Shown here piece by piece: positions 1 to 64,000 of a stretch of 64,000 nt of DNA. The notes below the pieces were generated by a model. That model ran no database searches. It had not been told where the DNA came from and was given only the letters and a program-made list of their open reading frames with translations. Each line of letters begins with the position of its first letter. The first letter of the stretch is position 1. A program made the translations under genes and the position numbers. Location: assembly GCF_023100845.1 (NCBI RefSeq), contig NZ_CP095864.1, positions 2,914,001-2,978,000 on the forward strand, in the 5' to 3' direction. This DNA comes from Gordonia sp. PP30 (GTDB lineage: Bacteria > Actinomycetota > Actinomycetes > Mycobacteriales > Mycobacteriaceae).

Positions 1-1
1 G

Positions 2-2635
2 CTGCTCGCGGCCGGAGAGGTCGAGAGCGTCGAGCTCACCGATGCCCTCGCCGTCGCCTACCGTGTCGAACCGCACGACACCGGGGCGCACCTGTCCGCC
101 GAGATCACACTCGACGACGAGTCCACCGACGGCGACGACACCGCGGTCCTCGGCGAACCGGCGACCGGCGCCGCGGTCCGGCGCGGCACCGCGCTGCGTC
201 TGGGACCGCTCGGCACCGTCACCCCGATGGAGACCCGGCTGCTCACCGGCGATCCGATCGAGATCCCCACCGCCGACTACGACGACTTCACCGCGGCCCT
301 GCCCACGCTCACCGCCCGACGCCACGTCACCGTGCCCGACGCCGGGCTGCGTCCCCCGGAGGTCTCCGCGCCGTTCCCGCTGCTGCGCATCGAGGTCGAG
401 GACTACGGCTCGCGGACCCGCTGGCGCACCGCGTACCGCGTGGACGGCGAGCGCCGCGACTTCGATCCGGCGGTCCCTCAGCGCCAGACCGGCTTTCGCG
501 ACAGCGAGGCCGAACGGCAGATGTGGCGCCGGGCACGACCGGAACTCGAACTGTTCGTCATCGGCAACAGCCGCTGGCGCGACGCCCTCGCCGGTCTGAA
601 CCGGGCCGGGACCCGGCTCGCGCACAAATGGAGGACGGGATCGTCGCCGCGGCGCGGTGCGCGTGTACCCGAGCCCTCGGCGCCCGAGGTGATGGCCGCG
701 AAAGCACCGATCGCCGATCTGCTGATCCCGCTCGGCCTCGACCTGCCCGACACCGCGATCCTGTGCGGCGAACTGGTCAACCGGATCACCGCGCCCGGTC
801 TGATCGAGGTCGAGATCACCGGCGAGGACAAGGACTTCCGCGAGGTGACCGACCCGGTGCTGCACTTCGGCACCAGCGGCGCGCACGAATGGCTCGACCT
901 GAACATCGAGATCGAGGTCGACGGCGAACTGATCCCGATCACCTCGATCATCGAAGACCTGGTGCACGGCGAGCGCTATTCGGTGCTCGCCAGCGGCCGC
1001 TACTTCGATCTGCGCACCCCGGAGCTGGACCGCCTGCGCGACCTGCTGTTCGAGGCCCGCGCTCTGGGCGATCTCGACGGCGCGAAGGTGAACACCGCCC
1101 ATCCCAACGCCACCATGTGGGACGAACTGCTCAGCCTCGGCGTGGTCTCCGAGCAGCTCGCGCAGTGGCACGGGCAGATGACGCGGCTCGCGCACGCGCG
1201 TCCACCCGGCCCGGTCGAGCCCGCCCCCGGGCTCGCCGCGACCCTGCGGAGCTACCAGCGCGACGGTCTCGCCTGGCTGAGCTTCCTCTGGGACAACGGG
1301 CTCGGCGGGATCCTGGCCGACGACATGGGCCTCGGCAAGACCGTCCAGACGCTGGCGCTGATCACCCGCGTCGCGCAGGAGCGGCCGAACGCGCGCTTCC
1401 TGGTGGTGGCACCGACCAGCGTCATCGGCAACTGGGCCGCCGAGACCGGGCGGTTCGCGCCGGGCCTGCGCGTCGCCACCGTCACCTCGACCCAGAAGCG
1501 CAGCGGGACGTCGCTCGCCGAGCAGATCGGCGACGCGAACATCGTCGTCACGTCGTACACGCTGCTCCGGATCGACTACGACGCGTTCGCCGAGATCACC
1601 TGGGACGGCGCGATCTTCGACGAGGCGCAGTTCGTCAAGAATCATCACTCCAAGACGCACCAGGCCGCCCGGCGGCTGGCCGCACCGTTCAAGCTCGCCA
1701 TCACCGGTACGCCGATGGAGAACAACGTGATGGAGCTGTGGTCGCTGATCTCTCTCGTCGCGCCCGGCCTGTACAGCAGCCCGAAGAAGTTCCGCGAGCA
1801 CTTCGCGGTACCGATCGAGAACGGCACCGATCCCGAGCGGCTGCGGGTCCTGCGCCGGCGGCTCAAGCCGATCATGCTGCGGCGCACCAAGGATCAGGTC
1901 GCCGACGACCTGCCGCCGAAGCAGGAATCCGTCGTCGGGCTCGACCTCGACCCCGCACACCGCAAGATCTACGACGTCTTCCTCGCCCGCGAACGCCAGA
2001 AGGTCCTCGGACTGCTGGACAATTGGGAGGACAACCGGATGCAGATCCTCCAGGCACTCACCCGGATGCGTCAGCTCAGCCTGCATCCCGGACTGGTCGA
2101 CGATCAGCATTCCGCGATCGCGTCGACCAAGATCACCTACCTGTCCGAACGCCTCCCGGTACTGCTCGACGAGGGACACAGCGCGCTGGTGTTCAGCAGC
2201 TTCACCGGTTTCCTGACGCTGATCGCCGACTCGCTGATCGGCGCCGGGATCGCGTTCAGCTACCTCGACGGGACCATGAGCGCCCGTCGGCGCCAGCACG
2301 AGATCGAGCAGTTCACCTCCGGACAGACCAAGGTCTTCCTGATCAGCCTCAAAGCCGGCGGCTTCGGACTCAATCTCACCGCGGCCGACTACTGCTTCGT
2401 CGCCGACCCCTGGTGGAACCCGGCCGCCGAGGCACAGGCCGTCGATCGCGCTCACCGCATCGGCCAGGAGCGCCCCGTCACCGTCTACCGGCTGATCTCC
2501 ACCGGCACCATCGAGGAACGCGTGATCGACCTGCAGAACCGCAAGCGTGCCCTGTTCGACGCCCTCATCGACGACGGCGAGCAGTTCTCCGGCGCCCTCA
2601 CCGCCGACGACATCCGCCGCCTCATCACCCCGTGA
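2..2635 (+). CDS. SNF2-family DEAD/DEAH-box helicase (5' truncated)
   Basis: The reading frame is open from base 2, so the start lies before the window; the first internal ATG (227) is not the real start. The visible part is about 877 residues. It carries the SNF2 ATPase core: Walker A region DDMGLGKTVQT (nt 1319-1351), a DEAQ box (nt 1619-1630), the ITGTPMEN motif, and a helicase C lobe ending in the RAHRIGQ motif VI (about nt 2447-2467). Family knowledge: HepA/SNF2 ATPases translocate on double-stranded DNA and remodel protein-DNA or RNA polymerase complexes. The N-terminal part resembles the accessory region of bacterial SNF2 proteins but was not assigned to a domain. The stop at 2635 is followed by a repeat-rich gap. 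The family call is firm; the biological role is unknown. Confidence 0.93.
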   Translation: MLAAGEVESVELTDALAVAYRVEPHDTGAHLSAEITLDDESTDGDDTAVLGEPATGAAVRRGTALRLGPLGTVTPMETRLLTGDPIEIPTADYDDFTAALPTLTARRHVTVPDAGLRPPEVSAPFPLLRIEVEDYGSRTRWRTAYRVDGERRDFDPAVPQRQTGFRDSEAERQMWRRARPELELFVIGNSRWRDALAGLNRAGTRLAHKWRTGSSPRRGARVPEPSAPEVMAAKAPIADLLIPLGLDLPDTAILCGELVNRITAPGLIEVEITGEDKDFREVTDPVLHFGTSGAHEWLDLNIEIEVDGELIPITSIIEDLVHGERYSVLASGRYFDLRTPELDRLRDLLFEARALGDLDGAKVNTAHPNATMWDELLSLGVVSEQLAQWHGQMTRLAHARPPGPVEPAPGLAATLRSYQRDGLAWLSFLWDNGLGGILADDMGLGKTVQTLALITRVAQERPNARFLVVAPTSVIGNWAAETGRFAPGLRVATVTSTQKRSGTSLAEQIGDANIVVTSYTLLRIDYDAFAEITWDGAIFDEAQFVKNHHSKTHQAARRLAAPFKLAITGTPMENNVMELWSLISLVAPGLYSSPKKFREHFAVPIENGTDPERLRVLRRRLKPIMLRRTKDQVADDLPPKQESVVGLDLDPAHRKIYDVFLARERQKVLGLLDNWEDNRMQILQALTRMRQLSLHPGLVDDQHSAIASTKITYLSERLPVLLDEGHSALVFSSFTGFLTLIADSLIGAGIAFSYLDGTMSARRRQHEIEQFTSGQTKVFLISLKAGGFGLNLTAADYCFVADPWWNPAAEAQAVDRAHRIGQERPVTVYRLISTGTIEERVIDLQNRKRALFDALIDDGEQFSGALTADDIRRLITP

Positions 2636-2639
2636 CGGC

Positions 2640-2772
2640 CGACCACCATGATGGTCGAGCCCCCATGACGGTCGAGCACCCCACGATGGACGACCACCCC
2701 ATGACGGTCGAGCGAAGTCGAGACCACCCCCCACGACGGCCGAGCCCCATGACGGTCGAGCGAAGTCCAGAC
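2640..2772. repeat. Cluster of REP-like repeat units between SNF2 and MFS genes
   Basis: The 196-bp gap holds at least four copies of ATGACGGTCGAGC or close variants. Two are extended to the core seen elsewhere in the window: GGTCGAGCGAAGTCGAGACC at 2706-2725 and a one-mismatch copy at 2753-2772. Both are the reverse complement of the five copies at 9086, 10892, 25770, 36856 and 50903. No gene is supported here. It probably supplies mRNA hairpins, with no clear terminator. Confidence 0.75.
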
Positions 2773-2831
2773 CAACCCTCGAACCCGAATCTCGCTGGCC
2801 CCGGACCACCGTCATCGGGCATCCTCGACCG

Positions 2832-4163
2832 GTGACCGCCCCGACCTCCCGCCTCCCCCGGGTACTGCGCCCGTTCGCCGTGCGCCAGTACCGGTGGCTG
2901 GCCGCCGGGCTGGCACTGGCCCTGTTCGGCGACGGCATCTGGCTGATCGCCCTGGTCTGGCAGGTGATCGGCCTGGGCGGCGGCCCCGGCCGCGTCTCCC
3001 TCGTCTCGGGGATCGCCGCGGTCGGGATGATCGCGTCGACCCTGTTCGGCGGCGTCCTCGCCGACCGGGTGAGTCAGCGCAAGATCGTCGTCGGCCTGGA
3101 GACGGTGAAGCTCCTCGCCTTCGGCTCGGTCGGGATCGCCTCGTTGCTGGGCGTCCTCACCTTCGGACACCTCGCCGTCGCCGCACTACTCGGCGGGATC
3201 ACCACCGGCATGTACTACCCCGCCTACTCGGCGCTGCTGCCGCGCGTGATCGACGCCGGCCAGTTGCTGGCCGCCAACGGCGTCGAAGGCATTCTGCGGC
3301 CGGTGCTCTACCAGGCCGCGGGCCCGATGCTCGCCGGCCTGATCATCGGCCAGACCTCGCCGGGCACGGCGATCGTCGTCGGCGCGATCGCCTGCGTGCT
3401 GTCCGGCGCCTGCTATCGCGCGATGGGCCCGGTCGCCGAACGGGAGGCCACCGGCGACGAGAAGCCCGCCGACACCCGCCACCCGGTGCGCGCCGTCATC
3501 GCCGACCTCGGCGAGGGCATCGGATACGTACGGCGGACCCCGTGGCTGTGGTCCACCCTGCTCTACGCGTGCTTCCTCATCCTCATGGTGATGGGACCGA
3601 TCGAGGTGCTGGTCCCGTTCGCGCTGCGCGACCGCGCCGGCGGCGACGCCTCCAGTCACTCGCTCGTGCTCGCCGCGTTCGGTGCCGGCGCCGCCCTGGG
3701 CGCTCTCGGTTTCGCGTCGGTCCGCATGCCGCGCCGCTACCTGACGGTGATGTTCGCGCTCTGGTCGGTGTGCGCGATCCCACTGGTGATCATGGGTTTC
3801 GCCCGCCACACGGTGCTGTTCGTGGTGGCCGGTTTCCTGATGGGCCTGATGCTCGACGGCCCGCTCGTCCTGTGGGGCACCCTGCTGCAGCGACGGGTGC
3901 CCACCGAGCTGCTCGGCCGGGTGTCGAGCCTCGACTTCTTCGTCTCCGGCGCCCTCATGCCGGTGTCGATGGCGCTCGCCGCGCCGGCCGCGCAACTGAT
4001 CGGGATCGGGTGGACGTTCGTGCTGGCTGGCCTGCTGCCGTTCCCGGTCGCCGTGCTCCTGTATCTGGCGGCCGGTCTCTGGCGTGACGAGGCCGCGCAC
4101 CCGCTGGCGACGCCGGAGACCGACGTCGACCTCTCGGGTCTCGGGGCGCCCGACGTACCCTGA
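2832..4163 (+). CDS. MFS transporter
   Basis: 443 residues from a GTG start. About 12 hydrophobic segments are evident. The loop after the second segment reads GGVLADRVSQRK (about residues 73-84), a good match to MFS motif A. The single-domain length and the absence of a DHA2-style extension suggest a 12-helix drug or metabolite exporter of the inner membrane. The substrate cannot be read from the sequence. It sits alone between the repeat cluster and a separately initiated hydrolase gene 31 bp downstream, with which it may be co-transcribed. Confidence 0.9.
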   Translation: MTAPTSRLPRVLRPFAVRQYRWLAAGLALALFGDGIWLIALVWQVIGLGGGPGRVSLVSGIAAVGMIASTLFGGVLADRVSQRKIVVGLETVKLLAFGSVGIASLLGVLTFGHLAVAALLGGITTGMYYPAYSALLPRVIDAGQLLAANGVEGILRPVLYQAAGPMLAGLIIGQTSPGTAIVVGAIACVLSGACYRAMGPVAEREATGDEKPADTRHPVRAVIADLGEGIGYVRRTPWLWSTLLYACFLILMVMGPIEVLVPFALRDRAGGDASSHSLVLAAFGAGAALGALGFASVRMPRRYLTVMFALWSVCAIPLVIMGFARHTVLFVVAGFLMGLMLDGPLVLWGTLLQRRVPTELLGRVSSLDFFVSGALMPVSMALAAPAAQLIGIGWTFVLAGLLPFPVAVLLYLAAGLWRDEAAHPLATPETDVDLSGLGAPDVP

Positions 4164-4194
4164 GCCCGGAAGATGATCGAGGGAGGAACGAACC

Positions 4195-5031
4195 ATGGAG
4201 CACTTCACCCGGGAGGGCCTCACGTTCGACGTCGCCGATTCACCGGCGCACGGCGTGGCGAAGGGCACTGTCGTTCTGCTGCACGGGTTTCCGCAGACGT
4301 CGTCGTCGTGGCGCAAAGTCACACCGCTCCTGAACGACGCCCACTACCGCACCGTCGCACCGGATCAGCGCGGCTACTCGCCGCGGGCCCGGCCGAAGGG
4401 CCGCGCGCCGTACCGGACCACCGAACTCGTCGCCGACACCGTGGCCCTGATCGATCAACTGGGTGACGGCCCCGTGCACCTGGTCGGCCACGACTGGGGA
4501 GCCGCCGTCGCGTGGGGCCTGGCGTCCAGCCACCCCGAGCTGCTGCGTTCGCTGACCACCGTGTCGGTGCCGCACCCGGGCGCCTTCCTCAAGTCGTTCC
4601 TCAGCAGCAGTCAGGCACTGCACTCCTGGTACATGGCCGCGTTTCAGCCGCCACTGGTGCCCGACCTCCTGCTCGACCGCTTCCCAGGTGTGCTCGACGA
4701 ACTGCTGCGCCGGTCGGGCATGGACGACGACCAGCTCACCGACGTGCACCGGCTCATCGAATCCGGCGGTCTCACCGGTGCGCTCAACTGGTATCGCGCG
4801 ATGATGCTGAGCACCCCGCCCGCGCTCGCCCGCCGCGTCGCGGTGCCCACCACCCACGTATGGGGAGCGCGCGACACGGCGCTCGTCCGGCGCGGCGCCG
4901 AACTGGCCGCCGACTACGTGATCGCCGACTACCGGCTGGAGGTACTCACCGGCGCCGGGCACTGGATTCCCGAGCACGACGCGGAGGAGCTGGCGACCAT
5001 CGTCCTGGAGCGGATCGCCGCCAGCCACTGA
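4195..5031 (+). CDS. Alpha/beta hydrolase, epoxide-hydrolase-like
   Basis: 278 residues with a strong Shine-Dalgarno (AGGGAGGA, about 4179-4186) before the ATG. The oxyanion motif HGFPQTSSSW is typical of epoxide hydrolases and haloalkane dehalogenases. The nucleophile elbow GHDWGAA places Asp (D100), not Ser, in the active site, which supports an ester-intermediate hydrolase. The likely acid is D227 (WGARDTAL) and the base H256 (GAGHWIPE). The protein is cytosolic, with no signal peptide. Substrate unknown; soluble epoxide hydrolase is most likely, with fluoroacetate or haloalkane dehalogenase as alternatives. It lies downstream of the MFS gene on the same strand. Confidence 0.88.
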   Translation: MEHFTREGLTFDVADSPAHGVAKGTVVLLHGFPQTSSSWRKVTPLLNDAHYRTVAPDQRGYSPRARPKGRAPYRTTELVADTVALIDQLGDGPVHLVGHDWGAAVAWGLASSHPELLRSLTTVSVPHPGAFLKSFLSSSQALHSWYMAAFQPPLVPDLLLDRFPGVLDELLRRSGMDDDQLTDVHRLIESGGLTGALNWYRAMMLSTPPALARRVAVPTTHVWGARDTALVRRGAELAADYVIADYRLEVLTGAGHWIPEHDAEELATIVLERIAASH

Positions 5032-5050
5032 TCGACCGTCGGCGGCCGCG

Positions 5051-5515
5051 TCAGTGATTGAGCAGCGCGCGGCATTCGTCCTGGGTGTGCGTTTCGAGGC
5101 ACTCCATCCAGGCGGTCTGGTCGTCCGCCCACGAATGGCCGGGCTGCTGTCCGGTGTCCGCCCGCCATTGATACTGGTCGCAGACGATCGCGGTGCCGCT
5201 GGGGTCCACCGCCCGCTTCCCGGTGTCCGCGCCGATGCACGGGGTGCCGATCGCGGGCCCGGCCTGCGCCGTCGTCGTCTCGGTCTGCGTCGTCGTCGCG
5301 GTCTGTGCCGTCGTCGTCTCCGGCGGGTCCTGCGTCTGCGCTTCCGGGACCGGGCTGCTCGACGGCGTGGCGGTGACCGTCTCGATCTGCGTGACCACCG
5401 TCGCGGGTGTGTCGTGCCGGTCGGCCGAACACCCGGCGAGCAGCATCGCCGCCACCGCGACCAGCGCCGCCCACCCCCTCCCCTTGACGCCGGACCGAGC
5501 CTGTTCGCCACGCAT
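5051..5515 (-). CDS. Putative lipoprotein with Thr-rich linker
   Basis: 154 residues from the ATG at 5515. A basic N-terminus and hydrophobic stretch end in the lipobox LAGC, indicating lipidation and export. Then comes a Thr/Gln/Glu-rich low-complexity linker with TTTQTETTT-like repeats, and a C-terminal domain with four cysteines (CIGAD, VCDQ, WMECLE, DECRALL) that could form two disulfides. It converges on the hydrolase gene upstream in the window and begins 2 nt after the macrodomain stop, so the two probably share a transcript. No domain name recognised; function unknown. Confidence 0.75.
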   Translation of the reverse strand: MRGEQARSGVKGRGWAALVAVAAMLLAGCSADRHDTPATVVTQIETVTATPSSSPVPEAQTQDPPETTTAQTATTTQTETTTAQAGPAIGTPCIGADTGKRAVDPSGTAIVCDQYQWRADTGQQPGHSWADDQTAWMECLETHTQDECRALLNH

Positions 5516-5517
5516 CC

Positions 5518-6030
5518 CTATTCCTCCTCGATCGCGCGCAGTCGTGCCCGCTGCAGGCGGGCGATCTCGTCGTCGAACGCGACCAGCAGCACCCGCTCCG
5601 GTCCCGGACCGTACCGCGCGACGGTGTCGACCTGGGCGGCGACCGCGTCGTCGCGCGGCCAGCCGTACACCCCGCCGCTGATCAGCGGGAACGCGACGCT
5701 CCGCGCGCCGAGCCGGTCGGCGACCTCGAGACTGCGCCGATAGCACGAGACGAGCAGCGAACGATCCCGCTGTCCCGCGGCGTGATCGGGTCCCACCGTG
5801 TGTATCACCCAGCGGGCGGGCAGGTCGCCCGCGGTGGTCCAGCCCGCGTCGCCGGTGGCCAGCCCCCGCGGGAAGCGTCGTACGCAATCCTCGAGGATCG
5901 CCGGTCCACCGGCGCGGTGAATGGCACCGTCGACGCCGCCGCCACCACGCATCCGGCCGTTCGCCGCGTTCACCACGGCGTCCACGACCAGCGCGGTGAT
6001 GTCTCCCCGCACCAGGTCGATCCGCCTCAT
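5518..6030 (-). CDS. Macrodomain protein (ADP-ribose / O-acetyl-ADP-ribose hydrolase-like)
   Basis: 170 residues, essentially one macro domain. The N-terminus has the ADP-ribose-binding signature DAVVNAANGRMRGGGGVDGA followed by AIHRAGG; the phosphate loop ISGGVYGWP lies near residue 120. This is the MacroD/YmdB type with the catalytic-loop Asn and Asp present. Known members remove ADP-ribose from proteins or deacetylate O-acetyl-ADP-ribose. No DarT-like toxin partner is adjacent; the next gene downstream is a lipoprotein 2 nt away, so an antitoxin role is not supported here. Confidence 0.92.
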   Translation of the reverse strand: MRRIDLVRGDITALVVDAVVNAANGRMRGGGGVDGAIHRAGGPAILEDCVRRFPRGLATGDAGWTTAGDLPARWVIHTVGPDHAAGQRDRSLLVSCYRRSLEVADRLGARSVAFPLISGGVYGWPRDDAVAAQVDTVARYGPGPERVLLVAFDDEIARLQRARLRAIEEE

Positions 6031-6111
6031 TCATCGAGCCTATCTGCGAACTCATGCCGGGCCGGGCATAGTGGAGAGAAGGACCGAATCCGCACCGGAG
6101 AATGAGGAGCG

Positions 6112-6819
6112 ATGGCCGAAGACTTCCCGATCGACGAGGGCACCACACTCACCACCGCCGTCTTCAGCGTTCCGGTCGGCGGCCTGGTCCAGGTGTGGAC
6201 GGACAAATCGACCATCTGGCATCTGCACGACGCCGAGGCGTTCTCCGCGGTGGTCGGGCTCGGCGGGGTGGCACGCACCCGGATCGCGCCCGGCCGCTAC
6301 CGGGAGGCGTGCCTGTTCGACGAGGATTCCGGCACTCTGATGCTTCAGGAACGACACGCCGCCGAGCACACCGCCGACGGCTATCAGGTCGGCGGGCGCG
6401 TCTTCACGTCCGAGCCGCCGAGCGAGGTCGCCGGCAGCCCGTGGGACGATCTCCGCGACGCGGTGGCGTGCGCGGCCGGCGAGGCCTTCGGCCGGGGCGA
6501 GCTGATCGTCGTCGAACCCGGTGGCTGGGACGATTCGGATGGCCGCTACTGCCTCATCGCGGCGATGTCGGGTGAGCACGGTGAACAGATCGTGCTGGAG
6601 ACGGTGCCCGTGCCGGCCGGCAGCACCGTGTGGCCGGCCACCGACGACACGGAGGGCCAGACAGTCAGCGCGCCTATCACCGACGACGCGCTCCGGGCCG
6701 CGGGGACGCTCGCGATCGACGCGGTCAACCGCTGGGGTGTCGCCCCGTGGGATGTGACGATCACGTACATCGTTCCGGCGGAGACCCGCACGGAGCCGGA
6801 GGGCCGCCACGCGCAGTGA
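6112..6819 (+). CDS. Uncharacterised acidic protein
   Basis: 235 residues with a clear ribosome site (GAGGA, about 6103-6109). No family recognised with confidence. There are no membrane segments or signal peptide; the composition is acidic. The C-terminal half (ending in WDVTITYIVPAET) has alternating strand and helix character, and could belong to the loose YbjN/type III chaperone-like superfamily, a weak guess. The following gene, 64 bp downstream on the same strand, encodes another small acidic protein; the two may be a pair. Confidence 0.7.
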   Translation: MAEDFPIDEGTTLTTAVFSVPVGGLVQVWTDKSTIWHLHDAEAFSAVVGLGGVARTRIAPGRYREACLFDEDSGTLMLQERHAAEHTADGYQVGGRVFTSEPPSEVAGSPWDDLRDAVACAAGEAFGRGELIVVEPGGWDDSDGRYCLIAAMSGEHGEQIVLETVPVPAGSTVWPATDDTEGQTVSAPITDDALRAAGTLAIDAVNRWGVAPWDVTITYIVPAETRTEPEGRHAQ

Positions 6820-6883
6820 GCGCAGCGCCCACCTGCCCCGCGGGATTAGAATCGATCGAGACCGGCGGCAGGAGGGCAGACTC

Positions 6884-7405
6884 GTGAGCGACGACCACGA
6901 CGAGGACTTCGTCGGCTGCGAGACCTGGGATCAGATGACCGTCTGGCTGGCCGACTCGCTACCCGAGATCCCGCCCGGCGTCACCATCGACTTCGGGCCG
7001 AAGGACATGCGGATCGACGACGAACCGCTCGACGCCGAGACCTTCGACGATCCGCTCGAAGCGCTCTGCGCGCAGATCGTCGTGCTGCGGCACGGCCGCT
7101 ACCTGGTGCGCCGGTCGCATGTGGTGATGGAGGCGACGAGCTACGTCGACCACGACGCGAGTGCCGCCACACCCGATCTGTGGTTCGGCGAGGATCCCAC
7201 CAGCGATTGCACCGACGGCGCGATCTACGTCGACGACGCCCGGCTCGCCGCCGAGATCTGCGTGACGTGGCTGGTCTCCGAGTCCGGCGAGGCGAGCCCC
7301 GATGCGTTCGGGTTCGACGTCAGCGAGGCGCTGCCGCTGCCGGGTCTGCCGGATGCCGGCTCACCCTGGACCATCGAAGACTTCCTGCGCCGTCTCGGTC
7401 ACTGA
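6884..7405 (+). CDS. Uncharacterised acidic protein
   Basis: 173 residues from a GTG start preceded by AGGAGGG at 6870-6876, which decides this start. The N-terminus is strongly acidic and the body is rich in Asp and Trp (CETWDQMTVWLADSLPE). No domain recognised, no signal peptide, no membrane segment. Same strand and similar composition as the gene before it, so co-transcription is plausible. The stop is followed by a gap carrying a promoter for the DUF222 gene. Confidence 0.68.
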   Translation: MSDDHDEDFVGCETWDQMTVWLADSLPEIPPGVTIDFGPKDMRIDDEPLDAETFDDPLEALCAQIVVLRHGRYLVRRSHVVMEATSYVDHDASAATPDLWFGEDPTSDCTDGAIYVDDARLAAEICVTWLVSESGEASPDAFGFDVSEALPLPGLPDAGSPWTIEDFLRRLGH

Positions 7406-7511
7406 TCCGGCCGGCCCCTCGGAGACCGCCGGAGCACCGACGAGCCCGCCCGGCATTCTGGGCGTCGACTCCCGTCCACCAGTCTACTCGAAAGTAAGTT
7501 CTAGCTGACTG

Positions 7512-7540
7512 TTGTTTACACACCACGGTGTGCGTATTCT
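7512..7540 (+). promoter_or_regulatory. Promoter with internal operator-like palindrome upstream of DUF222 gene
   Basis: -35-like TTGTTT (7512-7517), 17-bp spacer, -10 TATTCT (7535-7540). Within the spacer, 7520-7533, lies the inverted repeat CACACC-AC-GGTGTG with perfect 6-bp arms. The surrounding 7480-7540 is AT-richer than the neighbourhood. A regulator bound between -35 and -10 would block transcription; its identity is unknown. Confidence 0.55.
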
Positions 7541-7587
7541 GGGGGTAAGGGAAGAACCATCCCCAGCTCGGCCGGAAGGGGGGGTCC

Positions 7588-9186
7588 GTGATGAGCGACG
7601 ACGACGCGTTCGACGCCCGCGGCGTCCTGGCCGGCCTTGCTCCGGCGGACCTGGTGGCGGTGATCGACGCTGCCGAGGAGTCCCTGGCGGGCGCCCCGCT
7701 GGCGGCACTGTCCGAGGACGGTCTTCTCGCTCTGCTGGAATCCCGGGAGGAGACGCGCCGTAAGAGTGTGGTCGCCGATGCGGCGCTGCTGGTGGAGATC
7801 TCCGACCGCGGCGCCTATCAGCGGGCCGGCTACACCACACTGCACCAGCTGCTCGCCCACGGACTGCGGATCGGGGAAGCCGAATCCCGGCGCCGCCGGG
7901 TGACCGCGGCCTCCGTCGGCCGGTTCACCGCGATGGCCGGCGAGCGTCTGGCGCCGAAGTATCCGGCGACCGCGGCCGCGGTCACCGACGGAGCGATCGG
8001 GGACGGACACGTGTGGGCGATCGACGAGGTGATGGACAAGATCCCCGCCTCGGTCGACCCGGAGCAGCGGGCGAGGGCCGAGGAACTATTGGCCGCGGCG
8101 GCCCGCACCCTGAACCCGGCCGGGGTCACCATCGTCGGGAACCGGATCCTGGCCCACCTCGACCCCGACGGCACCCTCGCCGACGATAAAGACCGGCAGC
8201 GGCAGGCCAAGTTCCGGCTCTCCGCGCAGGACCGGCAGTTGATGTCGGCGGTCCAGGCCCGCCTGACGCCGCAGTTGCGGGCCGAGTTCGAGGTCATGTT
8301 CACCCGGTGGGCCGCCCCCGGCATGAACAACCCCGACGACCCGGACTCCCCGCACGGTGCGGCCGATCAGCCCGGCCTCGACCCGGCCGTGCTCGCCGCG
8401 GCAGCCGAACGCGACACCCGGCTACTGGGCCGGCGTCAGCACGACGCGCTGCTGGCCTTGCTGGCGTGGGCCAACGCCCAGTCCGTGCACGCTAAGCCGG
8501 AGAGTCTGCGTAATCAGATCGTGGTGACCGTGACCGATGAGGATCTGGCTCGCGGGGCCGGGGTGGCGTGGACGGCGACCGGGACCCGGATGCCGGTCAG
8601 TGATCTGGTGAGAATGGCCGCCGACGCGGTGCCGTATCTGGCGGTGTTCGCCAAGGCCACCGGGCAGCCGCTCTACCTCGGCCGCGCTCACCGGCTGGCG
8701 TCGCGGGCGCAGCGGCTGGCCTTGTTCGCCCGCGACCGCGGGTGCACGGCGCCGGGTTGCACGCGGCCGTTCACCCAGACGCAGGCCCATCACATGCCGG
8801 ACTGGCAGGACGGCGGTCCCACCGACATCGACCACCTCGGCGGGGCGTGCGGCAAGCACAACCGCTGGAACGGCAAGAACCCCGGCGAGTGGGAATCGAC
8901 AGTCCTCACCGACGGACCGGACAAGGGCCGCGTCGGGTGGCGGCCGGTCGGGCGGGCAGGGCCGTGGATCGTCAACCCGCTGTTCCACCCAGACAAACTC
9001 CGCACCGGACCGGAGACCCCGGCCGAAGACCGCTCTCCGCCACCGATCGTGAATCACCGGCTCGGCGCCACCCCGTGCTGGTCGAGGTCTCGACTTCGCT
9101 CGACCAACATCTCAGCCGAGACCACCTCGCCGTCCGGCACCGACTCCGGCGTCGAACTCCTCCTCGAACAACTCCTGGCGGCCTGA
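7588..9186 (+). CDS. DUF222 / HNH endonuclease domain protein (13E12 repeat family)
   Basis: 532 residues; start GTG 7588 or ATG 7591, both behind a GGAAGGGGGG site. The N-terminal two thirds has the alpha-helical DUF222 pattern (RAGYTTLHQLLAHGLRI). The C-terminal HNH module has the zinc and active-site pattern RGCTAPGC, then HHMPDW (H401, H402) and a CGKHNRWN third arm. Family knowledge: these proteins are abundant multicopy genes in mycobacteria and Gordonia, suspected of mobility, with no settled function. Oddity: the last 30 residues or so include translation of a REP-like element (nt 9086-9123), so the C-terminus has been extended or replaced by repeat insertion. Confidence 0.9.
   Translation: MMSDDDAFDARGVLAGLAPADLVAVIDAAEESLAGAPLAALSEDGLLALLESREETRRKSVVADAALLVEISDRGAYQRAGYTTLHQLLAHGLRIGEAESRRRRVTAASVGRFTAMAGERLAPKYPATAAAVTDGAIGDGHVWAIDEVMDKIPASVDPEQRARAEELLAAAARTLNPAGVTIVGNRILAHLDPDGTLADDKDRQRQAKFRLSAQDRQLMSAVQARLTPQLRAEFEVMFTRWAAPGMNNPDDPDSPHGAADQPGLDPAVLAAAAERDTRLLGRRQHDALLALLAWANAQSVHAKPESLRNQIVVTVTDEDLARGAGVAWTATGTRMPVSDLVRMAADAVPYLAVFAKATGQPLYLGRAHRLASRAQRLALFARDRGCTAPGCTRPFTQTQAHHMPDWQDGGPTDIDHLGGACGKHNRWNGKNPGEWESTVLTDGPDKGRVGWRPVGRAGPWIVNPLFHPDKLRTGPETPAEDRSPPPIVNHRLGATPCWSRSRLRSTNISAETTSPSGTDSGVELLLEQLLAA
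9086..9123 (+). repeat. REP-like palindromic element inside the DUF222 coding region
   Basis: Begins GGTCTCGACTTCGCTCGACC and ends CAGCCGAGACC. The 10-bp outer arms pair with one mismatch. It is nearly identical over about 45 bp to the copy at 10892-10929. It is read in frame as codons 500-512 of the HNH gene. Confidence 0.85.
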
Positions 9187-9296
9187 CCACCATGCGTGGC
9201 CGGGCCACCAGGCGTGCCCGGGACCAGCCCACAGACCGGCTCCGGCACGAAGTCCGACTCCAAGGGTCACTGGTCTACAGTGCTCAGCCAGACCGG

Positions 9297-9890
9297 TCAG
9301 GCGGGCCGCACCGCGGTGAAGGTCATCAGCTGCCCGAGAGCCTTCGAGTGCACCTGAACGTCGCCGAAGCCGATGCGGGTCAGTTCCTCGCGGAGTTCGC
9401 CGGGGTCGATCAACAGGTACTCCGACCGGGTGACTCCGTGGAGCACGTCGCCGAGGACGGCGCGCGACAGGTCGTACCCGACCAGGCGGCCACCCGGCCT
9501 CAGCGCGCCGAACGCCTTCTCCAGCAACGGTTTCCACTCGATCACGTGGTGCAGCATCAGCCACGCGCAGACGACGTCCACCGATCCCGGATCGACCGGC
9601 AGCGCGGGACCGTCGGTCAGCACCACCTCGGCCCGGTCGCCGTGCCGGGCCAGTCGTGCGCCGGCGCTGCGGACCATCGCCGGATCCACGTCGACCAGGA
9701 CCAGCTTCTCGATCTCCGCATGGTCGCGGAGCAGCCGATCGGCCATGGTCCCGGCGCCCCCGCCGAGTTCCAGGACCGTCCCCGACCAGTCGTAGTCGTC
9801 ATCGATCAGCGGCAGGATCACCCAGTCCGCGACCATCCCCCACGGCGCCGAGCGGCAGAAGATCCCCTCGAACGACGACATCACACTCAT
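9297..9890 (-). CDS. Class I SAM-dependent methyltransferase
   Basis: 197 residues from the ATG at 9890, chosen because GGAGGA sits 4 nt upstream; longer starts at 9902 and 9908 lack this. Motif I is VLELGGGAGTMADRL, the acidic end of strand 2 is VLVDVDPAM, and motif III is GGRLVGYDLS. The fold is a methyltransf_11/25 small-molecule methyltransferase. No second domain indicates the substrate. It converges on the DUF222 gene and is divergent from the protease gene. Confidence 0.85.
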   Translation of the reverse strand: MSVMSSFEGIFCRSAPWGMVADWVILPLIDDDYDWSGTVLELGGGAGTMADRLLRDHAEIEKLVLVDVDPAMVRSAGARLARHGDRAEVVLTDGPALPVDPGSVDVVCAWLMLHHVIEWKPLLEKAFGALRPGGRLVGYDLSRAVLGDVLHGVTRSEYLLIDPGELREELTRIGFGDVQVHSKALGQLMTFTAVRPA

Positions 9891-10100
9891 GAGTTCCTCC
9901 ATCCTCATTCACCCAGACGGTAGCCAGTGCCCCGCGACTCGCGCGCGAGTGGGCGCCGCGACGGCGCATCGCGAGGTGCGGACCGCGTCGGTCCCGCCCG
10001 GTGTCGCCGGTCACTGCTATGCTCACCTGCAATGTCGGGAAGAACGGTTTGTTTCTCGTCCGGCAGCCATCCGCTTGACTGTTTTCCTTGGGAGATCCAC

Positions 10101-10796
10101 ATGACCTTGTTCCGGCGCGCCCTGGTGGGCCTGATCCTGACGCTGCTGACCCTGGTGCCCGGCGCACTCGTGGCAGCGAAGGCGGAGGCCGCACCGAAGG
10201 CCGTGGTCGGCGGTGGCACCGCGATCGTGCTCGGCGGCAAGGCGGCGTGCACCATGACCGCCGTCGGCCGGGACCGTACCGGTCAGCTCGTCGGGCTCAC
10301 CGCCGGTCACTGCGGCAAGCCGGGCGATCTGGTCTACGCCGAGCGCCAGCGCAGCGCCGGCAACATCGGGCGCGTCGCGCTGACCAGCTCGAAGTACGAC
10401 GCCGCCGTGATCGCCCTGGACGCCAACCGCGTCCGCCCGGTCCGCACCGTCGGAGGTGCCACCATCCGCGGTGTCGGCCGCATGCCCGGCTTCGGTGCGA
10501 ACGTCTGCAAGCAGGGCCGGACCACCGGCTTCACCTGCGGCCCGGTGCTCGACGCCAACGGTCTCCAGTCGAGCAGCTACGTGTGCGGCAACTCCGGCGA
10601 CTCCGGCGCCCCGGTCCTGCAGGGCAACCGGGTGGTCGGCATGCTGAACGGCCGCCAGTACGTCCTCGGCGTCGCGATCCACTGCGTGAACCCGGCGTTC
10701 CCGGTCTTCACCCCGATGGTCGCCACCAACATGACCGACATCGTCGCCTCGCTCAACCGCTACGGCAAGATCGGCGCCGGCTTCCGCCCGATCTAA
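10101..10796 (+). CDS. Secreted trypsin-like serine protease (S1 family)
   Basis: 231 residues. The Sec signal peptide (MTLFRRALVG... with a hydrophobic core) ends near AEA-APK. Catalytic triad visible: H70 in TAGHCG, D100 in KYDAAV, S168 in GNSGDSGAP. Cysteines pair plausibly around the His loop and the Ser loop, as in streptogrisin-type S1 proteases. Oddity: streptogrisins usually carry a long pro-domain, but here the mature-like AVVGGGTAI follows the signal almost directly, so either folding needs no pro-region or this is the shorter actinobacterial S1 subfamily. It ends at a strong hairpin terminator. Confidence 0.9.
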   Translation: MTLFRRALVGLILTLLTLVPGALVAAKAEAAPKAVVGGGTAIVLGGKAACTMTAVGRDRTGQLVGLTAGHCGKPGDLVYAERQRSAGNIGRVALTSSKYDAAVIALDANRVRPVRTVGGATIRGVGRMPGFGANVCKQGRTTGFTCGPVLDANGLQSSSYVCGNSGDSGAPVLQGNRVVGMLNGRQYVLGVAIHCVNPAFPVFTPMVATNMTDIVASLNRYGKIGAGFRPI

Positions 10797-10807
10797 TCGA
10801 CCTCTGA

Positions 10808-10843
10808 ACAATCGCCCCGGCGCTCCCGCGCCGGGGCGATTGT
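10808..10843 (+). terminator. Intrinsic terminator hairpin after protease gene
   Basis: Perfect 16-bp stem: the left arm 10808-10823 pairs with the right arm 10828-10843 around the loop TCCC. It starts 12 nt after the protease stop. The downstream tract is not T-rich, as is common in actinobacteria. Confidence 0.85.
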
Positions 10844-10891
10844 CGTTCTGCCGGTCGAGCTCCATACCGGTCGGGCTCCCACGCCGGTCGA

Positions 10892-10929
10892 GGTCTCGAC
10901 TTCGCTCGACCAACATCTCAGTCGAGACC
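10892..10929 (+). repeat. REP-like palindromic element, intergenic copy
   Basis: GGTCTCGACT at 10892-10901 and AGTCGAGACC at 10920-10929 form a perfect 10-bp inverted repeat around an 18-nt centre. It lies between the protease terminator and the convergent metallophosphoesterase gene. It is the best-preserved copy in the window. Confidence 0.85.
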
Positions 10930-10959
10930 ACCCACCCGGACGGGCGCGGCCATCTCGTC

Positions 10960-11529
10960 TCACCCACCTGGCCGCATCAACTCGCCCAGTTCCTCCTCCG
11001 TCGCCGGCCCGAGATCCCACGCCTCCAACGACACGCACAGCGAGCGCTCCCCGGACCGTCGTTCCTCCCCATGCGTGTGCCCGTGGATCAGCCACATCCC
11101 GAGATCCGGCAGCTGGTATTGCGCGAACTGGTCGCGGTCGTACCGATCCGGAGTGCCGACGTACGGGAAGTGGCTGAGCAGCGCCCCGTTGCCTCCGATC
11201 TTCACCCGCGCGAACTGCTGGACCGACTCGAACACCGCCGCATACGCAGCGAAGTGACGCTGCGCGCCGCGGTACATCGGGTGCGCCGGATCGTGGTTGC
11301 CGGTCACCGCGTGCATCCGCACCGCGAGCCCAGACAACTGCCCGAGGGCCGACTCCATGCTCGCGACCCCGCCGGAGCAGATGTCACCCAGCACCCACAG
11401 CTCGTCATCGGCACCGAGTTCCGCGAGCCGGCCGATCACGGCGGCGTCGTGCTCCGCCACCGACCCGAATCCGCGAAGCTCCGCGAGCTTGGGGTGCTGA
11501 AGGTGCAGGTCGGCCGTGAAATAGCGCAC
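10960..11529 (-). CDS. Metallophosphoesterase family protein
   Basis: 189 residues from a GTG at 11529; an upstream in-frame extension would overlap the divergent helicase gene and was rejected. Metal-binding motifs in order: DLHLQH, LGDICSGG, TGNHD, LSHFPYVG and IHGHTHGE, the calcineurin-like dimetal set. Small single-domain phosphoesterases of this kind hydrolyse phosphodiesters or nucleotides; the substrate is not predictable here. Divergent from the DUF4011 helicase across a 222-bp gap, so it could share regulation with that module. Confidence 0.85.
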   Translation of the reverse strand: MRYFTADLHLQHPKLAELRGFGSVAEHDAAVIGRLAELGADDELWVLGDICSGGVASMESALGQLSGLAVRMHAVTGNHDPAHPMYRGAQRHFAAYAAVFESVQQFARVKIGGNGALLSHFPYVGTPDRYDRDQFAQYQLPDLGMWLIHGHTHGEERRSGERSLCVSLEAWDLGPATEEELGELMRPGG

Positions 11530-11751
11530 CCCCAGAGTGTGCTCCCACACTGTCGGCGGCGCCAATGGAATTCTCGGATGACCCGGCGGCGCGACACCCC
11601 GCCACGCGTGCGAAGGCAGCACGTATGGCCGACGCCCGGACTCCTCCGCGAAGTGACTGCCGTCTCGATTGTCCGGACCTGCCTCTACCATCATCACGCA
11701 GGACCGTGAGCGGACATCGATCGCCGCTCGCGCCGAGGGGAAAGGCACGCC

Positions 11752-14700
11752 ATGCCAGATAAGATGCTGATCGCGGTCCACGAACAGGAAGCACCCGGCA
11801 TCACGCTGTCCGTCACCGCGCACCCGATCGTCAATCTCGCCCTCGTGCACAACGGCGTCCCCGTCATTCAGCAGATCGCCGTCACTAATACCGGTGGCGA
11901 GCCGCTGTCCGGCCTTCGGGTGGTGGCGCACATCGACGGCCTTCTCGGCGACGACACACCCGAATGGTCCGCGGTCCTGCCGGCCGTTCCGCCCGGGGCC
12001 ACGCTCGGGCATGAACTGATCAGGGAGTTGGTTCCCGCCCGGGCGCATCTCGATTCTCTCCGGGAGGCGTACGACGCGACGCTGCGCGTCAGCGTGCAAC
12101 ACGACGACGCGGAAGTGCTCCAGATCGCTGCCCCGCTCACCGTCCTCGCCGCGAGCGAATGGTTCGCGGCGCCCTTCTGCTTCGAGTCGCTCGCGTCATT
12201 CGTCGAGCCGAACTCCCCGGCGGTCACCGCGGTGCTCAGCGATGCGGCCGCCATTCTCGCCGCGCAAACCGGCGACAGTTCCCTGCAGGGCTATCAGTCG
12301 GGCCCGAAACGCGCGGGCCTCATCGCGGCCGCGATCTACGCAGCGCTGGCGGCACGGGATATCCGTTACATCAATCCGCCCGCGTCGTTCGAGCAGTCGG
12401 GACAGAAAGTGCGGACACCGGCGCAGGTGATAGACGACCGGATGGGAACCTGCCTGGACCTGTCCGCCACATATGCCGCCTGTCTCGAACAATCGGGGCT
12501 GTACCCACTGCTCTGGGTGATCCGAGGGCACGCCTTCGTCGGATTCTTGCGCGAGGCGGCCACCCTCGCCGCTCCACTGGTACTAGAACCGAACAAGATG
12601 CTCAACCTCGCGGAGTCCGGCCGTGCGGTGATCCTCGAAGCCGCGTTCTACGGCGGCGCCGAGGCGCCGACATTCCGCGAAGCCACAGAATTCGCCCGGC
12701 GCTACCTCGGAGATCCGGGACGGCTGTGGTTCGTGCTCGACGTCGCCGCGGCCCGTCGCGCCGGCGTGAAGCCACTTCCGCGTTCCGGGCAGCTCGACTC
12801 GTCCATCACCGATGCGCCGCGCCGGAAGCCGGCGGCGGCAGACCTGAGCCTGCCCGGAACGCTCACCGAGATCCGTGATACCGATCAGGTACTCGACACC
12901 ACCGACCGCGCCCCGGTGCGTGTCAAGCGATGGAAGAGCGCCCTGCTCGATCTGAGCACCAGGAACCGCCTGCTCAATCTGCGGCCGTCACGCGAGGTGA
13001 TTCCGCTGATGATCCCGCCCGAGGGACTGCCCATTCTCGATGACCTGGTGCATGCGGGAAAGAAGATCACCCTCCGGCCGGGCGACGACTTCTCCGGGGT
13101 TCAGGTCCTCTCCGGCGTGAGATCAGCCCACGATCTCGACCCGGCAGAGGTGCGTTCACTGCTGACCGGCCGCCGCGAACTCTTCAGCGCAGTCAGTAGC
13201 GAGCGGTACACGAGCACCTTCAAATACCTGCAACGCACCGCACGCACACTGCTCGAAGAGACCGGCAGCACCAATCTCTACATGACCTTCGGCTCGCTCA
13301 TCCATCACACGGCGTCCGGCAAGGAAGCACCCGCGCCGCTGTTCGTGCTTCCGGTTCGAGTGGTCGGGGGCACCGGGAACAGCCGGTTCGAGGTCCTGGT
13401 CGACACGACCGGAATCGCCGCGCCGAACCACTGCCTGATCGAATGGCTCCGGGTGGTGCACAACGTGGCGATTCCGGCGCTGTCGTCACCTCCCACCGAC
13501 GACAGCGGCATCGACATCCGGGCCGCGCTGAGCCAGATCCGGCAGGGACTGATCGACAACGACCTCGACTTCCGGATCGACGAGACCGCGACGATCGCGA
13601 TCTGCAAGTTCGGAACCCTCGGCCTGTGGCAGGACCTCCAGCTGCACTGGGATCAGCTCGCCGCCAGTCCCCTGGTCCACCACCTGGTGTATCAGGCGGG
13701 CTCCACCTTCGTCGATCCGGGAGCGACCAGCGACCTCCCCCTCGGGGCGATCGACATCGACGAGACCGGTCATCCCCTGCCGGTGCCGTACGACGGCTCG
13801 CAGCTGAAGGCGATCGAGGCCTCCGCCCAGGGACGCACGTTCGTCCTCGAAGGCCCGCCGGGCACCGGCAAGTCCCAGACCATCACCAACCTCATCGCAC
13901 GCAATCTCGCAGCGGGGCGGACGGTGCTGTTCGTCGCCGAGAAGCAGGCCGCGCTCGACGTGGTCCGGCGGCGGCTCGACGCCGTTGGACTCGCGCCGTT
14001 CACGCTCGACCTCCATGGCACGGCGCAGAAGTCCGCGAATATCCGGCAGCAGCTCAAGGACTCGCTCGAATTCCGCGGCGAACACAACCAGCGCCGCTGG
14101 GATACGAGCGTCGCGCTGTGGAAGTCGAGGCATCGCCGGCTGGCCGACTACCCGTCTGCCGTTCACGCGCCGAACAACACCGGTGACTCACTCTGGGAGG
14201 CCGCCGATTTCGTCGCCGCGTCGCCGGACGTGCCGTACTACTCGCTCCCCAGCGCATTCGTCCGCACCTGCACCGACGCCGAATTGAGCTCCGTCCGCGA
14301 CGCCCTCAGCGAGTTCTCCCGGACCGCCTTGCCGAGCGACTTGGTCACCGACAGCCCCTGGACGCTCGCCGTCTCGATCGACGACCAGGCGCTGCCCGGC
14401 TCCCTCCACCGCCTTCAGTCGGCGTTCGACCAGGTCACCGGGGACGACTGCGCCCTGCGCATCGCCTCCACCCTCGACGATCCGGCGAAGCTGGCCATCG
14501 CCGGCGAGTGGCTGAACCGCCAGGGGCCCGGCGATCCGTTGACGCCCGCTGACCTGGCCGAACTGAGCACGCAGGAGTGGCGGAACCGCCGAGACGCCGC
14601 CTGGACCCGGTTCCGCACTTTCCGGTCGAGTTCCGCCGAACTCACTCGTTACTTCCACACCACCTTCCTCGACCGCGGCGATCATGGGGCACTGATCCAG

Positions 14701-17700
14701 CTCATCGCGGACGCCTCGTCCGGTGTGCTCCGCAAGAAGAAGAGGCAGGAGGAAGCGGTTGTCGCGCTGCGCGCCACCCTGCACCCGGGCGTCGACCTCC
14801 CACTCGCGCACGCCCAGCACCTGCTGACCTATGTCCCATCAGTTCGCGCCGAGCGCACCGAGGTGCAGACGATCTTCCGCTCGGTATACGGACGCTCCCT
14901 GCCCACGACCTGGGATCCGGCCGATCCGGCCGCCGACCACCAATTGCAGGCGATGCTGTCCCGCTTGCGCATAGTCTTCGAGTTCAGCAGCGACCACGCC
15001 GAGGTCTGGACCGCGGTCAACGACGCCGGTCGCCCGGCGCCGACCACCGGCGAAACGCTGCGCCAGACAGCGGCAGCGTGGACCGACTGGGCCCGGGTCC
15101 TCGGCTGCACCGACGCCGCACAGCAACGATGGCGCGCAGGCCGGGCATGGCTCGCCGCCTGGCGCGAATCGCAGCCGGTGTGGGTCGCCGACGTCCAGCA
15201 GTCTGGGGCGTCGATCCCCTGCCGCCGGACCCGGTTGCAGCAGCAGCTGATGCCGCTCCGAGCCGCCGGGCTCGGCGCGCTGGCCGACGCGCTGCTCACC
15301 GGCGCCGCCCCATACGCCGATGCCCCGCTCCGGTTCGACGCCGGGATCGCGCACACGTCGATCGCCGAGCGCCTCGATTCCGGCGGGCTGACCGACTTCG
15401 CCCCGACCGTCCAGAACGGCCACGTCGCCGACTTCGTCGCCGCGTCGCACGACATGCGCGATCTGCTGGCCGGCGCACTCTCGGCCAGGCTCGCCGAGCG
15501 CCGTCCGTTCGACCCGTCGAGACTGACCGGCAAGTTCGGCACACTGCGCCGCGCCCTCGACGGCAAGCGGAACGCGATGTCGGTGCGGAATCTGGTACGC
15601 GAATTCGGACCCGAGATCCTGTCGGCCGCACCGTGCTTCCTGGTGAGCCCGTCGTCCCTCGCACAGTATGTCGCTCCGGGATCCATCGAGTTCGACGTGG
15701 TCGTCTTCGATGAGGCCTCACAGGTGACGGTGGCGCAGGCGGTGGGTGCACTCGGTCGCGCACGCTCAGCGGTCATCGTCGGCGATTCCAAGCAGATGCC
15801 GCCCACCTCGATCGGCATGGTGAGCAGTGCCGATGGGTCCGCCGATGACGACGATGACGCCGACACCGCACCCGAGGATCTCGACAGCATCCTCACCGAA
15901 GCCGTCGAATCGGGCATCGAACGGCTGCAACTGAACTGGCACTACCGCAGCCAGGACGAGTCGCTGATCGCCTTCTCCAACGAGAAGTACTACGACGCCA
16001 AGCTCGCCAGCCTGCCGAGTCCGGGGCGCCGCGAGGACGCCGGCGTCGAGTTCCGGCGGGTAAATGGGCACTTCAACCGCGAGGACAAGAAGACCGAATT
16101 CCGGACCAACCGCGTGGAGGCAGAAGCGATCGTCACCGAGATCGAACGGCTGGTCGCCGCCGAGACGCCGCAGCAGAGTATCGGCGTGGTCACCTTCAAC
16201 AGGCAGCAGCAGGATCTGATCCTGAATCTGCTGGAGGGCAGCAAGAATCCGGTGATCGGCCGGCTCCTCGCCCCCGACACCGTCGACGGACTCTTCGTCA
16301 AGAACCTGGAGAACGTGCAGGGTGACGAGCGCGACGTGATCCTTTTCTCGACCGCATTCGCCAAGCCCGCGGGCAAAGACCAGCTGCCACTGAACTTCGG
16401 TCCGCTCAGTCGCGCCGGCGGCGAGAAACGCCTCAACGTCGCCATCACCCGCGCACGGCGGAAGGTGGTGATGTTCTCCTCGTTCGATCCGGCCGACATC
16501 GATCTCGGCCGCACCTCGTCGGTCGGCCTCGCCCACCTGCGCGGGTACATGGAAGCCGCGATCGCACAGACCGCCGGCACCTCCGTCCGCACCGACCGCC
16601 CGCAGAGCGCACTCGAGATCGACCTCACCGGTGCCCTGAGGAAGGCCGGCCTCGATGTTCAGCCGAACTACGGTATGTCCGAGTTCGTCGTCGACATCGC
16701 GGTGAAGGCACCCGGTTCGCCCGAATGGCAGGTCGCCATCATGCTCGATGGCCCGCGCTGGCGCGATCGCGAGACCGTCACCGATCGAGATGTGATGCCC
16801 GGGCTGCTGGAAACGCTGATGTCCTGGGACTCAGTGGTGCGAGTGTGGCTACCGGAGTGGCTGAAAGACCCGGCCGGAGTGGTCGATCGAGTCCGCGGTG
16901 CCGTCGACACCGCCGAGGCCGAGCGACTCGACCGCGAGGCCGCGGCCGCATCCGCGGCGGCCACCTCGGCGGATCCGGTGGAAATCCCGGCCCCGCAGCC
17001 GCCCGAACCGGCGAGGGTCGGGGACCAGTCGGGTGGTGCCCCTCTCGACCGGGAGAACATTGGCGGCGTCTCCGTCGTTCATGCCGGCGCGTTGCCGGGT
17101 TCCGGCCCAGCAGCGAACGTCGATATCGAACCGCAGTCGCTGAAGGTCGCCTCGGTGACCGCGGAATCCCTCCCGCCGTTGGAGATTCGCGATGCGCAGA
17201 CCCCGGCCGAGTCTCCTCATGCCGTTCCCTACGAGTCGCTGCCCGACACCCCGCTGGGCACCCGAGAAGAACTCGATGGAACCGGCTCGGGGACCCTGCA
17301 AGCCACCATCCGGACGGCGCTGCAGCAAACCATCGACATCGAAGGTCCGATCGAGCTCGACGCGCTCTGCTCGCGCGTGGTGCGGCGCTTCGGACTGAAG
17401 CGTGCGACCGGTCCACGGACAGCCTTCGTCGTCGGTTTGGTTCCCTCGAATCTGATCCACAAGGATCCGCTGGGGTCGTTCGTGTGGCCCGCGTCCCGCG
17501 ACCCGAAGACCTGGCGCGTCTTCCGCACTCCGGCGGGCGAGTCCAAGCGGCCGATCGACGAGATCGCACCGGAGGAGTTCATCAATGCGCTCGTCTGGTC
17601 AGCAGCGCAGGACCCCGGCGAGTTCGAGCCGGTGGTGCGCAACGCGCTTCGCCAACTCGGCGTCAACCGACTCACGGACGGCATCCGAGACCGTGCGCGC

Positions 17701-17769
17701 GCATGCCTCGGCCGCGCCGTCGAGGCCGGCCGGCTCCGGTTCGACGGCGGAGTCTATCGATCCGCATGA
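11752..17769 (+). CDS. DUF4011-type superfamily 1 helicase with nuclease-like and DUF3320 C-terminus
   Basis: 2005 residues, good site GGGAAAGG before the ATG. Order of parts: N-terminal beta-rich region; a transglutaminase-like segment with C234 (MGTCLDLS) and H260 (RGHAF); DUF4011 (KRWKSALLDLSTRNRLLNL, about 390-410); SF1 helicase with Walker A GPPGTGKS (701-708), Walker B FDEASQ (1319-1324), LNWHYRSQ (1394-1401) and VAITRARR (1563-1570); a Vsr/DUF559-like fold at about 1618-1710; a Pro/Ala linker; DUF3320 winged-helix region (about 1840-2005). In the nuclease-like part D1648 is kept, but the usual Glu of I-E-C-D-G is M1664 (IMLDG), so cleavage activity is doubtful. From memory, this architecture matches the single-gene anti-phage candidate called Hhe. 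The next gene carries a separate nuclease-like motif. Confidence 0.9.
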   Translation: MPDKMLIAVHEQEAPGITLSVTAHPIVNLALVHNGVPVIQQIAVTNTGGEPLSGLRVVAHIDGLLGDDTPEWSAVLPAVPPGATLGHELIRELVPARAHLDSLREAYDATLRVSVQHDDAEVLQIAAPLTVLAASEWFAAPFCFESLASFVEPNSPAVTAVLSDAAAILAAQTGDSSLQGYQSGPKRAGLIAAAIYAALAARDIRYINPPASFEQSGQKVRTPAQVIDDRMGTCLDLSATYAACLEQSGLYPLLWVIRGHAFVGFLREAATLAAPLVLEPNKMLNLAESGRAVILEAAFYGGAEAPTFREATEFARRYLGDPGRLWFVLDVAAARRAGVKPLPRSGQLDSSITDAPRRKPAAADLSLPGTLTEIRDTDQVLDTTDRAPVRVKRWKSALLDLSTRNRLLNLRPSREVIPLMIPPEGLPILDDLVHAGKKITLRPGDDFSGVQVLSGVRSAHDLDPAEVRSLLTGRRELFSAVSSERYTSTFKYLQRTARTLLEETGSTNLYMTFGSLIHHTASGKEAPAPLFVLPVRVVGGTGNSRFEVLVDTTGIAAPNHCLIEWLRVVHNVAIPALSSPPTDDSGIDIRAALSQIRQGLIDNDLDFRIDETATIAICKFGTLGLWQDLQLHWDQLAASPLVHHLVYQAGSTFVDPGATSDLPLGAIDIDETGHPLPVPYDGSQLKAIEASAQGRTFVLEGPPGTGKSQTITNLIARNLAAGRTVLFVAEKQAALDVVRRRLDAVGLAPFTLDLHGTAQKSANIRQQLKDSLEFRGEHNQRRWDTSVALWKSRHRRLADYPSAVHAPNNTGDSLWEAADFVAASPDVPYYSLPSAFVRTCTDAELSSVRDALSEFSRTALPSDLVTDSPWTLAVSIDDQALPGSLHRLQSAFDQVTGDDCALRIASTLDDPAKLAIAGEWLNRQGPGDPLTPADLAELSTQEWRNRRDAAWTRFRTFRSSSAELTRYFHTTFLDRGDHGALIQLIADASSGVLRKKKRQEEAVVALRATLHPGVDLPLAHAQHLLTYVPSVRAERTEVQTIFRSVYGRSLPTTWDPADPAADHQLQAMLSRLRIVFEFSSDHAEVWTAVNDAGRPAPTTGETLRQTAAAWTDWARVLGCTDAAQQRWRAGRAWLAAWRESQPVWVADVQQSGASIPCRRTRLQQQLMPLRAAGLGALADALLTGAAPYADAPLRFDAGIAHTSIAERLDSGGLTDFAPTVQNGHVADFVAASHDMRDLLAGALSARLAERRPFDPSRLTGKFGTLRRALDGKRNAMSVRNLVREFGPEILSAAPCFLVSPSSLAQYVAPGSIEFDVVVFDEASQVTVAQAVGALGRARSAVIVGDSKQMPPTSIGMVSSADGSADDDDDADTAPEDLDSILTEAVESGIERLQLNWHYRSQDESLIAFSNEKYYDAKLASLPSPGRREDAGVEFRRVNGHFNREDKKTEFRTNRVEAEAIVTEIERLVAAETPQQSIGVVTFNRQQQDLILNLLEGSKNPVIGRLLAPDTVDGLFVKNLENVQGDERDVILFSTAFAKPAGKDQLPLNFGPLSRAGGEKRLNVAITRARRKVVMFSSFDPADIDLGRTSSVGLAHLRGYMEAAIAQTAGTSVRTDRPQSALEIDLTGALRKAGLDVQPNYGMSEFVVDIAVKAPGSPEWQVAIMLDGPRWRDRETVTDRDVMPGLLETLMSWDSVVRVWLPEWLKDPAGVVDRVRGAVDTAEAERLDREAAAASAAATSADPVEIPAPQPPEPARVGDQSGGAPLDRENIGGVSVVHAGALPGSGPAANVDIEPQSLKVASVTAESLPPLEIRDAQTPAESPHAVPYESLPDTPLGTREELDGTGSGTLQATIRTALQQTIDIEGPIELDALCSRVVRRFGLKRATGPRTAFVVGLVPSNLIHKDPLGSFVWPASRDPKTWRVFRTPAGESKRPIDEIAPEEFINALVWSAAQDPGEFEPVVRNALRQLGVNRLTDGIRDRARACLGRAVEAGRLRFDGGVYRSA

Positions 17770-17875
17770 GTGTGTCGGCATAGGCCAGCGGCCCCAGCGC
17801 GTGAGGCTCTCCGGAGGCCGGCCGCGCGCCCAAAGTCATGCGGCGCTCGCCGCCCGGGGCGATGGTCGGCGACAA

Positions 17876-18553
17876 ATGCAGAATCCCTCATCAGATCGTG
17901 ACACCATCAGGCCGATGGACCCTTCACCGTCCCGAGTGCCGCCCGCGACCCTGAGTGCTCCGATCGCGGCGGTACCGCGCCGATCCGGAGACGAGCGAAT
18001 TCTCACCGCGAACCAGCCGCTCGGTCCCACCCTGCGTGACTTCTGGGCCTGGTCGTCGTCCGACCTGTTGAGCAACACCCTCCGCGGAGTTCTCGCCGAG
18101 TTCCTCGTCGGGACGGCCCTCGGATGTATCGGCGAGGATGACACCCGTCTCGAGTGGGATCAATACGACCTGAAGACCGCCGACGGGACCAGTATCGAAG
18201 TGAAGTCGACGGCGAGACTGCAATCGTGGGGACCGACGAAGCCCGGCTCGATGTCCTTCGGTATCGGAAGAACTCAGGCGTGGAACGCCCGGACCAACGA
18301 GTACAGCACGGAACGGAAGCGCCAAGCCGACGTCTACGTCTTCTGTGTCTTCATCGCCGACGACCGCACCGCCGCGAATCCGCTCGACACCGGCCAGTGG
18401 GAGTTCTACGTCGCCGCGACGCGGACGCTGGACGCACGATTCCCCGAACACAAGTCCATCGCGATCTCGACGCTGCGGGCCACCCCTGGGATTCAGGCCT
18501 GTGGATTCACTGCCCTCAAAGACGCCGTCACCGCCGCGAACACCGAACCCTGA
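17876..18553 (+). CDS. Putative PD-(D/E)XK-like nuclease partner of the DUF4011 helicase
   Basis: 225 residues from ATG 17876; ATG 17915 (212 residues) is equally possible since neither has a good ribosome site. A core segment reads D98 (QYDLK), nine residues, then E108-V-K110 (TSIEVKSTA). This is the D-x9-ExK spacing of PD-(D/E)XK nucleases, preceded by an N-terminal helix (FLVGTALG) and followed by a Q-containing helix. No family name recognised. It lies 106 bp after the helicase, same strand, and before a convergent gene, so the two probably form one unit. Lower GC at the third position than the neighbouring housekeeping genes hints at horizontal origin. Confidence 0.65.
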   Translation: MQNPSSDRDTIRPMDPSPSRVPPATLSAPIAAVPRRSGDERILTANQPLGPTLRDFWAWSSSDLLSNTLRGVLAEFLVGTALGCIGEDDTRLEWDQYDLKTADGTSIEVKSTARLQSWGPTKPGSMSFGIGRTQAWNARTNEYSTERKRQADVYVFCVFIADDRTAANPLDTGQWEFYVAATRTLDARFPEHKSIAISTLRATPGIQACGFTALKDAVTAANTEP

Positions 18554-18556
18554 AAT

Positions 18557-19111
18557 TCAGAGGCCGGCGATCCACTCGCCGACGCTCGTCACGACAGCCT
18601 GCCGCGGGAACACCTTCTCGGTCAGTACCCGGTGGACCTCCGGATCGGCATCGCCGCACGCGTCGGAGAGCACGGTGAGCCGGTAGTCGAGATCAGCGGC
18701 CTGCCGCACCGTCGACAGCACGACGCCGCTGGTCGACACCCCTCCGAGCACCAGACCGTCTACTCCGAGGCCGCGCAGCACCACCTCCAGATCGCTCCCG
18801 GTGAACGCCGAGAAGCGCTTCTTCACGACCACCGGCTCGTCGTCGCGGGGCGCGAACCGGTCGATGATCTGGGTCGCCGGATTGTCGAGCCACATCCCCT
18901 CCCCCGCGTGGGCCGCGTAGCCCGAGAACGCGAGATTGCCGGCGGCGACCTCGGGATAGCCGGGCCGGAACGCCACCCGCACGAACACGACGGGCAGGCC
19001 ACGACGGCGCGCCTCATCGAGAGCACGGGCGGCAGCGTCGACCACGGACTCGAAACCGGGCCGCCCACCGATGGCGTTCTGGAAGTCCATGAGGACAAGG
19101 GCACTGGTCAT
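18557..19111 (-). CDS. Isochorismatase-like cysteine hydrolase family protein lacking the Cys
   Basis: 184 residues from ATG 19111 (GGGAA upstream); ATG 19123 is possible without a ribosome site. Fold hallmarks: ALVLMDFQN near the N-terminus (Asp of the triad), VVVKKRFSAF (Lys of the triad), then LGGVSTSGVVLSTVR. In active members the last motif carries Cys; here the residue is Gly, so the classic D-K-C triad is incomplete. Divergent from a MarR gene across 52 bp, with an efflux pump behind MarR: typical of a MarR-controlled detoxification locus. Confidence 0.82.
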   Translation of the reverse strand: MTSALVLMDFQNAIGGRPGFESVVDAAARALDEARRRGLPVVFVRVAFRPGYPEVAAGNLAFSGYAAHAGEGMWLDNPATQIIDRFAPRDDEPVVVKKRFSAFTGSDLEVVLRGLGVDGLVLGGVSTSGVVLSTVRQAADLDYRLTVLSDACGDADPEVHRVLTEKVFPRQAVVTSVGEWIAGL

Positions 19112-19128
19112 GACGGTTCCCATCGAAA

Positions 19129-19157
19129 TAGACAGTCTTACCTGTTCAGTTTATCCT
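19129..19157 (+). promoter_or_regulatory. Promoter for leaderless marR mRNA, with candidate operator
   Basis: -35 TAGACA (19129-19134), 17-bp spacer, -10 TATCCT (19152-19157). The ATG at 19164 begins 7 nt after the -10, so the transcript would start at the start codon. Short inverted repeat ACAG-N6-CTGT at 19132-19145 overlaps the -35 and spacer and could bind MarR. Confidence 0.6.
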
Positions 19158-19163
19158 GATGAT

Positions 19164-19598
19164 ATGAGTACCGTCGAGCCGAGCCCCGCCCAGGTCGCGA
19201 TCGATCTCCGTTCGGTCACCGCACGACTCCTGCGGCACCTGCGGGAGGCAACGACCGACGATTCGATCACGCCGTCGCAGGCGTCGGCGCTGGCCCGCCT
19301 CGGCAAGGGCGGGATGGCGACGGCGAGCGCGCTGGCGGCCGGCGAGAAGGTCCGGCCGCAGTCGATGGCGGCCACCGTCGAGGCCCTCGAACGCCTCGGC
19401 CTGGTGACACGCAGCCAGGACCCGTCGGACGGGCGCCGTCAGATCATCAGCCTCACCGACGCCGGATGGGCGCGCCTGCGGGGTCACCGCGAGGCCGCCG
19501 CGACCCGGCTGGAGGAGACTCTCGCCTCGGGCGTCTCCCCTGACGAATTGGCGATCATCCACCGGGCGACGGCGATCCTCGACCGGATCCTCACCTGA
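19164..19598 (+). CDS. MarR-family transcriptional regulator
   Basis: 144 residues. Winged helix: TPSQASALARLGKGGMATAS, then KVRPQSMAATVEALERLG as recognition helix, and the wing RSQDPSDGRRQIISLTDAG with the conserved D-x-R-G/R pattern. Upstream in-frame extension to 19071 rejected because it would run through the divergent gene and promoter. The stop overlaps the start of the MFS gene (TGATG), indicating translational coupling. Expected role: ligand-relieved repressor of itself, the efflux pump and perhaps the divergent isochorismatase-like gene. Confidence 0.9.
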   Translation: MSTVEPSPAQVAIDLRSVTARLLRHLREATTDDSITPSQASALARLGKGGMATASALAAGEKVRPQSMAATVEALERLGLVTRSQDPSDGRRQIISLTDAGWARLRGHREAAATRLEETLASGVSPDELAIIHRATAILDRILT

Positions 19599-21034
19599 TG
19601 CCGCCGCCCGTCCCGGCGACTCGTCCGGCCGACCGCTTCGACCGGCGGCTATTGGCACCCATGATGCTGGGTGCCGCCCTCAACCCGGTCAACACCGCGA
19701 TCATCGCGGTCGCGCTCGCCCCGATCGGTATCGCACTCGGCGCACCCGCGTCCGAGACCGTGTGGCTGGTCTCCGGCCTGTACCTCGCGACCGCGATCGG
19801 GCAGCCGCTGACCGGACGGCTGGTCGACGTCTTCGGCGTACGCCCGATCTTTCTCACCGGCGGATCTCTGGTGGCACTCGCCGGCCTGATCGGTCTGCTC
19901 GCCCCGGGCACGCACGACGGGATCTGGTGGCTGGTCGCGGCCCGCGTCATCCTCGGACTCGGCACCTGCGCGGGCTATCCGTCGGCGATGCACCTGATCC
20001 GGTCGGAGGCGCAGCGGACCGGCATGGCCTCCCCGGCCGGGGTGCTGACCGCCCTGTCGGTGACCACCCAGACGGTCGCCGTGATCGGTCCGACGCTCGG
20101 CGGACTGCTGGTCGAGACGTGGGGCTGGCGGGCGACGTTCGCGGTGAACGTCCCGCTCGGGGTGACGAGCGTGGCGCTCGGGGCGCTGTTCTTTCCGCGC
20201 CGGGCGCGTCCTACGGCGTCGTCCGGCGACCGCCCGCGAATCGACTGGTTCGGCATCGCGGCGTTCGCGGCGTCGATGATCTGTCTGCTGATCTTCGTGC
20301 AGAACGCGTCGCTCTCGCTGCTCTGGCTGCTCGCCGCCGGGCTGGTGGCGGGCGGCGTCCTGATCTGGTGGGAACTGCGCCACGACGAGCCGTTCATCGA
20401 TCTGCGGGTGCTGGCCGGAAACGGCCCCCTGTTGCTGACCTTCATCCGGGCGTTTCTGACCGCGGTGATCTCGTACCTGTTCATCTACGGCTTCACGCAG
20501 TGGCTGGAGGACGGCCGCGGCCTGAACGCCGCGCACGCCGGACTGATTCTGCTGCCGGTGTTCGCGTCCGGCATCGTCTTCGCGGTCGCCGTCGGCCGGC
20601 GCCCCGAGGTCTGGTGGAAACTGATGGCCGGTTCGAGCGCACAGCTGGTCGTCGGCATTCTGGTGCTGTTCATGACCGGGTCGTCGCCGATCTGGTTCCT
20701 CGTCGTCGCGATGGTCGTGCTCGGGCTGCCGCAGGGACTCAACAACCTGGCGATCCAGAACACCCTGTACTTCCAGGCCGATCCGGCGCGCATCGCGTCG
20801 TCGGCGGGCTTGCTGCGGACATTCGCCTACCTCGGCGCGATCGCCGCGTCGGTGATCTACGGAAGCGTCTACGGGGAGCGCGCCACCACGCACGACGTGC
20901 ACGTCCTCGGCTGGGTGATCGTCGGCATCTCGGTGGTGTTCCTCGTGATCACCGTCGCCGACCGGTCGCTGCGGGAGGTCGGTCGGACGGCGCCGGACGA
21001 CGTCGTCGTGGTCGAGGAAGAAGCCGCACGCTGA
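19598..21034 (+). CDS. MFS efflux transporter, EmrB/QacA (DHA2)-like
   Basis: 478 residues; 12 to 14 hydrophobic segments. Motif A-like GRLVDVFGVR follows the second helix and the DHA2 signature WGWRATFAVNVPLG is present. The start codon overlaps the marR stop by 1 nt. The expected role is proton-driven export of a toxic compound across the inner membrane, induced through MarR. The acidic C-terminal tail (VVVVEEEAAR) is cytoplasmic. Confidence 0.9.
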   Translation: MPPPVPATRPADRFDRRLLAPMMLGAALNPVNTAIIAVALAPIGIALGAPASETVWLVSGLYLATAIGQPLTGRLVDVFGVRPIFLTGGSLVALAGLIGLLAPGTHDGIWWLVAARVILGLGTCAGYPSAMHLIRSEAQRTGMASPAGVLTALSVTTQTVAVIGPTLGGLLVETWGWRATFAVNVPLGVTSVALGALFFPRRARPTASSGDRPRIDWFGIAAFAASMICLLIFVQNASLSLLWLLAAGLVAGGVLIWWELRHDEPFIDLRVLAGNGPLLLTFIRAFLTAVISYLFIYGFTQWLEDGRGLNAAHAGLILLPVFASGIVFAVAVGRRPEVWWKLMAGSSAQLVVGILVLFMTGSSPIWFLVVAMVVLGLPQGLNNLAIQNTLYFQADPARIASSAGLLRTFAYLGAIAASVIYGSVYGERATTHDVHVLGWVIVGISVVFLVITVADRSLREVGRTAPDDVVVVEEEAAR

Positions 21035-21076
21035 CGTTCGGCCCCGATGGATCGTCACCGGTGCCAGACTGGCATC

Positions 21077-22459
21077 ATGGCCCGCCGCGTTCCCAAACCC
21101 GCCGATCTGGCTCCCCTCATGCAGTTCCGCAAGCCGCAGTTCAACGCCAAGCGACGACGCCTGGAACGCGCGCTCACCATCGAGGACCTGCGACGGATCG
21201 CGAAGCGCCGCACTCCGACGGCCGCCTTCGACTACACCGACGGCGCGGCCGAGGAGGAACTGTCGCTCGCCCGGGCGCGACAAGCCTTCCGCGACATCGA
21301 GTTCCACCCCGCCATCCTGCGCGACGTATCTGCCGTCGACACCTCCTGCGAGATTCTCGGTGAGCGGTCATCCCTACCGTTCGGGGTCGCCCCGACCGGC
21401 TTCACCCGGATGATGCAGTCCGAGGGTGAATACGCGGGCGCGCGGTCCGCCGCCGCGGCCGGTATCCCGTTCAGCCTGTCGACGATGGGTACCGCGTCGA
21501 TCGAGGACGTAGTCGAGGCCGCCCCGACCGGCCGCCACTGGTTCCAGCTGTACATGTGGAAGGACCGCGAACGGTCGATGGCTTTGGTCGACCGCGCCGC
21601 GGCCGCCGGATACGACACCCTCCTCGTCACGGTCGACGTCCCCGTCGCCGGCGCCCGCCTGCGCGACACGCGCAACGGCATGTCGATCCCGCCCGCCCTC
21701 ACCGCCCGCACCGTGCTCGACGCACTCCCCCGCCCCGCGTGGTGGTTCGACTTCCTCACCACCGAGCCCCTCGCCTTCGCGTCGCTCGACCGCTGGTCGG
21801 GCACGGTCGCCGACCTGCTGGACACCATGTTCGATCCCACCGTCACCTTCGACGACCTCACCTGGATCAAGGAGCAGTGGCCGGGGAAGCTGGTCGTGAA
21901 GGGGATTCAGACGCTCGACGACGCCCGCGCCGTCGCCGCGCTCGGTGTCGACGGGATCGTGCTGTCGAATCATGGTGGGCGCCAGCTGGATCGGGCCCCG
22001 ATCCCGTTTCACTTGCTCCCCGAGGTCGCGGCTGAATTCAGCACGCTCCCTGCGCCGGGCGACGGAACCCGATCGACGTCCCCGGAGCCCGGCGACAACC
22101 GAACCCGAACAACGCTCCCTGAGCCCGGCAGCCAAGGCGCCCGATCGACGCTCCCTGAGCCGGGCGACGAAGGAGCCCGAGTCGAAGGGAACCGCCCCGC
22201 GATCATCCTCGACACCGGGATCATGTCCGGCGCCGACATCGTCGCCGCGATCGCCCTCGGCGCCGACTTCACGCTGATCGGCCGGGCGTACCTGTACGGC
22301 CTGATGGCCGGCGGCCAGGAAGGCGTGGATCGGACGATCGAGATCCTGCGCAGCCAGATCGAGCGCACGATGCGACTGCTCGGCGTCGCCTCACTCGACG
22401 AGTTGGGACCGAATCATGTGACTCAACTGGAACGCATGGTGCCGCGTTCCCGCGCCTGA
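21077..22459 (+). CDS. lldD: FMN-dependent alpha-hydroxy-acid oxidase / L-lactate dehydrogenase (quinone), with repeat insertion
   Basis: 460 residues from ATG 21077. Hallmarks: [57 protein letters not shown] (substrate Tyr), VKGIQ (FMN Lys) and the catalytic base H299 in [13 protein letters not shown] phosphate binding is in [12 protein letters not shown] and [10 protein letters not shown]. Mycobacterial LldD2 is about 414 residues. The extra length is residues 323-369, four Pro/Gly-rich units of 11-12 residues ([11 protein letters not shown] type) placed between the active-site helix and the FMN-binding strand, where such enzymes have a flexible loop. Activity is therefore likely retained, an inference. 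Confidence 0.9.
22043..22183 (+). repeat. In-frame tandem repeat, four units of 33-36 bp, inside lldD
   Basis: Units start at 22043, 22076, 22112 and 22148, each beginning ACG-TCCCTGAGCCCGG-like. All unit lengths are multiples of three, so the frame is kept. The units differ by substitutions, so this is not a fresh slippage product. Confidence 0.9.
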
Positions 22460-22479
22460 CCGCCGACCGCCGATCGACG

Positions 22480-22898
22480 TCAGGCGTTCACGATCGCGGC
22501 GCCGGGGGTGGCGGGAACACCGAACATCGCGCCGAGTGCGATCGTGCCGCGGCCGGTCGTCACGCGCAGTCCCTTCTGGGGGACGACGACCGAGCCGGAC
22601 TGGCCGGTCGCCGTGTTGAGCCAGGCGACATTCATCGGCAGGGAGAAGCCGGCACAGACGGTGGGTTGATCGACGAGCACATCTTGCTCAGGGTCAAGCG
22701 AAGTACACCGGGCTTCTCAACGGTGATGTGTACGGTCTCGGAGCCGAACGGGAACGGGTCGGCCAGCCAAAGGTATGTCGAGGTGATCGACACCGATGGC
22801 GCGGCATGAGCGGGCGACGTGGCAGCTGCGGTGCCAGCGGTCGCGAGGCCGGCCGCGGCGAGTGCGGCGATCAGGCGGTGACGGATTCGACGGGACAT
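22480..22898 (-). pseudogene. Small secreted protein gene split by a frameshift
   Basis: The first part (22632-22898) starts at ATG 22898 after AAGGAAC and encodes a Sec signal peptide ending AHA-APS, then VSITSTYLWLADPFPFG. It runs into a stop at 22632. The second part (stop 22480) continues in another frame as VDQPTVCAGFSLPMNVAWLN and GSVVVPQKGLRV. The two frames overlap at about 22632-22690, and shifting near 22690 joins them into one exported protein of about 135 residues. This is either a true pseudogene, programmed frameshifting or a sequencing error. Family not recognised; similar short exported proteins occur in Gordonia and Mycobacterium. Confidence 0.6.
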
Positions 22899-23371
22899 GG
22901 AACTGTTCCTTCCGGGTTTCGTACGGTCGGCACCTTCCACCTTGGCGCGGTCGGGTCACGTTGACAAGAATTTGGGATATTCCGGATGGAACCGACATCG
23001 AACACGGGAGGCCACGAGCACCGCTCTCCGCCCTGCCGGCCACACCGGCACCGGACTCGGGCACGTCAACGCCGGCCTCAGCGCCATGCATCCGGGTGCC
23101 CCGGCGCCAGCAGGCCAGTATCGACGCCTACCGTGCAGCCGAACCTGCACGCGAAGACCACCAGCCCGTACTCCGGTCCTGTCGATCGTCGGGCCGGTGG
23201 GACTTCTCGTGAAGCAAGACATCACGCGATGCAGGTCGGATCTGACGGCTGACCAGAATGACAGGCACTATGCCGAGATTCTGGAAACCCCGGGCGATCG
23301 GTATTCGGCAGCGCAAACTGCCATTTCCCGACCGAGCCGCCTTGGGCTCACTCGCGTACTAGGATCGCGAG
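22899..23371. other. 473-bp gap without a supported gene
   Basis: Contains the 5' region of the secreted-protein pseudogene on the minus strand and the upstream region of the receiver-domain gene on the plus strand. Open frames here lack ribosome sites and show no third-position GC bias. Composition is lower in GC than the flanks. It may be degraded coding DNA. Confidence 0.5.
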
Positions 23372-24220
23372 ATGGAGCGTCGATCGGTTGATGCGCACGG
23401 ACAGCCCCAGTCCATCTCTGCCCAGATCGAACGAGCTAGTCAGGCCATCGATGAGTTGGCGAACTCGTCCTCGTCCCGGAGCAACACAACACAACGACTC
23501 ACGGCGCTGACCGGAACAGGAGTCGGAATCGTCTGGGTTCTCGCGGTGGTTGCCCTGGTCGTGCACACGTTCTTCGAGCACGACACTCCGAAGATCGACA
23601 CCACCACCGTCGCACTTCTCGCGGTCATTCTGTTCGCTCCATTCGTTCCGAAACTCAAAGCGATCGAGCTCGGTGGGGCGAGGGCCGAGATGCACACCGA
23701 GACCTTCACCGACCTGCAGAGTATTCCCGAGGTCCTCAAACTCCAGCAGATCGCGATCCGACGGATATTCGATCAGATCAAAGATGAAGTCGAGTCAGAG
23801 TCTCACGCCGTCGGCGACTCGCCCGATGGCAGTCAGGCCGGACGGCCGACGATCCTTTGGGTCGATGACCACCCAGCCAATAACGAGTTCGAACGCGAAA
23901 GTCTCGGTACCGACTATGACTTTCAGATCGCCACCAACAATGATGAGGCCGACCGCATCATCCGTTCCGGAAGAATCGATATAGTGATCACGGACTACAA
24001 ACGAGATAATGAGGTCGGCGTCCCCATCGCAGCCGGCCAGCGACTGCTCGAGCTCATCAAAGGCAGCCCCGCTACCGCAAATATTCCCGTCATCGTCTAC
24101 ACCAGCGAAAAGACGATCAAGGCACACAATTCCGAACTGGTCGCGGCCGGAGCGGCCGCGGTGACATCACACTTCAGCGGCATTGTGAAGGCACTGACGA
24201 AGTTAGCGATCGGGTCATAG
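23372..24220 (+). CDS. Membrane-anchored response-regulator receiver protein
   Basis: 282 residues. A cytosolic N-terminus of about 45 residues precedes two hydrophobic segments (VGIVWVLAVVALVVHTF and TVALLAVILFAPFVP), then a helical linker (about 105-150) and a receiver-like domain at about 160-282. Receiver residues: acidic pair D165-D166 (ILWVDDHPA), phospho-acceptor D208 (IVITDYKRD) and T244 (IVYTSE). The conserved Lys is not evident (GAAAVTSHFSG). No output domain and no kinase nearby. A receiver tethered at the membrane is unusual and could act as phosphate sink, scaffold or stress sensor. Codon use is less GC-biased than the neighbours, suggesting acquisition. Confidence 0.72.
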   Translation: MERRSVDAHGQPQSISAQIERASQAIDELANSSSSRSNTTQRLTALTGTGVGIVWVLAVVALVVHTFFEHDTPKIDTTTVALLAVILFAPFVPKLKAIELGGARAEMHTETFTDLQSIPEVLKLQQIAIRRIFDQIKDEVESESHAVGDSPDGSQAGRPTILWVDDHPANNEFERESLGTDYDFQIATNNDEADRIIRSGRIDIVITDYKRDNEVGVPIAAGQRLLELIKGSPATANIPVIVYTSEKTIKAHNSELVAAGAAAVTSHFSGIVKALTKLAIGS

Positions 24221-24390
24221 GCCACCACCTGACCAGACCGCCCCGAAACGGGGGCATACTCGTCCAACTTCCGACGAGGCGACAGATGGTCCGAGCGACG
24301 CCGTCAGCGGGCGTCCGCTGACCTTCTCCACCACAGAACGCCTCGACGCCGCCGTTCCGGGCTCCCCTCCGACGCGTTCACGCTGTCGCA

Positions 24391-25683
24391 TCAGCCGAGG
24401 TGCGCCTGCACCTCGGCGCTACTCTTGTCCAGGCGCTCCAGGCGTCCTTCGGTCATGGATGCGATCTGGTCCACTACTACGCGTAGCCGCTGATCGTCGT
24501 CCGTCGCCGACTCCCAATGCGGAACCAACAGTGGGTCTAGATCACCGGGCGCCGTGTTCAGCAGCAGTGTCGACACCCGATGGATCCGGTCACGCTGACG
24601 TGCCTGCTTCGCCAGGTGCTTCTTGTCCGAGAAGATGAACCGCAGTGCCACGGTCTTCAGCATCGCGACCTCGGAGGCGATCTCGGGCGGGACGGACAGG
24701 TCGGCGTCGTACCTGCGCAGCGGGCGGGCGCCCTCCGCAGCTCGTGTCGCCGTCACGGCAGCAGAAGCGAAACGCCCGATCAGCTCCGAGGTCAGCCGCT
24801 TCAGTGCCACCTGCGACGACAGCGAGCCGTCGTACTTCCCCACCGCCTGGAATATCTCCATCTCCGACATGCGCTGTGCGGCGTCGACCATCGCGTCGGC
24901 GTCCAGGCCGTCGAAGTACCGCACGGCGAGTTCGGCCAGTTCGGTCTGGTCGTCGCGGGAACCCAGCTGGCGCAGGTCGATTCGGCCGCTCGCCACGCCG
25001 TCTTCGAGGTCGTGCACGGAGTAGGCGACGTCGTCGGACCAGTCCATCACCTGAGCCTCGAGGCAGCGGCGGCCGGCGGGTGCACCCTCGCGGACCCAAT
25101 CGAGCGCCGGCTCGTCCTCCACGTACGCCCCGTACTTGGTACCCGGAGCCTTGCGGCTCCACGGGTACTTCAGGGTCGCGTCGAGCGACGCGCGCGTCAG
25201 GTTCAGGCCCGCACTCTCGCCGTCGGGACCGAGGATCTTCGGTTCCAGCGACGTCAGGATGCGCAGATTCTGGGCGTTGCCTTCGAAGCCGCCGTGGTCG
25301 TGCATGATCTCTTCGAGCGCGCGCTCACCGTTGTGGCCGTAGGGCGGGTGGCCGATGTCATGCGCGAGGCCGGCCAACTCGACCAGGTCGGGATCGCAGC
25401 CGAGACCCTCGGCGATCCCGCGGCCGATCTGGCCCACCTCCAGAGAGTGCGTCAAGCGCGTCCGCGGAGTGTCGCCCTCGCGGGGGCCGACGACCTGCGT
25501 CTTGTCGGCCAGGCGTCGCAGAGCAGCACTGTGCAACACCCGTGCCCGGTCACGGGCGAAGGGGCTGCGCAGATCGGTCGCGGGGTCGGTCGTCTCGACC
25601 TGTTTGGGGGTTTCCGGGACGCGTCGTTCCAGGTCGTGCGCGTCGTAGGTGGCGACCGTCGGGTGGGTCGTGGGGTTGGGCAC
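24391..25683 (-). CDS. dgt: Deoxyguanosinetriphosphate triphosphohydrolase-like protein
   Basis: 430 residues. HD-domain metal site: [10 protein letters not shown] (His), [15 protein letters not shown] (His-Asp) and [17 protein letters not shown] (second Asp). The N-terminal [23 protein letters not shown] is typical of dGTPase-like proteins, length standard. Family members cleave dNTPs to nucleoside and tripolyphosphate and tune dNTP pools. In mycobacteria the gene sits next to dnaG, which is not here. The upstream side carries REP-type and inverted repeats, and the cold-shock gene is transcribed towards it. Confidence 0.93.
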
Positions 25684-25769
25684 TGGGTCTCTTGGGGTCG
25701 TTCTCGTGGGTGGGGCGACGTTTCGACACGATCTCGGCTAGCGCCTCGATCGGCTCAACGGGCTACTTG

Positions 25770-25789
25770 GGTCTCGACTTCGCTCGACC
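25770..25789 (+). repeat. REP-like core copy
   Basis: An exact GGTCTCGACTTCGCTCGACC core, followed at 25800-25876 by two further dispersed-repeat fragments of the CTCGACAAGCTT and TTCGACAAGCTCAGCGG types. Lies between the dgt start and the csp terminator. Confidence 0.8.
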
Positions 25790-25821
25790 GACGTGGCCCG
25801 TCTCGACAAGCTTGAAGAAGC

Positions 25822-25853
25822 GGTCACCCGTTCCCGCGCGGGAACGAGTGACC
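25822..25853 (-). terminator. Hairpin downstream of the cold-shock gene
   Basis: GGTCACCCGTTCCCG pairs with CGGGAACGAGTGACC with a single mismatch (15-nt arms, 2-nt loop). It starts about 47 nt after the csp stop on the minus strand and fits a terminator or REP hairpin. Confidence 0.65.
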
Positions 25854-25899
25854 TTGGGCTTCGACAAGCTCAGCGGGCGGGACAGCCCGGCCGACGGGA

Positions 25900-26427
25900 C
25901 TAGCTGTTCCAGCCGCGGGAGGCGGCGAGGTCCATCAGCTTGTTGCGGATCGAGGTGATCTGGCGCGCGGTGATGTCCGGGGAGGCGTCGATCAACAGCT
26001 CGGTGAACTCGTTGAACAGCGGGGTCCCGGCGTGCGGGGAACGACGCGGACCGCGCTCGCGGTCGTCACGACCACCCCGACGATCGTCCCGGCGCTCGAA
26101 GCCGCCGCGTCGATCATCACGACCACCCCGGCGGTCGTCGCGACGGTCGAAGCCGCCCCGATTCTCCTCGCGGCGCTGCGCACGCTCGGCCGCAGGCGAC
26201 TCGCCTGCGGGGGCCTCCTCGGTCACCTTCACATTAGTGGCCTTGGAACCGCGATCGGTGTCCTCGACGTCGAACTCGACCTTGGCGCCCGGGCGCAACT
26301 GGTTCTCGTCGATGCCTTGGATGTCGTTGATGTGCAGGAAGACGTCGTCGCCCCCGCCCTCGGGCGAAAGGAAACCGAACCCACGATTCGGGTCGTAATG
26401 CACGACCTTGCCGCTGACACTCACCAC
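25900..26427 (-). CDS. Cold-shock protein with RGG/RDD-rich linker and C-terminal helical domain
   Basis: 175 residues; start GTG 26427 or 26424, GGAGAG upstream. Residues 1-68 are a full cold-shock domain with RNP1 (NRGFGFLSPEG) and RNP2 (VFLHIND). Residues 85-130 are a low-complexity basic/acidic linker built on repeated GGFDRRDDR and RGGRDDR units, like eukaryotic RGG RNA-binding tails. The last 45 residues (FNEFTELLIDASPDITARQI) form a helical C-terminal domain. It binds single-stranded RNA or DNA; the linker may drive condensate formation, an inference. Confidence 0.92.
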   Translation of the reverse strand: MVSVSGKVVHYDPNRGFGFLSPEGGGDDVFLHINDIQGIDENQLRPGAKVEFDVEDTDRGSKATNVKVTEEAPAGESPAAERAQRREENRGGFDRRDDRRGGRDDRRGGFERRDDRRGGRDDRERGPRRSPHAGTPLFNEFTELLIDASPDITARQITSIRNKLMDLAASRGWNS

Positions 26428-26703
26428 AAACTCACTCTCCGCGCCGCCGACCTACCCAGGCCCCTTGCCCGTGCGGCGAAAACGCTGATCCTCACTATGC
26501 CCTATCTGTCCTGGTTGTAGGTGATTCAACCGCCACCGTGCGCGCCTTCCGCCGGACATGCGACCGGGCCTTCCGAGGGCACGCCCCTGTCGCCGGCACG
26601 GCACCGCGTGTATCGTCCCGGTTCGTTCCTACGACGATGGACCGGCGCCGCCGCTGAAAGGCGTCATTCACTTGCAGAATTCTGGAGCCCACATCACGCG
26701 CCG

Positions 26704-27222
26704 GTGAGCGGCGCGAAGATCACCCGCAGGCAACTGCGCGCGAACCGGCGCGACGGCCGCCACGGCTGCTGGGATCACCTCGTGATCGCCCCGCTGTGGG
26801 TCGCGTACGACGCCAATCTCGGTACCCTCCTCCGCACCTGCGACGCGGTCGGCGCCTGCCTGGCCGTCCCCCGCTCGCCGCACTACCGCAACGCCCTGGC
26901 CGTCGGCGACACCCTGCGTCGTCGCCGGCCGTGCATCCACTGGGTGGCGACAGGCAAGACCCGCTGGATCGACACTCGGCGCGACGCCGGGAAGCGGATC
27001 GTCGCCGTCGAACTGGCCGAGGGTGCGACGCCTCTGCCCCGGCTCACTCCCGCGAGCGGACCTTCGGTGCTGCTCCTCGGCCACGAGCACAACGGGATTC
27101 CCGACGACGTGCTCGCCGGCGTCGACGAGTGCATCGAGATCCCGATGGTCGGCTACGGCGCAAGCCTGAACGTCGCCGTCGCGGGAAGCCTCGTCGCGTA
27201 TCGGCTGGCCGGGCTCTCGTGA
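26704..27222 (+). CDS. TrmH/SpoU-family RNA 2'-O-methyltransferase
   Basis: 172 residues from GTG 26704; start uncertain because no ribosome site is clear and the frame is open upstream. SPOUT knot motifs in order: NLGTLLRTCDA (motif 1), LLLGHEHNGIPDDVL (motif 2) and CIEIPMVGYGASLNVAVAG (motif 3 with the SLN core). Acts in the cytosol on tRNA or rRNA ribose using SAM. Shorter than the usual 230-270 residues: the L30e-like N-terminal substrate domain is missing, as in TrmL. Ends 14 bp from the convergent rskA gene. Confidence 0.85.
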   Translation: MSGAKITRRQLRANRRDGRHGCWDHLVIAPLWVAYDANLGTLLRTCDAVGACLAVPRSPHYRNALAVGDTLRRRRPCIHWVATGKTRWIDTRRDAGKRIVAVELAEGATPLPRLTPASGPSVLLLGHEHNGIPDDVLAGVDECIEIPMVGYGASLNVAVAGSLVAYRLAGLS

Positions 27223-27236
27223 AGGACGAACAGTGC

Positions 27237-28019
27237 TCAGCTGAGCGGTACCCGCGCCACGACGGCGCCCGTCGGCTGATTCGAGCCGCCGGGCGGCTCG
27301 ACCGTGAACGCGAGGTTCGTGGCGTCGCGGACCCCGGGAATCACCGCCGTCGTCGACGGCGCGACGTCCGCCGGGGACATGGTGCCCACCGGGCGCATCG
27401 ACCCGTCGGCCCCTTCGAGCCACATCTGGTACACCGTTCCGGGTTGCGGCGGCGGCACGTCGTTCATCACCAGCACCGCGGCATCCGCGGAATCGGAGTA
27501 GGTGACGGTGGCGCGACCGGTCGCCACGGCCGCCGACCGCGAGGCGACGTCCTTGGCCGAGAACACCTGCTCGGCGATCGGCTGAGCCGGTTCCTTCCGG
27601 TCCGATCCGGCACCGAGCAGCCAGCCCACGACACCGGCCAGCACCGCGACGGCGGCCGCCACGGCCAAGTAGCCGAGCGTCCGGTGCCGCCGATCCCGAA
27701 GCGGCGCCACCGAGGCCGGCAGCCGAGCCGGTCCGGAATCGGCCGTGGCGCCGGAGGATCGCTGCTGCGCAGCCCGGTCGGCGGCATCGCCGGTCGCGGC
27801 GGCGAGCACGGCGTCGCGGAGCCGTGCCGGTGGCGGGGTCGCGTCCGCCGCGCTGACCGTCGCCATCAGCTCCCGCGTGGCCCGCAGTTCCGCGGCGTAG
27901 GCGGCCTGGACCTCCGGGGTCGCCCGGCTCAGCTCGGTCTCGATGTCGGCGAGTTCGGCGGCGTCGAGCGCGTCCAGACCGGCCAATGCCGCGAACTCCA
28001 TGAGCTCTTCGTCAGACAT
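27237..28019 (-). CDS. rskA: Anti-sigma factor RskA
   Basis: 260 residues. The N-terminal sigma-binding domain (SDEELMEFAALAGLDALDAA) has no zinc HxxxCxxC motif, as is normal for RskA. One membrane helix (LGYLAVAAAVAVLAGVVGWLL, about residues 113-133) leads to an extracytoplasmic domain ending in VYQMWLEGADGSMRPVG and PPGGSNQPTGAVV, the RskA C-terminal signature. Its start overlaps the sigK stop by 8 nt. Role: holds SigK at the membrane until proteolysis releases it. Confidence 0.94.
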   Translation of the reverse strand: MSDEELMEFAALAGLDALDAAELADIETELSRATPEVQAAYAAELRATRELMATVSAADATPPPARLRDAVLAAATGDAADRAAQQRSSGATADSGPARLPASVAPLRDRRHRTLGYLAVAAAVAVLAGVVGWLLGAGSDRKEPAQPIAEQVFSAKDVASRSAAVATGRATVTYSDSADAAVLVMNDVPPPQPGTVYQMWLEGADGSMRPVGTMSPADVAPSTTAVIPGVRDATNLAFTVEPPGGSNQPTGAVVARVPLS

Positions 28020-28581
28020 CGCTGTCCCCCAAACACTTTCGGAGGCGGCTGAGTCCGTCTCGGATACGGGACTTCACGGTGGGCAGGGCGACCGACAGCC
28101 GCTCGGCCACCTGGCGGTAGGTCAAGCCCTGGTAGTAGGCCAGATCGACCGACTGGCGCTGGGTATCGGTCAGCGAACCGAGACAGCCCAGAACCCGTTC
28201 GGCGGTCTCGCGGCTCGCCGCCGACTCGGCGACCTGATCGAACTCGCGCTCGGCCGCGGTCACCGCGTACCGGACGTTCCGGTCGGTCGCCGCCGTCTCG
28301 CTGCGGACCCGATCCACCGCCCGGCGATGCGCGATGGTCAGCAACCAGGCGAGCGGCGAGCCCGCCTGCGGGTCGTAGGATTCGGCGGACCGCCAGACGT
28401 GCAGGTAGACCTCTTGTGTCACCTCTTCGCTGTAGCCCGGATCGCGCAGGACCCGACGGACCAGTCCGTAGACGCGAGGGCTCGTCTCGTCGTAGAACGT
28501 GCCGAAGGCTGCGGCGTCACCGTTCGCGACCCGCTCAAGCAGTTCGGGAAGAACTGAGCCCGTCGACGTCGTCACAGTCAC
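28012..28581 (-). CDS. sigK: ECF RNA polymerase sigma factor SigK
   Basis: 189 residues. Region 2: FYDETSPRVYGLVRRVLRD, SEEVTQEVYLHVW and LTIAHRRAVDRVR. Region 4: LTDTQRQSVDLAYYQGLTYR and ALPTVKSRIRDGLSRLR. It lies directly between rskA and the DUF1295 gene, in the order known from M. tuberculosis (Rv0445c/Rv0444c), which supports the name over other ECF factors. Two promoters of SigK type occur about 4.3 kb upstream at the head of this operon, so the operon is probably autoregulated. Confidence 0.94.
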   Translation of the reverse strand: MTVTTSTGSVLPELLERVANGDAAAFGTFYDETSPRVYGLVRRVLRDPGYSEEVTQEVYLHVWRSAESYDPQAGSPLAWLLTIAHRRAVDRVRSETAATDRNVRYAVTAAEREFDQVAESAASRETAERVLGCLGSLTDTQRQSVDLAYYQGLTYRQVAERLSVALPTVKSRIRDGLSRLRKCLGDSDV

Positions 28582-28593
28582 GACGGTAGCTCA

Positions 28594-29406
28594 CTACCCG
28601 CCGCTCGGGTCACGCCGCCGGGGCGGTCTCGGGAGGAAGAACGACGTGCGGCGCCGATACTCGGCGTAGCCGGGCCGGTCACTCATCGACCTCTCCAGCA
28701 GTCGCGCTCCCGTGGCCACGACCAGGAAGTAGGTCATCGCCATCGGCGACGCAACGGTGACCACTCCCGGCCAGGCGCTGGCCGCCACCAGCCATATTCC
28801 CCACCACAGGCACGCGTCCCCGAAGTAGTTCGGGTGCCGCGACCACGCCCAGACTCCGGAGTCCATGATCGTTCCCGCGTTCGCTGGATCCGCCTTGAAG
28901 CGCCGGAGCTGAGCGTCACCGGTGGCCTCGAAGCCGAAGCCCACGATCCACAGGGCCACGCCCGCGCCCAGTACGACCACGGCGGGCCCGGAGGTCGGGC
29001 CGCAGACGGCCGACGCCTGGACGGGCAGCGACACGAACCACTGCGCCGCCCCCTGCGTGCCGAAGACCCGCCGTGCCGCGATGCGCGCCGGTGGGCCGTC
29101 GTACTTGGCGAGCAGCGCCGTGTATCGCGGGTCCTCGCCGTGGCCGCGGCACTTGACGTACATGTGCCACGACAGGCGGACGCCCCAGAGCGTCACCAGC
29201 CCGGCCAGCAGCCATCGGCGCACCGGATCGCCGTCCCCGATCGACAGCGCCAACCATGCGACCCCGACGAATCCCAGGCCCCATCCGACGTCGACAACGT
29301 TGTAGCGGCCGATCCGGTGGCCGATGGCGAACGCCACCGTCTGCAGCACCGCCAGCCACACCAGCGAGGCGCCCGTGAGCACCCCGAATCCCGCCCATCC
29401 GGTCAT
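28594..29406 (-). CDS. DUF1295 membrane protein (steroid 5-alpha-reductase-like fold)
   Basis: 270 residues from the ATG at 29406, which overlaps the cyclopropane synthase stop by 4 nt (ATGA). Multiple membrane helices. Conserved tail SGVWAWSRHPNYFGDACLWWG, then RPGYAEYRRRTSFFLP, the methyltransferase/reductase fold of the ICMT-DUF1295 group that binds NADPH or SAM at the membrane. M. tuberculosis homologue Rv0446c sits in the same place. Its coupling with a fatty-acid methylase and an oxidoreductase suggests work on membrane lipid acyl chains. Confidence 0.92.
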   Translation of the reverse strand: MTGWAGFGVLTGASLVWLAVLQTVAFAIGHRIGRYNVVDVGWGLGFVGVAWLALSIGDGDPVRRWLLAGLVTLWGVRLSWHMYVKCRGHGEDPRYTALLAKYDGPPARIAARRVFGTQGAAQWFVSLPVQASAVCGPTSGPAVVVLGAGVALWIVGFGFEATGDAQLRRFKADPANAGTIMDSGVWAWSRHPNYFGDACLWWGIWLVAASAWPGVVTVASPMAMTYFLVVATGARLLERSMSDRPGYAEYRRRTSFFLPRPPRRRDPSGG

Positions 29407-30755
29407 CGCGAGAATCCCAGCTGCACGACGTCGAGGTAGCCCGACCGAAAGCCGGCCTCGGAATAGGCCAGGTACAGCTCCCACATCCGCAGAAAGGTTC
29501 GGTCGAAGCCCAAAGCGAGGACGTCGTCCTCGCGGGAGCGGAATCGTTCCCGCCACAGCCGCAGGGTCTCGGCGTAGTGCGGACCGAACGATGAGGTGCC
29601 GGTCACCCGCAGCGAGGTCCGTTCCCCGACGACGTCGCCGATCCCCTCCAGCGACGTGAGCTGGCCGCCGGGGAAGACGTACTTCTGCACCCACGTGTAG
29701 GTGTTCTCCGACGCCAGCAGCCGGCCATGCGGCATGGTGATCGCCTGGATCGCGGCGCGGCCGCCCGGCCCGAGCAGCCGATCGATGGACCGGAAGTACT
29801 CGGGCCAGTACTTGCGTCCGACGGCTTCGATCATCTCGACGGACACCACGGCGTCGTATTCGCCCGCGACCTCCCGGTAGTCGCAGAGATCGACGGTCAC
29901 CCGGTCGCCGAACCCGGCTTCGGCGACGCGGCGGCGAGCCAGGTCGCATTGCTCGGCCGACAGCGTCACCGACCGCACGACGGCGCCCCGCTGCGCCGCG
30001 CGCAGGCACAGCTCGCCCCAGCCGGTGCCGATCTCCAGCAGCCGGGTGCCTGGGCCGACACCGGCGACGTCGAGCAGACGATCGATCTTGCGGCGCTGCG
30101 CCGCGGGGAGATCGCTCCACGAGAACCGGGTCTCCCCGGACGGTTCGCACTCGAACAGCGCACTGGAGTAGCTCATCGTCTCGTCGAGGAAGGCCGCGAA
30201 CAAGTCGTTGGACAGGTCGTAGTGCCGTGCGACGTTGGCCCGGGTGTTGGCCGTCGTGTTCTCCTCGTCCGCGGGCGGCCCCGGCAGGACCAGTCGACGC
30301 AGCACCTGGAGCGGACGTGGCACCAGCGCCGCCGTCTCGCGGGCGAAGGGGGTCAGCACGCCGACGAGGTCGTCGGTGGTCCAGTCCCCCGCCATGTACG
30401 CCTCCCCGAATCCGATGAGACCGGTGGCCCCGATCCGGCGGGCGAACGGGCCAGGCCGGCGGACGAGAATCCGTGGCACCTCGGCCCCCGCCGATCCGCC
30501 GGTGACGCCGCCGGGATACTCGACCCGCACGCCCACGCGCCGGGCCGCGCGGCGGAACAACGCGGACGCGGCGGCGCCCCGGGCGCGCGCCACCGCCCCC
30601 GCGGGCACGACGTCGAGGCCGGGCCACCGCCGATCCGCCGGCACCGATTCGCCCTCAGCGGCCGTCTCCCCGGCGGTGGCGTTGCCATCCACGGCGTCGT
30701 CGTCTACTACGTCGTCTTCGACTACAGAGCCTTCACAGGCGGCGCGTGCGCTCAT
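29403..30755 (-). CDS. ufaA1: Cyclopropane-fatty-acyl-phospholipid synthase family methyltransferase (UfaA1-like)
   Basis: 450 residues. An acidic N-terminal extension of about 45 residues (EDDVVDDDAVDGN) is followed by a lipid-binding N-domain and a methyltransferase with NVARHYDLSNDLFAAFLDET, MSYSSALFE, motif I LLEIGTGWGELCLRAA and VSVEMIEAVG. Family action: SAM-dependent methylation or methylenation of unsaturated acyl chains in phospholipids. The M. tuberculosis counterpart Rv0447c has been linked to tuberculostearic acid. The first 23 nt overlap the DUF1365 gene, so translation is coupled. The acidic extension seems particular to this strain or genus. Confidence 0.93.
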   Translation of the reverse strand: MSARAACEGSVVEDDVVDDDAVDGNATAGETAAEGESVPADRRWPGLDVVPAGAVARARGAAASALFRRAARRVGVRVEYPGGVTGGSAGAEVPRILVRRPGPFARRIGATGLIGFGEAYMAGDWTTDDLVGVLTPFARETAALVPRPLQVLRRLVLPGPPADEENTTANTRANVARHYDLSNDLFAAFLDETMSYSSALFECEPSGETRFSWSDLPAAQRRKIDRLLDVAGVGPGTRLLEIGTGWGELCLRAAQRGAVVRSVTLSAEQCDLARRRVAEAGFGDRVTVDLCDYREVAGEYDAVVSVEMIEAVGRKYWPEYFRSIDRLLGPGGRAAIQAITMPHGRLLASENTYTWVQKYVFPGGQLTSLEGIGDVVGERTSLRVTGTSSFGPHYAETLRLWRERFRSREDDVLALGFDRTFLRMWELYLAYSEAGFRSGYLDVVQLGFSR

Positions 30756-31563
30756 GTCCCGACCTGCCGTCCTTTCGCGTTCGATCGTCGTCGTTGCGGT
30801 GTTCGGTGTCGGCCGTCATCGGCCGGTCTTGCGCGGGCCGCGGCACGATCGGTAGTCCCCGACGCCACAGCCGGATGCCCTGCAACCGGATCCGGGCCGC
30901 CACCACCCACGGCGCGAGCGGTGTCGTCACCTGCGCGAGCAGGACGCGCCGGGCCGTCGCCGGCCGGGCCCGGCCGGTCAGGGCGGCGAAGAACGGCCCG
31001 GTCTCCGCCCGTTCCAGAACGATCGAGATCCGCACCCGACCGTCGGCCGCGGGCTCCGGGACCGACAGCCGATAGCGTCCGCTCACATCGTTGAACGGGG
31101 ACACGTAGAAGTCCTTGTCGGCCAGCGCACGGCCGGACGGATCGACACCGACCACGTAGCAGTGCCGACCGCCGTAGGTGTTGTGGACCTCGGCGACGAC
31201 GTGGGCGAGTGCGCCGTCGTGCCGATGACACCAGAACACGCTCAACGGGTTGAACACGTATCCGGCCACGCGCGGCGACATCAGCGCGGTCACCGGTCCG
31301 TTCGCCGGCTCGACACCGATCGCCCGCAGGTGGTGTTCCAGCCTGGTCCGCAGCGTCTGGCCCGGTGCGTACGGTTCCGGGAAGTGGTCGCCGGCCCGGA
31401 AACGGGCGAAGGGCCGGAGCGGGGCGGGCAGTCGCGGCGGATGGTCGATGTCGATCAGCCAGGTGCACGTCCGGTAAGCGAAGGCGTGCGCGATCGGTCC
31501 GGTCCGGCGGTGGACCACTCGTGCGCCGACGATCGAGGGAAGCAGAGAGGTCGACGACGTCAT
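30733..31563 (-). CDS. DUF1365 domain-containing protein
   Basis: 276 residues from ATG 31563, in a 4-nt overlap with the upstream oxidoreductase stop. Conserved features: VVHRRTGPIAHAFAYR, MSPRVAGYVFNPLSVFWCHR, VAEVHNTYGGRHCY and KDFYVSPFNDVSG. Charged C-terminal tail. DUF1365 proteins are regularly clustered with cyclopropane synthase-like enzymes and FAD oxidoreductases; they are presumed to help lipid acyl modification. Homologue of Rv0448c by position and length. Confidence 0.92.
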   Translation of the reverse strand: MTSSTSLLPSIVGARVVHRRTGPIAHAFAYRTCTWLIDIDHPPRLPAPLRPFARFRAGDHFPEPYAPGQTLRTRLEHHLRAIGVEPANGPVTALMSPRVAGYVFNPLSVFWCHRHDGALAHVVAEVHNTYGGRHCYVVGVDPSGRALADKDFYVSPFNDVSGRYRLSVPEPAADGRVRISIVLERAETGPFFAALTGRARPATARRVLLAQVTTPLAPWVVAARIRLQGIRLWRRGLPIVPRPAQDRPMTADTEHRNDDDRTRKDGRSGHERTRRL

Positions 31564-32888
31564 CGGTCCTCCTCGGACGGCGCGGGTGCCGACCAGTCGA
31601 CACCGAGCGCCCGCGCCGCGCGCACACCGGACGCCGCACCGTCCTCGTGGAAGCCCCAGCCGTGGTAGGCCCCGGCGAACACGACCCGATCGGTATCCAG
31701 CTCGGACAGCCGGGCCTGTGCCGCCACGGAGTCCAGCGTGTAGACCGGATGCTCGTAGGTCATCTCGTCCAGGATCGTGCGGGGATCGACCACGTCGGTC
31801 CGGCCCATCGTGACGAGCATCCGTGGCTCGTCGGTGGGCAGCCGCATGAGCCTGGTCAGGTCGTAGGTCACGACGATCGGCGAGGGTGCCGCATCGGCGC
31901 CCGGCCGAAGCACCTCGTCGCGGACCTGGTAGTTCCACGACGCGCGCGCCCGGCGAGCCCTCGGCAGGACCGACTCATCGGTGTGCAGCACCGCGTGCTT
32001 CCGCAGATACGGCATCGCGCCGAGGATCTCCCGCTGCCGCGTCGTCGGCCGTGCGAGGAGCGCGAGCGCCTGGTGCGGGTGCGTCGCGACGACCACCGCG
32101 TCGAAGGTCTCGGTGCGGGTGCTCCCCTCCCGCTCGGAGACCACCTCGACCCCGGCATCGGTCTCCCGCACGGCCCGGACCGGCGACGACACCCGAACCT
32201 CGCCCCGCGCGGCGACGCCACTCGCGAGGGCGTCGACGTAGCTGACCGACCCGCCCACCACGGTGCGCCAGGTCGGCGAACCGAACACCGACAGCATGCC
32301 GTGGTGGTGGAGGAAGGTGAACAGATAGCGCGCCGGATAGTGGGCCGCGGTGTCCGGGTCACACGACCACACCGCGGCGACCAGCGGATACAGGAAGTTC
32401 TGCCGGAAGTATCCGGAGAATCGCTCACGGTCGACGAAGCCGGCGAGCGATTCCCGCGCGTCGCCGGTGTCGAGCGTCCTCCGCGCGGCGCGGTGGAACC
32501 GGCGGATCTCGGCGAGCATGCGCACATAGCGAGGTCTGGCGACGTTCGCGGCGGTCGGGAACAGCCCGGTGAGTCCGCGCGCACCCGCGTACTCGAGTCC
32601 GGTGATCTCCGAGCGGACGGACATCGACATATCGGTGTCCTGCGTGCGTACCCCCAGTTCGGCGAGGAGTCGTTGCAGGGTGGGATAGGTGCGGTCGTTG
32701 TGCACGATGAAGCCGGTGTCGACGGCCAGTTCGGTGCCCGACGGCGTCGTGACGAGGTGGGTGTGAGCGTGCCCGCCCAACCGGTCGTCGGCCTCGAACA
32801 GAGTCACCGGATGCGCTTCGGCGAGCACGTGCGCGGCGGCCAGGCCGGCGACACCGCTGCCCACCACCGCCAGGGATCGGAAGGTCAT
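31560..32888 (-). CDS. FAD-dependent amine-oxidase-like oxidoreductase (Rv0449c homologue)
   Basis: 442 residues from ATG 32888. Rossmann FAD motif VVGSGVAGLAAAHVLAE at the N-terminus, then DDRLGGHAHTH. The C-terminus FAGAYHGWGFHEDGAASGV closes the FAD site. A 27-residue upstream extension (to 32969) was rejected: it would run through the SigK promoter, and the expected transcript start falls on this ATG. First gene of the operon running to rskA. Likely oxidises or desaturates lipid acyl chains with the DUF1365, cyclopropane-synthase and DUF1295 partners. Confidence 0.93.
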   Translation of the reverse strand: MTFRSLAVVGSGVAGLAAAHVLAEAHPVTLFEADDRLGGHAHTHLVTTPSGTELAVDTGFIVHNDRTYPTLQRLLAELGVRTQDTDMSMSVRSEITGLEYAGARGLTGLFPTAANVARPRYVRMLAEIRRFHRAARRTLDTGDARESLAGFVDRERFSGYFRQNFLYPLVAAVWSCDPDTAAHYPARYLFTFLHHHGMLSVFGSPTWRTVVGGSVSYVDALASGVAARGEVRVSSPVRAVRETDAGVEVVSEREGSTRTETFDAVVVATHPHQALALLARPTTRQREILGAMPYLRKHAVLHTDESVLPRARRARASWNYQVRDEVLRPGADAAPSPIVVTYDLTRLMRLPTDEPRMLVTMGRTDVVDPRTILDEMTYEHPVYTLDSVAAQARLSELDTDRVVFAGAYHGWGFHEDGAASGVRAARALGVDWSAPAPSEEDR

Positions 32889-32895
32889 ACCCGCT

Positions 32896-32922
32896 ATTCG
32901 GAGCCGCCTCGGATCCGGATGG
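32896..32922 (-). promoter_or_regulatory. SigK-type promoter for the oxidoreductase-to-rskA operon
   Basis: Reading the minus strand: -35 CCATCC (32922-32917), 15-nt spacer, -10 CCGAAT (32901-32896). The expected start point, 32888-32889, coincides with the ATG of the oxidoreductase, so the mRNA is probably leaderless. The hexamers match the SigK consensus known from mycobacteria. Confidence 0.8.
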
Positions 32923-32965
32923 GTGCGGTCACCGCCCCGGATCTCCGGCGGCTCGCCGAGCACGC

Positions 32966-32992
32966 CCATCCGGGACGGGCCCGGCTCCGAAT
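32966..32992 (+). promoter_or_regulatory. SigK-type promoter for the secreted DUF6764-like and lipocalin genes
   Basis: -35 CCATCC (32966-32971), 15-nt spacer, -10 CCGAAT (32987-32992); the same hexamers and spacing as the divergent promoter 44 bp away. Start point about 32999, giving a leader of about 40 nt before the ATG at 33039. Confidence 0.8.
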
Positions 32993-33038
32993 GATGAGTG
33001 AGCAGCGAAACACGCTGCCGTCGTCACAAGGAGTGATC

Positions 33039-33461
33039 ATGAACTCGAACGCACGCTTCGCGATCGGACTTCTGCTGTGCGGCGCCGGCTTGTCGGCCGC
33101 CGCCGGCCTCGCCGGCACCGGCGCCGCCCAGGCCGCCCCAGACGTCTGCGGTGCGCTCCCCGGCCAGTCGTCGACGATGACGACGTGCTCGGCGAAGGCC
33201 GGGCCGGATGCCATCAGCCTCGCGATCAGCGACGGCGGAGGTATCGCCTGGTCGCAGGGTGACGACCTCTCCGGTCCCGCCGCTATCGCGATCGGCCCCG
33301 GCGCGTCGGTGCAGGCCACGGGCGTCCGGCCCGGTCTGTCCATCGGGATCGCCGGGCCCGGCGCTCACGTGGTGATCGACGGCAGGAAGGGACCGGTATG
33401 CAGCGGCAAGGGATTCGCGTTCGCCGGCGACTTCCAGACGCTGCGGGGTTGCCGGCAGTAG
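33039..33461 (+). CDS. Secreted DUF6764-like protein
   Basis: 140 residues from ATG 33039 with AAGGAG at 33028-33033. The Sec signal peptide ends near AAQA-APD. The mature part is about 105 residues with four cysteines (VCGAL, TTCSAK, PVCSGK, RGCRQ) and a Gly/Ala/Ile-rich middle that looks like a short beta-helix (IAIGPGASVQATG). I recall similar proteins in mycobacteria as DUF6764; that assignment is tentative. It sits behind a SigK promoter, so it should be co-induced with the membrane lipid operon. Confidence 0.8.
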   Translation: MNSNARFAIGLLLCGAGLSAAAGLAGTGAAQAAPDVCGALPGQSSTMTTCSAKAGPDAISLAISDGGGIAWSQGDDLSGPAAIAIGPGASVQATGVRPGLSIGIAGPGAHVVIDGRKGPVCSGKGFAFAGDFQTLRGCRQ

Positions 33462-33502
33462 GCCGCCGCCACCATCCGCACCCATCTCGACAAGGAATAG
33501 CT

Positions 33503-34141
33503 ATGACAATCCGGTTCCACCTGGGCCGACGGGCGCTCTCGGGCCTGCTGGCCGTGACACTCGCCGCCGCCACGGCGCTCGCCGCCGCGCCCGCGCACGC
33601 CGCGCCCGCCGGTTCTCTCCAGCCGGTCCCGCGCCTCGACGTCGAACGCTACCTCGGCACCTGGTGGCAGCAGGCCGCCATCCCGGGCTTCTACAGCGTC
33701 CGGTGTCTGCGCGACACCTCCGCCCACTACGGTCTGATCGACGCCACGACGATCTCGGTGAACAACACCTGCGTCTCGCCGGCCGGGCGGCCCGACGGCA
33801 TCCGCGGGCAGGCGAAAGTCGTCGATCCGCGGTCCCGGGCGCAACTCTCGGTCAGCTTCCCCGGGGTACCGGGGACCCTGAACCCGCAGAACACGCCGAA
33901 CTACATCGTCACCTGGGTGGCGGACGGCCCTCGCCCCGGAGATCCGTACGAGTACGCCATCGTCGGTGACCCGACGCGACTGTCCGGGTTCATCCTCAGC
34001 CGAGACCGGGTGATCTCCACCCGGACCCTGCTCATGCTGCGCGACAAGGCCGAGGAACGCGGCTTCAACACGTGCCTGTTCCTCACTTCTCCCACGACCG
34101 GCGGCCGGAGCGACTACCTGCCGCTGTGCCTGGTCCGCTGA
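33503..34141 (+). CDS. Secreted lipocalin-family protein
   Basis: 212 residues; AAGGAA at 33492-33497. The signal peptide ends near AHA-APA. The mature protein opens with the bacterial lipocalin signature LDVERYLGTWWQQAAIPGFY; the middle carries NNTCVSPAGRPDGIRGQAKV and the C-terminus YAIVGDPTRLSGFILSRD. No lipobox, so exported free rather than lipidated like Blc. Only 41 bp after the DUF6764-like gene with no promoter between, so part of the SigK-driven unit. Likely carries a hydrophobic ligand, perhaps a product of the divergent lipid operon. Confidence 0.92.
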   Translation: MTIRFHLGRRALSGLLAVTLAAATALAAAPAHAAPAGSLQPVPRLDVERYLGTWWQQAAIPGFYSVRCLRDTSAHYGLIDATTISVNNTCVSPAGRPDGIRGQAKVVDPRSRAQLSVSFPGVPGTLNPQNTPNYIVTWVADGPRPGDPYEYAIVGDPTRLSGFILSRDRVISTRTLLMLRDKAEERGFNTCLFLTSPTTGGRSDYLPLCLVR

Positions 34142-34178
34142 GCCCCGGACCGCGGTGGGCGGCGCGGCACCCGCCCGC

Positions 34179-34334
34179 TCACCGCGTCCGCTGCCGGTAG
34201 AGCCAGACGCCGAGAACCAGCAACCAGATCGGCAGGACCACGGCGAGCATCGTCCACTGCTTCTGGCCCACCATCATCGCGGCGGCGATGAACATCAGCA
34301 CGGCGCTGAAGAACATCACGAAGTTCGGGTTCAC
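34179..34334 (-). CDS. 51-residue two-helix membrane protein
   Basis: GTG start at 34334 behind AAGGAG (spacing about 7 nt), stop at 34179. Sequence features: NPNFVMFFSAVLMFIAAAMM as first helix, the loop GQKQW, second helix LAVVLPIWLLVLGVWLYR, and a basic tail RQRTR. Downstream of glyS on the same strand with a convergent lipocalin gene behind it; the glyS stop lies 34 nt upstream, so co-transcription with glyS is likely. Function unknown. Confidence 0.8.
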   Translation of the reverse strand: MNPNFVMFFSAVLMFIAAAMMVGQKQWTMLAVVLPIWLLVLGVWLYRQRTR

Positions 34335-34368
34335 GGTCGACGCTCCTTCGGCGGGGCTGCGTGATCGA

Positions 34369-35754
34369 CTACGCGCCGAGCAGCTTGCCGCCGAGGTACT
34401 CGGCGACCTTGTCGAGAGCGACGCGCTCCTGGGTCATGGCGTCCCGCTCGCGGATGGTCACGGCGTGGTCGTCGAGCGTGTCGAAGTCGACGGTGACGCA
34501 GAACGGGGTGCCGATCTCGTCCTGGCGGCGGTAGCGCTTGCCGATGCTCTGCGCGTCGTCGTACTCGATGGCCCAGTGCTTGCGCAGCTCGTCGGCGAGA
34601 TTGCGCGCGGTCGGCGCGAGCTCGTCCTTCTTCGACAGCGGCAGCACCGCGGCCTTGATCGGGGCGAGGCGACGGTCGAGCCGGAGCACGGTCCGGACGT
34701 CGGTGCCGCCCTTGGCGTTCGGCACCTCTTCCTCGGTGTACGCGTCACACAGGAAGGCCATCATCGAGCGGCCGAGGCCGGCCGCGGGCTCGATCACGTA
34801 CGGGGTGTATCGCTCACCGGTGGCCTGATCGAAGAAGCTCAGGTCCTCGCCGGAGGCCTTGCTGTGCGTCGACAGGTCGTAGTCGGTGCGGTTCGCGATG
34901 CCCTCCAGCTCACCCCACGGATTCCCGGAGAAGCCGAACTTGTACTCGACGTCGGTGGTGCCCTTGGAGTAGTGCGACAGCTTCTCCTGCGGGTGCACGA
35001 AGAGGCGCAGGTTCTCCGGGTCGATGCCGAGGTCCACGTACCAGTCGTGGCGGGCCTGGATCCAGTACTCGTGCCACTTCTCGTCGTCGCCCGGCTTGAC
35101 GAAGAACTCCATCTCCATCTGCTCGAACTCGCGGGTGCGGAAGATGAAGTTGCCCGGCGTGATCTCGTTGCGGAAGCTCTTGCCGATTTGCGCGATGCCG
35201 AACGGCGGCTTCTTCCGCGAGGTGGTCAGCACGTTCTTGAAGTTGATGAAGATGCCCTGCGCGGTCTCCGGGCGGAGGTAGTGCAGGCCCTCCTCGTCGG
35301 CGACGGGGCCGAGGAAGGTCTTGAGCAGGCCGGAGAACTCGCGCGGCTCGGTCCAGGCCCCGGGCTGACCGGTCTCCGGGTCGTTGATGTCGGCCAGACC
35401 ATTCTCCGGCGGGTGGCCGTGCTTCAGTTCGTACGCCTCGATGAGATGGTCCGCGCGGTAGCGCTTGTGCGTGTGCAGCGACTCCACCAGCGGGTCGGTG
35501 AAGACGTCGACGTGGCCGGACGCCTCCCAGACCTGACGCGGCAGGATCACCGAGGAGTCGAGACCGACGACGTCGTCCCGCGAGGTGACCATGCTGCGCC
35601 ACCACTGGTCCTTGATGTTGTTCTTCAACTCGACGCCGAGCGGCCCGTAGTCCCACGCCGAACGCGTACCGCCGTAGATCTCACCGCACGGGAACACCAG
35701 GCCACGCCGCTTGGCGAGGTTGACGACGGCTTCGACTTTGGATTGCACGGCCAC
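34369..35754 (-). CDS. glyS: Glycine-tRNA ligase (alpha2 type)
   Basis: 461 residues with start GTG 35754 (GTG 35748 is an alternative 2 codons later). Starts with the family hallmark [20 protein letters not shown]. Class II motifs: GKSFRNE (motif 2) and [13 protein letters not shown] (motif 3); anticodon-binding domain at the C-terminus ([13 protein letters not shown]). Charges tRNA-Gly in the cytosol. The ORF could extend to 35832, but that would cover its promoter. Adjacent smtB-zur genes match M. tuberculosis order. Confidence 0.96.
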
Positions 35755-35784
35755 GGCTGACTGATCTCCAGGATTGAGGACTCG

Positions 35785-35816
35785 ACGAAATTGTATATTG
35801 ACGAAATTGCATATTG
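35785..35816 (-). promoter_or_regulatory. glyS promoter region with a 16-bp tandem repeat
   Basis: Two 16-bp units (ACGAAATTGYATATTG on the plus strand, 35785-35800 and 35801-35816, one mismatch) form an AT-rich island in high-GC DNA. On the minus strand, the first unit supplies a -10 TACAAT (35795-35790), about 35 nt before the glyS start. No T-box leader is recognisable. The repeated unit could be an operator pair. Confidence 0.5.
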
Positions 35817-35863
35817 CAGTGGTCGCATGCAACGCGAGACACCGACCTACAGCCTATCCCGGC

Positions 35864-36775
35864 TCACTTCCTGATCCGTGCCCGGCACCAGGCGCCGGTG
35901 GTCGGCAACAGCGCGAGGACCGCGACGATCACCGGGAAGACCACGAGCATCACAGCCATCACCGTGTACGCCACCGGGAACGGATCCTCGTCGAACCCCA
36001 GGCTGCGGCTGTACCCGTTGGCGGCATCCCAGATGTGAATGTTGACCCGGATGTACCAGATGTTGGCCGCAAGCGCGATCAACGCCGACGCGGCAACCAG
36101 GTAGCGGCCCCAGTTGCGTCGCAGGAGCAGACCGATCGCACCGGCGAGCAGCATGACCGCCAGCAGAGCGCCGATGGCGATGAACGGCCGCGCCTCCAGC
36201 GACAGCCGATGGAGTGCGTCGGAATACGCGAGGTCCGCGGCCTTGTCGTGCTGCGTCTCGTCGTACTGCTCGTCGATGTCGGCGAAGTCGCTCCACAGGC
36301 CGCTCCCGAACGAGCCGACGAACGCGTTCGCGCCCGCGTGCAGCACCTCACCGAGATGCCCGACGGCGCCCAGGATCGCGAGCACGGCCGCGACGATCCC
36401 CGTCCAGGCCGTGGTCCGTGGCTGCGGCCCCGCGACCGCGCCTCCGCGGGACATACCACCGTAGGGCGGCACCGCGTACGACGGAGCCGGCCACGACCAG
36501 CCGAACGGCGCGGGGCCGCCGCATGCGGGAGGGCCTATGGGCGGTCTTCCGGACGCGGGCGCGTCGTACGTCCTGGGCCGGACCGGTGGCACGCCCGCTG
36601 AACGGGGCGCCGGTTGCGCTGGACGAGCTGGAGGGATCCGGCCGTGCGGAGTCGGACCGGCGGGTGGCAGACCGGCGGGCCGCGGGGCACTCCGCGGCGG
36701 ACCTGCGAGCCCCGCTCCCGGATCCGGTCGCGGTCCGGGCGTTCCACCAGCGGTCATCATCGCTCCCGTCGTCAT
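35864..36775 (-). CDS. Membrane protein with proline-rich cytosolic N-terminus
   Basis: 303 residues from ATG 36775 (ATG 36799 possible). The first 130 residues are Pro/Ala/Gly/Arg-rich and disordered (PPAGPTPHGRIPPARPAQPA). Then follow four hydrophobic segments: VAAVLAILGAVGHLG, PFIAIGALLAVMLLAGAIGLL, LVAASALIALAANIWYI and VMAVMLVVFPVIVAVLALLP. A loop between helices 1 and 2 is acidic (DFADIDEQYDETQHDKAAD). No family recognised; similar Pro-rich four-helix proteins are common near the cell envelope of mycolate bacteria. Confidence 0.78.
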   Translation of the reverse strand: MTTGAMMTAGGTPGPRPDPGAGLAGPPRSAPRPAGLPPAGPTPHGRIPPARPAQPAPRSAGVPPVRPRTYDAPASGRPPIGPPACGGPAPFGWSWPAPSYAVPPYGGMSRGGAVAGPQPRTTAWTGIVAAVLAILGAVGHLGEVLHAGANAFVGSFGSGLWSDFADIDEQYDETQHDKAADLAYSDALHRLSLEARPFIAIGALLAVMLLAGAIGLLLRRNWGRYLVAASALIALAANIWYIRVNIHIWDAANGYSRSLGFDEDPFPVAYTVMAVMLVVFPVIVAVLALLPTTGAWCRARIRK

Positions 36776-36855
36776 GCGCACCGGTCTTCGGGTTCGCATC
36801 CGGCTGGCGACTCAGATGTACACCCCTCCGCCGAACGCCCTCAGAACTGGGGTGT

Positions 36856-36875
36856 GGTCTCGACTTCGCTCGACC
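36856..36875 (+). repeat. REP-like core copy with a partial second copy
   Basis: Exact core GGTCTCGACTTCGCTCGACC, followed at about 36882-36900 by CACTTCGCTCGACCGGCAT, a truncated duplicate. Lies in the gap between the membrane-protein gene and the nitroreductase gene. Confidence 0.8.
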
Positions 36876-36939
36876 GGCATGCACTTCGCTCGACCGGCAT
36901 GAAGTCCTCTCAATCGGCAAACCGCCCCCCGACCGGCCT

Positions 36940-37389
36940 TCACAAGGACATTGCGAGCTCGAGATACGGCATTTCGTCGATCGAGCGCCCGACGGACTCC
37001 TCGATGACAGCGGACAGTTTCGCGTACGCCTTCGGGTGCTGCTCCCGGTATCGCACGATCACCTCGCGGGCCTCGTCGGGCGTGAGCCGCCGGGCCACGG
37101 CAGGACGGCGCCGAGCAGTACCGATGGACACCCAGCAGTGCGGATCGACACCGAGATTCCGATACCACTGGGACGAACCGCCGAACCCGGAGGCCACGAT
37201 CACGCGATCCTTCACCGGTCGCTCTATACATTCGAGCACGACATAGCGGTGTTCGCCGGACGTGCGGCCGACGTGCTCCAGCAGCAGCAGTCGGCCGCCG
37301 AACAGCACCCCGAGCCCGGCCCGGAACATCGGGATCGGAGCCCGCACCAGCCATCGGGTACGCAGCACCTTCGCCCCCAGACTCGCCAT
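36940..37389 (-). CDS. Nitroreductase / deazaflavin (F420)-dependent oxidoreductase family protein
   Basis: 149 residues. Pattern of the Ddn/FDOR-B split-barrel family: LLLLEHVGRTSGEHRYVVLE, VIVASGFGGSSQWYRNLG and WVSIGTARRRPAVARRLTPD. Members use reduced F420 to reduce quinones or nitro compounds at or near the membrane. The presence of F420 in the host is expected for mycolate bacteria. Divergent from smtB-zur across 94 bp, so it might fall under the same metal-responsive control region. Confidence 0.88.
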   Translation of the reverse strand: MASLGAKVLRTRWLVRAPIPMFRAGLGVLFGGRLLLLEHVGRTSGEHRYVVLECIERPVKDRVIVASGFGGSSQWYRNLGVDPHCWVSIGTARRRPAVARRLTPDEAREVIVRYREQHPKAYAKLSAVIEESVGRSIDEMPYLELAMSL

Positions 37390-37431
37390 GACCGCATTCT
37401 ATCGCCGAGCCACCGCCGCGAACTGGCCACA

Positions 37432-37453
37432 TGGAAACGATTGCAAATAGGAT
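37432..37453 (+). promoter_or_regulatory. Candidate Zur box and -10 upstream of smtB-zur
   Basis: TGGAAACGATTGCAA (37432-37446) resembles the actinobacterial Zur-type palindrome TGAAAATGATTTTCA. It directly abuts TAGGAT (37448-37453), a good -10, 30 nt before the smtB start. Binding would block polymerase. Consensus compared from memory. Confidence 0.5.
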
Positions 37454-37483
37454 GGACGCAACGCTCCGCGAAAGGACACCCGG

Positions 37484-37816
37484 GTGACTCAGACCGACCT
37501 TGCCCCGACCGCGTCGACGGCCGCCGACCACGCCGCCGCCAGCGAACTGCTGCGCGCACTCGCCGCACCCGCCCGGATCGCGATCGTGCTATCCCTCAAC
37601 GAACGCGCGATGTGCGTCCACGAACTCGTCGACGCGCTCCATCTCAACCAGCCCCAGGTGAGTCAGCACCTCAAGGTGCTCAAGAACTCCGGCGTCGTCG
37701 CCGGGAACCGGCGCGGCCGCGAGGTGGAGTACATGCTGGTCGACGATCACATCGCGCACATCGTGCTCGACGCGCTGACCCACGCCACCGAAGGCAAGCA
37801 GGAGCGTGGCGCGTGA
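37484..37816 (+). CDS. smtB: ArsR/SmtB-family metal-sensing repressor
   Basis: 110 residues from a GTG start. Winged helix: ASELLRALAAPARIAIVLSL, then MCVHELVDALHLNQPQVSQHLKVLK with the recognition helix QPQVSQHL. The metal-binding C-terminal helix reads DDHIAHIVLDALTHA, the alpha-5 D-x-H...H pattern of zinc sensors such as SmtB. Overlaps zur by 4 nt (GTGA). In M. tuberculosis SmtB (Rv2358) represses this operon when zinc is low and is released by zinc. Confidence 0.93.
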   Translation: MTQTDLAPTASTAADHAAASELLRALAAPARIAIVLSLNERAMCVHELVDALHLNQPQVSQHLKVLKNSGVVAGNRRGREVEYMLVDDHIAHIVLDALTHATEGKQERGA

Positions 37817-38217
37817 CCCCCACCAAACCCGTCACCGGCCAGCGGACCACCCGCCAGCGTTCCGCGATCGCCGACCTCCTCGTCGCCACCGACGACTTCC
37901 TCTCGGCGCAGCAGCTGCACGACCAGCTGGTCGCCCGCGGCGACTCCATCGGCCTCACCACCGTCTACCGCAATCTTCAGGCGCTGGTCGACGCCGGTCA
38001 GGTCGACGCGATCTGGGACGGCTCCGGCGAGACGCGCTACCGCCACTGTTCGGACGAGCACCATCACCATCTGGTCTGCCGGTCGTGCGGGACCACGGTC
38101 GAGGTCCAGGCCGAGCCGGTCGAGAAGTGGGCCGCGCGAGTCGCCACCGACCACGGCTTCCAGGACATCTCACACACGGTCGAGATCTTCGGCACCTGCG
38201 CCGGCTGCGCCGGCTGA
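37813..38217 (+). CDS. zur: Zinc uptake regulator (Fur family)
   Basis: 134 residues from GTG 37813. DNA-binding part TTRQRSAIADLLVATDDFLS and IGLTTVYRNLQALVDAG. Metal sites: HCSDEHHHHLVCRSCG (regulatory histidines plus first CxxC) and GTCAGCAG (second CxxC of the structural zinc). The position after smtB identifies it as Zur rather than iron Fur. Represses zinc uptake and zinc-free ribosomal protein paralogues when zinc is bound. The stop lies 5 bp before the first palindrome of the next gene's control region. Confidence 0.95.
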   Translation: MTPTKPVTGQRTTRQRSAIADLLVATDDFLSAQQLHDQLVARGDSIGLTTVYRNLQALVDAGQVDAIWDGSGETRYRHCSDEHHHHLVCRSCGTTVEVQAEPVEKWAARVATDHGFQDISHTVEIFGTCAGCAG

Positions 38218-38222
38218 CCAAT

Positions 38223-38269
38223 CGTCAACCAATGGTTGACGATTCCCAGTCGTCAACTTATGGTTGACG
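38223..38269 (+). promoter_or_regulatory. Two palindromic operators embedding a leaderless promoter
   Basis: Palindrome 1: CGTCAACC-AAT-GGTTGACG (38223-38241). Palindrome 2: CGTCAAC-TTATG-GTTGACG (38251-38269). The right arm of palindrome 1 provides -35 TTGACG (38236-38241); after 17 bp, palindrome 2 provides -10 TATGGT (38259-38264). The start codon at 38271 lies 7 nt after the -10, so the mRNA would be leaderless. Spacing between the palindromes is 28 bp. Autoregulation by the encoded HTH protein is the natural reading. Confidence 0.8.
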
Positions 38270-38270
38270 C

Positions 38271-39008
38271 ATGTCCGAAAGCGCCTCTCCCGCCCCCGCC
38301 ATCCGTCTCGACGACCTGATCGACGCCATCAAGAAGGTCCACGACGACCCGCTCGACCAACTCACCGACGCCATGCTCGCCGCCGACCACCTCGGCGACG
38401 TCGCCGATCACCTGATCGGCTACTTCGTCGACAACGCCCGGCGCACCGGCGCCTCGTGGACCGACATCGGCGCTTCGATGGGCGTCACCAAACAGGCCGC
38501 GCAGAAGCGCTTCACCCCCAAGGAACCCGGAACCGCGGCCGACCTCGACGCGAACCAGGGCTTCAACGCCTTCACGCCGCGGGCACGCTCGGCCGTCGCC
38601 GCCGCGCACACCATCGCCAAGGACGCCCGGAACGCCGAGGTGACCCCGGCCCACCTGCTGCTCGGGATCCTTGACTCGCCCGAATCGCTGGCCGTCGCCC
38701 TGATGGAGAAGGGCGGCGTGGATCTCGCCGCGCTCGGCGATCGCGCCCGCGCCGCCTTCGGCGCCGCGTCCGACGAGATCCCGGCCCTCATCCCGTTCGA
38801 CGCCGCCGCGCGCAAGGCACTCGAACTGACCTTCCGCCAGGCACTGCGGCTCGGCCACAACTACGTCGGCACCGAGCACGTGGTCCTCGCACTGCTCGAC
38901 GTCGAGGACGGGTCCGGCCCGCTGAGCGACTCCGGCGTCGACACCGCGGACTTCGAGGCCCGGCTCCTCGAGATGCTGGCGAGCCTGAAGCCGGACGGCG
39001 AGTCGTAA
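38271..39008 (+). CDS. Clp-N-domain regulator with N-terminal HTH
   Basis: 245 residues. The N-terminal half has a DNA-binding helix-turn-helix (TGASWTDIGASMGVTKQAAQ, about residues 60-80) and a link KRFTPKEPGT. The C-terminal half has two Clp N repeats: FTPRARSAVAAAHTIAKDAR and VTPAHLLLGILDSPE, then ARKALELTFRQALRLGHNYV and GTEHVVLALL. It has no AAA ATPase, so it is not a ClpC chaperone. Proteins of this plan occur in many actinobacteria. The Clp N repeats may sense substrate or phospho-arginine while the HTH binds the two palindromes just upstream. Confidence 0.88.
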   Translation: MSESASPAPAIRLDDLIDAIKKVHDDPLDQLTDAMLAADHLGDVADHLIGYFVDNARRTGASWTDIGASMGVTKQAAQKRFTPKEPGTAADLDANQGFNAFTPRARSAVAAAHTIAKDARNAEVTPAHLLLGILDSPESLAVALMEKGGVDLAALGDRARAAFGAASDEIPALIPFDAAARKALELTFRQALRLGHNYVGTEHVVLALLDVEDGSGPLSDSGVDTADFEARLLEMLASLKPDGES

Positions 39009-39095
39009 CGCGGCGGCATCACGTCGCGCGATCGCTCGGCACCCGGCCGTTTCCTCGCCGCGGCGGCTCGGAAGCACTCAGCGGTGTGGTTCGAA

Positions 39096-39503
39096 TCAGC
39101 GAGGCGCGACGACGACCGTGAACCGCACCGGCTCCGCTGTGCTCCCCGCCGTCATCGCAACCTCGGTGATGCCGGGGGCGCGCGCGACGACTCCCGGGTT
39201 GAACCGTGCGCTCCCGTCGTTTCGGCCCGCCACGAACGACGCCACCGCCGGGTCGGCGACCTGCCCGCGGTAGCTCGTCACCGGTACGTCGCCGGTGTCG
39301 ATGTTGAGGACGCGCCCGACGGTGAGATGGACGATGGCACCGGACAGGCCGTGCACGCTCATCGTCACCGGACCGATCAACCCGGGCGGCTGTCCGGCTG
39401 AGGACGGGCCGGTCTCAACGCCGGCGCCGCAACCACTGACCGCCGCAAGTACTCCGAGGGCCGCCACCGCTCCCGCCGCTCGGAAGCCACCGAACCAGGT
39501 CAT
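39096..39503 (-). CDS. Putative lipoprotein
   Basis: 135 residues. Signal peptide with lipobox VSGC at about residues 22-25 (GVLAAVSGCGAG). The mature part looks all-beta, with an Ig-like pattern ending GITEVAMTAGSTAEPVRFTVVVAPR. No domain named. It faces the Clp-N gene convergently and is divergent from the hydrolase operon across a 443-bp gap. Confidence 0.75.
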   Translation of the reverse strand: MTWFGGFRAAGAVAALGVLAAVSGCGAGVETGPSSAGQPPGLIGPVTMSVHGLSGAIVHLTVGRVLNIDTGDVPVTSYRGQVADPAVASFVAGRNDGSARFNPGVVARAPGITEVAMTAGSTAEPVRFTVVVAPR

Positions 39504-39946
39504 GGCGTCGACGCTACGCCGTGGAGTCCGGTCCGCCGACGCGCGTGCCCGATTCGTTCTCAGCGCGCGTGCCCCGAATCCAGCCGCGTCCCTGGCCGAT
39601 GATCACGGTGACGTCCGTGATGGCTCCGGTCTCGCGGGTGGTCGTCGCCCGCCGCCGCCCAATCCGCTGGCGACACGCGGCCGGGCGGCACACGCGGGAG
39701 CGAGCGGCGCCGGATCTGCGACCTGGCCGCCGCAAGGTCACCGGCCCGCCGAGTCCGTCGCTCACCGCCCCGTCTCTCACGCCCCCGATTCCGAGGCCGG
39801 GGGCGGCGCGGCCCGGCTGCGGGTGCGCCGCCAGACTGTCTATTCCGCGCAGTGCGGTTGCAACCAGCGTCGGCGCAATCGTTGAGCGGCGGCGTCTTCC
39901 ACACGAGTCTGGGAATCCCCGGCCCCCGGATTCAAGGAACGACGAC
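39504..39946. other. 443-bp control region of the monooxygenase operon, no firm gene
   Basis: No convincing protein gene on either strand; a 144-codon minus-strand frame (39514-39948) lacks coding character. A short frame at 39823-39885 encodes about 20 residues with CGC near its end (AQCGCN) and a basic tail; it could be a leader peptide, but no good ribosome site precedes it. Confidence 0.45.
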
Positions 39947-40768
39947 ATGCCCCACTTCGACGGCGCCCGCGGGCGTCTGTACTACCGCCACTGGCGAGCC
40001 GCCTCGCCGACCGGCGACAGCTCCCGGACCGGCGCCCCGCGCGCCACCCTGGTGTTCCTGCACGGCTACGGCGAGCACAGCGGCCTCTACCACCGGTTCG
40101 CGAATCAGCTGAACGCCCGCGGCATCGAGGTCTGGGCACTCGACCAGTACGGGCACGGTCTCAGCGACGGCGACCGCGGCCGCATCGAGGAACTCGGCGA
40201 CGCGGTCGACGCCGCCCAGCGGCTCGTCGTGCGTGCCACCCGGGAGCACCCGGAGACACCGGTCTTCCTCGCCGGACACTCCCTGGGCAGCGTCGTCGCC
40301 GCGCTCACCGCGCTCGCCGGCCCCGGCCGATTCCGCGGCCTCATCGTCAGCGGCAGCGCCCTGAGCCCGCTCCCCTGGCTCGACGACGCCGACCCCGCCC
40401 CGGTCGAACTCACCCTCGACGCCCTCTCGGCCGACGAGTTCTACCGCGACGAACTCGTCAACGACCCGCTCGCCTTCACCGAGGGCGACCTCGTCGCCCT
40501 CGCCTCCCGCCTGTTCCCGCCGGCCTGGACCGTCCTCGCCGAGGACCTGCCCGGTCTCGACCTGCCGATCCTCGCCGTGCACGGCGCCGACGATCCCGTC
40601 GCCCCACTGGACCTGCTCCAGGACTGGCGTGATCGCCTCGGCGACCTGCGCATCGAGGTGTTCGACGGCGCTGCCCACGACGTGCTCAACGAGGTGGCGC
40701 ACCGCGAGGTCGCGGCGGTGATCGGCGACTTCATCGACGCCGAGTCGGCGGCGAAGGCCGCGGCGTGA
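39947..40768 (+). CDS. Alpha/beta hydrolase, monoacylglycerol-lipase-like
   Basis: 273 residues with AAGGAA at about 39934-39939. Oxyanion HGYGEHSGLYHRFANQL, the nucleophile elbow GHSLGSV (S112), acid in VHGADDPVAP, base in DGAAHDVLNE. This is the serine hydrolase_4 / monoglyceride lipase pattern; cytosolic, no signal peptide. First gene of a tightly packed operon (stop and next start overlap by 4 nt), so its natural substrate may be an ester linked to the monooxygenase pathway rather than a lipid. Confidence 0.88.
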   Translation: MPHFDGARGRLYYRHWRAASPTGDSSRTGAPRATLVFLHGYGEHSGLYHRFANQLNARGIEVWALDQYGHGLSDGDRGRIEELGDAVDAAQRLVVRATREHPETPVFLAGHSLGSVVAALTALAGPGRFRGLIVSGSALSPLPWLDDADPAPVELTLDALSADEFYRDELVNDPLAFTEGDLVALASRLFPPAWTVLAEDLPGLDLPILAVHGADDPVAPLDLLQDWRDRLGDLRIEVFDGAAHDVLNEVAHREVAAVIGDFIDAESAAKAAA

Positions 40769-42057
40769 GCGGCGCGTCGACCCTGCACGTCACCGATGCC
40801 GAACGGGCGGCGCTCACGACGGCCGCGCAGTTTCCGCTGTTCGACGCGATCCGCGGCCGTCGTTCGCGGCGGTTCCCGGTCGGCGGGTCGATCCCGTCCG
40901 GGGAACTCGCGTACACGAGTTCCGAACCCGTCCAGCCGCTGTCGGAGACCGAGCGGGCCGTCGTGCTGTCCGCGGTCACCGGGGTCACCGGATTCCACTT
41001 CGGCATCACCCACCACCCCGGCTACGCCCCGAAGCTCCCCAACTATCCCGGCACCGCCGTCGGCCGCACCTTCCCGACCGCCGCCGGGTTCGGTACCACC
41101 GACTTCTTCTTCACCGACGACACCGGCACCTACTTCCTCTCCAGCCGTGATTCGCTCCCCGAACCCGCCGACACCGGCGACGACCTGGAGGACTGGCTGA
41201 ACCAGACGGTGTCCCGCTATCGGAAGCTCTCCGACCGGCGTATTCACCTCCCCCGCGAGGAGCCCTATCTGGAGGGCCACAACACCTGGATCGCCAACCA
41301 CCCCGGCTCCCTGCTGGTGATCCCGGTCGCCGACCTCGCCCAGCACTTCATCGCCAACCTCGCGTTCTTCCTGCAGAACGGCTACGGCGTCTACGACGAC
41401 GTCAACCACCGTCCGATCCCGGGTGCCGACGACTCCTCGCTCCGCCATGCGGGCGAGCCCTTCCCGCTCTCGTTCGTCGAGCAGTACACCCTCGCCGAAG
41501 CGAGCGCCGAACTGATCACCGCCGCCTACAACGGGCATCTGGTCCTCGGCGCGCTCGGCCTCGGCGGCTGGACGTTCGACGGCATCGACCGGCTCTCGAT
41601 CCTCGGCGCCTCCGGCGACCCGGACGTGCCCGGACTCGGCTTCGACGTGCAGTACGACGACCGCTGGGCGCTGCCCAATCCGACCGGTCTCCCCGGGGTG
41701 TTCGAGACCCTGTCCCGGCCGCACGTCAGCGACGCCGCCGAGGCGGTGGAGCGCTTCGTCGAGCGCAAGTTCGGCCCGGGCGGACCACTCCACCCGCGGA
41801 CACCCGGACCGTGGCACGACACCGCTCGCGTCCGCGGATCCGCCGCCCCCTACGACCGGCGTTTCCGCGACCTGCTGACCGCGCAGGTGGCCTACGTCGA
41901 CGACACCTTCGGGAAGATCCCGGGCACCGTCCCCACCGTCCACATCCTCAACTATCTGCAGGCCCAGCACCTGGATACCGCCTTCTACGACACCCACTTC
42001 ACGCCCGGCGCCTACCTGTCCACCCATCGCGACCACCAGAAAGCGTGGCACTCATGA
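40765..42057 (+). CDS. Uncharacterised protein with nitroreductase-like N-terminus
   Basis: 430 residues from a GTG overlapping the hydrolase stop by 4 nt. The N-terminal segment FDAIRGRRSRRFPVGGSIPS followed by PLSETERAVVLSAVTGVTG resembles the FMN nitroreductase pattern (R-x-S-x-R, then PLS-E). The remainder is not recognised: aromatic and His-rich stretches (GHNTWIANHPGSLLVIPV), a Cys-poor globular protein without membrane segments. Given two flavin monooxygenases downstream and no dedicated flavin reductase, it could supply reduced flavin, an inference from context. Confidence 0.7.
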   Translation: MSGASTLHVTDAERAALTTAAQFPLFDAIRGRRSRRFPVGGSIPSGELAYTSSEPVQPLSETERAVVLSAVTGVTGFHFGITHHPGYAPKLPNYPGTAVGRTFPTAAGFGTTDFFFTDDTGTYFLSSRDSLPEPADTGDDLEDWLNQTVSRYRKLSDRRIHLPREEPYLEGHNTWIANHPGSLLVIPVADLAQHFIANLAFFLQNGYGVYDDVNHRPIPGADDSSLRHAGEPFPLSFVEQYTLAEASAELITAAYNGHLVLGALGLGGWTFDGIDRLSILGASGDPDVPGLGFDVQYDDRWALPNPTGLPGVFETLSRPHVSDAAEAVERFVERKFGPGGPLHPRTPGPWHDTARVRGSAAPYDRRFRDLLTAQVAYVDDTFGKIPGTVPTVHILNYLQAQHLDTAFYDTHFTPGAYLSTHRDHQKAWHS

Positions 42058-43286
42058 CGCTCCAGCTCGACGACGCCGCACCCGCCCTCGAGACCGGGGT
42101 GCGCCTGGACGCCGTCACCGACCCCGACCGGATCCGGGAGACCTTCGCGACCTTCACCCGCGCGATGCTCGGCCTCGACCTGGCGCACGTCGATCCGGTC
42201 GACCTCATCGAACCCGGCCGCTATCTCGCGGCCTTCGACGGCGATCGGGTGATCGGCGGTGCGGCGTCGTACACCGGCACCCTCACCGTCCCGGGCGGTG
42301 CGCGAATCCCGCACGCCGCGGTCAGCCAGGTCGGCGTGCTGCCGACCCATCGCCGCCGTGGGATCGTCAGCGCCCTGCTCCGGCGTCAGCTCGACGACGC
42401 CGCCGCGCGCGGGGAACTCGTCGCGTCGCTGCGCGCCTCCGAGGCGACCATCTACGAACGGTTCGGCTACGGCGTCGCGACCCGCAGCCGGTCGGCGACC
42501 GTCGACCGGCGCCGCACCGAGCTGCGCGACTCGGTGCTCGGCTCCGGCACGATCCGGCTCGCCGACGACACGCCCTCCGTGGTGGAGGGGATCTACGCGT
42601 CCGGCGGCGGGGTCGGCAGGATCTCCCGGCACGACGGGTGGTGGCGGTCCCAGGAACGACACGCCGCCGCCCACCCCGGACCGCGCTACACCGCCGTGCA
42701 CAGCACCGGCGGCGCCGACGACGGCTACGTGGTCTACCGCCCGCTCGACCCGGCGGGCTGGTTCACCAGCCGCGAGAAGACCATCGTCGTCGACGACCTC
42801 GTCGCGCACTCCGACGCCGCCTACCGCGGCCTCCTGCGGCACCTGTTCGGCCTCGACCTGGTCGACCGCATCCGGTTCGGGGCGCTCGCCGTCGACGACC
42901 CGCTGCCCCTCGCGCTGACCGACGAACGCGCGTTCACCTCCGGGCCGGTGCACGACGAGACCTGGCTGCGTCTGATCGACGTCGAACGTGCCCTCGACGC
43001 CCGTATCTACCGGCCGGCCCCCGCCGTGGTCCTGGCCGTGCACGACCCGCTGCGCCCGCAGAACTCCGGCGTCTACGAGATCGGCCCGGCCGGGGTGTCC
43101 CGCACCGGGGCACCGGCCGAGGCGACCGTCGGGGTCGCCGAGCTGGCGTCCGCGTATCTCGGCGGGACCGACTGGTGGCGGCTCGCCGCGACCGGACGGA
43201 TCGTCGTGCACCGGCCCGGCGCGGCGGAACGTCTCGACGCCCTGTTCGCGACCGATCGCCGGCCGTTCGCCGGCACCGTCTTCTGA
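42054..43286 (+). CDS. Eis-family GNAT N-acetyltransferase
   Basis: 410 residues, ATGA overlap with the previous stop. GNAT core: VSQVGVLPTHRRRGIVSALL is the acetyl-CoA motif A (V-x-P-x-x-R-R-R-G-I), then ASEATIYERFGYGVAT with the catalytic Tyr of the Eis family. A second degenerate GNAT part and a C-terminal SCP2-like domain complete the three-domain Eis plan at normal length. Eis proteins acetylate amines, including aminoglycosides. Here, inside a catabolic operon, it may acetylate or protect an amine-bearing substrate or intermediate. Confidence 0.87.
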   Translation: MTLQLDDAAPALETGVRLDAVTDPDRIRETFATFTRAMLGLDLAHVDPVDLIEPGRYLAAFDGDRVIGGAASYTGTLTVPGGARIPHAAVSQVGVLPTHRRRGIVSALLRRQLDDAAARGELVASLRASEATIYERFGYGVATRSRSATVDRRRTELRDSVLGSGTIRLADDTPSVVEGIYASGGGVGRISRHDGWWRSQERHAAAHPGPRYTAVHSTGGADDGYVVYRPLDPAGWFTSREKTIVVDDLVAHSDAAYRGLLRHLFGLDLVDRIRFGALAVDDPLPLALTDERAFTSGPVHDETWLRLIDVERALDARIYRPAPAVVLAVHDPLRPQNSGVYEIGPAGVSRTGAPAEATVGVAELASAYLGGTDWWRLAATGRIVVHRPGAAERLDALFATDRRPFAGTVF

Positions 43287-43331
43287 ACCACCACTCCCGA
43301 ACCACCGCCCCACCTCAACGAGAGAACTCCG

Positions 43332-44588
43332 ATGACCGACACGCTCGCCGCGACCACCTCCCGCACCTATCTGCGACCGCCCACCGCCGACCGCGATCTG
43401 CTGTTCGCGCGTTTCACCCCCCTCTTCGCGCAGATCGCCGAGGGGAACGTGGACCGCGAACGCAGCCGGACCTTCCCGTACGCGCAGGTGGACCTGCTGA
43501 AGACGAACGGTTTCGGCCTGCTGCGGATCCCGGAGGAGTTCGGCGGCTACGGCGCATCGCTGGAGCAGACCTTCGACCTGCTCGCCGCGCTGGCGGCCGC
43601 CGACCCCAACGTCGCGCACGTCTGGCGCAACCACCTGGCCTTCGTCGAGGACCGTCTCAACGCGGCCCGTTCGGCCGCCACCGACCGCTGGCTCGCCCGC
43701 TTCCGCGACGGCGAGTTCGTCGGCGGCGGCTGGACCGAGGCGAACAACGGCACATTCGCGAACATCGCCACCACCGTCCGCCGCGACGGGGACGTCTACC
43801 GGGTGGACGGCGCGAAGTTCTACGCCACCGGCAGCCTCTACGCCGACTGGCTCGACGTGATCGGCGCCTCCGAGGACGGCCTGCTCACCGCACTCGTCCG
43901 CCGCGACGATCCGGGGGTCGAACTCACCGACGACTGGACCGGATTCGGGCAGCAGACCACCGCGAGCGGCAGCGCCACCTATGCCGGAGCCGCGGTGGAC
44001 CCGGACGATGTCTTCGGCATCACCGAGCGCTTCGTCTACCAGGGCCACTTCTATCAGGTGGCGATCCTGGCCGTGCTCACCGGCATCACCGCCGCCGCCG
44101 TCCGCGAGGCGACGACGGCGTTGCGGGCCCGGGCCCGCAACTACCCGCAGGCCGCCGACCAGACACCGACGCGCGACCCGCAGCTCCTCCAGGTGATCGG
44201 CGAGGCCGACGCTCACGGCTTCGGCGCGGCCGCGGCGCTCTCGGCCGCCGCCCGCGATCTGGATGCCGTCGCCGCCGCGCACGCCGCCGGAGACCTCGAC
44301 GCCCGGACCGCCCTGGTCCGCGCCGCGCAGCTGTCCACCGACCGGGCTCAGCTCGTGATCATCGAGCACGCGCTGACGGCCACCACCGAGGTGTTCGACG
44401 CACTCGGGGCATCGGGCGTCTCGTCGTCCATCGCGCTGGACCGGCACTGGCGCAACGCCCGCACTCTCGCCTCCCACAATCCGCGGGTCTACAAGGCCCG
44501 GATCGTCGGGGACTGGCTGGTCAACGGCACCGACCCGGTCCCCGTGCTGGGCGGCATCGGCGGTCCGCGCGGAGGTCAGGGGAATTGA
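43332..44588 (+). CDS. Acyl-CoA-dehydrogenase-fold flavin monooxygenase (SfnC/DszC-like)
   Basis: 418 residues. N-terminal alpha domain with VDLLKTNGFGLLRIPEEFGG, beta domain FVGGGWTEANNGTFANIATT and DGAKFYATGSLYADWLDV, C-terminal domain with ALDRHWRNARTLASHNPRVY. The tail resembles the reduced-flavin monooxygenases DszC and SfnC rather than acyl-CoA dehydrogenases; the catalytic Glu of the latter is not evident. Such enzymes oxygenate sulfur or nitrogen heteroatoms using FMNH2. 45 bp after the acetyltransferase, TTGA overlap with the next gene. Confidence 0.88.
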   Translation: MTDTLAATTSRTYLRPPTADRDLLFARFTPLFAQIAEGNVDRERSRTFPYAQVDLLKTNGFGLLRIPEEFGGYGASLEQTFDLLAALAAADPNVAHVWRNHLAFVEDRLNAARSAATDRWLARFRDGEFVGGGWTEANNGTFANIATTVRRDGDVYRVDGAKFYATGSLYADWLDVIGASEDGLLTALVRRDDPGVELTDDWTGFGQQTTASGSATYAGAAVDPDDVFGITERFVYQGHFYQVAILAVLTGITAAAVREATTALRARARNYPQAADQTPTRDPQLLQVIGEADAHGFGAAAALSAAARDLDAVAAAHAAGDLDARTALVRAAQLSTDRAQLVIIEHALTATTEVFDALGASGVSSSIALDRHWRNARTLASHNPRVYKARIVGDWLVNGTDPVPVLGGIGGPRGGQGN

Positions 44589-45466
44589 GCACGTACACGC
44601 CCTATCTGGCACTCGGGATCACCGGTGACCAGGTGATCGATCTTCTCGCCGACGACGCCCTGCGCGCCCGCTGGGACCGCCTTCCCCTGGGATTCACCGT
44701 TCCCGGCGTCGAACGTCTCGACCCGGCGGCCACGTCGTCGTACAGCCTCGAGGCGACCGTGACGGCCACGTTCCTCGCGGCCGGCTCCGACCGCGCACGA
44801 CTCCTCGCGCCGGTGGGCTTCGGCCGCGATCACCCCTACAACGTGGCACGACGGTCCGCCTCGGCCGGTCACCTGGCCGGCGGCCGGATCGGCCTCGTCT
44901 TCACCGAACGGCACTCGCCGCTGCCGGCGGGTGAGCCGTGGCTGCGGCCCGGTGAGGACCCGCCTCACCGCTTCTGCGACGGTCTCGGCGCCGTCCGCGA
45001 CCTGGAGCAGAGCTGGCCGTATGACGCGGTGCTCGCCGACCGCGCCGCGGGCGTGTTCGTCGATTCCCGCCGGATCGACCGCGTCGACGCCGACGGCGCC
45101 TACCGGATCGCCGGGCCGCTCACCGTCCCCGAACCGGCGACCGGCGCCGGTGTCCTCGCCTGGTACTCACCGCGCGGCGGCCCCACCCCGGTCCCCGCCG
45201 ATCTCTCGATCGGCCCGGACGGACAGGTCGTCATCCTCGACCGGAAGGAACGAACGCTGAGTTGGACGGGCGCCCCCGACGGACTGCTGCTGAACAGCCG
45301 CCCCGGCGAGACGCTTCCGGCGCTGCTCGACGCCGCCGAGCACCTTCTCGGTGCGGGCCTGCGACCCACTCCGCCCGGCCCCCTGCGGCCGGCGCTCGGT
45401 GTTCCGCTCGCCGGCCGCACTCTCGATCCGGCCCCGGCCTTCGATCTCGCGGAGGCAACGCGATGA
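44585..45466 (+). CDS. Shortened NtaA/DszA-family flavin monooxygenase paralogue
   Basis: 293 residues from a TTG start. GGAGG at 44571-44575, 9 nt upstream, and the 4-nt TTGA overlap with the previous stop decide this start. Segments match the luciferase-like monooxygenase pattern: LEATVTATFLAAGSDRARLL, HPYNVARRSASAGHLAGGRI, LEQSWPYDAVLADRAAGVFV and GPLTVPEPATGAGVLAWYS. At 293 residues it is much shorter than the usual 430-450. The N-terminal strand and most C-terminal barrel strands are absent, so it may be inactive alone or act as a partner subunit, as LuxB does for LuxA. Confidence 0.75.
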   Translation: MSTYTPYLALGITGDQVIDLLADDALRARWDRLPLGFTVPGVERLDPAATSSYSLEATVTATFLAAGSDRARLLAPVGFGRDHPYNVARRSASAGHLAGGRIGLVFTERHSPLPAGEPWLRPGEDPPHRFCDGLGAVRDLEQSWPYDAVLADRAAGVFVDSRRIDRVDADGAYRIAGPLTVPEPATGAGVLAWYSPRGGPTPVPADLSIGPDGQVVILDRKERTLSWTGAPDGLLLNSRPGETLPALLDAAEHLLGAGLRPTPPGPLRPALGVPLAGRTLDPAPAFDLAEATR

Positions 45467-46773
45467 GCGCCCGCGACGGCCATGTGATCCTCGGTGTCAA
45501 CGCTCTGGTGCTCGGCTACCTGCCCGCGTCGTGGCAGAGTCCGCGACTGCACGCCCACTCGTTCGTCGATCCGGACTACTGGATGCGGATCGCTCAGACG
45601 GCCGAACGCGGCACGCTCGACGCCCTCTTCCTCGCCGACATCCCCGCTCTCTACGATCCGGCGTACGACGCCAACCCGGCTCATCTGGAACCCACGGTGA
45701 ACTGGGCGCACGTGGCCGCGCACACCGAGCACATCGGGCTGGTGGCCACCGCGTCGACCACCTTCAACGACCCCGCCGAGCTCGCCGAACGCCTCGCGAC
45801 CCTGGACTACGTGTCCGGCGGCCGCGCCGCCTGGAACATCGTGACCTCGCGTGGACCGGCCCCGGCCCGGAACTACGGGCTGCCCGACGTCCCGCTGCGC
45901 GACGACCGCTACGAACGGGCCTCCGAGTTCGTCGACGTGGTCACCGGACTCTGGGACTCCGCGCGCACCGGCCGGTCCGTCGTCCACCACGGGGAGCACT
46001 TCGACGTCGCCGCACGGCTGCGCACACCGCCCTCACCGCAGGGCGCACCGGTGCTGTTCCAGGCCGGCGGCTCGGCACAGGGCCGGGCCCTCGCCGGGCG
46101 GGTCGCCGAGGGGGTGTTCGCGGCCGAACTGACCCTCGACGGCGCGATCGAACACTATCGGCAGGTCAAGCGGCTCGCCGTCGCCGCGGGCCGCTCACCC
46201 GACGCCGTGAAGATCGTCCCCGGGCTGCTCACCACGCTCGGCAGCACCCACGCCGAGGCCGTGCGGCGCAGCGACGACCTGCACGATGCCGGGCCGCCGT
46301 CGTACTCGGTGCGGTGGCTGTCCGGGGCGATCGGCGTCGACGCGAGCACCTTCGACCTGGACGCGCCGTTCCCGCGCGAGGTGCTCGATGCCCCGCCCGA
46401 TCTACAGCACTTCACCGGCAGCGTCGGGTTCCGGGAATCGATCGTCGCGCAGATCCGCCGCACCGATCCGACCGTCCGCGAATACCTGCGGCAGTCGCGC
46501 TACCTCGGTTCGGGGCACGCCGGTTTCGTCGGCACCCCGGAAGAACTCGCCGACCGGATCGAGGAGTGGTTCGCCGCCGGCGGCGTCGACGGCTTCAACC
46601 TGCAGCCCGACGTCCTCCTCGACGGCCTCGAGGTGATCGTTGACGAGGTGATCCCGATCCTGCGCCGCCGCGGCCTGTACCGCCACGAATACGCGACGTC
46701 GACCCTGCGCGGCCACCTCTCCGCGGCCGCACCGAGCGCACCGTTGCACACCCCGGCCCGGGCATCCGCCTGA
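45463..46773 (+). CDS. NtaA/SnaA/DszA-family FMN-dependent monooxygenase
   Basis: 436 residues, ATGA overlap with the shortened paralogue. Barrel landmarks: LGVNALVLGYLPASWQSPRL, YWMRIAQTAERGTLDALFLA, THFNDP-like TASTTFNDPAELAERLATLD, YVSGGRAAWNIVTSRGP, QGAPVLFQAGGSAQG and FVGTPEELADRIEEWF. This subfamily uses FMNH2 from a separate reductase to cleave or oxygenate sulfones, nitrilotriacetate or related ligands. With the SfnC/DszC-like gene upstream, the pair parallels DszC-DszA, where one oxidises sulfur and the other breaks the C-S bond. Confidence 0.92.
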   Translation: MSARDGHVILGVNALVLGYLPASWQSPRLHAHSFVDPDYWMRIAQTAERGTLDALFLADIPALYDPAYDANPAHLEPTVNWAHVAAHTEHIGLVATASTTFNDPAELAERLATLDYVSGGRAAWNIVTSRGPAPARNYGLPDVPLRDDRYERASEFVDVVTGLWDSARTGRSVVHHGEHFDVAARLRTPPSPQGAPVLFQAGGSAQGRALAGRVAEGVFAAELTLDGAIEHYRQVKRLAVAAGRSPDAVKIVPGLLTTLGSTHAEAVRRSDDLHDAGPPSYSVRWLSGAIGVDASTFDLDAPFPREVLDAPPDLQHFTGSVGFRESIVAQIRRTDPTVREYLRQSRYLGSGHAGFVGTPEELADRIEEWFAAGGVDGFNLQPDVLLDGLEVIVDEVIPILRRRGLYRHEYATSTLRGHLSAAAPSAPLHTPARASA

Positions 46774-46803
46774 ATCGCCGAACTCACGAGAGAAGTCAGC
46801 CCC

Positions 46804-46992
46804 ATGAACCTGCTCTACCTCTGTACCGACGTGTGCGCGACCGCCGGGATCACCCCCGCCGAGCTGATCGCCGCCGACCGAATCACCCCGACCTCCACCG
46901 CACGCCGCGGTGACCTCCACACGCACAGAAGGCATTCCGATGACCCTCACCCACGATCCGGCGCCGGCTTCCGCCGCATCTCCCGCACCTGA
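46804..46992 (+). CDS. Short ORF between monooxygenase and permease
   Basis: 62 codons, ATG 46804 after GAGAGAAG. The first 36 codons have strong GC at third positions and read MNLLYLCTDVCATAG and ITPAELIAADR, then coding character fades where it overlaps the permease start at 46940. Two Cys lie near the N-terminus. It could be a small protein or a translated leader controlling the permease. No homologue recognised. Confidence 0.35.
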   Translation: MNLLYLCTDVCATAGITPAELIAADRITPTSTARRGDLHTHRRHSDDPHPRSGAGFRRISRT

Positions 46993-48505
46993 CACGCGGC
47001 CCGAATCCCTGCCGTCCGCCGAGATCACCCTCGCCGGACGCACCCTGACCTCCGCCGAGCACACCGGCCTGCGCAGAGATGCACTGGGCTCCTGGGGTGT
47101 GTTCGCCCAGGGACTGGCCGCGGCGGCACCGTCCGTCGCCCTCGCCTCCGTGCCGATATCCCTGTACGTCGCGGCCGGGAAGGGCGCCGCCTGGGCCGCC
47201 GTCGTCGGCCTCGTCATCGCGCTGCTGCTGGCCGCGACCATCGGTTTCCAGGCACGACGCACCGTCTCGTCCGGCTCGCTCGGCACCTACGCCGGCAACG
47301 GTCTCGGTCCGGCCGCCGCGTTCGCCGCCGGCCTCGCGCTCCTGCTCGGCTACATCGGCTTCGCGACCACCGGGACGCTCGGCGGCGTCCTCTACGTGGA
47401 CTCGTTCCTCACCGAGATCGGTATCGGATCCGAGGCGACGTGGTTCAAGCTGCTGCTCGCGACCGTAGTCGCCGTCGTCGCGATCTATCTGCCCTACCGC
47501 GGTGCGTCGCTGGCGGCGAAGTACGAGCTGGTCTTCGAACTGGTCGCCGTCGTCTCGGTGTTCGTGATCATCGTCGCGTCGTACATCTCGTACGGCTTCC
47601 GGATCGACACCGCGCAGTGGAGTCTCAGCCATCTCGGCAACAGCTCGACCTTCGTCGCCGCCGTCGTCGGTGTCGGGTCGTACGCCGGTTTCGAGTCGGT
47701 GGCCTCGCTGGGCGCCGAGGCCCGCGACGCCCACCGGACCATCGCTCGCTCCCTGCTGCGGGTGGTGCTGCTCCTCGGGGTGCTCTACATCCTCGCCACG
47801 TACCCGCAGGTCCTGCAGTTCGGATCCATCGACAACGACCAGGCGATCCTCCCGCAGCTCGCCGACTCCACCGGCGTGCCGTGGATCAAGCCGGTGGTGA
47901 GCCTGACGGTCGCCGTCGCGTTCATCGTCTTCGTGACCGCGGTGACCAATTCGGCGGCGCGCTCGCTGTTCACCCTGTCGCACGAGGGCGCTCTCCCGAA
48001 GGCGTTCAGCCGTGTCCATCGCCGGCACGGGACCCCGTGGGTCGGGGTCGCGTTCGTCGGCGTGCTGGCGATCGCCTTCTCGTGGGCGGCGACGCTCAGC
48101 AACGCCGGCCGCCTGATCTTCGACGTCTACGGCGGCTATGTCGCGACCTGGGGATTCCTTATCAGCTACCTGCTCGTGGTGATCGCGACCCCGATCTGGC
48201 TGTACCGGATCAAGGCGCTCACCCCGCTGCGGGCGGTCGTGTCCGGGGCCGCCCTCCTCGCCCTCGGATACGTGATCGTCAGCAACGTGGTGCCGACACC
48301 GGAATGGCCGTACAACATCCTGCCGTTCGTGTTCCTCGGCCTCCTCGCCCTCGGCCTCGCCTGGTACACGTACCTGCGGTTCACCCGGCCGGAGGTGGCC
48401 CGGCGGATCGGCTCCATCCAGACCTTGTCGATCGAGGAGCAGGAACGCCTCGCCGATCTCGGCCTGCTTCAAGAACAGAAGGAACAGGCCCCCTCGGCGA
48501 CCTGA
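46940..48505 (+). CDS. APC-family amino-acid/amine permease
   Basis: 521 residues from ATG 46940 (AGAAGG upstream); GTG 46910 is possible. About 12 membrane segments; SWGVFAQGLAAAAPSVALAS is the typical APC helix 1. A later helix region, VGSYAGFESVASLGAEARD, matches the substrate-site G-F-E pattern. The cytosolic tail is acidic. Last gene of the operon on this strand, so it probably imports the compound attacked by the monooxygenases, an inference. Confidence 0.9.
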   Translation: MTLTHDPAPASAASPAPDTRPESLPSAEITLAGRTLTSAEHTGLRRDALGSWGVFAQGLAAAAPSVALASVPISLYVAAGKGAAWAAVVGLVIALLLAATIGFQARRTVSSGSLGTYAGNGLGPAAAFAAGLALLLGYIGFATTGTLGGVLYVDSFLTEIGIGSEATWFKLLLATVVAVVAIYLPYRGASLAAKYELVFELVAVVSVFVIIVASYISYGFRIDTAQWSLSHLGNSSTFVAAVVGVGSYAGFESVASLGAEARDAHRTIARSLLRVVLLLGVLYILATYPQVLQFGSIDNDQAILPQLADSTGVPWIKPVVSLTVAVAFIVFVTAVTNSAARSLFTLSHEGALPKAFSRVHRRHGTPWVGVAFVGVLAIAFSWAATLSNAGRLIFDVYGGYVATWGFLISYLLVVIATPIWLYRIKALTPLRAVVSGAALLALGYVIVSNVVPTPEWPYNILPFVFLGLLALGLAWYTYLRFTRPEVARRIGSIQTLSIEEQERLADLGLLQEQKEQAPSAT

Positions 48506-48518
48506 GCCTCTCAGCCGC

Positions 48519-48619
48519 ATTCCGTCCCCCCACCCGATTTCCGTCGCCGCACCCGGTTTCCGTCGCACCACACGCACTGCTGCGGCGGGTGGAACGGAAA
48601 CCGGGTGGGGGACGGATTC
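48519..48619. terminator. Long inverted repeat between convergent permease and uppS genes
   Basis: Left arm about 48521-48544 (TCCGTCCCCC and CACCCGATTTCCGT) pairs with right arm about 48594-48617 (ACGGAAACC and GGGTGGGGGACGGA). The arms differ by one bulge and one mismatch. A third, partial copy (CACCCGGTTTCCGTCG) lies inside the loop. Symmetric placement suggests a bidirectional terminator. Confidence 0.65.
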
Positions 48620-48640
48620 CGGCTTGGAGGTGTTCGCCGG

Positions 48641-49441
48641 TCAGGCGCTGCCGAAGCGGCGGTCGCGCTTGGCGTACTCCAGGCAGGCGGCCCACAGGTC
48701 GCGCCGGTCGAAGTCGGGGAACAGTTTCTCCTGGTAGACCATCTCGGCGTACGCGCTCTGCCAGAGCAGGAAGTTGGAGAGCCGCTGCTCGCCGGAGGGG
48801 CGGAGGAACAGGTCGACGTCGGGCATGTCCGGCTCGTCGAGATAGCGGGCGAAACTCGCCTCGGTGATGCGTTCGGGGTCGATCTCCCCGCGGGCGGCAC
48901 GGCGGGCGATCTCCCGGGCGGCGTCGGCGATCTCCGCGCGACCGCCGTAGTTGACGCACATCACCAGGGTCAGCACGTCGTTGTCCTGGGTCAGCTCCTC
49001 GGCGACCTCCAGCTCCTTGATCACCGAGCGCCACAGCTTGGGACGACGGCCCGCCCAACGCACCCGCACGCCCATCTCGTGCATCTCGTCGCGGCGGCGA
49101 CGGATCACGTCGCGGTTGAAGCCCATCAGGAACTTCACCTCGTCGGGGCTGCGCGACCAGTTCTCGGTGGAGAAGGCGTACGCCGACAGCCACTTCACGC
49201 CGATCTCGATGGACCCGCACACCGAATCCATCAGCACGGCCTCCCCGCGCTTGTGCCCCTCCGTGCGCGGGAGCCCGCGGTCCTGCGCCCAGCGGCCGTT
49301 ACCGTCCATCACCAGCGCCACGTGGTTCGGCACGAACTCCGGCGGGATGGCCGGCGGCACGGCACCCGACGGATGCGGGTCCGGCGGACGGATCGCGCGG
49401 GGAACCCCGGGCACCGGGCGGCGGCGAGTCAGTCGGGCCAT
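48641..49441 (-). CDS. uppS: Polyprenyl diphosphate synthase (undecaprenyl/decaprenyl, UPP synthase family)
   Basis: 266 residues from ATG 49441, chosen for its ribosome site (AAGGTGAGG) over GTG 49453. Cis-prenyltransferase motifs: [20 protein letters not shown] (catalytic Asp), [20 protein letters not shown] and [15 protein letters not shown]. Makes the polyprenyl phosphate carrier used for peptidoglycan and arabinogalactan. Homologue of Rv2361c by order (next to recO). Confidence 0.95.
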
Positions 49442-49473
49442 CGGCGGCCTCACCTTCTTGTCGAGTCGGGGTG

Positions 49474-50277
49474 CTACGCGGTGGTGGCGGTCGGCGCGGC
49501 CTGGGCGGGAGACTCCGGCCGGGCCTGTACTGCCAGATTAGGCGGCGCATCGCGCTCGACGAGCGGCAGCGTCCGCAAGCGTCGTTCCAGATGCCACTGC
49601 AGGTGCGCCGCGATCAGCCCGGTCGCCTGTCGCTGCTGCGACGGGGTGGCCGCGGCGACGTCGGCCCAGTGCCCCCGGGCCAGCGCATCCATCAGTTCCA
49701 GCACACCGAGGGTCGGGGTCGCCGCGCCCGCAGGTCGGCAGTAGACGCACACCGCTCCCCCGGCCGCGACATGAAAAGCCTTGTGCGGTCCCGGATTCGC
49801 GCAGCGGGCACAGACGTCGAGCGCCGGCATCCAGCCCGCCGATCCCATCGCCCGGAGCAGGAACGCGTCGAGGATCTGCTGCCGCTCCCGGCGGTCCTCG
49901 GCCAGCGCGGTCAGCGCGCCCACGGTCAGCCGGTACAGCTGCTGGGCCGGGGCGCGCTCCTCACCGGCGAGTCGTTCGGCGGTCTCCAGAACGGCACACG
50001 CCGTGGTGTAGCGCGAGTAGTCGCGCGACATCGCCTCGCTGAAGGCGTCGAGCGTATGCACCTGGGTGACGATGTCCAGGCTGCGGCCCGGGTAGAGATT
50101 CACGTGCACGTGGGCGAACGGTTCCAGCCGCGCCCCGAATCTCGAACGCGTCCGCCGGATCCCCTTCGCCACGGCCCGGATCAGGCCGTGTTCGGCGGTG
50201 AGGAAGGTGATGATGCGGTCGGCCTCGCCCAGCTTGTGCTGGCGGATCACCACCGCTTCGTCCTGGTAATTCCTCAC
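49474..50277 (-). CDS. recO: DNA repair protein RecO
   Basis: 267 residues. N-terminal OB domain: [20 protein letters not shown] and [18 protein letters not shown]. Helical C-terminal domain with a zinc site [13 protein letters not shown] and CVYCRP. Loads RecA onto SSB-coated DNA with RecR. Located upstream of uppS in the same orientation, gap 32 bp, so co-transcribed. Confidence 0.95.
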
Positions 50278-50330
50278 CCGGGCATTGTCTCATCGCGGGG
50301 CGACAAGCCGGGCTCCGACACGGTGACCGC

Positions 50331-50780
50331 CTACTTGCCCCTCTTGGCCTCGCGGCGGGCGAGGGCGGCATCGGCGGCGGCGTTCTCGGCCTGCGCCGCC
50401 TGCTTCGCGTCCCACCAGCGCCGCAGTACCAGATAGCCGATCCCCCAGGTGCCCAGCGCGGACACTAGCCAGACGACGACGGTCGACGAGATCCAGGCGG
50501 TGACACCGGAGATGGTCAGCGTATCGCTGATCAGGGTGGTGATCCAGAGCGCGAGAAGGGTGGAGACGAGGCCGATGCCGCCGAGGACCGCGGACGCGTA
50601 CTTCCGGGCGACGTTGAACACGAACGGGGCGAGCAGCGACTGCAGCGCGGTGAACAGAGCGACCGCGATGAAGAAGCCGCGGGCGGTCAGATGGAAGCCG
50701 TCGATCGCCGCCCAGGCGACCAGGAAGGCCACCACCGCGGAGACGAGGCTCACCGCGACACTCAACAGGAAACGGATCAT
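50331..50780 (-). CDS. Four-helix membrane protein (phage-holin superfamily IV-like)
   Basis: 149 residues. Four hydrophobic segments: LLSVAVSLVSAVVAFLVAWA, FFIAVALFTALQSLLAPFVF, AVLGGIGLVSTLLALWITTL and VWLVSALGTWGIGYLVLRR. C-terminal tail Ala/Arg/Lys-rich and cytosolic. Comparable to DUF/holin superfamily IV envelope proteins; no phage genes nearby, so a phage role is not implied. It lies between recO and era, where M. tuberculosis has amiA2. Confidence 0.75.
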   Translation of the reverse strand: MIRFLLSVAVSLVSAVVAFLVAWAAIDGFHLTARGFFIAVALFTALQSLLAPFVFNVARKYASAVLGGIGLVSTLLALWITTLISDTLTISGVTAWISSTVVVWLVSALGTWGIGYLVLRRWWDAKQAAQAENAAADAALARREAKRGK

Positions 50781-50902
50781 CGGAGAACTCCTTCGACGGC
50801 GCGGATCATCGGCGCAGGGACTGCGCTCGTGAAGTCATCGTGCCGTGGTTCGGCGGCTCGCGCATCATCCGGGACGGATGAGTCGAACCGATTCGGGTGG
50901 GT

Positions 50903-51098
50903 GGTCTCGACTTCGCTCGACCGTCATGTGGGCTTCGCTCGAGAGGCGGCGTTTCGACCCGCCTCCTCACTTCGTTCGTCGGCGGCTCAACGGGCGGTGG
51001 AGGTCCGGCTCAACGAGCTGTCTCGGCTCGACGCCTCGACGGGCGGTGGAGGTCCGGTTCGGCGGGCTGTGTCGGCTCGGCGGCTCGACGGGCGGTGA
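50903..51098 (+). repeat. REP core followed by 49-bp tandem repeats
   Basis: Core GGTCTCGACTTCGCTCGACC at 50903-50922, truncated second copy CTTCGCTCGAG following. Then tandem units of 49 bp start at 50986, 51035 and 51084 (2.3 copies; the third is partial), each opening CTCRACGGGCGGTG. The 321-bp gap between the membrane-protein gene and the era stop contains no supported gene. Confidence 0.75.
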
Positions 51099-51101
51099 GT
51101 G

Positions 51102-52025
51102 CTAGAAGCCGAGGCGGCCGAGCTGTTTCGGGTCGCGCTGCCAGTCCTTGGCGACCTTCACATGAAGGTCGAGGTAGACGCGACAGCCGAGGAGCTTCTC
51201 GATCTGTTTGCGGGCGACGGTGCCGACCTCCTTCAGGCGCGAGCCGCGGTGGCCGATGACGATGCCCTTCTGGCTGTCGCGTTCGACGTAGAGGGTGGCG
51301 TGGACGTCGACCATCGGCGGCTCGGAGTCCTCCCGCGGGATCACCTCCTCGATGGTGACCGCGAGAGAGTGCGGGAGTTCGTCGCGGACGCCTTCGAGGG
51401 CGGCCTCGCGGATGAACTCGGCCATCAGGACCTGCTCGGGCTCGTCGGTCAGCTCGCCGTCCGGGTAGAAGGCCGGGCCGGGCTCGCAGAGCGAGACCAG
51501 CAGATCGGAGAGCACGTCGAGCTGCTTGCCGCTCTTGGCCGACACCGGGATCACCTCGGCGTCGGCGCCGAGCAGCTCCGACAGCTTGATCAGCTGCTCG
51601 CCGACCTTGTCGGGCGAGACCTTGTCGAGCTTGGTCACGATCCCCACCACCTTGGTGCGCCTCGCGAGCGGCTTGATCTGCTCGATGATCCACTTGTCAC
51701 CGGGGCCGATCGGCTCGTCCGCGGGGATGCACAGACAGATGATGTCGACCTCGGAGAGGGTGTCGAGCACCAGCTCGTTGAGGCGTTTGCCGAGCAGCGT
51801 GCGCGGGCGGTGCAGGCCGGGGGTGTCGACCAGGACCAGCTGCGCGTCCGGCAGGTTCACGATGCCGCGGATCGCGTGCCGGGTGGTCTGCGGGCGGTTC
51901 GAGGTGATCGCGATCTTGTCGCCCACCAGCGCGTTGGTCAGCGTCGACTTGCCGGTGTTCGGCCGGCCGACGAAGCAGATGAACCCGGACCGGAACTCGC
52001 CGGCCTCGATGTCGGTGTCGGTCAC
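51102..52025 (-). CDS. era: GTPase Era
   Basis: 307 residues from GTG 52025. GTPase motifs: [12 protein letters not shown] (G1), TTRHAIRG (G2), [11 protein letters not shown] (G3), TKLD (G4) and SAKSG (G5). C-terminal KH domain with [15 protein letters not shown]. Binds 16S rRNA near its 3' end in 30S maturation. Overlaps the CBS-protein gene upstream by 4 nt; ybeY, phoH and rsmE in the same run also act in ribosome assembly. Confidence 0.97.
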
Positions 52026-53374
52026 TGCTGTTCTCCTTCCGGCACGACGGCCGACTTGTCCCGCTTGGTCTTCTTCGCGGCCTTCTTGTCCGGGTCCTTG
52101 ACCCGCTTCTCGTGCTTGCGCACCAGCACCGAGGTGATCCGCTGCCGGCCCACCCGGTTGGGCCCGCCCTCGGCGGTCAGCAGCAGGCCCTTGATCTTCA
52201 CCCGGGAGCCCGGCAGCGGCACGCGGCCGAGCTTCCAGGCGAGCAGACCACCGACGGTCTCCACCTCGTCGTCGCCGAGTTCGACGTCGTACAGCTCGCC
52301 GAGATCCTCGACGGGCAGCCGCGAGGAGACACGGTAGACGCCCTCGGACAGCTCTTCGATCGGGGCCACCTCGTCGGTGTCGTACTCGTCGGTGATCTCG
52401 CCGACGATCTCCTCCAGCACGTCCTCGATGGTGACCAGTCCGGCGATGCCGCCGTACTCGTCGACCAGCATCGCCATGTGGTTGTGCTGGGCCTGCATGT
52501 CTTCCAGCAGGTCGTCGAGACGCTTCGAGTCGGGCACGAACCAGGCTTCGCGCATCAGGTCCGCGGCGGTCAGATCGGTCGCCGTGGTGCCCTGCGGCAG
52601 CATCCGCTCGACGATGTCCTTGAGATAGATCACGCCCAGGACGTCGTCCGGGTTCTCCCCGATCACCGGGATCCGCGAATGGCCGGACCGGACCGCGAGG
52701 CTCAGGGCCTGCGTCGCCGACTTGTCGCCCTCGATCCAGACCATCTCCGGCCGCGGCACCATCACCTCGCGGGCATTGGTCTCGTCGAGCTCGAAGACCG
52801 ACTGGATCATGCGGCGCTCGTCGTCGTCGACGACGCCCTGCGACTGGGCGAGGTCGACCACCTCCCGAACCTCCACCTCGGTGGCGAACGGGCCGTTGCG
52901 GAATCCGCGGCCCGGGGTGACGGCGTTGCCGAGCACGATCAGCACCCGCGTCACCGGTCGCAGCAGCACCCCGAGGGCGGTGAGCACCGGCGCGGCGACG
53001 AGCGCGATCGAGTAGGCGTGCTGGCGGCCGACGGTCCGCGGGCCGACGCCGACCGCCACGAACGACACGACCGTCATCGCCAGCACCGCCACCACGATGC
53101 CCCAGGTCAGCCCGAGCGCATCGGTGGCGAGGATGGCGACCAGCACGGTCGACGCCGTCTCGAAGCCGATCCGCAGCAGGACGGTGAGCCCGAGATAGGT
53201 GGAGCGCTGCTCGATCACCCGCAGCAACCGCCGGGCGCCGCCCCGCTCGCCGCGGACCAGGTCTTCCACGCGCGCCGCGGACACCGTCGACAGCGCCGAG
53301 TCGATCGCCGCGAAGGCGCCGGCCAGCACGGTCAGCAGTGCCGCGACACCCAGAAAGGCGATGTCGCGCACCAT
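52022..53374 (-). CDS. CNNM/CorC-family membrane protein with CBS pair
   Basis: 450 residues. N-terminal DUF21 membrane domain ([20 protein letters not shown], then three more helices), two CBS motifs ([19 protein letters not shown] and [16 protein letters not shown] region, then [20 protein letters not shown]), C-terminal CorC/HlyC transporter-associated domain ([20 protein letters not shown]), and a basic tail. Proposed to mediate or gate Mg2+/Co2+ transport, with nucleotides binding the CBS pair. Homologue of Rv2366c by position. Confidence 0.93.
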
Positions 53375-53377
53375 GAA

Positions 53378-53935
53378 TCAGGCCCTCCCGGGGCCCGCGC
53401 CGGAACCGGAGTCGAAGCCGAGGTCGCGCATCAGGCGACTGTCCTTGGCCGCTTGGCGGTCCTCCCGGGCCCGGACCTCGCGGGCGTCGTACCAGTCGGC
53501 GATGATCCGGTTCTGCAGCCCGAACATCTCCTTCTCCTCGGCCGGTTCGGCGTGGTCGAAGCCGAGGAGATGCAGTACGCCGTGCACGGTGAGGACGGCC
53601 AGCTCGTGCTCGTAGCTGTGCCGCTGCGTCTTGGCCTGCTCGGCGGCGAACTCGGGGCACAGCACGATGTCGCCGAGCATCGCCGGGCCGGGTTCGGCGG
53701 CGTCCGGGTGGCCGCCGGGGGTGAGCTCGTCCATCGGGAAGCTCATCACGTCGGTCGGGCCGGGCAGGTCCATCCACTGCATGTGCAGGTCGGCCATGGT
53801 GTCGTTGTCCACCAGCTGTATCGACAGTTCGGCCGCGGCGTGCACATCCATGGCGGCCATCGCGAACCGCGCGACCTCGATGATCTGGTCCTCGGGGGCG
53901 TCGACCCCGGACTCGTTGAACAGTTCGATACTCAC
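53378..53935 (-). CDS. ybeY: Endoribonuclease YbeY
   Basis: 185 residues. Zinc site motif [11 protein letters not shown] at about 120-130; [15 protein letters not shown] in the N-terminal half. Processes the 3' end of 16S rRNA and takes part in 70S quality control. Stop 3 nt before the CBS-protein start; its own start overlaps phoH by 4 nt. Confidence 0.96.
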
Positions 53936-55008
53936 CGTCGCCGGCCTCCGTGGGTGTGGGCGCGCCGCTGCGCGCGATTGCCGGATGCCTGACCGCTCAG
54001 GGTGCCGTCCTCCTCGGCGCGGCCGTACGCGTCGACGATGTCGGCGACCAGCTTGTGCCGGACGACATCGGCACTGGTCAGCTCGGCGAAATGGATGTCG
54101 TCGATGCCGTCGAGGATGCGCGCGGCGATCCGCAGGCCGCTCCGCGCGCCACCTGGCAGGTCGACCTGCGTGATGTCGCCGGTCACCACCATCTTGGCCC
54201 CGAATCCGAGCCGGGTGAGGAACATCTTCATCTGCTCGCCGGTGGTGTTCTGCGCCTCGTCGAGGATGATGAACGCATCGTTCAACGTCCGGCCACGCAT
54301 ATATGCGAGCGGGGCGACCTCGATGACGCCGGCCTCCATGAGCTTCGGGATGGCCTCGGGATCCATCATGTCGTGCAGGGCGTCGTACAGGGGACGCAGG
54401 TAGGGGTCGATCTTCTCACTCAGCGAGCCGGGCAGGAAGCCGAGCCGCTCCCCGGCTTCGACGGCCGGGCGGGTCAGGATGATGCGGCTGACCTCCTTGC
54501 GCTGCAGCGCCTGCACGGCCTTGGCCATCGCGAGGTAGGTCTTGCCGGTGCCGGCCGGGCCGAGCCCGAAGACGATCGTGTTGGCGTCGATCGCGTCGAC
54601 GTAGCGCTTCTGATTCAGGGTCTTGGCGCGGATCACCTTGCCGCGCCGGGCGATGATGTCCAGGCTGAGCACCTGCGCCGGGCTCTCCGCAGCCGCGGTG
54701 TCGGACAGGATCGACATCGACTCGCGGATCAGGTCCGGCGTGAGCGGGGTGCCGGTGCGGACCAGCGTCACCAGTTCGGCGATCACCCGCTCGGAGGCGG
54801 CGAGATCGGCGGGCCGTCCGGTCAGCGTCATCTTGTTGCCGCGGACGTGCACCGCCGCCGGTAGCTGCGACTCCAGGGTGCGGAGGTTGACGTCGGCGGC
54901 CCCCAGCAGTCCGGCCACCAGCTCGTGCGGGATCTCCAGGTTCGACGTCGCCTCACGGCCGGCCCGCTCGCCACGCGCCGGGCGCCCGGCGGGGTCGTCG
55001 TCAGTCAC
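53932..55008 (-). CDS. phoH: PhoH-like ATPase
   Basis: 358 residues from GTG 55008. AGGAG lies 11 nt upstream; the earlier GTG at 55020 is excluded because AGGAG runs into that codon. Walker [15 protein letters not shown], Walker [13 protein letters not shown], arginine finger region [18 protein letters not shown]. The N-terminal part has a KH-like fold ([14 protein letters not shown]). RNA-associated ATPase or helicase that works with YbeY in rRNA processing. Homologue of phoH1 (Rv2368c). Confidence 0.95.
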
Positions 55009-55091
55009 TAAGGTCTTCACTCCTGAAAGTCGCTGGTCAGTCGGAACCAGTCTATCCCGGCCTGTCGAATCGGTTCCCGGGCCGACCGCCT

Positions 55092-55862
55092 CTACAGTCC
55101 GAGGACCCGGAGGGTGGCGCGATGCGCCAGGCCGCGCAGGTCGAGGAACGCCGCGTGGTCGCCCGGCACCTCGGTGAGCGAGACGGTCTGCCCGCGCCCG
55201 GTCATCAGCTCGGCGTAGTGGCGACTCAGTTCCACCGGCACCGACTCGTCGTCGATCGTGTGCACGACGGCAACGGTCGCATCGGTGACCGGGGCGTGCG
55301 CCGGGGAGGCGTCGCGGTAGCGCTCGGGCGCTTCGTCGTACGTGGCCCCCAGGAAACGGACCAGCGAGGCGCGGTCGCGGGCACCGGGCAGGGTGAGGTC
55401 GAGGACCCCGGACTGCGGCACGACCAGCGCGATCCGGTGCTTCGCGGTCCGGGCGCCGAGCCGGGCGACGGACCAGGTGGCGAGTTGTCCGCCGGCCGAA
55501 TGCCCGATGACTGAGACCGCGGTGCGGTCGACGCGTGCTCCGGCGAGGGCCAGCGCCTCGGCGACGGGTCCGTCCAGGGCTTGCAGGGCGGCGATCACGT
55601 CGCGGCCGGTCGTGGGCCAGCCACCGCCTTCCTCGATGCGCCGGTATTCGACGTTCCAGACGACGGCGCCGCGTATCGCGAGATCCCGGGCCACCGCGGT
55701 CTCGATGGTGAGCCCGAACTCGGTCGACCACGACCCGCCGTGCACGACGACCACCAGCGGCGCCCGCTGTTCGGACTCGGCCAGCGCGGGAATGTAGAGG
55801 TGCCCGAACTGGGAAGGGTGGTCGCCGTAGGCGATCTTGCAGCGCTTCACGCCGACCGTCAC
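55092..55862 (-). CDS. Alpha/beta hydrolase (esterase/carboxylesterase-like)
   Basis: 256 residues from GTG 55862 (GTGA overlap with the rsmE stop). HGGSWSTEFGLTIE is an HGG oxyanion motif of hormone-sensitive-lipase-type esterases, with nucleophile SVIGHSAGGQLATW, acid in HTIDDESVPVE and base in PGDHAAFLDLR. Cytosolic. In many actinobacteria such an esterase/kynurenine-formamidase-like gene adjoins rsmE; the substrate is unknown. Confidence 0.85.
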   Translation of the reverse strand: MTVGVKRCKIAYGDHPSQFGHLYIPALAESEQRAPLVVVVHGGSWSTEFGLTIETAVARDLAIRGAVVWNVEYRRIEEGGGWPTTGRDVIAALQALDGPVAEALALAGARVDRTAVSVIGHSAGGQLATWSVARLGARTAKHRIALVVPQSGVLDLTLPGARDRASLVRFLGATYDEAPERYRDASPAHAPVTDATVAVVHTIDDESVPVELSRHYAELMTGRGQTVSLTEVPGDHAAFLDLRGLAHRATLRVLGL

Positions 55863-56611
55863 CGCGCCCAGCGGGCGGTCACCGCACCGAGCGCGCCAAG
55901 CGCCACCGCCCCGGCGGCGGCCGTCCGCAGCACCTCGGGACCGAGCACCACCGAACGTCCGCCGAGCGCCGCGAGATCGGCGACCTCCTCGTCGGTCAGT
56001 CCGCCCTCGGGCCCGATCACCAGCACCACCTCGGGCGCGGCCGAGAAATCGATGGACCGGAACGGCGTCGCCCCGTCCTCGTGCAGCAGGGCGACGACAC
56101 CGCCCGCGGCGTGCACGCGCGCGCAGATCGCGCGGACGTCGATGGTGGTCGAGAGGTCGTGCACCTCGGGGATCCAGGCGCGTCGTGCCTGTTTGGCGGC
56201 GGTCGCCGCGGTGGCCCGCCACTTCTCGACGCCCTTGACCGCTTTGGCTCCCGACCAGCGGGCCACCGAGCGCGCGGCCTGCCACGGCACGATCGCGTCC
56301 GCGCCGGCCTCGGTCATCAGGTCGACGGCCAGTTCCGAGCGCTCCGCCTTCGGCAGCGCCTGCACCACGGTGACCAGCGGCACCGGGCGGGCGACGAACT
56401 CGACGCGGCCGGCGCGCACGGTCAGCCGGTCCTTGCCGGACACGTCGGTCACGGTGCACTCGGCGCGCGTGCCGCGGCCGTCGCCCACGATCACCTTCTC
56501 GCCCGCGCGGAGCCGCGTGACGGTGACCGCGTGTCGGCCCTCCGGGCCGGTCACCAGCGCGCTCTCTCCGGCGCGCGGGACGTCGTCGACCCAGAAGACC
56601 GGCGGTGTCAT
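55859..56611 (-). CDS. rsmE: 16S rRNA (uracil-1498-N3)-methyltransferase
   Basis: 250 residues. N-terminal PUA-like region ([40 protein letters not shown]). C-terminal SPOUT knot: [20 protein letters not shown] and [20 protein letters not shown]. Methylates U1498 in the 30S decoding region. Overlaps dnaJ by 4 nt. Confidence 0.96.
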
Positions 56612-57753
56612 CGGCCCGCGAACGCGTTGCGCAGCCGGGAGAACAGCCCGCCGCTGCCGCCCTTGGACGATGCGGTCACGAGTTCGACGTCCTCGCCGCT
56701 CGCCTCGCGCAGCTTGCGCAGCAGGTCGGACTGGGTGCCGTCGAGCTTCGCGGGCACCACGACCTCCAGGTGCGCATGCAGGTTGCCGCGCAGCCCGGTG
56801 TTGAGGTGCGGCAGGCCCTTGCCCTTCACCGTCACCACGGTGCCCGGCTGGGTGCCCGGCGCGACGTCGATGGTCGCGACGCCGCCGAGCACGGTCGGGA
56901 CGTCGAGCGTCGAGCCGAGCGCGGCGTCGACCATCGGCACCCGCAGCGTGCAGTGCAGGTCGTCCTTGTCGCGGACGAAGACCTCGTCCTGTTCCTCGCG
57001 AATCTCGACGTACAGGTCACCGGCCGGACCGCCGCCGGGGCCCACTTCACCCTGCCCGGCGAGCCGGACACGCATGCCGTCCTCGACGCCGGACGGGATC
57101 TTGACCGTCAGGGTCCGGCGGCTGCGGACGCGGCCGTCGCCGCCGCACTTGAGGCACGGATCGGGGATCACTTCACCGGCGCCGTGGCATTCGGGGCATT
57201 CGCGCACCGACACCACGTTGCCGAGGAACGACCGCTGGACCGACTGGATCTCGCCCTGGCCCTTGCACGTGGGACAGGTCTGCGGCCGCGAATCGCCCCG
57301 CGTGCCCGCACCGTCGCACACATCGCAGAGGACGGCGGTATCGACGGTGATCTCGCGTTCGGCACCGGCGGCGATCTCCTCGAGATCGAGTGTCACACCG
57401 ACCAGCGCGGGCTCACCGGGGCGGACGCGCCCACGCGGCCCGCGCCCCCCGGCGAAGCCCCCGCCACCGCCGAAAAAAGTGTTGAAGATGTCCCCCAGGC
57501 CACCGAAGTCGCCGCCGAAACCACCGCCCATGCCGCCGGGGCCGGACAGCGGGTCGCCACCCGCGTCCACGATGCGCCGCTTGTCCGGATCGGACAGCAC
57601 CTCGTACGCGGTGGTCACCTCTTTGAAGCGCTCCTCCTCGGCCGGGTTGATGTCGGGGTGCAGTTCCCGAGCGAGCCGGCGGTAGGCGCGCTTGATCTCG
57701 GTGTCGGTGGCACCCCGGGACACGCCCAGAGTGCCGTAGTAATCACGAGCCAC
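56608..57753 (-). CDS. dnaJ: Chaperone protein DnaJ
   Basis: 381 residues. J domain with HPD ([13 protein letters not shown]), a Gly/Phe-rich stretch ([16 protein letters not shown]), four zinc repeats [24 protein letters not shown] and CLKCGGDG, and the C-terminal substrate domains. Co-chaperone of DnaK. It is followed by rsmE and preceded by hrcA, the order of the dnaJ2 locus (Rv2373c) in M. tuberculosis. Confidence 0.97.
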
Positions 57754-57783
57754 GTGACAATCGTCCTTACTTACTCACTTCGA

Positions 57784-58818
57784 CTATCGGTCGGCGAGCA
57801 CTTCGCCGACATACCGGGCGACGGCGGCGACGGAGGCGATCGTGCCCGGATAGTCCATCCGGGTCGGTCCGACGACGCCGACGCCACCGAAAACGGTGCC
57901 TGAAGCACCGTACCCGGTCGAGACCACCGAGGTACTGCGCAGGTTCTCCGCCCGCGTCTCCTCGCCGATCTGCACGGTGACCGTGTCGGTCTCGCGCGTG
58001 TGCGCGAGAAGCTTCAAGATCACGACCTGTTCTTCCAACGCCTCCAGCACCGAGTCCATTCCACCGATCTCCGGAGTGAAGTCGCCCGCGCTACGCGCCA
58101 GGTTCGACGTCCCGCCGAGCACCAGCCGGTCCTCGTTCCGCTCGACGAGCGTCTCGATCAGGATCGACGCGATCGCCACGATCGGCCGCTGCAATTTCGG
58201 CGGCGCCGACTCGGTGAGCGCGGCGACCGCCGCTGACGCCTCCTGCAGGGGTTTGCCGTCGAGCGCGGCGCCGAACAGGCTGCGCAGCTGCGACTGCTCG
58301 TCCTCGGTCAGCGGATCGGGCAGCGTCACCATTCGCTGCTCCACCCGCCCGGTGTCGGTGATCACCACCAGCAGCAGGCGCTGCGGACTCAGCGCCACCA
58401 CTTCGAGTCGTCGTACGCGGGCCGTCGACAGCACCGGGTACTGGATGACGGCCACCTGGTGGGTGAGCTCGGCGAGCAGCTTGACCGAGCGGCGGAGCAC
58501 GTCGTCGAGATCGACCGCGGTGTCCAGGAACGTCAGGATACCGCGGCGTTCCGCCGAGGACAGCGGCTTGACCTCGTGGATCCGGTCAACGAACAGCCGG
58601 TAGCCCTTGTCGGTGGGCACCCGGCCGGAACTGGTGTGCGGCTGCGCGATCAGCCCCTCGGCCTCGAGGACGGCCATGTCGTTGCGGACGGTCGCGCTCG
58701 ACACCCCGAGCTGATGGCGGTCGACGAGCGACTTGGACGCAATCGGCTCTTGCGTCGCGACGAAATCGGTCACGATCGCGCGCAGGATCTCGAAACGACG
58801 GTCGTCGGTGCTCGACAC
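57784..58818 (-). CDS. hrcA: Heat-inducible transcription repressor HrcA
   Basis: 344 residues from GTG 58818, since the longer frame to 59418 runs over a divergent gene. Winged helix with [20 protein letters not shown] and [20 protein letters not shown], then [20 protein letters not shown]-like C-terminal domain ([14 protein letters not shown]). Represses groE/dnaK-type operons through CIRCE sites; no CIRCE element was seen in this window, so the target is elsewhere. Start is 100 bp from the divergent Rv2375 homologue. Confidence 0.96.
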
Positions 58819-58917
58819 TCGCCCACCTCGCCAACGGTTGTGCCTACAGTGGATCTGCGACCATCGGACGATGGTCACATCGGCAATTCTAGTGAATCGA
58901 CGAAAGATACTCCGACG

Positions 58918-59433
58918 ATGATCTTCAAGGGTGTCCAGGAGGGCCGACCCTACCCGGAGCTGACCCTGCCTGCGCGGGAGTGGGCGCAGATCCCGCCGCG
59001 GCAGTTCCGGCTCGACCAGCTGATCACCGTGACCACCGTTCTCGCCCTCGACAAGCTGCTGTCGGAGGACTCCACCTTCTACGGCGATCTCTTCGCCCAC
59101 GTCGTGCAGTATCGCGGCGAGCTGTACCTGGAGGACGGCCTGCACCGCGCCGTGCGTTCGGCGTTGCGCAACCGCACGATCATCCACGCGCGGCTCCTCG
59201 ACCTGGATGAACTGATCGCCACCGGGCGGTTCGACCCGAACGCGCGCATGCCTGCGCCCGTCTCGGGACCGTTCACCGGACCGCAGCCGATCGACCTGAA
59301 CGCGACCGGCCAGCTGCCGCCCGTCGGCGCGCCGCTCGACCCGTCGGCCGCGGCCACCGGCCTGGCCCCGCGCCCGGCCAACCCGCGACGCTCCGCGCGC
59401 CGCGGTTCCGGCGCCCACCGCGCCATCGACTGA
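58918..59433 (+). CDS. Rv2375 homologue with C-terminal extension
   Basis: 171 residues. The N-terminal 100 residues ([38 protein letters not shown] and [20 protein letters not shown]) match Rv2375, a 105-residue conserved protein sometimes labelled a VapB-like antitoxin. The remaining 65 residues are Pro/Ala/Arg-rich and disordered. No toxin gene is adjacent, so the antitoxin label is doubtful. GATACT (58906-58911) lies 7 nt before the ATG and may be a -10 for a leaderless mRNA. Confidence 0.85.
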
Positions 59434-59556
59434 GGGTTCGGCACCGGACCGGGCCGACCCGACCGTGACGTATCCGGCCGGTTCACGCCCGTCTTAGCGC
59501 CCGCGACCTGCGCGAACACCTCACACCGGCGCGCCGGACGCCACAGTACGGTCAGG

Positions 59557-61119
59557 TCAATCGACCAAGATGTCCCGGATCACCCCGTCGGCCAGCAGCC
59601 GGCCACGATCGGTGAGCACGTAGGCGCCGCCGGTACGGGCCAGGAGACCGTCCGAGACGGCCCGCTCCGCACGGTCGGCCTCGTCTACGGTCAGCTCACC
59701 GGCGGGCAGCCCGGACCGCATCCGGAGCCGGAGCATCACCTGTTCGGTGTGCGTGTCGTCGTCGGTGAGGATCTCGAAGCCGCCGACCGGGAGCGACCCC
59801 GATTCCAGGGACGCCGCGTAGGTGGCCGGATGCTTCTGATTCCACCAGCGCACCCCGTTGACGTGCGAGTGCGCCCCCGGCCCGATCCCCCACCAGTCGT
59901 CGCTGCGCCAATAGGCCTCGTTGTGCCGGCAGACCGAGTCGGGGTCCGGGGCGGCTTCGACACGGCTCGTCGCTGCGCTCCTCACCGGCTCAGCCGGCGA
60001 CGAAAGCTCCGATGCGCCGGCCGAAGGCCGTGTCCGCCCTTCGATCCGGCCCGAGGCGCTGGCCGAGGGCTGTGTCCGCCCTTCGATCCGGCCCGACGCG
60101 CTAACCGAAGGCTGTGTCAGCCCCTCGATCCGGCCCGACGTGCCAGCCGAAGGCCGTGTCCGCCTTTCGATCCGGTCCGAGGCGCTGGCCGAGGGCTGTG
60201 TCCGCCCTTCGATCCGGTCCGAGGCGCTGGCCGAAGGCTGTGTCCGCCCTTTGAGCCGGTCCGAGGCGCTAGCCGAGGGCCGTGTCGAAAAGCCCCCCGA
60301 CCCGGCGGCCGCCGCCCAGTTCGACACCTCATACCAGGTCAGACCGGCCGCCGACAGCCGTGCATCGATCTGCTCGTAGCGCGCCGCGAGGACGTCGTCG
60401 TCGGGCATCGGGACCTCGCCGCGGCGGACCTTGCGGGCGAAGGCGGTGCCGTCCTCGACGATCAGCGCGTACGCCGACACGTGGTCGACGGGCACCGAGA
60501 GGACCGCGTCCAGGGAAGCGGCGAGGTCGTCGTCGGTCTCGCCCGGCGTGCCGTAGATGAGGTCGAGGTTGAGATGCTCGAAACCGGCGGCGGCCGCCTC
60601 CCGCGCCGCCTCGAGCGCGCGGCCCGGCGTGTGCCGGCGTTCCAGGATCCGCAACACGTGCGGCGCCGCGGACTGCATGCCGAGCGAGATCCGCGTGTAG
60701 CCGGCGGCGCGCAGGCCGTCGAAGAACTCCGGTGACGTGGACTCCGGATTGGATTCGGTGGTCACCTCGGCGCCCGGCGCGAGATCGAACGAATTGCGGA
60801 TGGCGCCGAGCAGGTCGGCCAGCCCGGCCGCACCGAGCAGCGACGGCGTGCCGCCGCCGACGAAGATCGTCTCCACCGGACGGGCCGGCGACAGCAGCCG
60901 GGCCGCCGCGTCGAGCTCGCGGCGGACCGCCTCGGCCCACGCGGCCGGCGACGTGGACGACCCGAGCTCACCCGCGGTGTAGGTGTTGAAATCGCAGTAG
61001 CCGCACCGCGTCGCGCAAAACGGCACGTGCAGGTACAGCCCGAACGGCCGCGCCCCCACTGACCTGAGACGACCCGTCGCCTCGGCGGGCAACGGAATCG
61101 ACGGCGCGCGCAGGGACAT
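59557..61119 (-). CDS. hemW: Radical SAM haem chaperone HemW, with tandem-repeat insertion
   Basis: 520 residues from ATG 61119. Radical SAM cluster site HVPFCATRCGYCDFNTYTAG; also IFVGGGTPSLL, ISLGMQSAAPHVLRILERRH, DLIYGTPGETDDD, CRHNEAYWRSDDWWGIGPGA and GIGPGAHSHV. Normal length is about 380-400 residues; the excess is residues 279-367, 6.3 units of 14 residues (TQPSASASDRIEGR), plus flanking repeat-derived sequence. The insertion sits between the EVSNWA strand and the CRHNEAYW segment, a surface loop. Delivers haem to respiratory enzymes. Confidence 0.93.
   Translation of the reverse strand: MSLRAPSIPLPAEATGRLRSVGARPFGLYLHVPFCATRCGYCDFNTYTAGELGSSTSPAAWAEAVRRELDAAARLLSPARPVETIFVGGGTPSLLGAAGLADLLGAIRNSFDLAPGAEVTTESNPESTSPEFFDGLRAAGYTRISLGMQSAAPHVLRILERRHTPGRALEAAREAAAAGFEHLNLDLIYGTPGETDDDLAASLDAVLSVPVDHVSAYALIVEDGTAFARKVRRGEVPMPDDDVLAARYEQIDARLSAAGLTWYEVSNWAAAAGSGGFSTRPSASASDRLKGRTQPSASASDRIEGRTQPSASASDRIERRTRPSAGTSGRIEGLTQPSVSASGRIEGRTQPSASASGRIEGRTRPSAGASELSSPAEPVRSAATSRVEAAPDPDSVCRHNEAYWRSDDWWGIGPGAHSHVNGVRWWNQKHPATYAASLESGSLPVGGFEILTDDDTHTEQVMLRLRMRSGLPAGELTVDEADRAERAVSDGLLARTGGAYVLTDRGRLLADGVIRDILVD
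60021..60286 (-). repeat. 42-bp in-frame tandem repeat inside hemW
   Basis: Six full 42-bp units start at 60021, 60063, 60105, 60147, 60189 and 60231, with a partial seventh at 60273. Plus-strand unit starts CCGARGGCYGTGTCCGCCC. Units are 80-95% alike by eye. It is followed at 59957-60015 by another repeat-like stretch (CTTCGACACGGCTCGTCGC). Confidence 0.93.
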
Positions 61120-61212
61120 GCGTCCATCATGACCCACGACCAGCAGAGACAGTTAAAATCACCCTGCGGAAAAATAAGCCCAAGTAGACGCGGTACCCGG
61201 GGACGTGGCACC

Positions 61213-61302
61213 ATGAATGACGTGACTACTGCGGGCGTGCGCCTCATCGCACGGCGACACATCGACCTGATGCGCTGCGACAGCGCATCGTGTCTGTCGT
61301 AG
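61213..61302 (+). CDS. Cysteine-containing leader peptide upstream of sulfite reductase
   Basis: 29 codons: start ATG 61213 (or GTG 61222), stop TAG 61302. The C-terminal part reads LIARRHIDLMRCDSASCLS. The R-R-H-I/V-D-L-x-R-x-x-S-A-x-C pattern is that of the short actinobacterial leader peptides that precede sulfur genes. Two Cys codons lie within 8 codons of the stop. Expected role: low charged tRNA-Cys stalls ribosomes here and relieves attenuation of the downstream sir-cysH operon. Confidence 0.8.
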   Translation: MNDVTTAGVRLIARRHIDLMRCDSASCLS

Positions 61303-61342
61303 CCGCATTCGGTCGCTGAAGCAGTCCCTTCACCGGGCGCGC

Positions 61343-61364
61343 CGCGGGAACAGCCCCTCCCGCG
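61343..61364 (+). promoter_or_regulatory. Hairpin between leader peptide and sulfite reductase
   Basis: CGCGGGA (61343-61349) pairs perfectly with TCCCGCG (61358-61364) around an 8-nt loop, 41 nt after the leader stop and about 80 nt before the sir start. May be the attenuator or anti-attenuator stem. The gap from hemW also has an AT-rich patch (TAAAAT, 61154-61159) that may be the promoter. Confidence 0.45.
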
Positions 61365-61444
61365 TGCCGATACCGATGGCAACTCTCACCGTTTTCTGAC
61401 AGCCCCATTGACGTGCCGCCATGCGCGGTGCGCGAGGAGAATCG

Positions 61445-63232
61445 ATGACGCTCACCACCCCCGAGTCGACCGGCGACACCCCGCCCGAGGCGACCCGCGA
61501 GCGCCCGGCCCGGACCCCGCGGGCCGACCGGCCGGCCCGTGCCGCGGCCGCCGGAGACGCACCACGCAAGCGCGCCCGCCCGGTCAAGAAGCGCGCCGAG
61601 GGCCAGTGGGCGCTCGGCTTCCGCGAGCCGCTGAACCCGAACGAACAGTCCAAGAAGGACGACAACCCGCTCAACGTGCGGCGCCGCATCATCGACACCT
61701 ATCAGCATGTCGGCTTCGACGGCATCGACAAGGCCGACCTGCGCGGCCGTTTCCGCTGGATGGGGCTGTACACCCAGCGCGCCGAAGGTTACGACGGCAC
61801 GTTCACCGGGGACGACAACATCGACATCCTCGAGGCGCCGTACTTCATGATGCGCGTGCGCACCGACGGTGGGAACCTCGACCTCGCCCAGATCCGCACC
61901 CTCGCGGGCATCTCCCGCGACTTCGCGCGCGGCACCGCCGACGTCTCCGATCGCCAGAACATCCAGTACCACTGGATCGAGATCGAGAACGTCCCGGAGA
62001 TCTGGCGCCGTCTCGACGAGGTCGGCCTGGACACCACCGAGGCCTGCGGCGACTGCCCGCGCGGCATGCTCGGCTCCCCGCTTGCCGGTCTGTCGGTGAA
62101 CGAGGTGATCGACGGCACCCCGGCGATCCAGGAGATCAAGCGCCGCTACATCGGTGACCCGCGATTCTCCAACCTCCCGCGCAAGTTCAAGACGGCCATC
62201 TCCGGGCAGCAGGACGTGGTGCACGAGATCAACGACGTGTCGTTCGTCGGCGTCGTGCACCCCGAACACGGTCCGGGCTTCGACCTGTGGGTAGGCGGTG
62301 GCCTCTCGACCAACCCGATGCTGGCGCAGCGCCTCGGCGCGTGGGTGCCGCTCGACGAGGTGCCCGACGTCTGGGAGGGCGTCATCTCGATCTTCCGCGA
62401 CTACGGCTACCGCCGGCTGCGTTCCAAGGCGCGCCTGAAGTTCCTGCTGAAGGACTGGGGGCCCGAGAAGTTCCGCGAGGTCCTCGAAACGGAGTACCTC
62501 AAGCGTCCGCTGATCGATGGTCCCGCTCCCGAGCGGCCGACGCAGCCGATCGACCACGTCGGTATCACCGCCCAGACCAACGGCCGCTTCGCGGTCGGCT
62601 TCTCGGCGGTCTCCGGACGGCTCTCCGATACGGCGCTGTTCGCCATCGCCGACGCCGTGGAGCGCGCCGGCTCGGACTCCATCCGGCTGACGCCGTACCA
62701 GAAGCTCGTGGTCGTGAACGTGCCCGAGGACAAGATCGCCGGGCTCGAAGCCGACCTGGAGGCCGTCGGGCTCACCGCGCGTCCGTCGCGCTGGCGCCGC
62801 AACCTGATCGCCTGCACCGGCCTGGAGTACTGCAAGCTCAGCTTCACCGAGACCCGCAGCCGCAGCCAGGCGCTGGTCCCGGAGATGGAGCAGCGTCTCG
62901 CCGAACTCAACGAGCAGCTCGACGTGCCGATCACGATCAACTTCAACGGCTGCCCCAACTCCTGCGCGCGCGTGCAGGTGGCCGACATCGGCCTCAAAGG
63001 CCAGTTGATCGACGACGGCGACGGCCATCCGGTCGAGGGTTTCCAGGTCCACCTGGGCGGCTCCCTCGGCTTCGACAGCGGGTTCGGCCGTAAGCTGCGC
63101 CAGCACAAGATCTACGCCGACGACTCGATCGACTACATCGAGCGTCTGGTCCGGAACTTCATCGCCGGCCGCACCGAGGGCGAGCGCTTCGCCGAATGGG
63201 CCGCTCGCGCCGACGACGCCGAGTTGCAGTGA
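61445..63232 (+). CDS. sirA: Ferredoxin-dependent assimilatory sulfite reductase
   Basis: 595 residues from ATG 61445, with GAGGAGA just upstream. Basic disordered N-terminus of about 50 residues, then two sulfite/nitrite-reductase ferredoxin half-domains and haem-iron domains. Key residues: GLYTQRAEGYDG and EACGDCPRGMLG (the Tyr and Cys that cross-link in SirA), IACTGLEYCKLSFTETR and NFNGCPNSCARVQ (siroheme/4Fe-4S cysteines). Reduces sulfite to sulfide with six ferredoxin electrons. Once annotated nirA in M. tuberculosis (Rv2391). The next gene is cysH. Confidence 0.95.
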   Translation: MTLTTPESTGDTPPEATRERPARTPRADRPARAAAAGDAPRKRARPVKKRAEGQWALGFREPLNPNEQSKKDDNPLNVRRRIIDTYQHVGFDGIDKADLRGRFRWMGLYTQRAEGYDGTFTGDDNIDILEAPYFMMRVRTDGGNLDLAQIRTLAGISRDFARGTADVSDRQNIQYHWIEIENVPEIWRRLDEVGLDTTEACGDCPRGMLGSPLAGLSVNEVIDGTPAIQEIKRRYIGDPRFSNLPRKFKTAISGQQDVVHEINDVSFVGVVHPEHGPGFDLWVGGGLSTNPMLAQRLGAWVPLDEVPDVWEGVISIFRDYGYRRLRSKARLKFLLKDWGPEKFREVLETEYLKRPLIDGPAPERPTQPIDHVGITAQTNGRFAVGFSAVSGRLSDTALFAIADAVERAGSDSIRLTPYQKLVVVNVPEDKIAGLEADLEAVGLTARPSRWRRNLIACTGLEYCKLSFTETRSRSQALVPEMEQRLAELNEQLDVPITINFNGCPNSCARVQVADIGLKGQLIDDGDGHPVEGFQVHLGGSLGFDSGFGRKLRQHKIYADDSIDYIERLVRNFIAGRTEGERFAEWAARADDAELQ

Positions 63233-63244
63233 GAGATGAGTGAC

Positions 63245-64000
63245 ATGACCACCACCTTGGAACACGCTCACCTGCGGGAGATCGCCGAGGACGGCGCCCG
63301 CAGGCTCGGCCCGGACGCCACCGCGGACGAGCTGCTGGCCTGGACCGCCGACACCTTCGGCACCGACTTCATCATCGCGGCCAACATGCAGGACGCGGTC
63401 CTGATCGACGTCGCCAGCAAGGCCATCCAGGCGAGCCGTGTCGATTCGGCCCGCTCGCAAGCTCGCGGCGCCGGGCACGGCGAGAAGCTGAAGGTCCTCT
63501 TCCTGGACACCGGCTACCACTTCGTGGAGACCATCGGCACGCGCGACGCCGTGGTCAGCGTCTACGACCTCGACCTGGTCAACGTCGAACCGGAACAGAC
63601 CGTCGCGCAGCAGGATTCGCTGCTCGGCAAGGACCTGTTCGCCCGCGATCCCGCCGAATGCTGCCGCCTGCGCAAGGTGGTGCCGCTGAAGGCGTCACTG
63701 GCCCCCTATCGCGCCTGGGTCACCGGTATCCGCCGGGTCGAGGCCCCCACGCGCGCCAACGCACCGCTCATCTCCTTCGACGAGGGTTTCGGTCTGGTCA
63801 AGATCAATCCCCTCGCCGCCTGGACCGATGAGCAGTTCCAGGACTACATCGACGCGAACGGTGTCCTGGTCAATCCGCTGGTGGACGACGGCTATCCGTC
63901 GATCGGGTGCGAACCGTGCACCGCCAAACCAGCCCCCGGAGCAGATCCGCGCAGCGGCCGTTGGGCCGGCAGCGCCAAGACAGAATGCGGGTTGCACGTC
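63245..64000 (+). CDS. cysH: Adenylylsulfate (APS) reductase CysH (3' truncated by window end)
   Basis: Open to the last base, about 252 codons visible. Start ATG 63245 (GAGATGAG upstream) or ATG 63236. PP-loop-like LKVLFLDTGYHFVET; two cysteine pairs, ECCRLRKVVPLK and GCEPCTAK, bind the 4Fe-4S cluster typical of plant-type APS reductases rather than PAPS reductases; the active-site tail KTECGLHV is reached, so only a few codons are missing. Produces sulfite for the sulfite reductase encoded just upstream. Confidence 0.95.
   Translation, partial: MTTTLEHAHLREIAEDGARRLGPDATADELLAWTADTFGTDFIIAANMQDAVLIDVASKAIQASRVDSARSQARGAGHGEKLKVLFLDTGYHFVETIGTRDAVVSVYDLDLVNVEPEQTVAQQDSLLGKDLFARDPAECCRLRKVVPLKASLAPYRAWVTGIRRVEAPTRANAPLISFDEGFGLVKINPLAAWTDEQFQDYIDANGVLVNPLVDDGYPSIGCEPCTAKPAPGADPRSGRWAGSAKTECGLHV

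Follow-up and report, generated by a model that had tools for sequence, protein, structure and literature searches.

Mirror-image SigK-type promoter motifs predicted to link a lipid-modification operon with a secreted lipocalin in Gordonia

The closest described relative of the locus presented here is the SigK-RskA regulon of Mycobacterium tuberculosis (Rv0449cp; mpt83, dipZ, mpt70). The classical targets of SigK are mpt83, mpt70, and dipZ (PMC9861118), and sigK is autoregulated via the Rv0449c promoter, whereas M. smegmatis has no sigK-rskA pair (PMC7509140). Cys133 and Cys183 are the redox cysteines of SigK, and its signal is given as unknown in the same source (PMC7509140); elsewhere the stimuli of SigK are called obscure (PMC9861118). 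The initial annotation of this DNA listed mpt70 and mpt83 as the known SigK targets in M. tuberculosis. Both are targets, but the reported set is wider and also includes dipZ, the sigK operon, and sigC.

The second relative is the RpoE-ChrR singlet-oxygen regulon of Rhodobacter, which includes ufaD, ufaO, and ufaM. UfaD is a desaturase with an NAD/FAD-binding domain, UfaO is a DUF1365 protein, and UfaM is a SAM methyltransferase (PMC7380195). The joint product of the three is a furan fatty acid carried on phospholipids, which vanishes upon exposure to singlet oxygen, and the available sections of the same paper do not mention lipocalin (PMC7380195). The third comparison is with the lipocalins themselves. 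E. coli Blc and the plant temperature-induced lipocalin (TIL) belong to the same Lipocalin_2 family and fold as the Gordonia protein described below, with a pocket for acyl chains or other hydrophobic ligands.

The window analyzed here is the whole stretch of 64,000 nucleotides from Gordonia sp. PP30. On its minus strand lies an operon with the order FAD oxidoreductase-DUF1365-CMAS-DUF1295-sigK-rskA, in which the frames overlap or almost touch, those of sigK and rskA overlapping. On its plus strand, a DUF6764-like gene and a lipocalin gene point away from the operon (Table 1). The sigma/anti-sigma pair is the same as in M. tuberculosis, both redox cysteines are present in SigK, and a SigK-type motif precedes the first gene of the operon. 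These features, together with the curated SigK score and a full-length RskA in the operon, place the locus in the SigK (ECF19) regulon. Only one match above the SigK cut-off exists in this genome, and its best PDB match is 4nqw, which we take to be the M. tuberculosis SigK. Unlike the M. tuberculosis regulon, this genome contains no match to a fasciclin gene of the MPT83/MPT70 type, a point that goes beyond the initial annotation. The locus is therefore filed as a variant of the SigK (ECF19) regulon, and its predicted exported output is the divergent pair of DUF6764-like protein and lipocalin. In the reading favored here, with a probability of roughly 0.7, the divergent SigK motifs would co-activate the lipid/sigK-rskA operon and the secreted pair, and the joint response would protect membrane lipids.

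Table 1 Predicted features in and around the 97-bp stretch, in coordinates of the window.
Feature	Coordinates	Strand	Remarks
Anti-sigma factor RskA, N- and C-terminal domains	27237..28019	-	PF22618 and PF10099 above cut-off
ECF sigma factor SigK, Cys133 and Cys183	28012..28581	-	NF007228, 291.6 bits (cut-off 226)
DUF1295 protein, weaker steroid-reductase-like matches	28594..29406	-	PF06966, 243.7 bits
SAM-dependent fatty-acyl methyltransferase (CMAS/CFA family), UfaM/UfaA1-like by family	29403..30755	-	PF02353, 282.7 bits
DUF1365 protein, UfaO family	30733..31563	-	PF07103, 222.6 bits
FAD-dependent oxidoreductase (Amino_oxidase family), UfaD-like by family, first operon gene	31560..32888	-	Pfam PF01593, 103.6 bits
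SigK-type promoter motif of the lipid/sigK operon	32896..32922	-	CCATCC-N15-CCGAAT; start codon 7 nt downstream
SigK-type promoter motif of the DUF6764-like/lipocalin pair	32966..32992	+	46 nt before the ATG at 33039
DUF6764-like protein, signal-peptide-like start, short paralog group	33039..33461	+	PF20550
Lipocalin, signal-peptide-like start, four cysteines (68, 90, 191, 209), no lipobox	33503..34141	+	PF08212, 108.1 bits (cut-off 24)

The operon also resembles the Rhodobacter system, in which an ECF sigma factor likewise stands beside or controls genes for a FAD desaturase-type enzyme, a DUF1365 protein, and a SAM methyltransferase that act on phospholipid acyl chains. A DUF1365 gene beside a FAD desaturase-type enzyme and a SAM acyl methyltransferase makes up the gene set of the furan pathway, and this set is present here at the level of Pfam families. 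Since the UfaD, UfaO, and UfaM families occur in the order FAD, DUF1365, methyltransferase, we infer that the operon may perform an acyl modification related to the Ufa pathway. The sigma group and the anti-sigma type differ between the two systems, and the likeness is one of families.

Exact copies of CCATCC-N15-CCGAAT were found on both strands of the 97-bp stretch at 32896-32992, which lies between the two transcription units, one copy per strand and 27 bp each, just as the initial annotation had described them. The -35 boxes of the two opposed motifs are 43 bp apart. When spacers of 14 to 17 were allowed, the window contained 2 matches against a mean of 0.03 in shuffled sequences, and 0 of 100 shuffles reached 2. 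A genome-wide scan, which the initial annotation had suggested, found 2 exact N15 sites in the whole 4.48 Mb, both in the 97-bp stretch, and the backward-read motif used as a control gave 0 exact N15 sites in the same genome. Judged by exact motifs, the predicted SigK regulon of this genome is one locus. With up to one mismatch, 30 sites were found against 3 for the backward motif; 28 of the 30 lie elsewhere in the genome and enter here as a count. The difference from the control is also clear across the 59 Gordonia genomes, with 142 exact N15 sites against 1.

Spacers of 14 to 17 added four further exact matches in this genome, which were rejected by eye as unconvincing: two lie in copies of a MITE-like repeat, one in a phage-like gene, and one within a long open frame. 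The MITE-like element has the terminal inverted repeats CGTGTTGCGAAA...TTTCGCAACACG and occupies two places in the genome (1398-1552 of L001 and 1475-1629 of L002), with CCATCC-N14-CCGAAT inside.

On the minus strand, the ATG of the FAD enzyme directly follows the motif, and its distance of 7 nt from CCGAAT fits a leaderless transcript of the FAD operon. The same arrangement is conserved in the genus. The start codon lies at +7 of the -10 box in 36 of 38 Gordonia FAD-operon loci (28 of them frame-checked and 8 assigned by codon reading alone, with a 2-mismatch motif in L024 among these 8). In the remaining two loci, the start codon is found at 8 nt in one and at 24 nt, with an N14 site, in the other. 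The motif with up to one mismatch stands ahead of the operon in 37/38 loci, and it is exact in 11/38. These data support the earlier proposal that the minus copy drives a leaderless, autoregulating sigK-rskA operon, as a prediction from sequence. N14 sites with one mismatch also recur in many loci about 300 bp beyond the FAD gene; they seem to reflect some other conserved sequence and were left uncounted.

The identity of CCATCC-N15-CCGAAT as the SigK signal was taken over from the initial annotation. Its placement before MPT83-like, DipZ-like, and sigK-operon genes indicates that the motif is of the SigK type. In 13 Gordonia loci read, it also occurs 5' of the MPT83-like fasciclin gene in 9 and of the divergent DipZ-like gene in 7, a further likeness to the M. 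tuberculosis regulon and a positive control from within the genus; fasciclin was assigned by Pfam, and DipZ-like is a name given by eye, as are IPP isomerase and SRPBCC below. A fasciclin domain is present in 44 of the 59 Gordonia genomes, and an exact motif was found at 20/46 fasciclin domains.

The view that every motif match is a SigK target was rejected, because 74 of the 142 exact Gordonia sites fall outside the lipocalin, fasciclin, DUF1365-operon, DUF6764, and DipZ-side classes. A subset of the 74 was read. It contained two DUF6764 genes missed by the coordinate rule and several plausible targets (a likely IPP isomerase, polyprenyl synthases, and SRPBCC-like proteins), and the rest of the subset stood before no clear gene or within a frame. 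Six of the 142 exact sites are in genomes without SigK, and four are in genomes with a weaker paralog only.

The lipocalin was found in 46 of 59 Gordonia genomes, mostly away from the sigK operon. The motif with up to one mismatch is upstream of 42 of these 46 lipocalin genes, directly in 38 cases and before a first gene in 4. Those 4 include this genome, and the preceding first gene is DUF6764-like or a fasciclin gene. The exact motif is directly upstream of 17/46 lipocalins, or of 19/46 when operons are counted. As a control, 300 scrambled motifs were placed on the 46 lipocalin upstream regions, which gave a mean of 0.15, a maximum of 7, and no exact one. A motif at up to one mismatch is absent from four of the 46 lipocalins. 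Allowing 2 mismatches recovers a site for three of these, including one fragmentary gene, and none for the fourth.

The presence of the lipocalin follows the presence of SigK. Among Gordonia genomes with SigK at 254 bits or more, 46/48 have the lipocalin, compared with 0/11 of the others (Fisher 2.8e-10), where the 254-bit line was drawn after the gap from 236 to 255 bits had been seen and the genomes were treated as independent with kinship uncorrected. With the curated SigK cut-off of 226 instead, the numbers are 46/51 and 0/8. Two genomes (G037 and G052) have SigK and the lipid operon and lack the lipocalin. Ten others carry SigK and the lipocalin in the absence of the DUF1365 gene, which indicates that the lipocalin is not dependent on the lipid operon. 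Taken together, the distribution and the motifs support the prediction that the lipocalin gene is a SigK target.

The DUF6764-like gene stands first on the plus strand. An AAGGAG stretch resembling a ribosome site precedes its ATG, and the lipocalin gene follows after 41 nt; the signal peptides of both proteins were judged by eye. DUF6764 proteins of Gordonia form a short and a main paralog group. The window protein matches 29/30 short-paralog loci at 114-163 bits and 2/30 main-paralog loci at 32 bits. Elsewhere in Gordonia, the motif was found 5' of 22/28 short paralogs, the 28 being chosen weak Pfam matches after 15 other weak matches with long or partial frames had been excluded by eye, and the exact motif 5' of 14/29. 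In comparison, it was found 5' of 0/30 main paralogs scanned, out of 55 found. The suggestion of the initial annotation that the plus copy serves the DUF6764-like gene is thus supported at the level of prediction. The DUF6764-like and lipocalin genes, which elsewhere mostly have one SigK-type promoter each, share one here.

The Lipocalin_2 domain and fold are both present in the window lipocalin, and its AlphaFold2 model has a mean pLDDT of 88.8. When the model was searched by Foldseek, the best solved neighbors were Blc-derived proteins, E. coli Blc (one entry with vaccenic acid), and heme-bound Arabidopsis TIL. Cys 68 and Cys 90 are invariant among 50 sequences, and Cys 191 and Cys 209 are nearly so. 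The protein is distinct from Blc and TIL in its four conserved cysteines, its missing lipobox, and its SigK-type promoter. Against the NCBIfam model of the outer-membrane lipoprotein Blc proper (NF007786), it scores 45.4 bits, below the cut-off of 267, and it has no lipobox cysteine.

The relationship between lipocalin and SigK was also followed in other genera. A search of the whole family detected the lipocalin in 214/301 genomes (25/31 genera) and SigK, at E <=1e-60, in 242/301 genomes (28/31 genera). The upstream regions of 60 lipocalins from 16 other genera were scanned; these had been chosen before DNA retrieval, with up to 4 per genus and more for g22, g23, and g6, and at least 11 are probably shared with the loci of the named scan described below. 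The motif was found in 20 of the 60, and scrambled motifs gave a mean of 0.12 and a maximum of 4. By genus group, it precedes 13/13 lipocalins in g23 (Rhodococcus), 4/4 in g9, 1/3 in g21, 1/1 in g24, and 1/2 in g19; g21 includes strains titled Rhodococcus. The complete agreement in g23, added to the count within Gordonia, upholds the earlier suggestion of the lipocalin as a target of the plus copy, as far as motifs can predict it. Upstream of the lipocalin, no motif was found in Nocardia (g22, 0/7), in g6 (0/6), or in the remaining sampled genera, though SigK is present there. This indicates that the link is bound to certain lineages. Similarly, in the named scan the motif was within 80 bp of the lipocalin in 7/7 Rhodococcus loci, and no Nocardia locus had it within 800 bp of the lipocalin.

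The mirror layout itself, also a point beyond the initial annotation, is shared between genera. In a set of 96 lipocalins, taken from genomes listed in both the lipocalin and the SigK search and excluding Gordonia and a second lipocalin of G116, 30 are within 15 kb of a SigK gene and all 30 are divergent from it (often g21, g23, and g27). Eleven lipocalin-SigK regions, picked for the nearness of the two genes, were read; in 8 of them a single gap carries a motif on each strand, the two facing outward. The FAD operon is opposite the lipocalin, as it is here, in Rhodococcus sp. RD6.2 and R. triatomae, with one mismatch per motif; in R. jostii, a fasciclin gene is opposite the lipocalin and both motifs are exact. 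The layout occurs in four genus groups including Gordonia, and thus looks old and not like a chance feature of this one genome. The lipocalin does not always have the motif immediately before it. In g27, the motif stands before a fasciclin-lipocalin operon, ahead of fasciclin, in all 5 regions read, which explains why the 250-bp upstream scan gave 0/4 for this group. A link between lipocalin and Ufa genes across phyla was considered and rejected, as two gammaproteobacterial lipocalin loci have no Ufa-type neighbors.

In ten Nocardia loci (L100, L107, L109, L125, L130, L142, L143, L148, L149, and L151), the lipocalin lies within several kb of FAD-DUF1365-CMAS genes with no motif close upstream. 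The linkage of lipocalin and lipid genes in Nocardia may be older than the SigK promoter, or another promoter may be used.

A mechanism can be proposed in four steps. As in the M. tuberculosis work, a signal would free SigK from the membrane-bound RskA. SigK would then transcribe both its own operon, from the predicted leaderless start and with positive feedback as a result, and the exported pair. The FAD enzyme, the DUF1365 protein, and the methyltransferase would methylate, desaturate, and oxidize acyl chains of membrane phospholipids, with a furan- or methyl-branched fatty acid as the likely product. The lipocalin, exported and disulphide-bonded, would bind fatty acyl chains or oxidation products in the cell wall; the initial annotation had suggested a role in the export or binding of a modified lipid. 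The lipocalin would replace the MPT83/MPT70-type fasciclin output that is absent from this genome. Such a response would likely serve to keep membrane lipids from being oxidized, and its most likely inducer is light or singlet oxygen.

Light is favored as the inducer because of three observations: light induction in M. kansasii, motifs at isoprenoid genes, and a UV effect on the RskA of Nesterenkonia. In M. kansasii, the mpt83 and mpt70 homologues are light-induced, and dipZ, which lies between them with a putative SigK site, is not light-regulated (PMC9861118). In the Nesterenkonia proteome, RskA is lowered by UV (PMC8965627). Within Gordonia, an exact motif precedes polyprenyl synthase genes in 5 genomes (Pfam-checked in 3, the other 2 identified by matching protein starts). 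One of these 5 also has a likely IPP isomerase gene with an exact motif, followed by genes of the phytoene-synthase and amine-oxidase families. The phytoene synthase gene of this genome has no motif nearby at up to one mismatch, so the link to light comes from relatives only. The SigK-RskA complex of M. tuberculosis has been reported to be stabilized by oxidation (PMC7509140), which fits poorly with a simple oxidative activation of SigK.

The exact motifs at isoprenoid genes lie at 2616 (+) and 11220 (-) of L274, at 7246 (-) of L275, at 5088 (+) of L276, and in L266 and L267; those of L274 lie inside a carotenoid-type cluster. In L261 and L264, exact motifs precede two genes whose products resemble each other, are about 150-165 residues long, and look SRPBCC-like by eye.

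A wider and more speculative proposal, against which the odds stand somewhat, would make SigK a sigma factor for membrane photo-oxidation. Its core output in Gordonia and Rhodococcus would be an antioxidant lipid module that combines furan-type fatty acid enzymes with a DUF6764-like partner and an exported lipocalin handling oxidized acyl chains, joined in some species by carotenoid synthesis. The mycobacterial MPT83 and MPT70 would then be another exported branch of the same old response.

Other explanations concern the chemistry, the regulator, or the plus-strand motif. The operon methyltransferase is a member of the CMAS family, and UfaA1 (Rv0447c) is presumably its M. tuberculosis counterpart. 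In vitro synthesis of 10-methylstearate by UfaA1 has been reported (cited in PMC5660069). On this view SigK would still co-regulate the genes, but the enzymes would yield a 10-methyl (tuberculostearic-type) or cyclopropane fatty acid, and the response would adjust membrane order and not oxidation. This is unlikely but deserves serious consideration, since the DUF1365 protein and the UfaD-type FAD enzyme are the furan fatty acid set (PMC7380195), and 10-methylstearate has been attributed instead to bfaA-bfaB, with UfaA1 lacking a redox domain (PMC5660069). The ligand of the lipocalin could also be another hydrophobic small molecule, such as heme, a carotenoid, an antibiotic, or an imported lipid, with general envelope stress behind the co-expression with the lipid operon. 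Heme-bound plant TIL, biliverdin-binding sandercyanin, and crustacyanin are among the neighbors of the fold, antibiotic capture has been reported for a bacterial lipocalin (PMC5350466), and the DUF1365 gene is missing from the 10 lipocalin-bearing Gordonia genomes noted above. We regard this option as rather doubtful, as Blc, the nearest natural bacterial structure, has an entry bound to vaccenic acid, and in several genera the lipocalin is found where sigK is, frequently together with the lipid operon.

That the motif is read by a different ECF sigma factor, which co-regulates sigK and the lipocalin in place of SigK itself, is improbable. Related ECF factors can share promoters, and many Gordonia carry at least two SigK-family paralogs; this genome, however, has the single match above the cut-off, and the lipocalin follows the strong SigK class and is absent from the 3 genomes whose sole SigK-family match is a weaker paralog slightly above the cut-off. 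It is more improbable still, indeed very much so, that the minus promoter alone works, with the plus motif a chance match or duplicated echo and the DUF6764-lipocalin pair transcribed otherwise. The stretch GGCTCCGAAT is common to both motifs, as in a local inverted duplication. Yet lipocalins elsewhere carry the motif with differing spacers, GGCT ahead of CCGAAT is common there too, and the rule joining motif and lipocalin also holds in g23. In addition, neither a sigma-70-like promoter nor a terminator-like site was found in the region 32700-34400 of the window.

The initial annotation held that a lipocalin target of SigK would be new. No such target was found in the literature searched, with Veyrier 2008 on SigK regulon evolution outside that search, and priority is not certain. 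Among the first matches listed for SigK with lipocalin, no title concerned this topic, and none of the papers matched for SigK in Gordonia contains the name of the genus. The available text of PMC7509140 and PMC9861118 likewise contains no mention of lipocalin. For SigK with carotenoids in Rhodococcus there was no report in the sections searched, the Nesterenkonia paper alone being matched. For the purpose of the SigK regulon, Gordonia suggests a theme of acyl-lipid modification, a lipocalin, and sometimes isoprenoid genes. The candidate inducer, light or singlet oxygen, is testable in tractable actinobacteria. A bacterial lipocalin under the control of one dedicated regulator, as the locus would show, has a parallel in plants, where loss of a plastid lipocalin is described as raising the sensitivity to lipid oxidation (PMC9312247).

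Several minor sites were also observed. In Gordonia G036, which has no fasciclin, lipocalin, or DUF1365 matches, an exact motif (1123 of L270, minus strand) lies before a short ORF with a lipoprotein-like product, next to a weaker SigK-family paralog. Within the window, a degenerate motif with 2 mismatches, CCATCC-N15-AGGAAT, lies on the plus strand at 33472-33498, just 5' of the lipocalin ATG and overlapping its ribosome site; it may be a decayed promoter of the lipocalin's own. Three similar 2-mismatch sites (CGATCC...CCGAAG) are found on the plus strand at 60084-60236, with starts 42 and 84 bp apart, and are probably a short tandem repeat.
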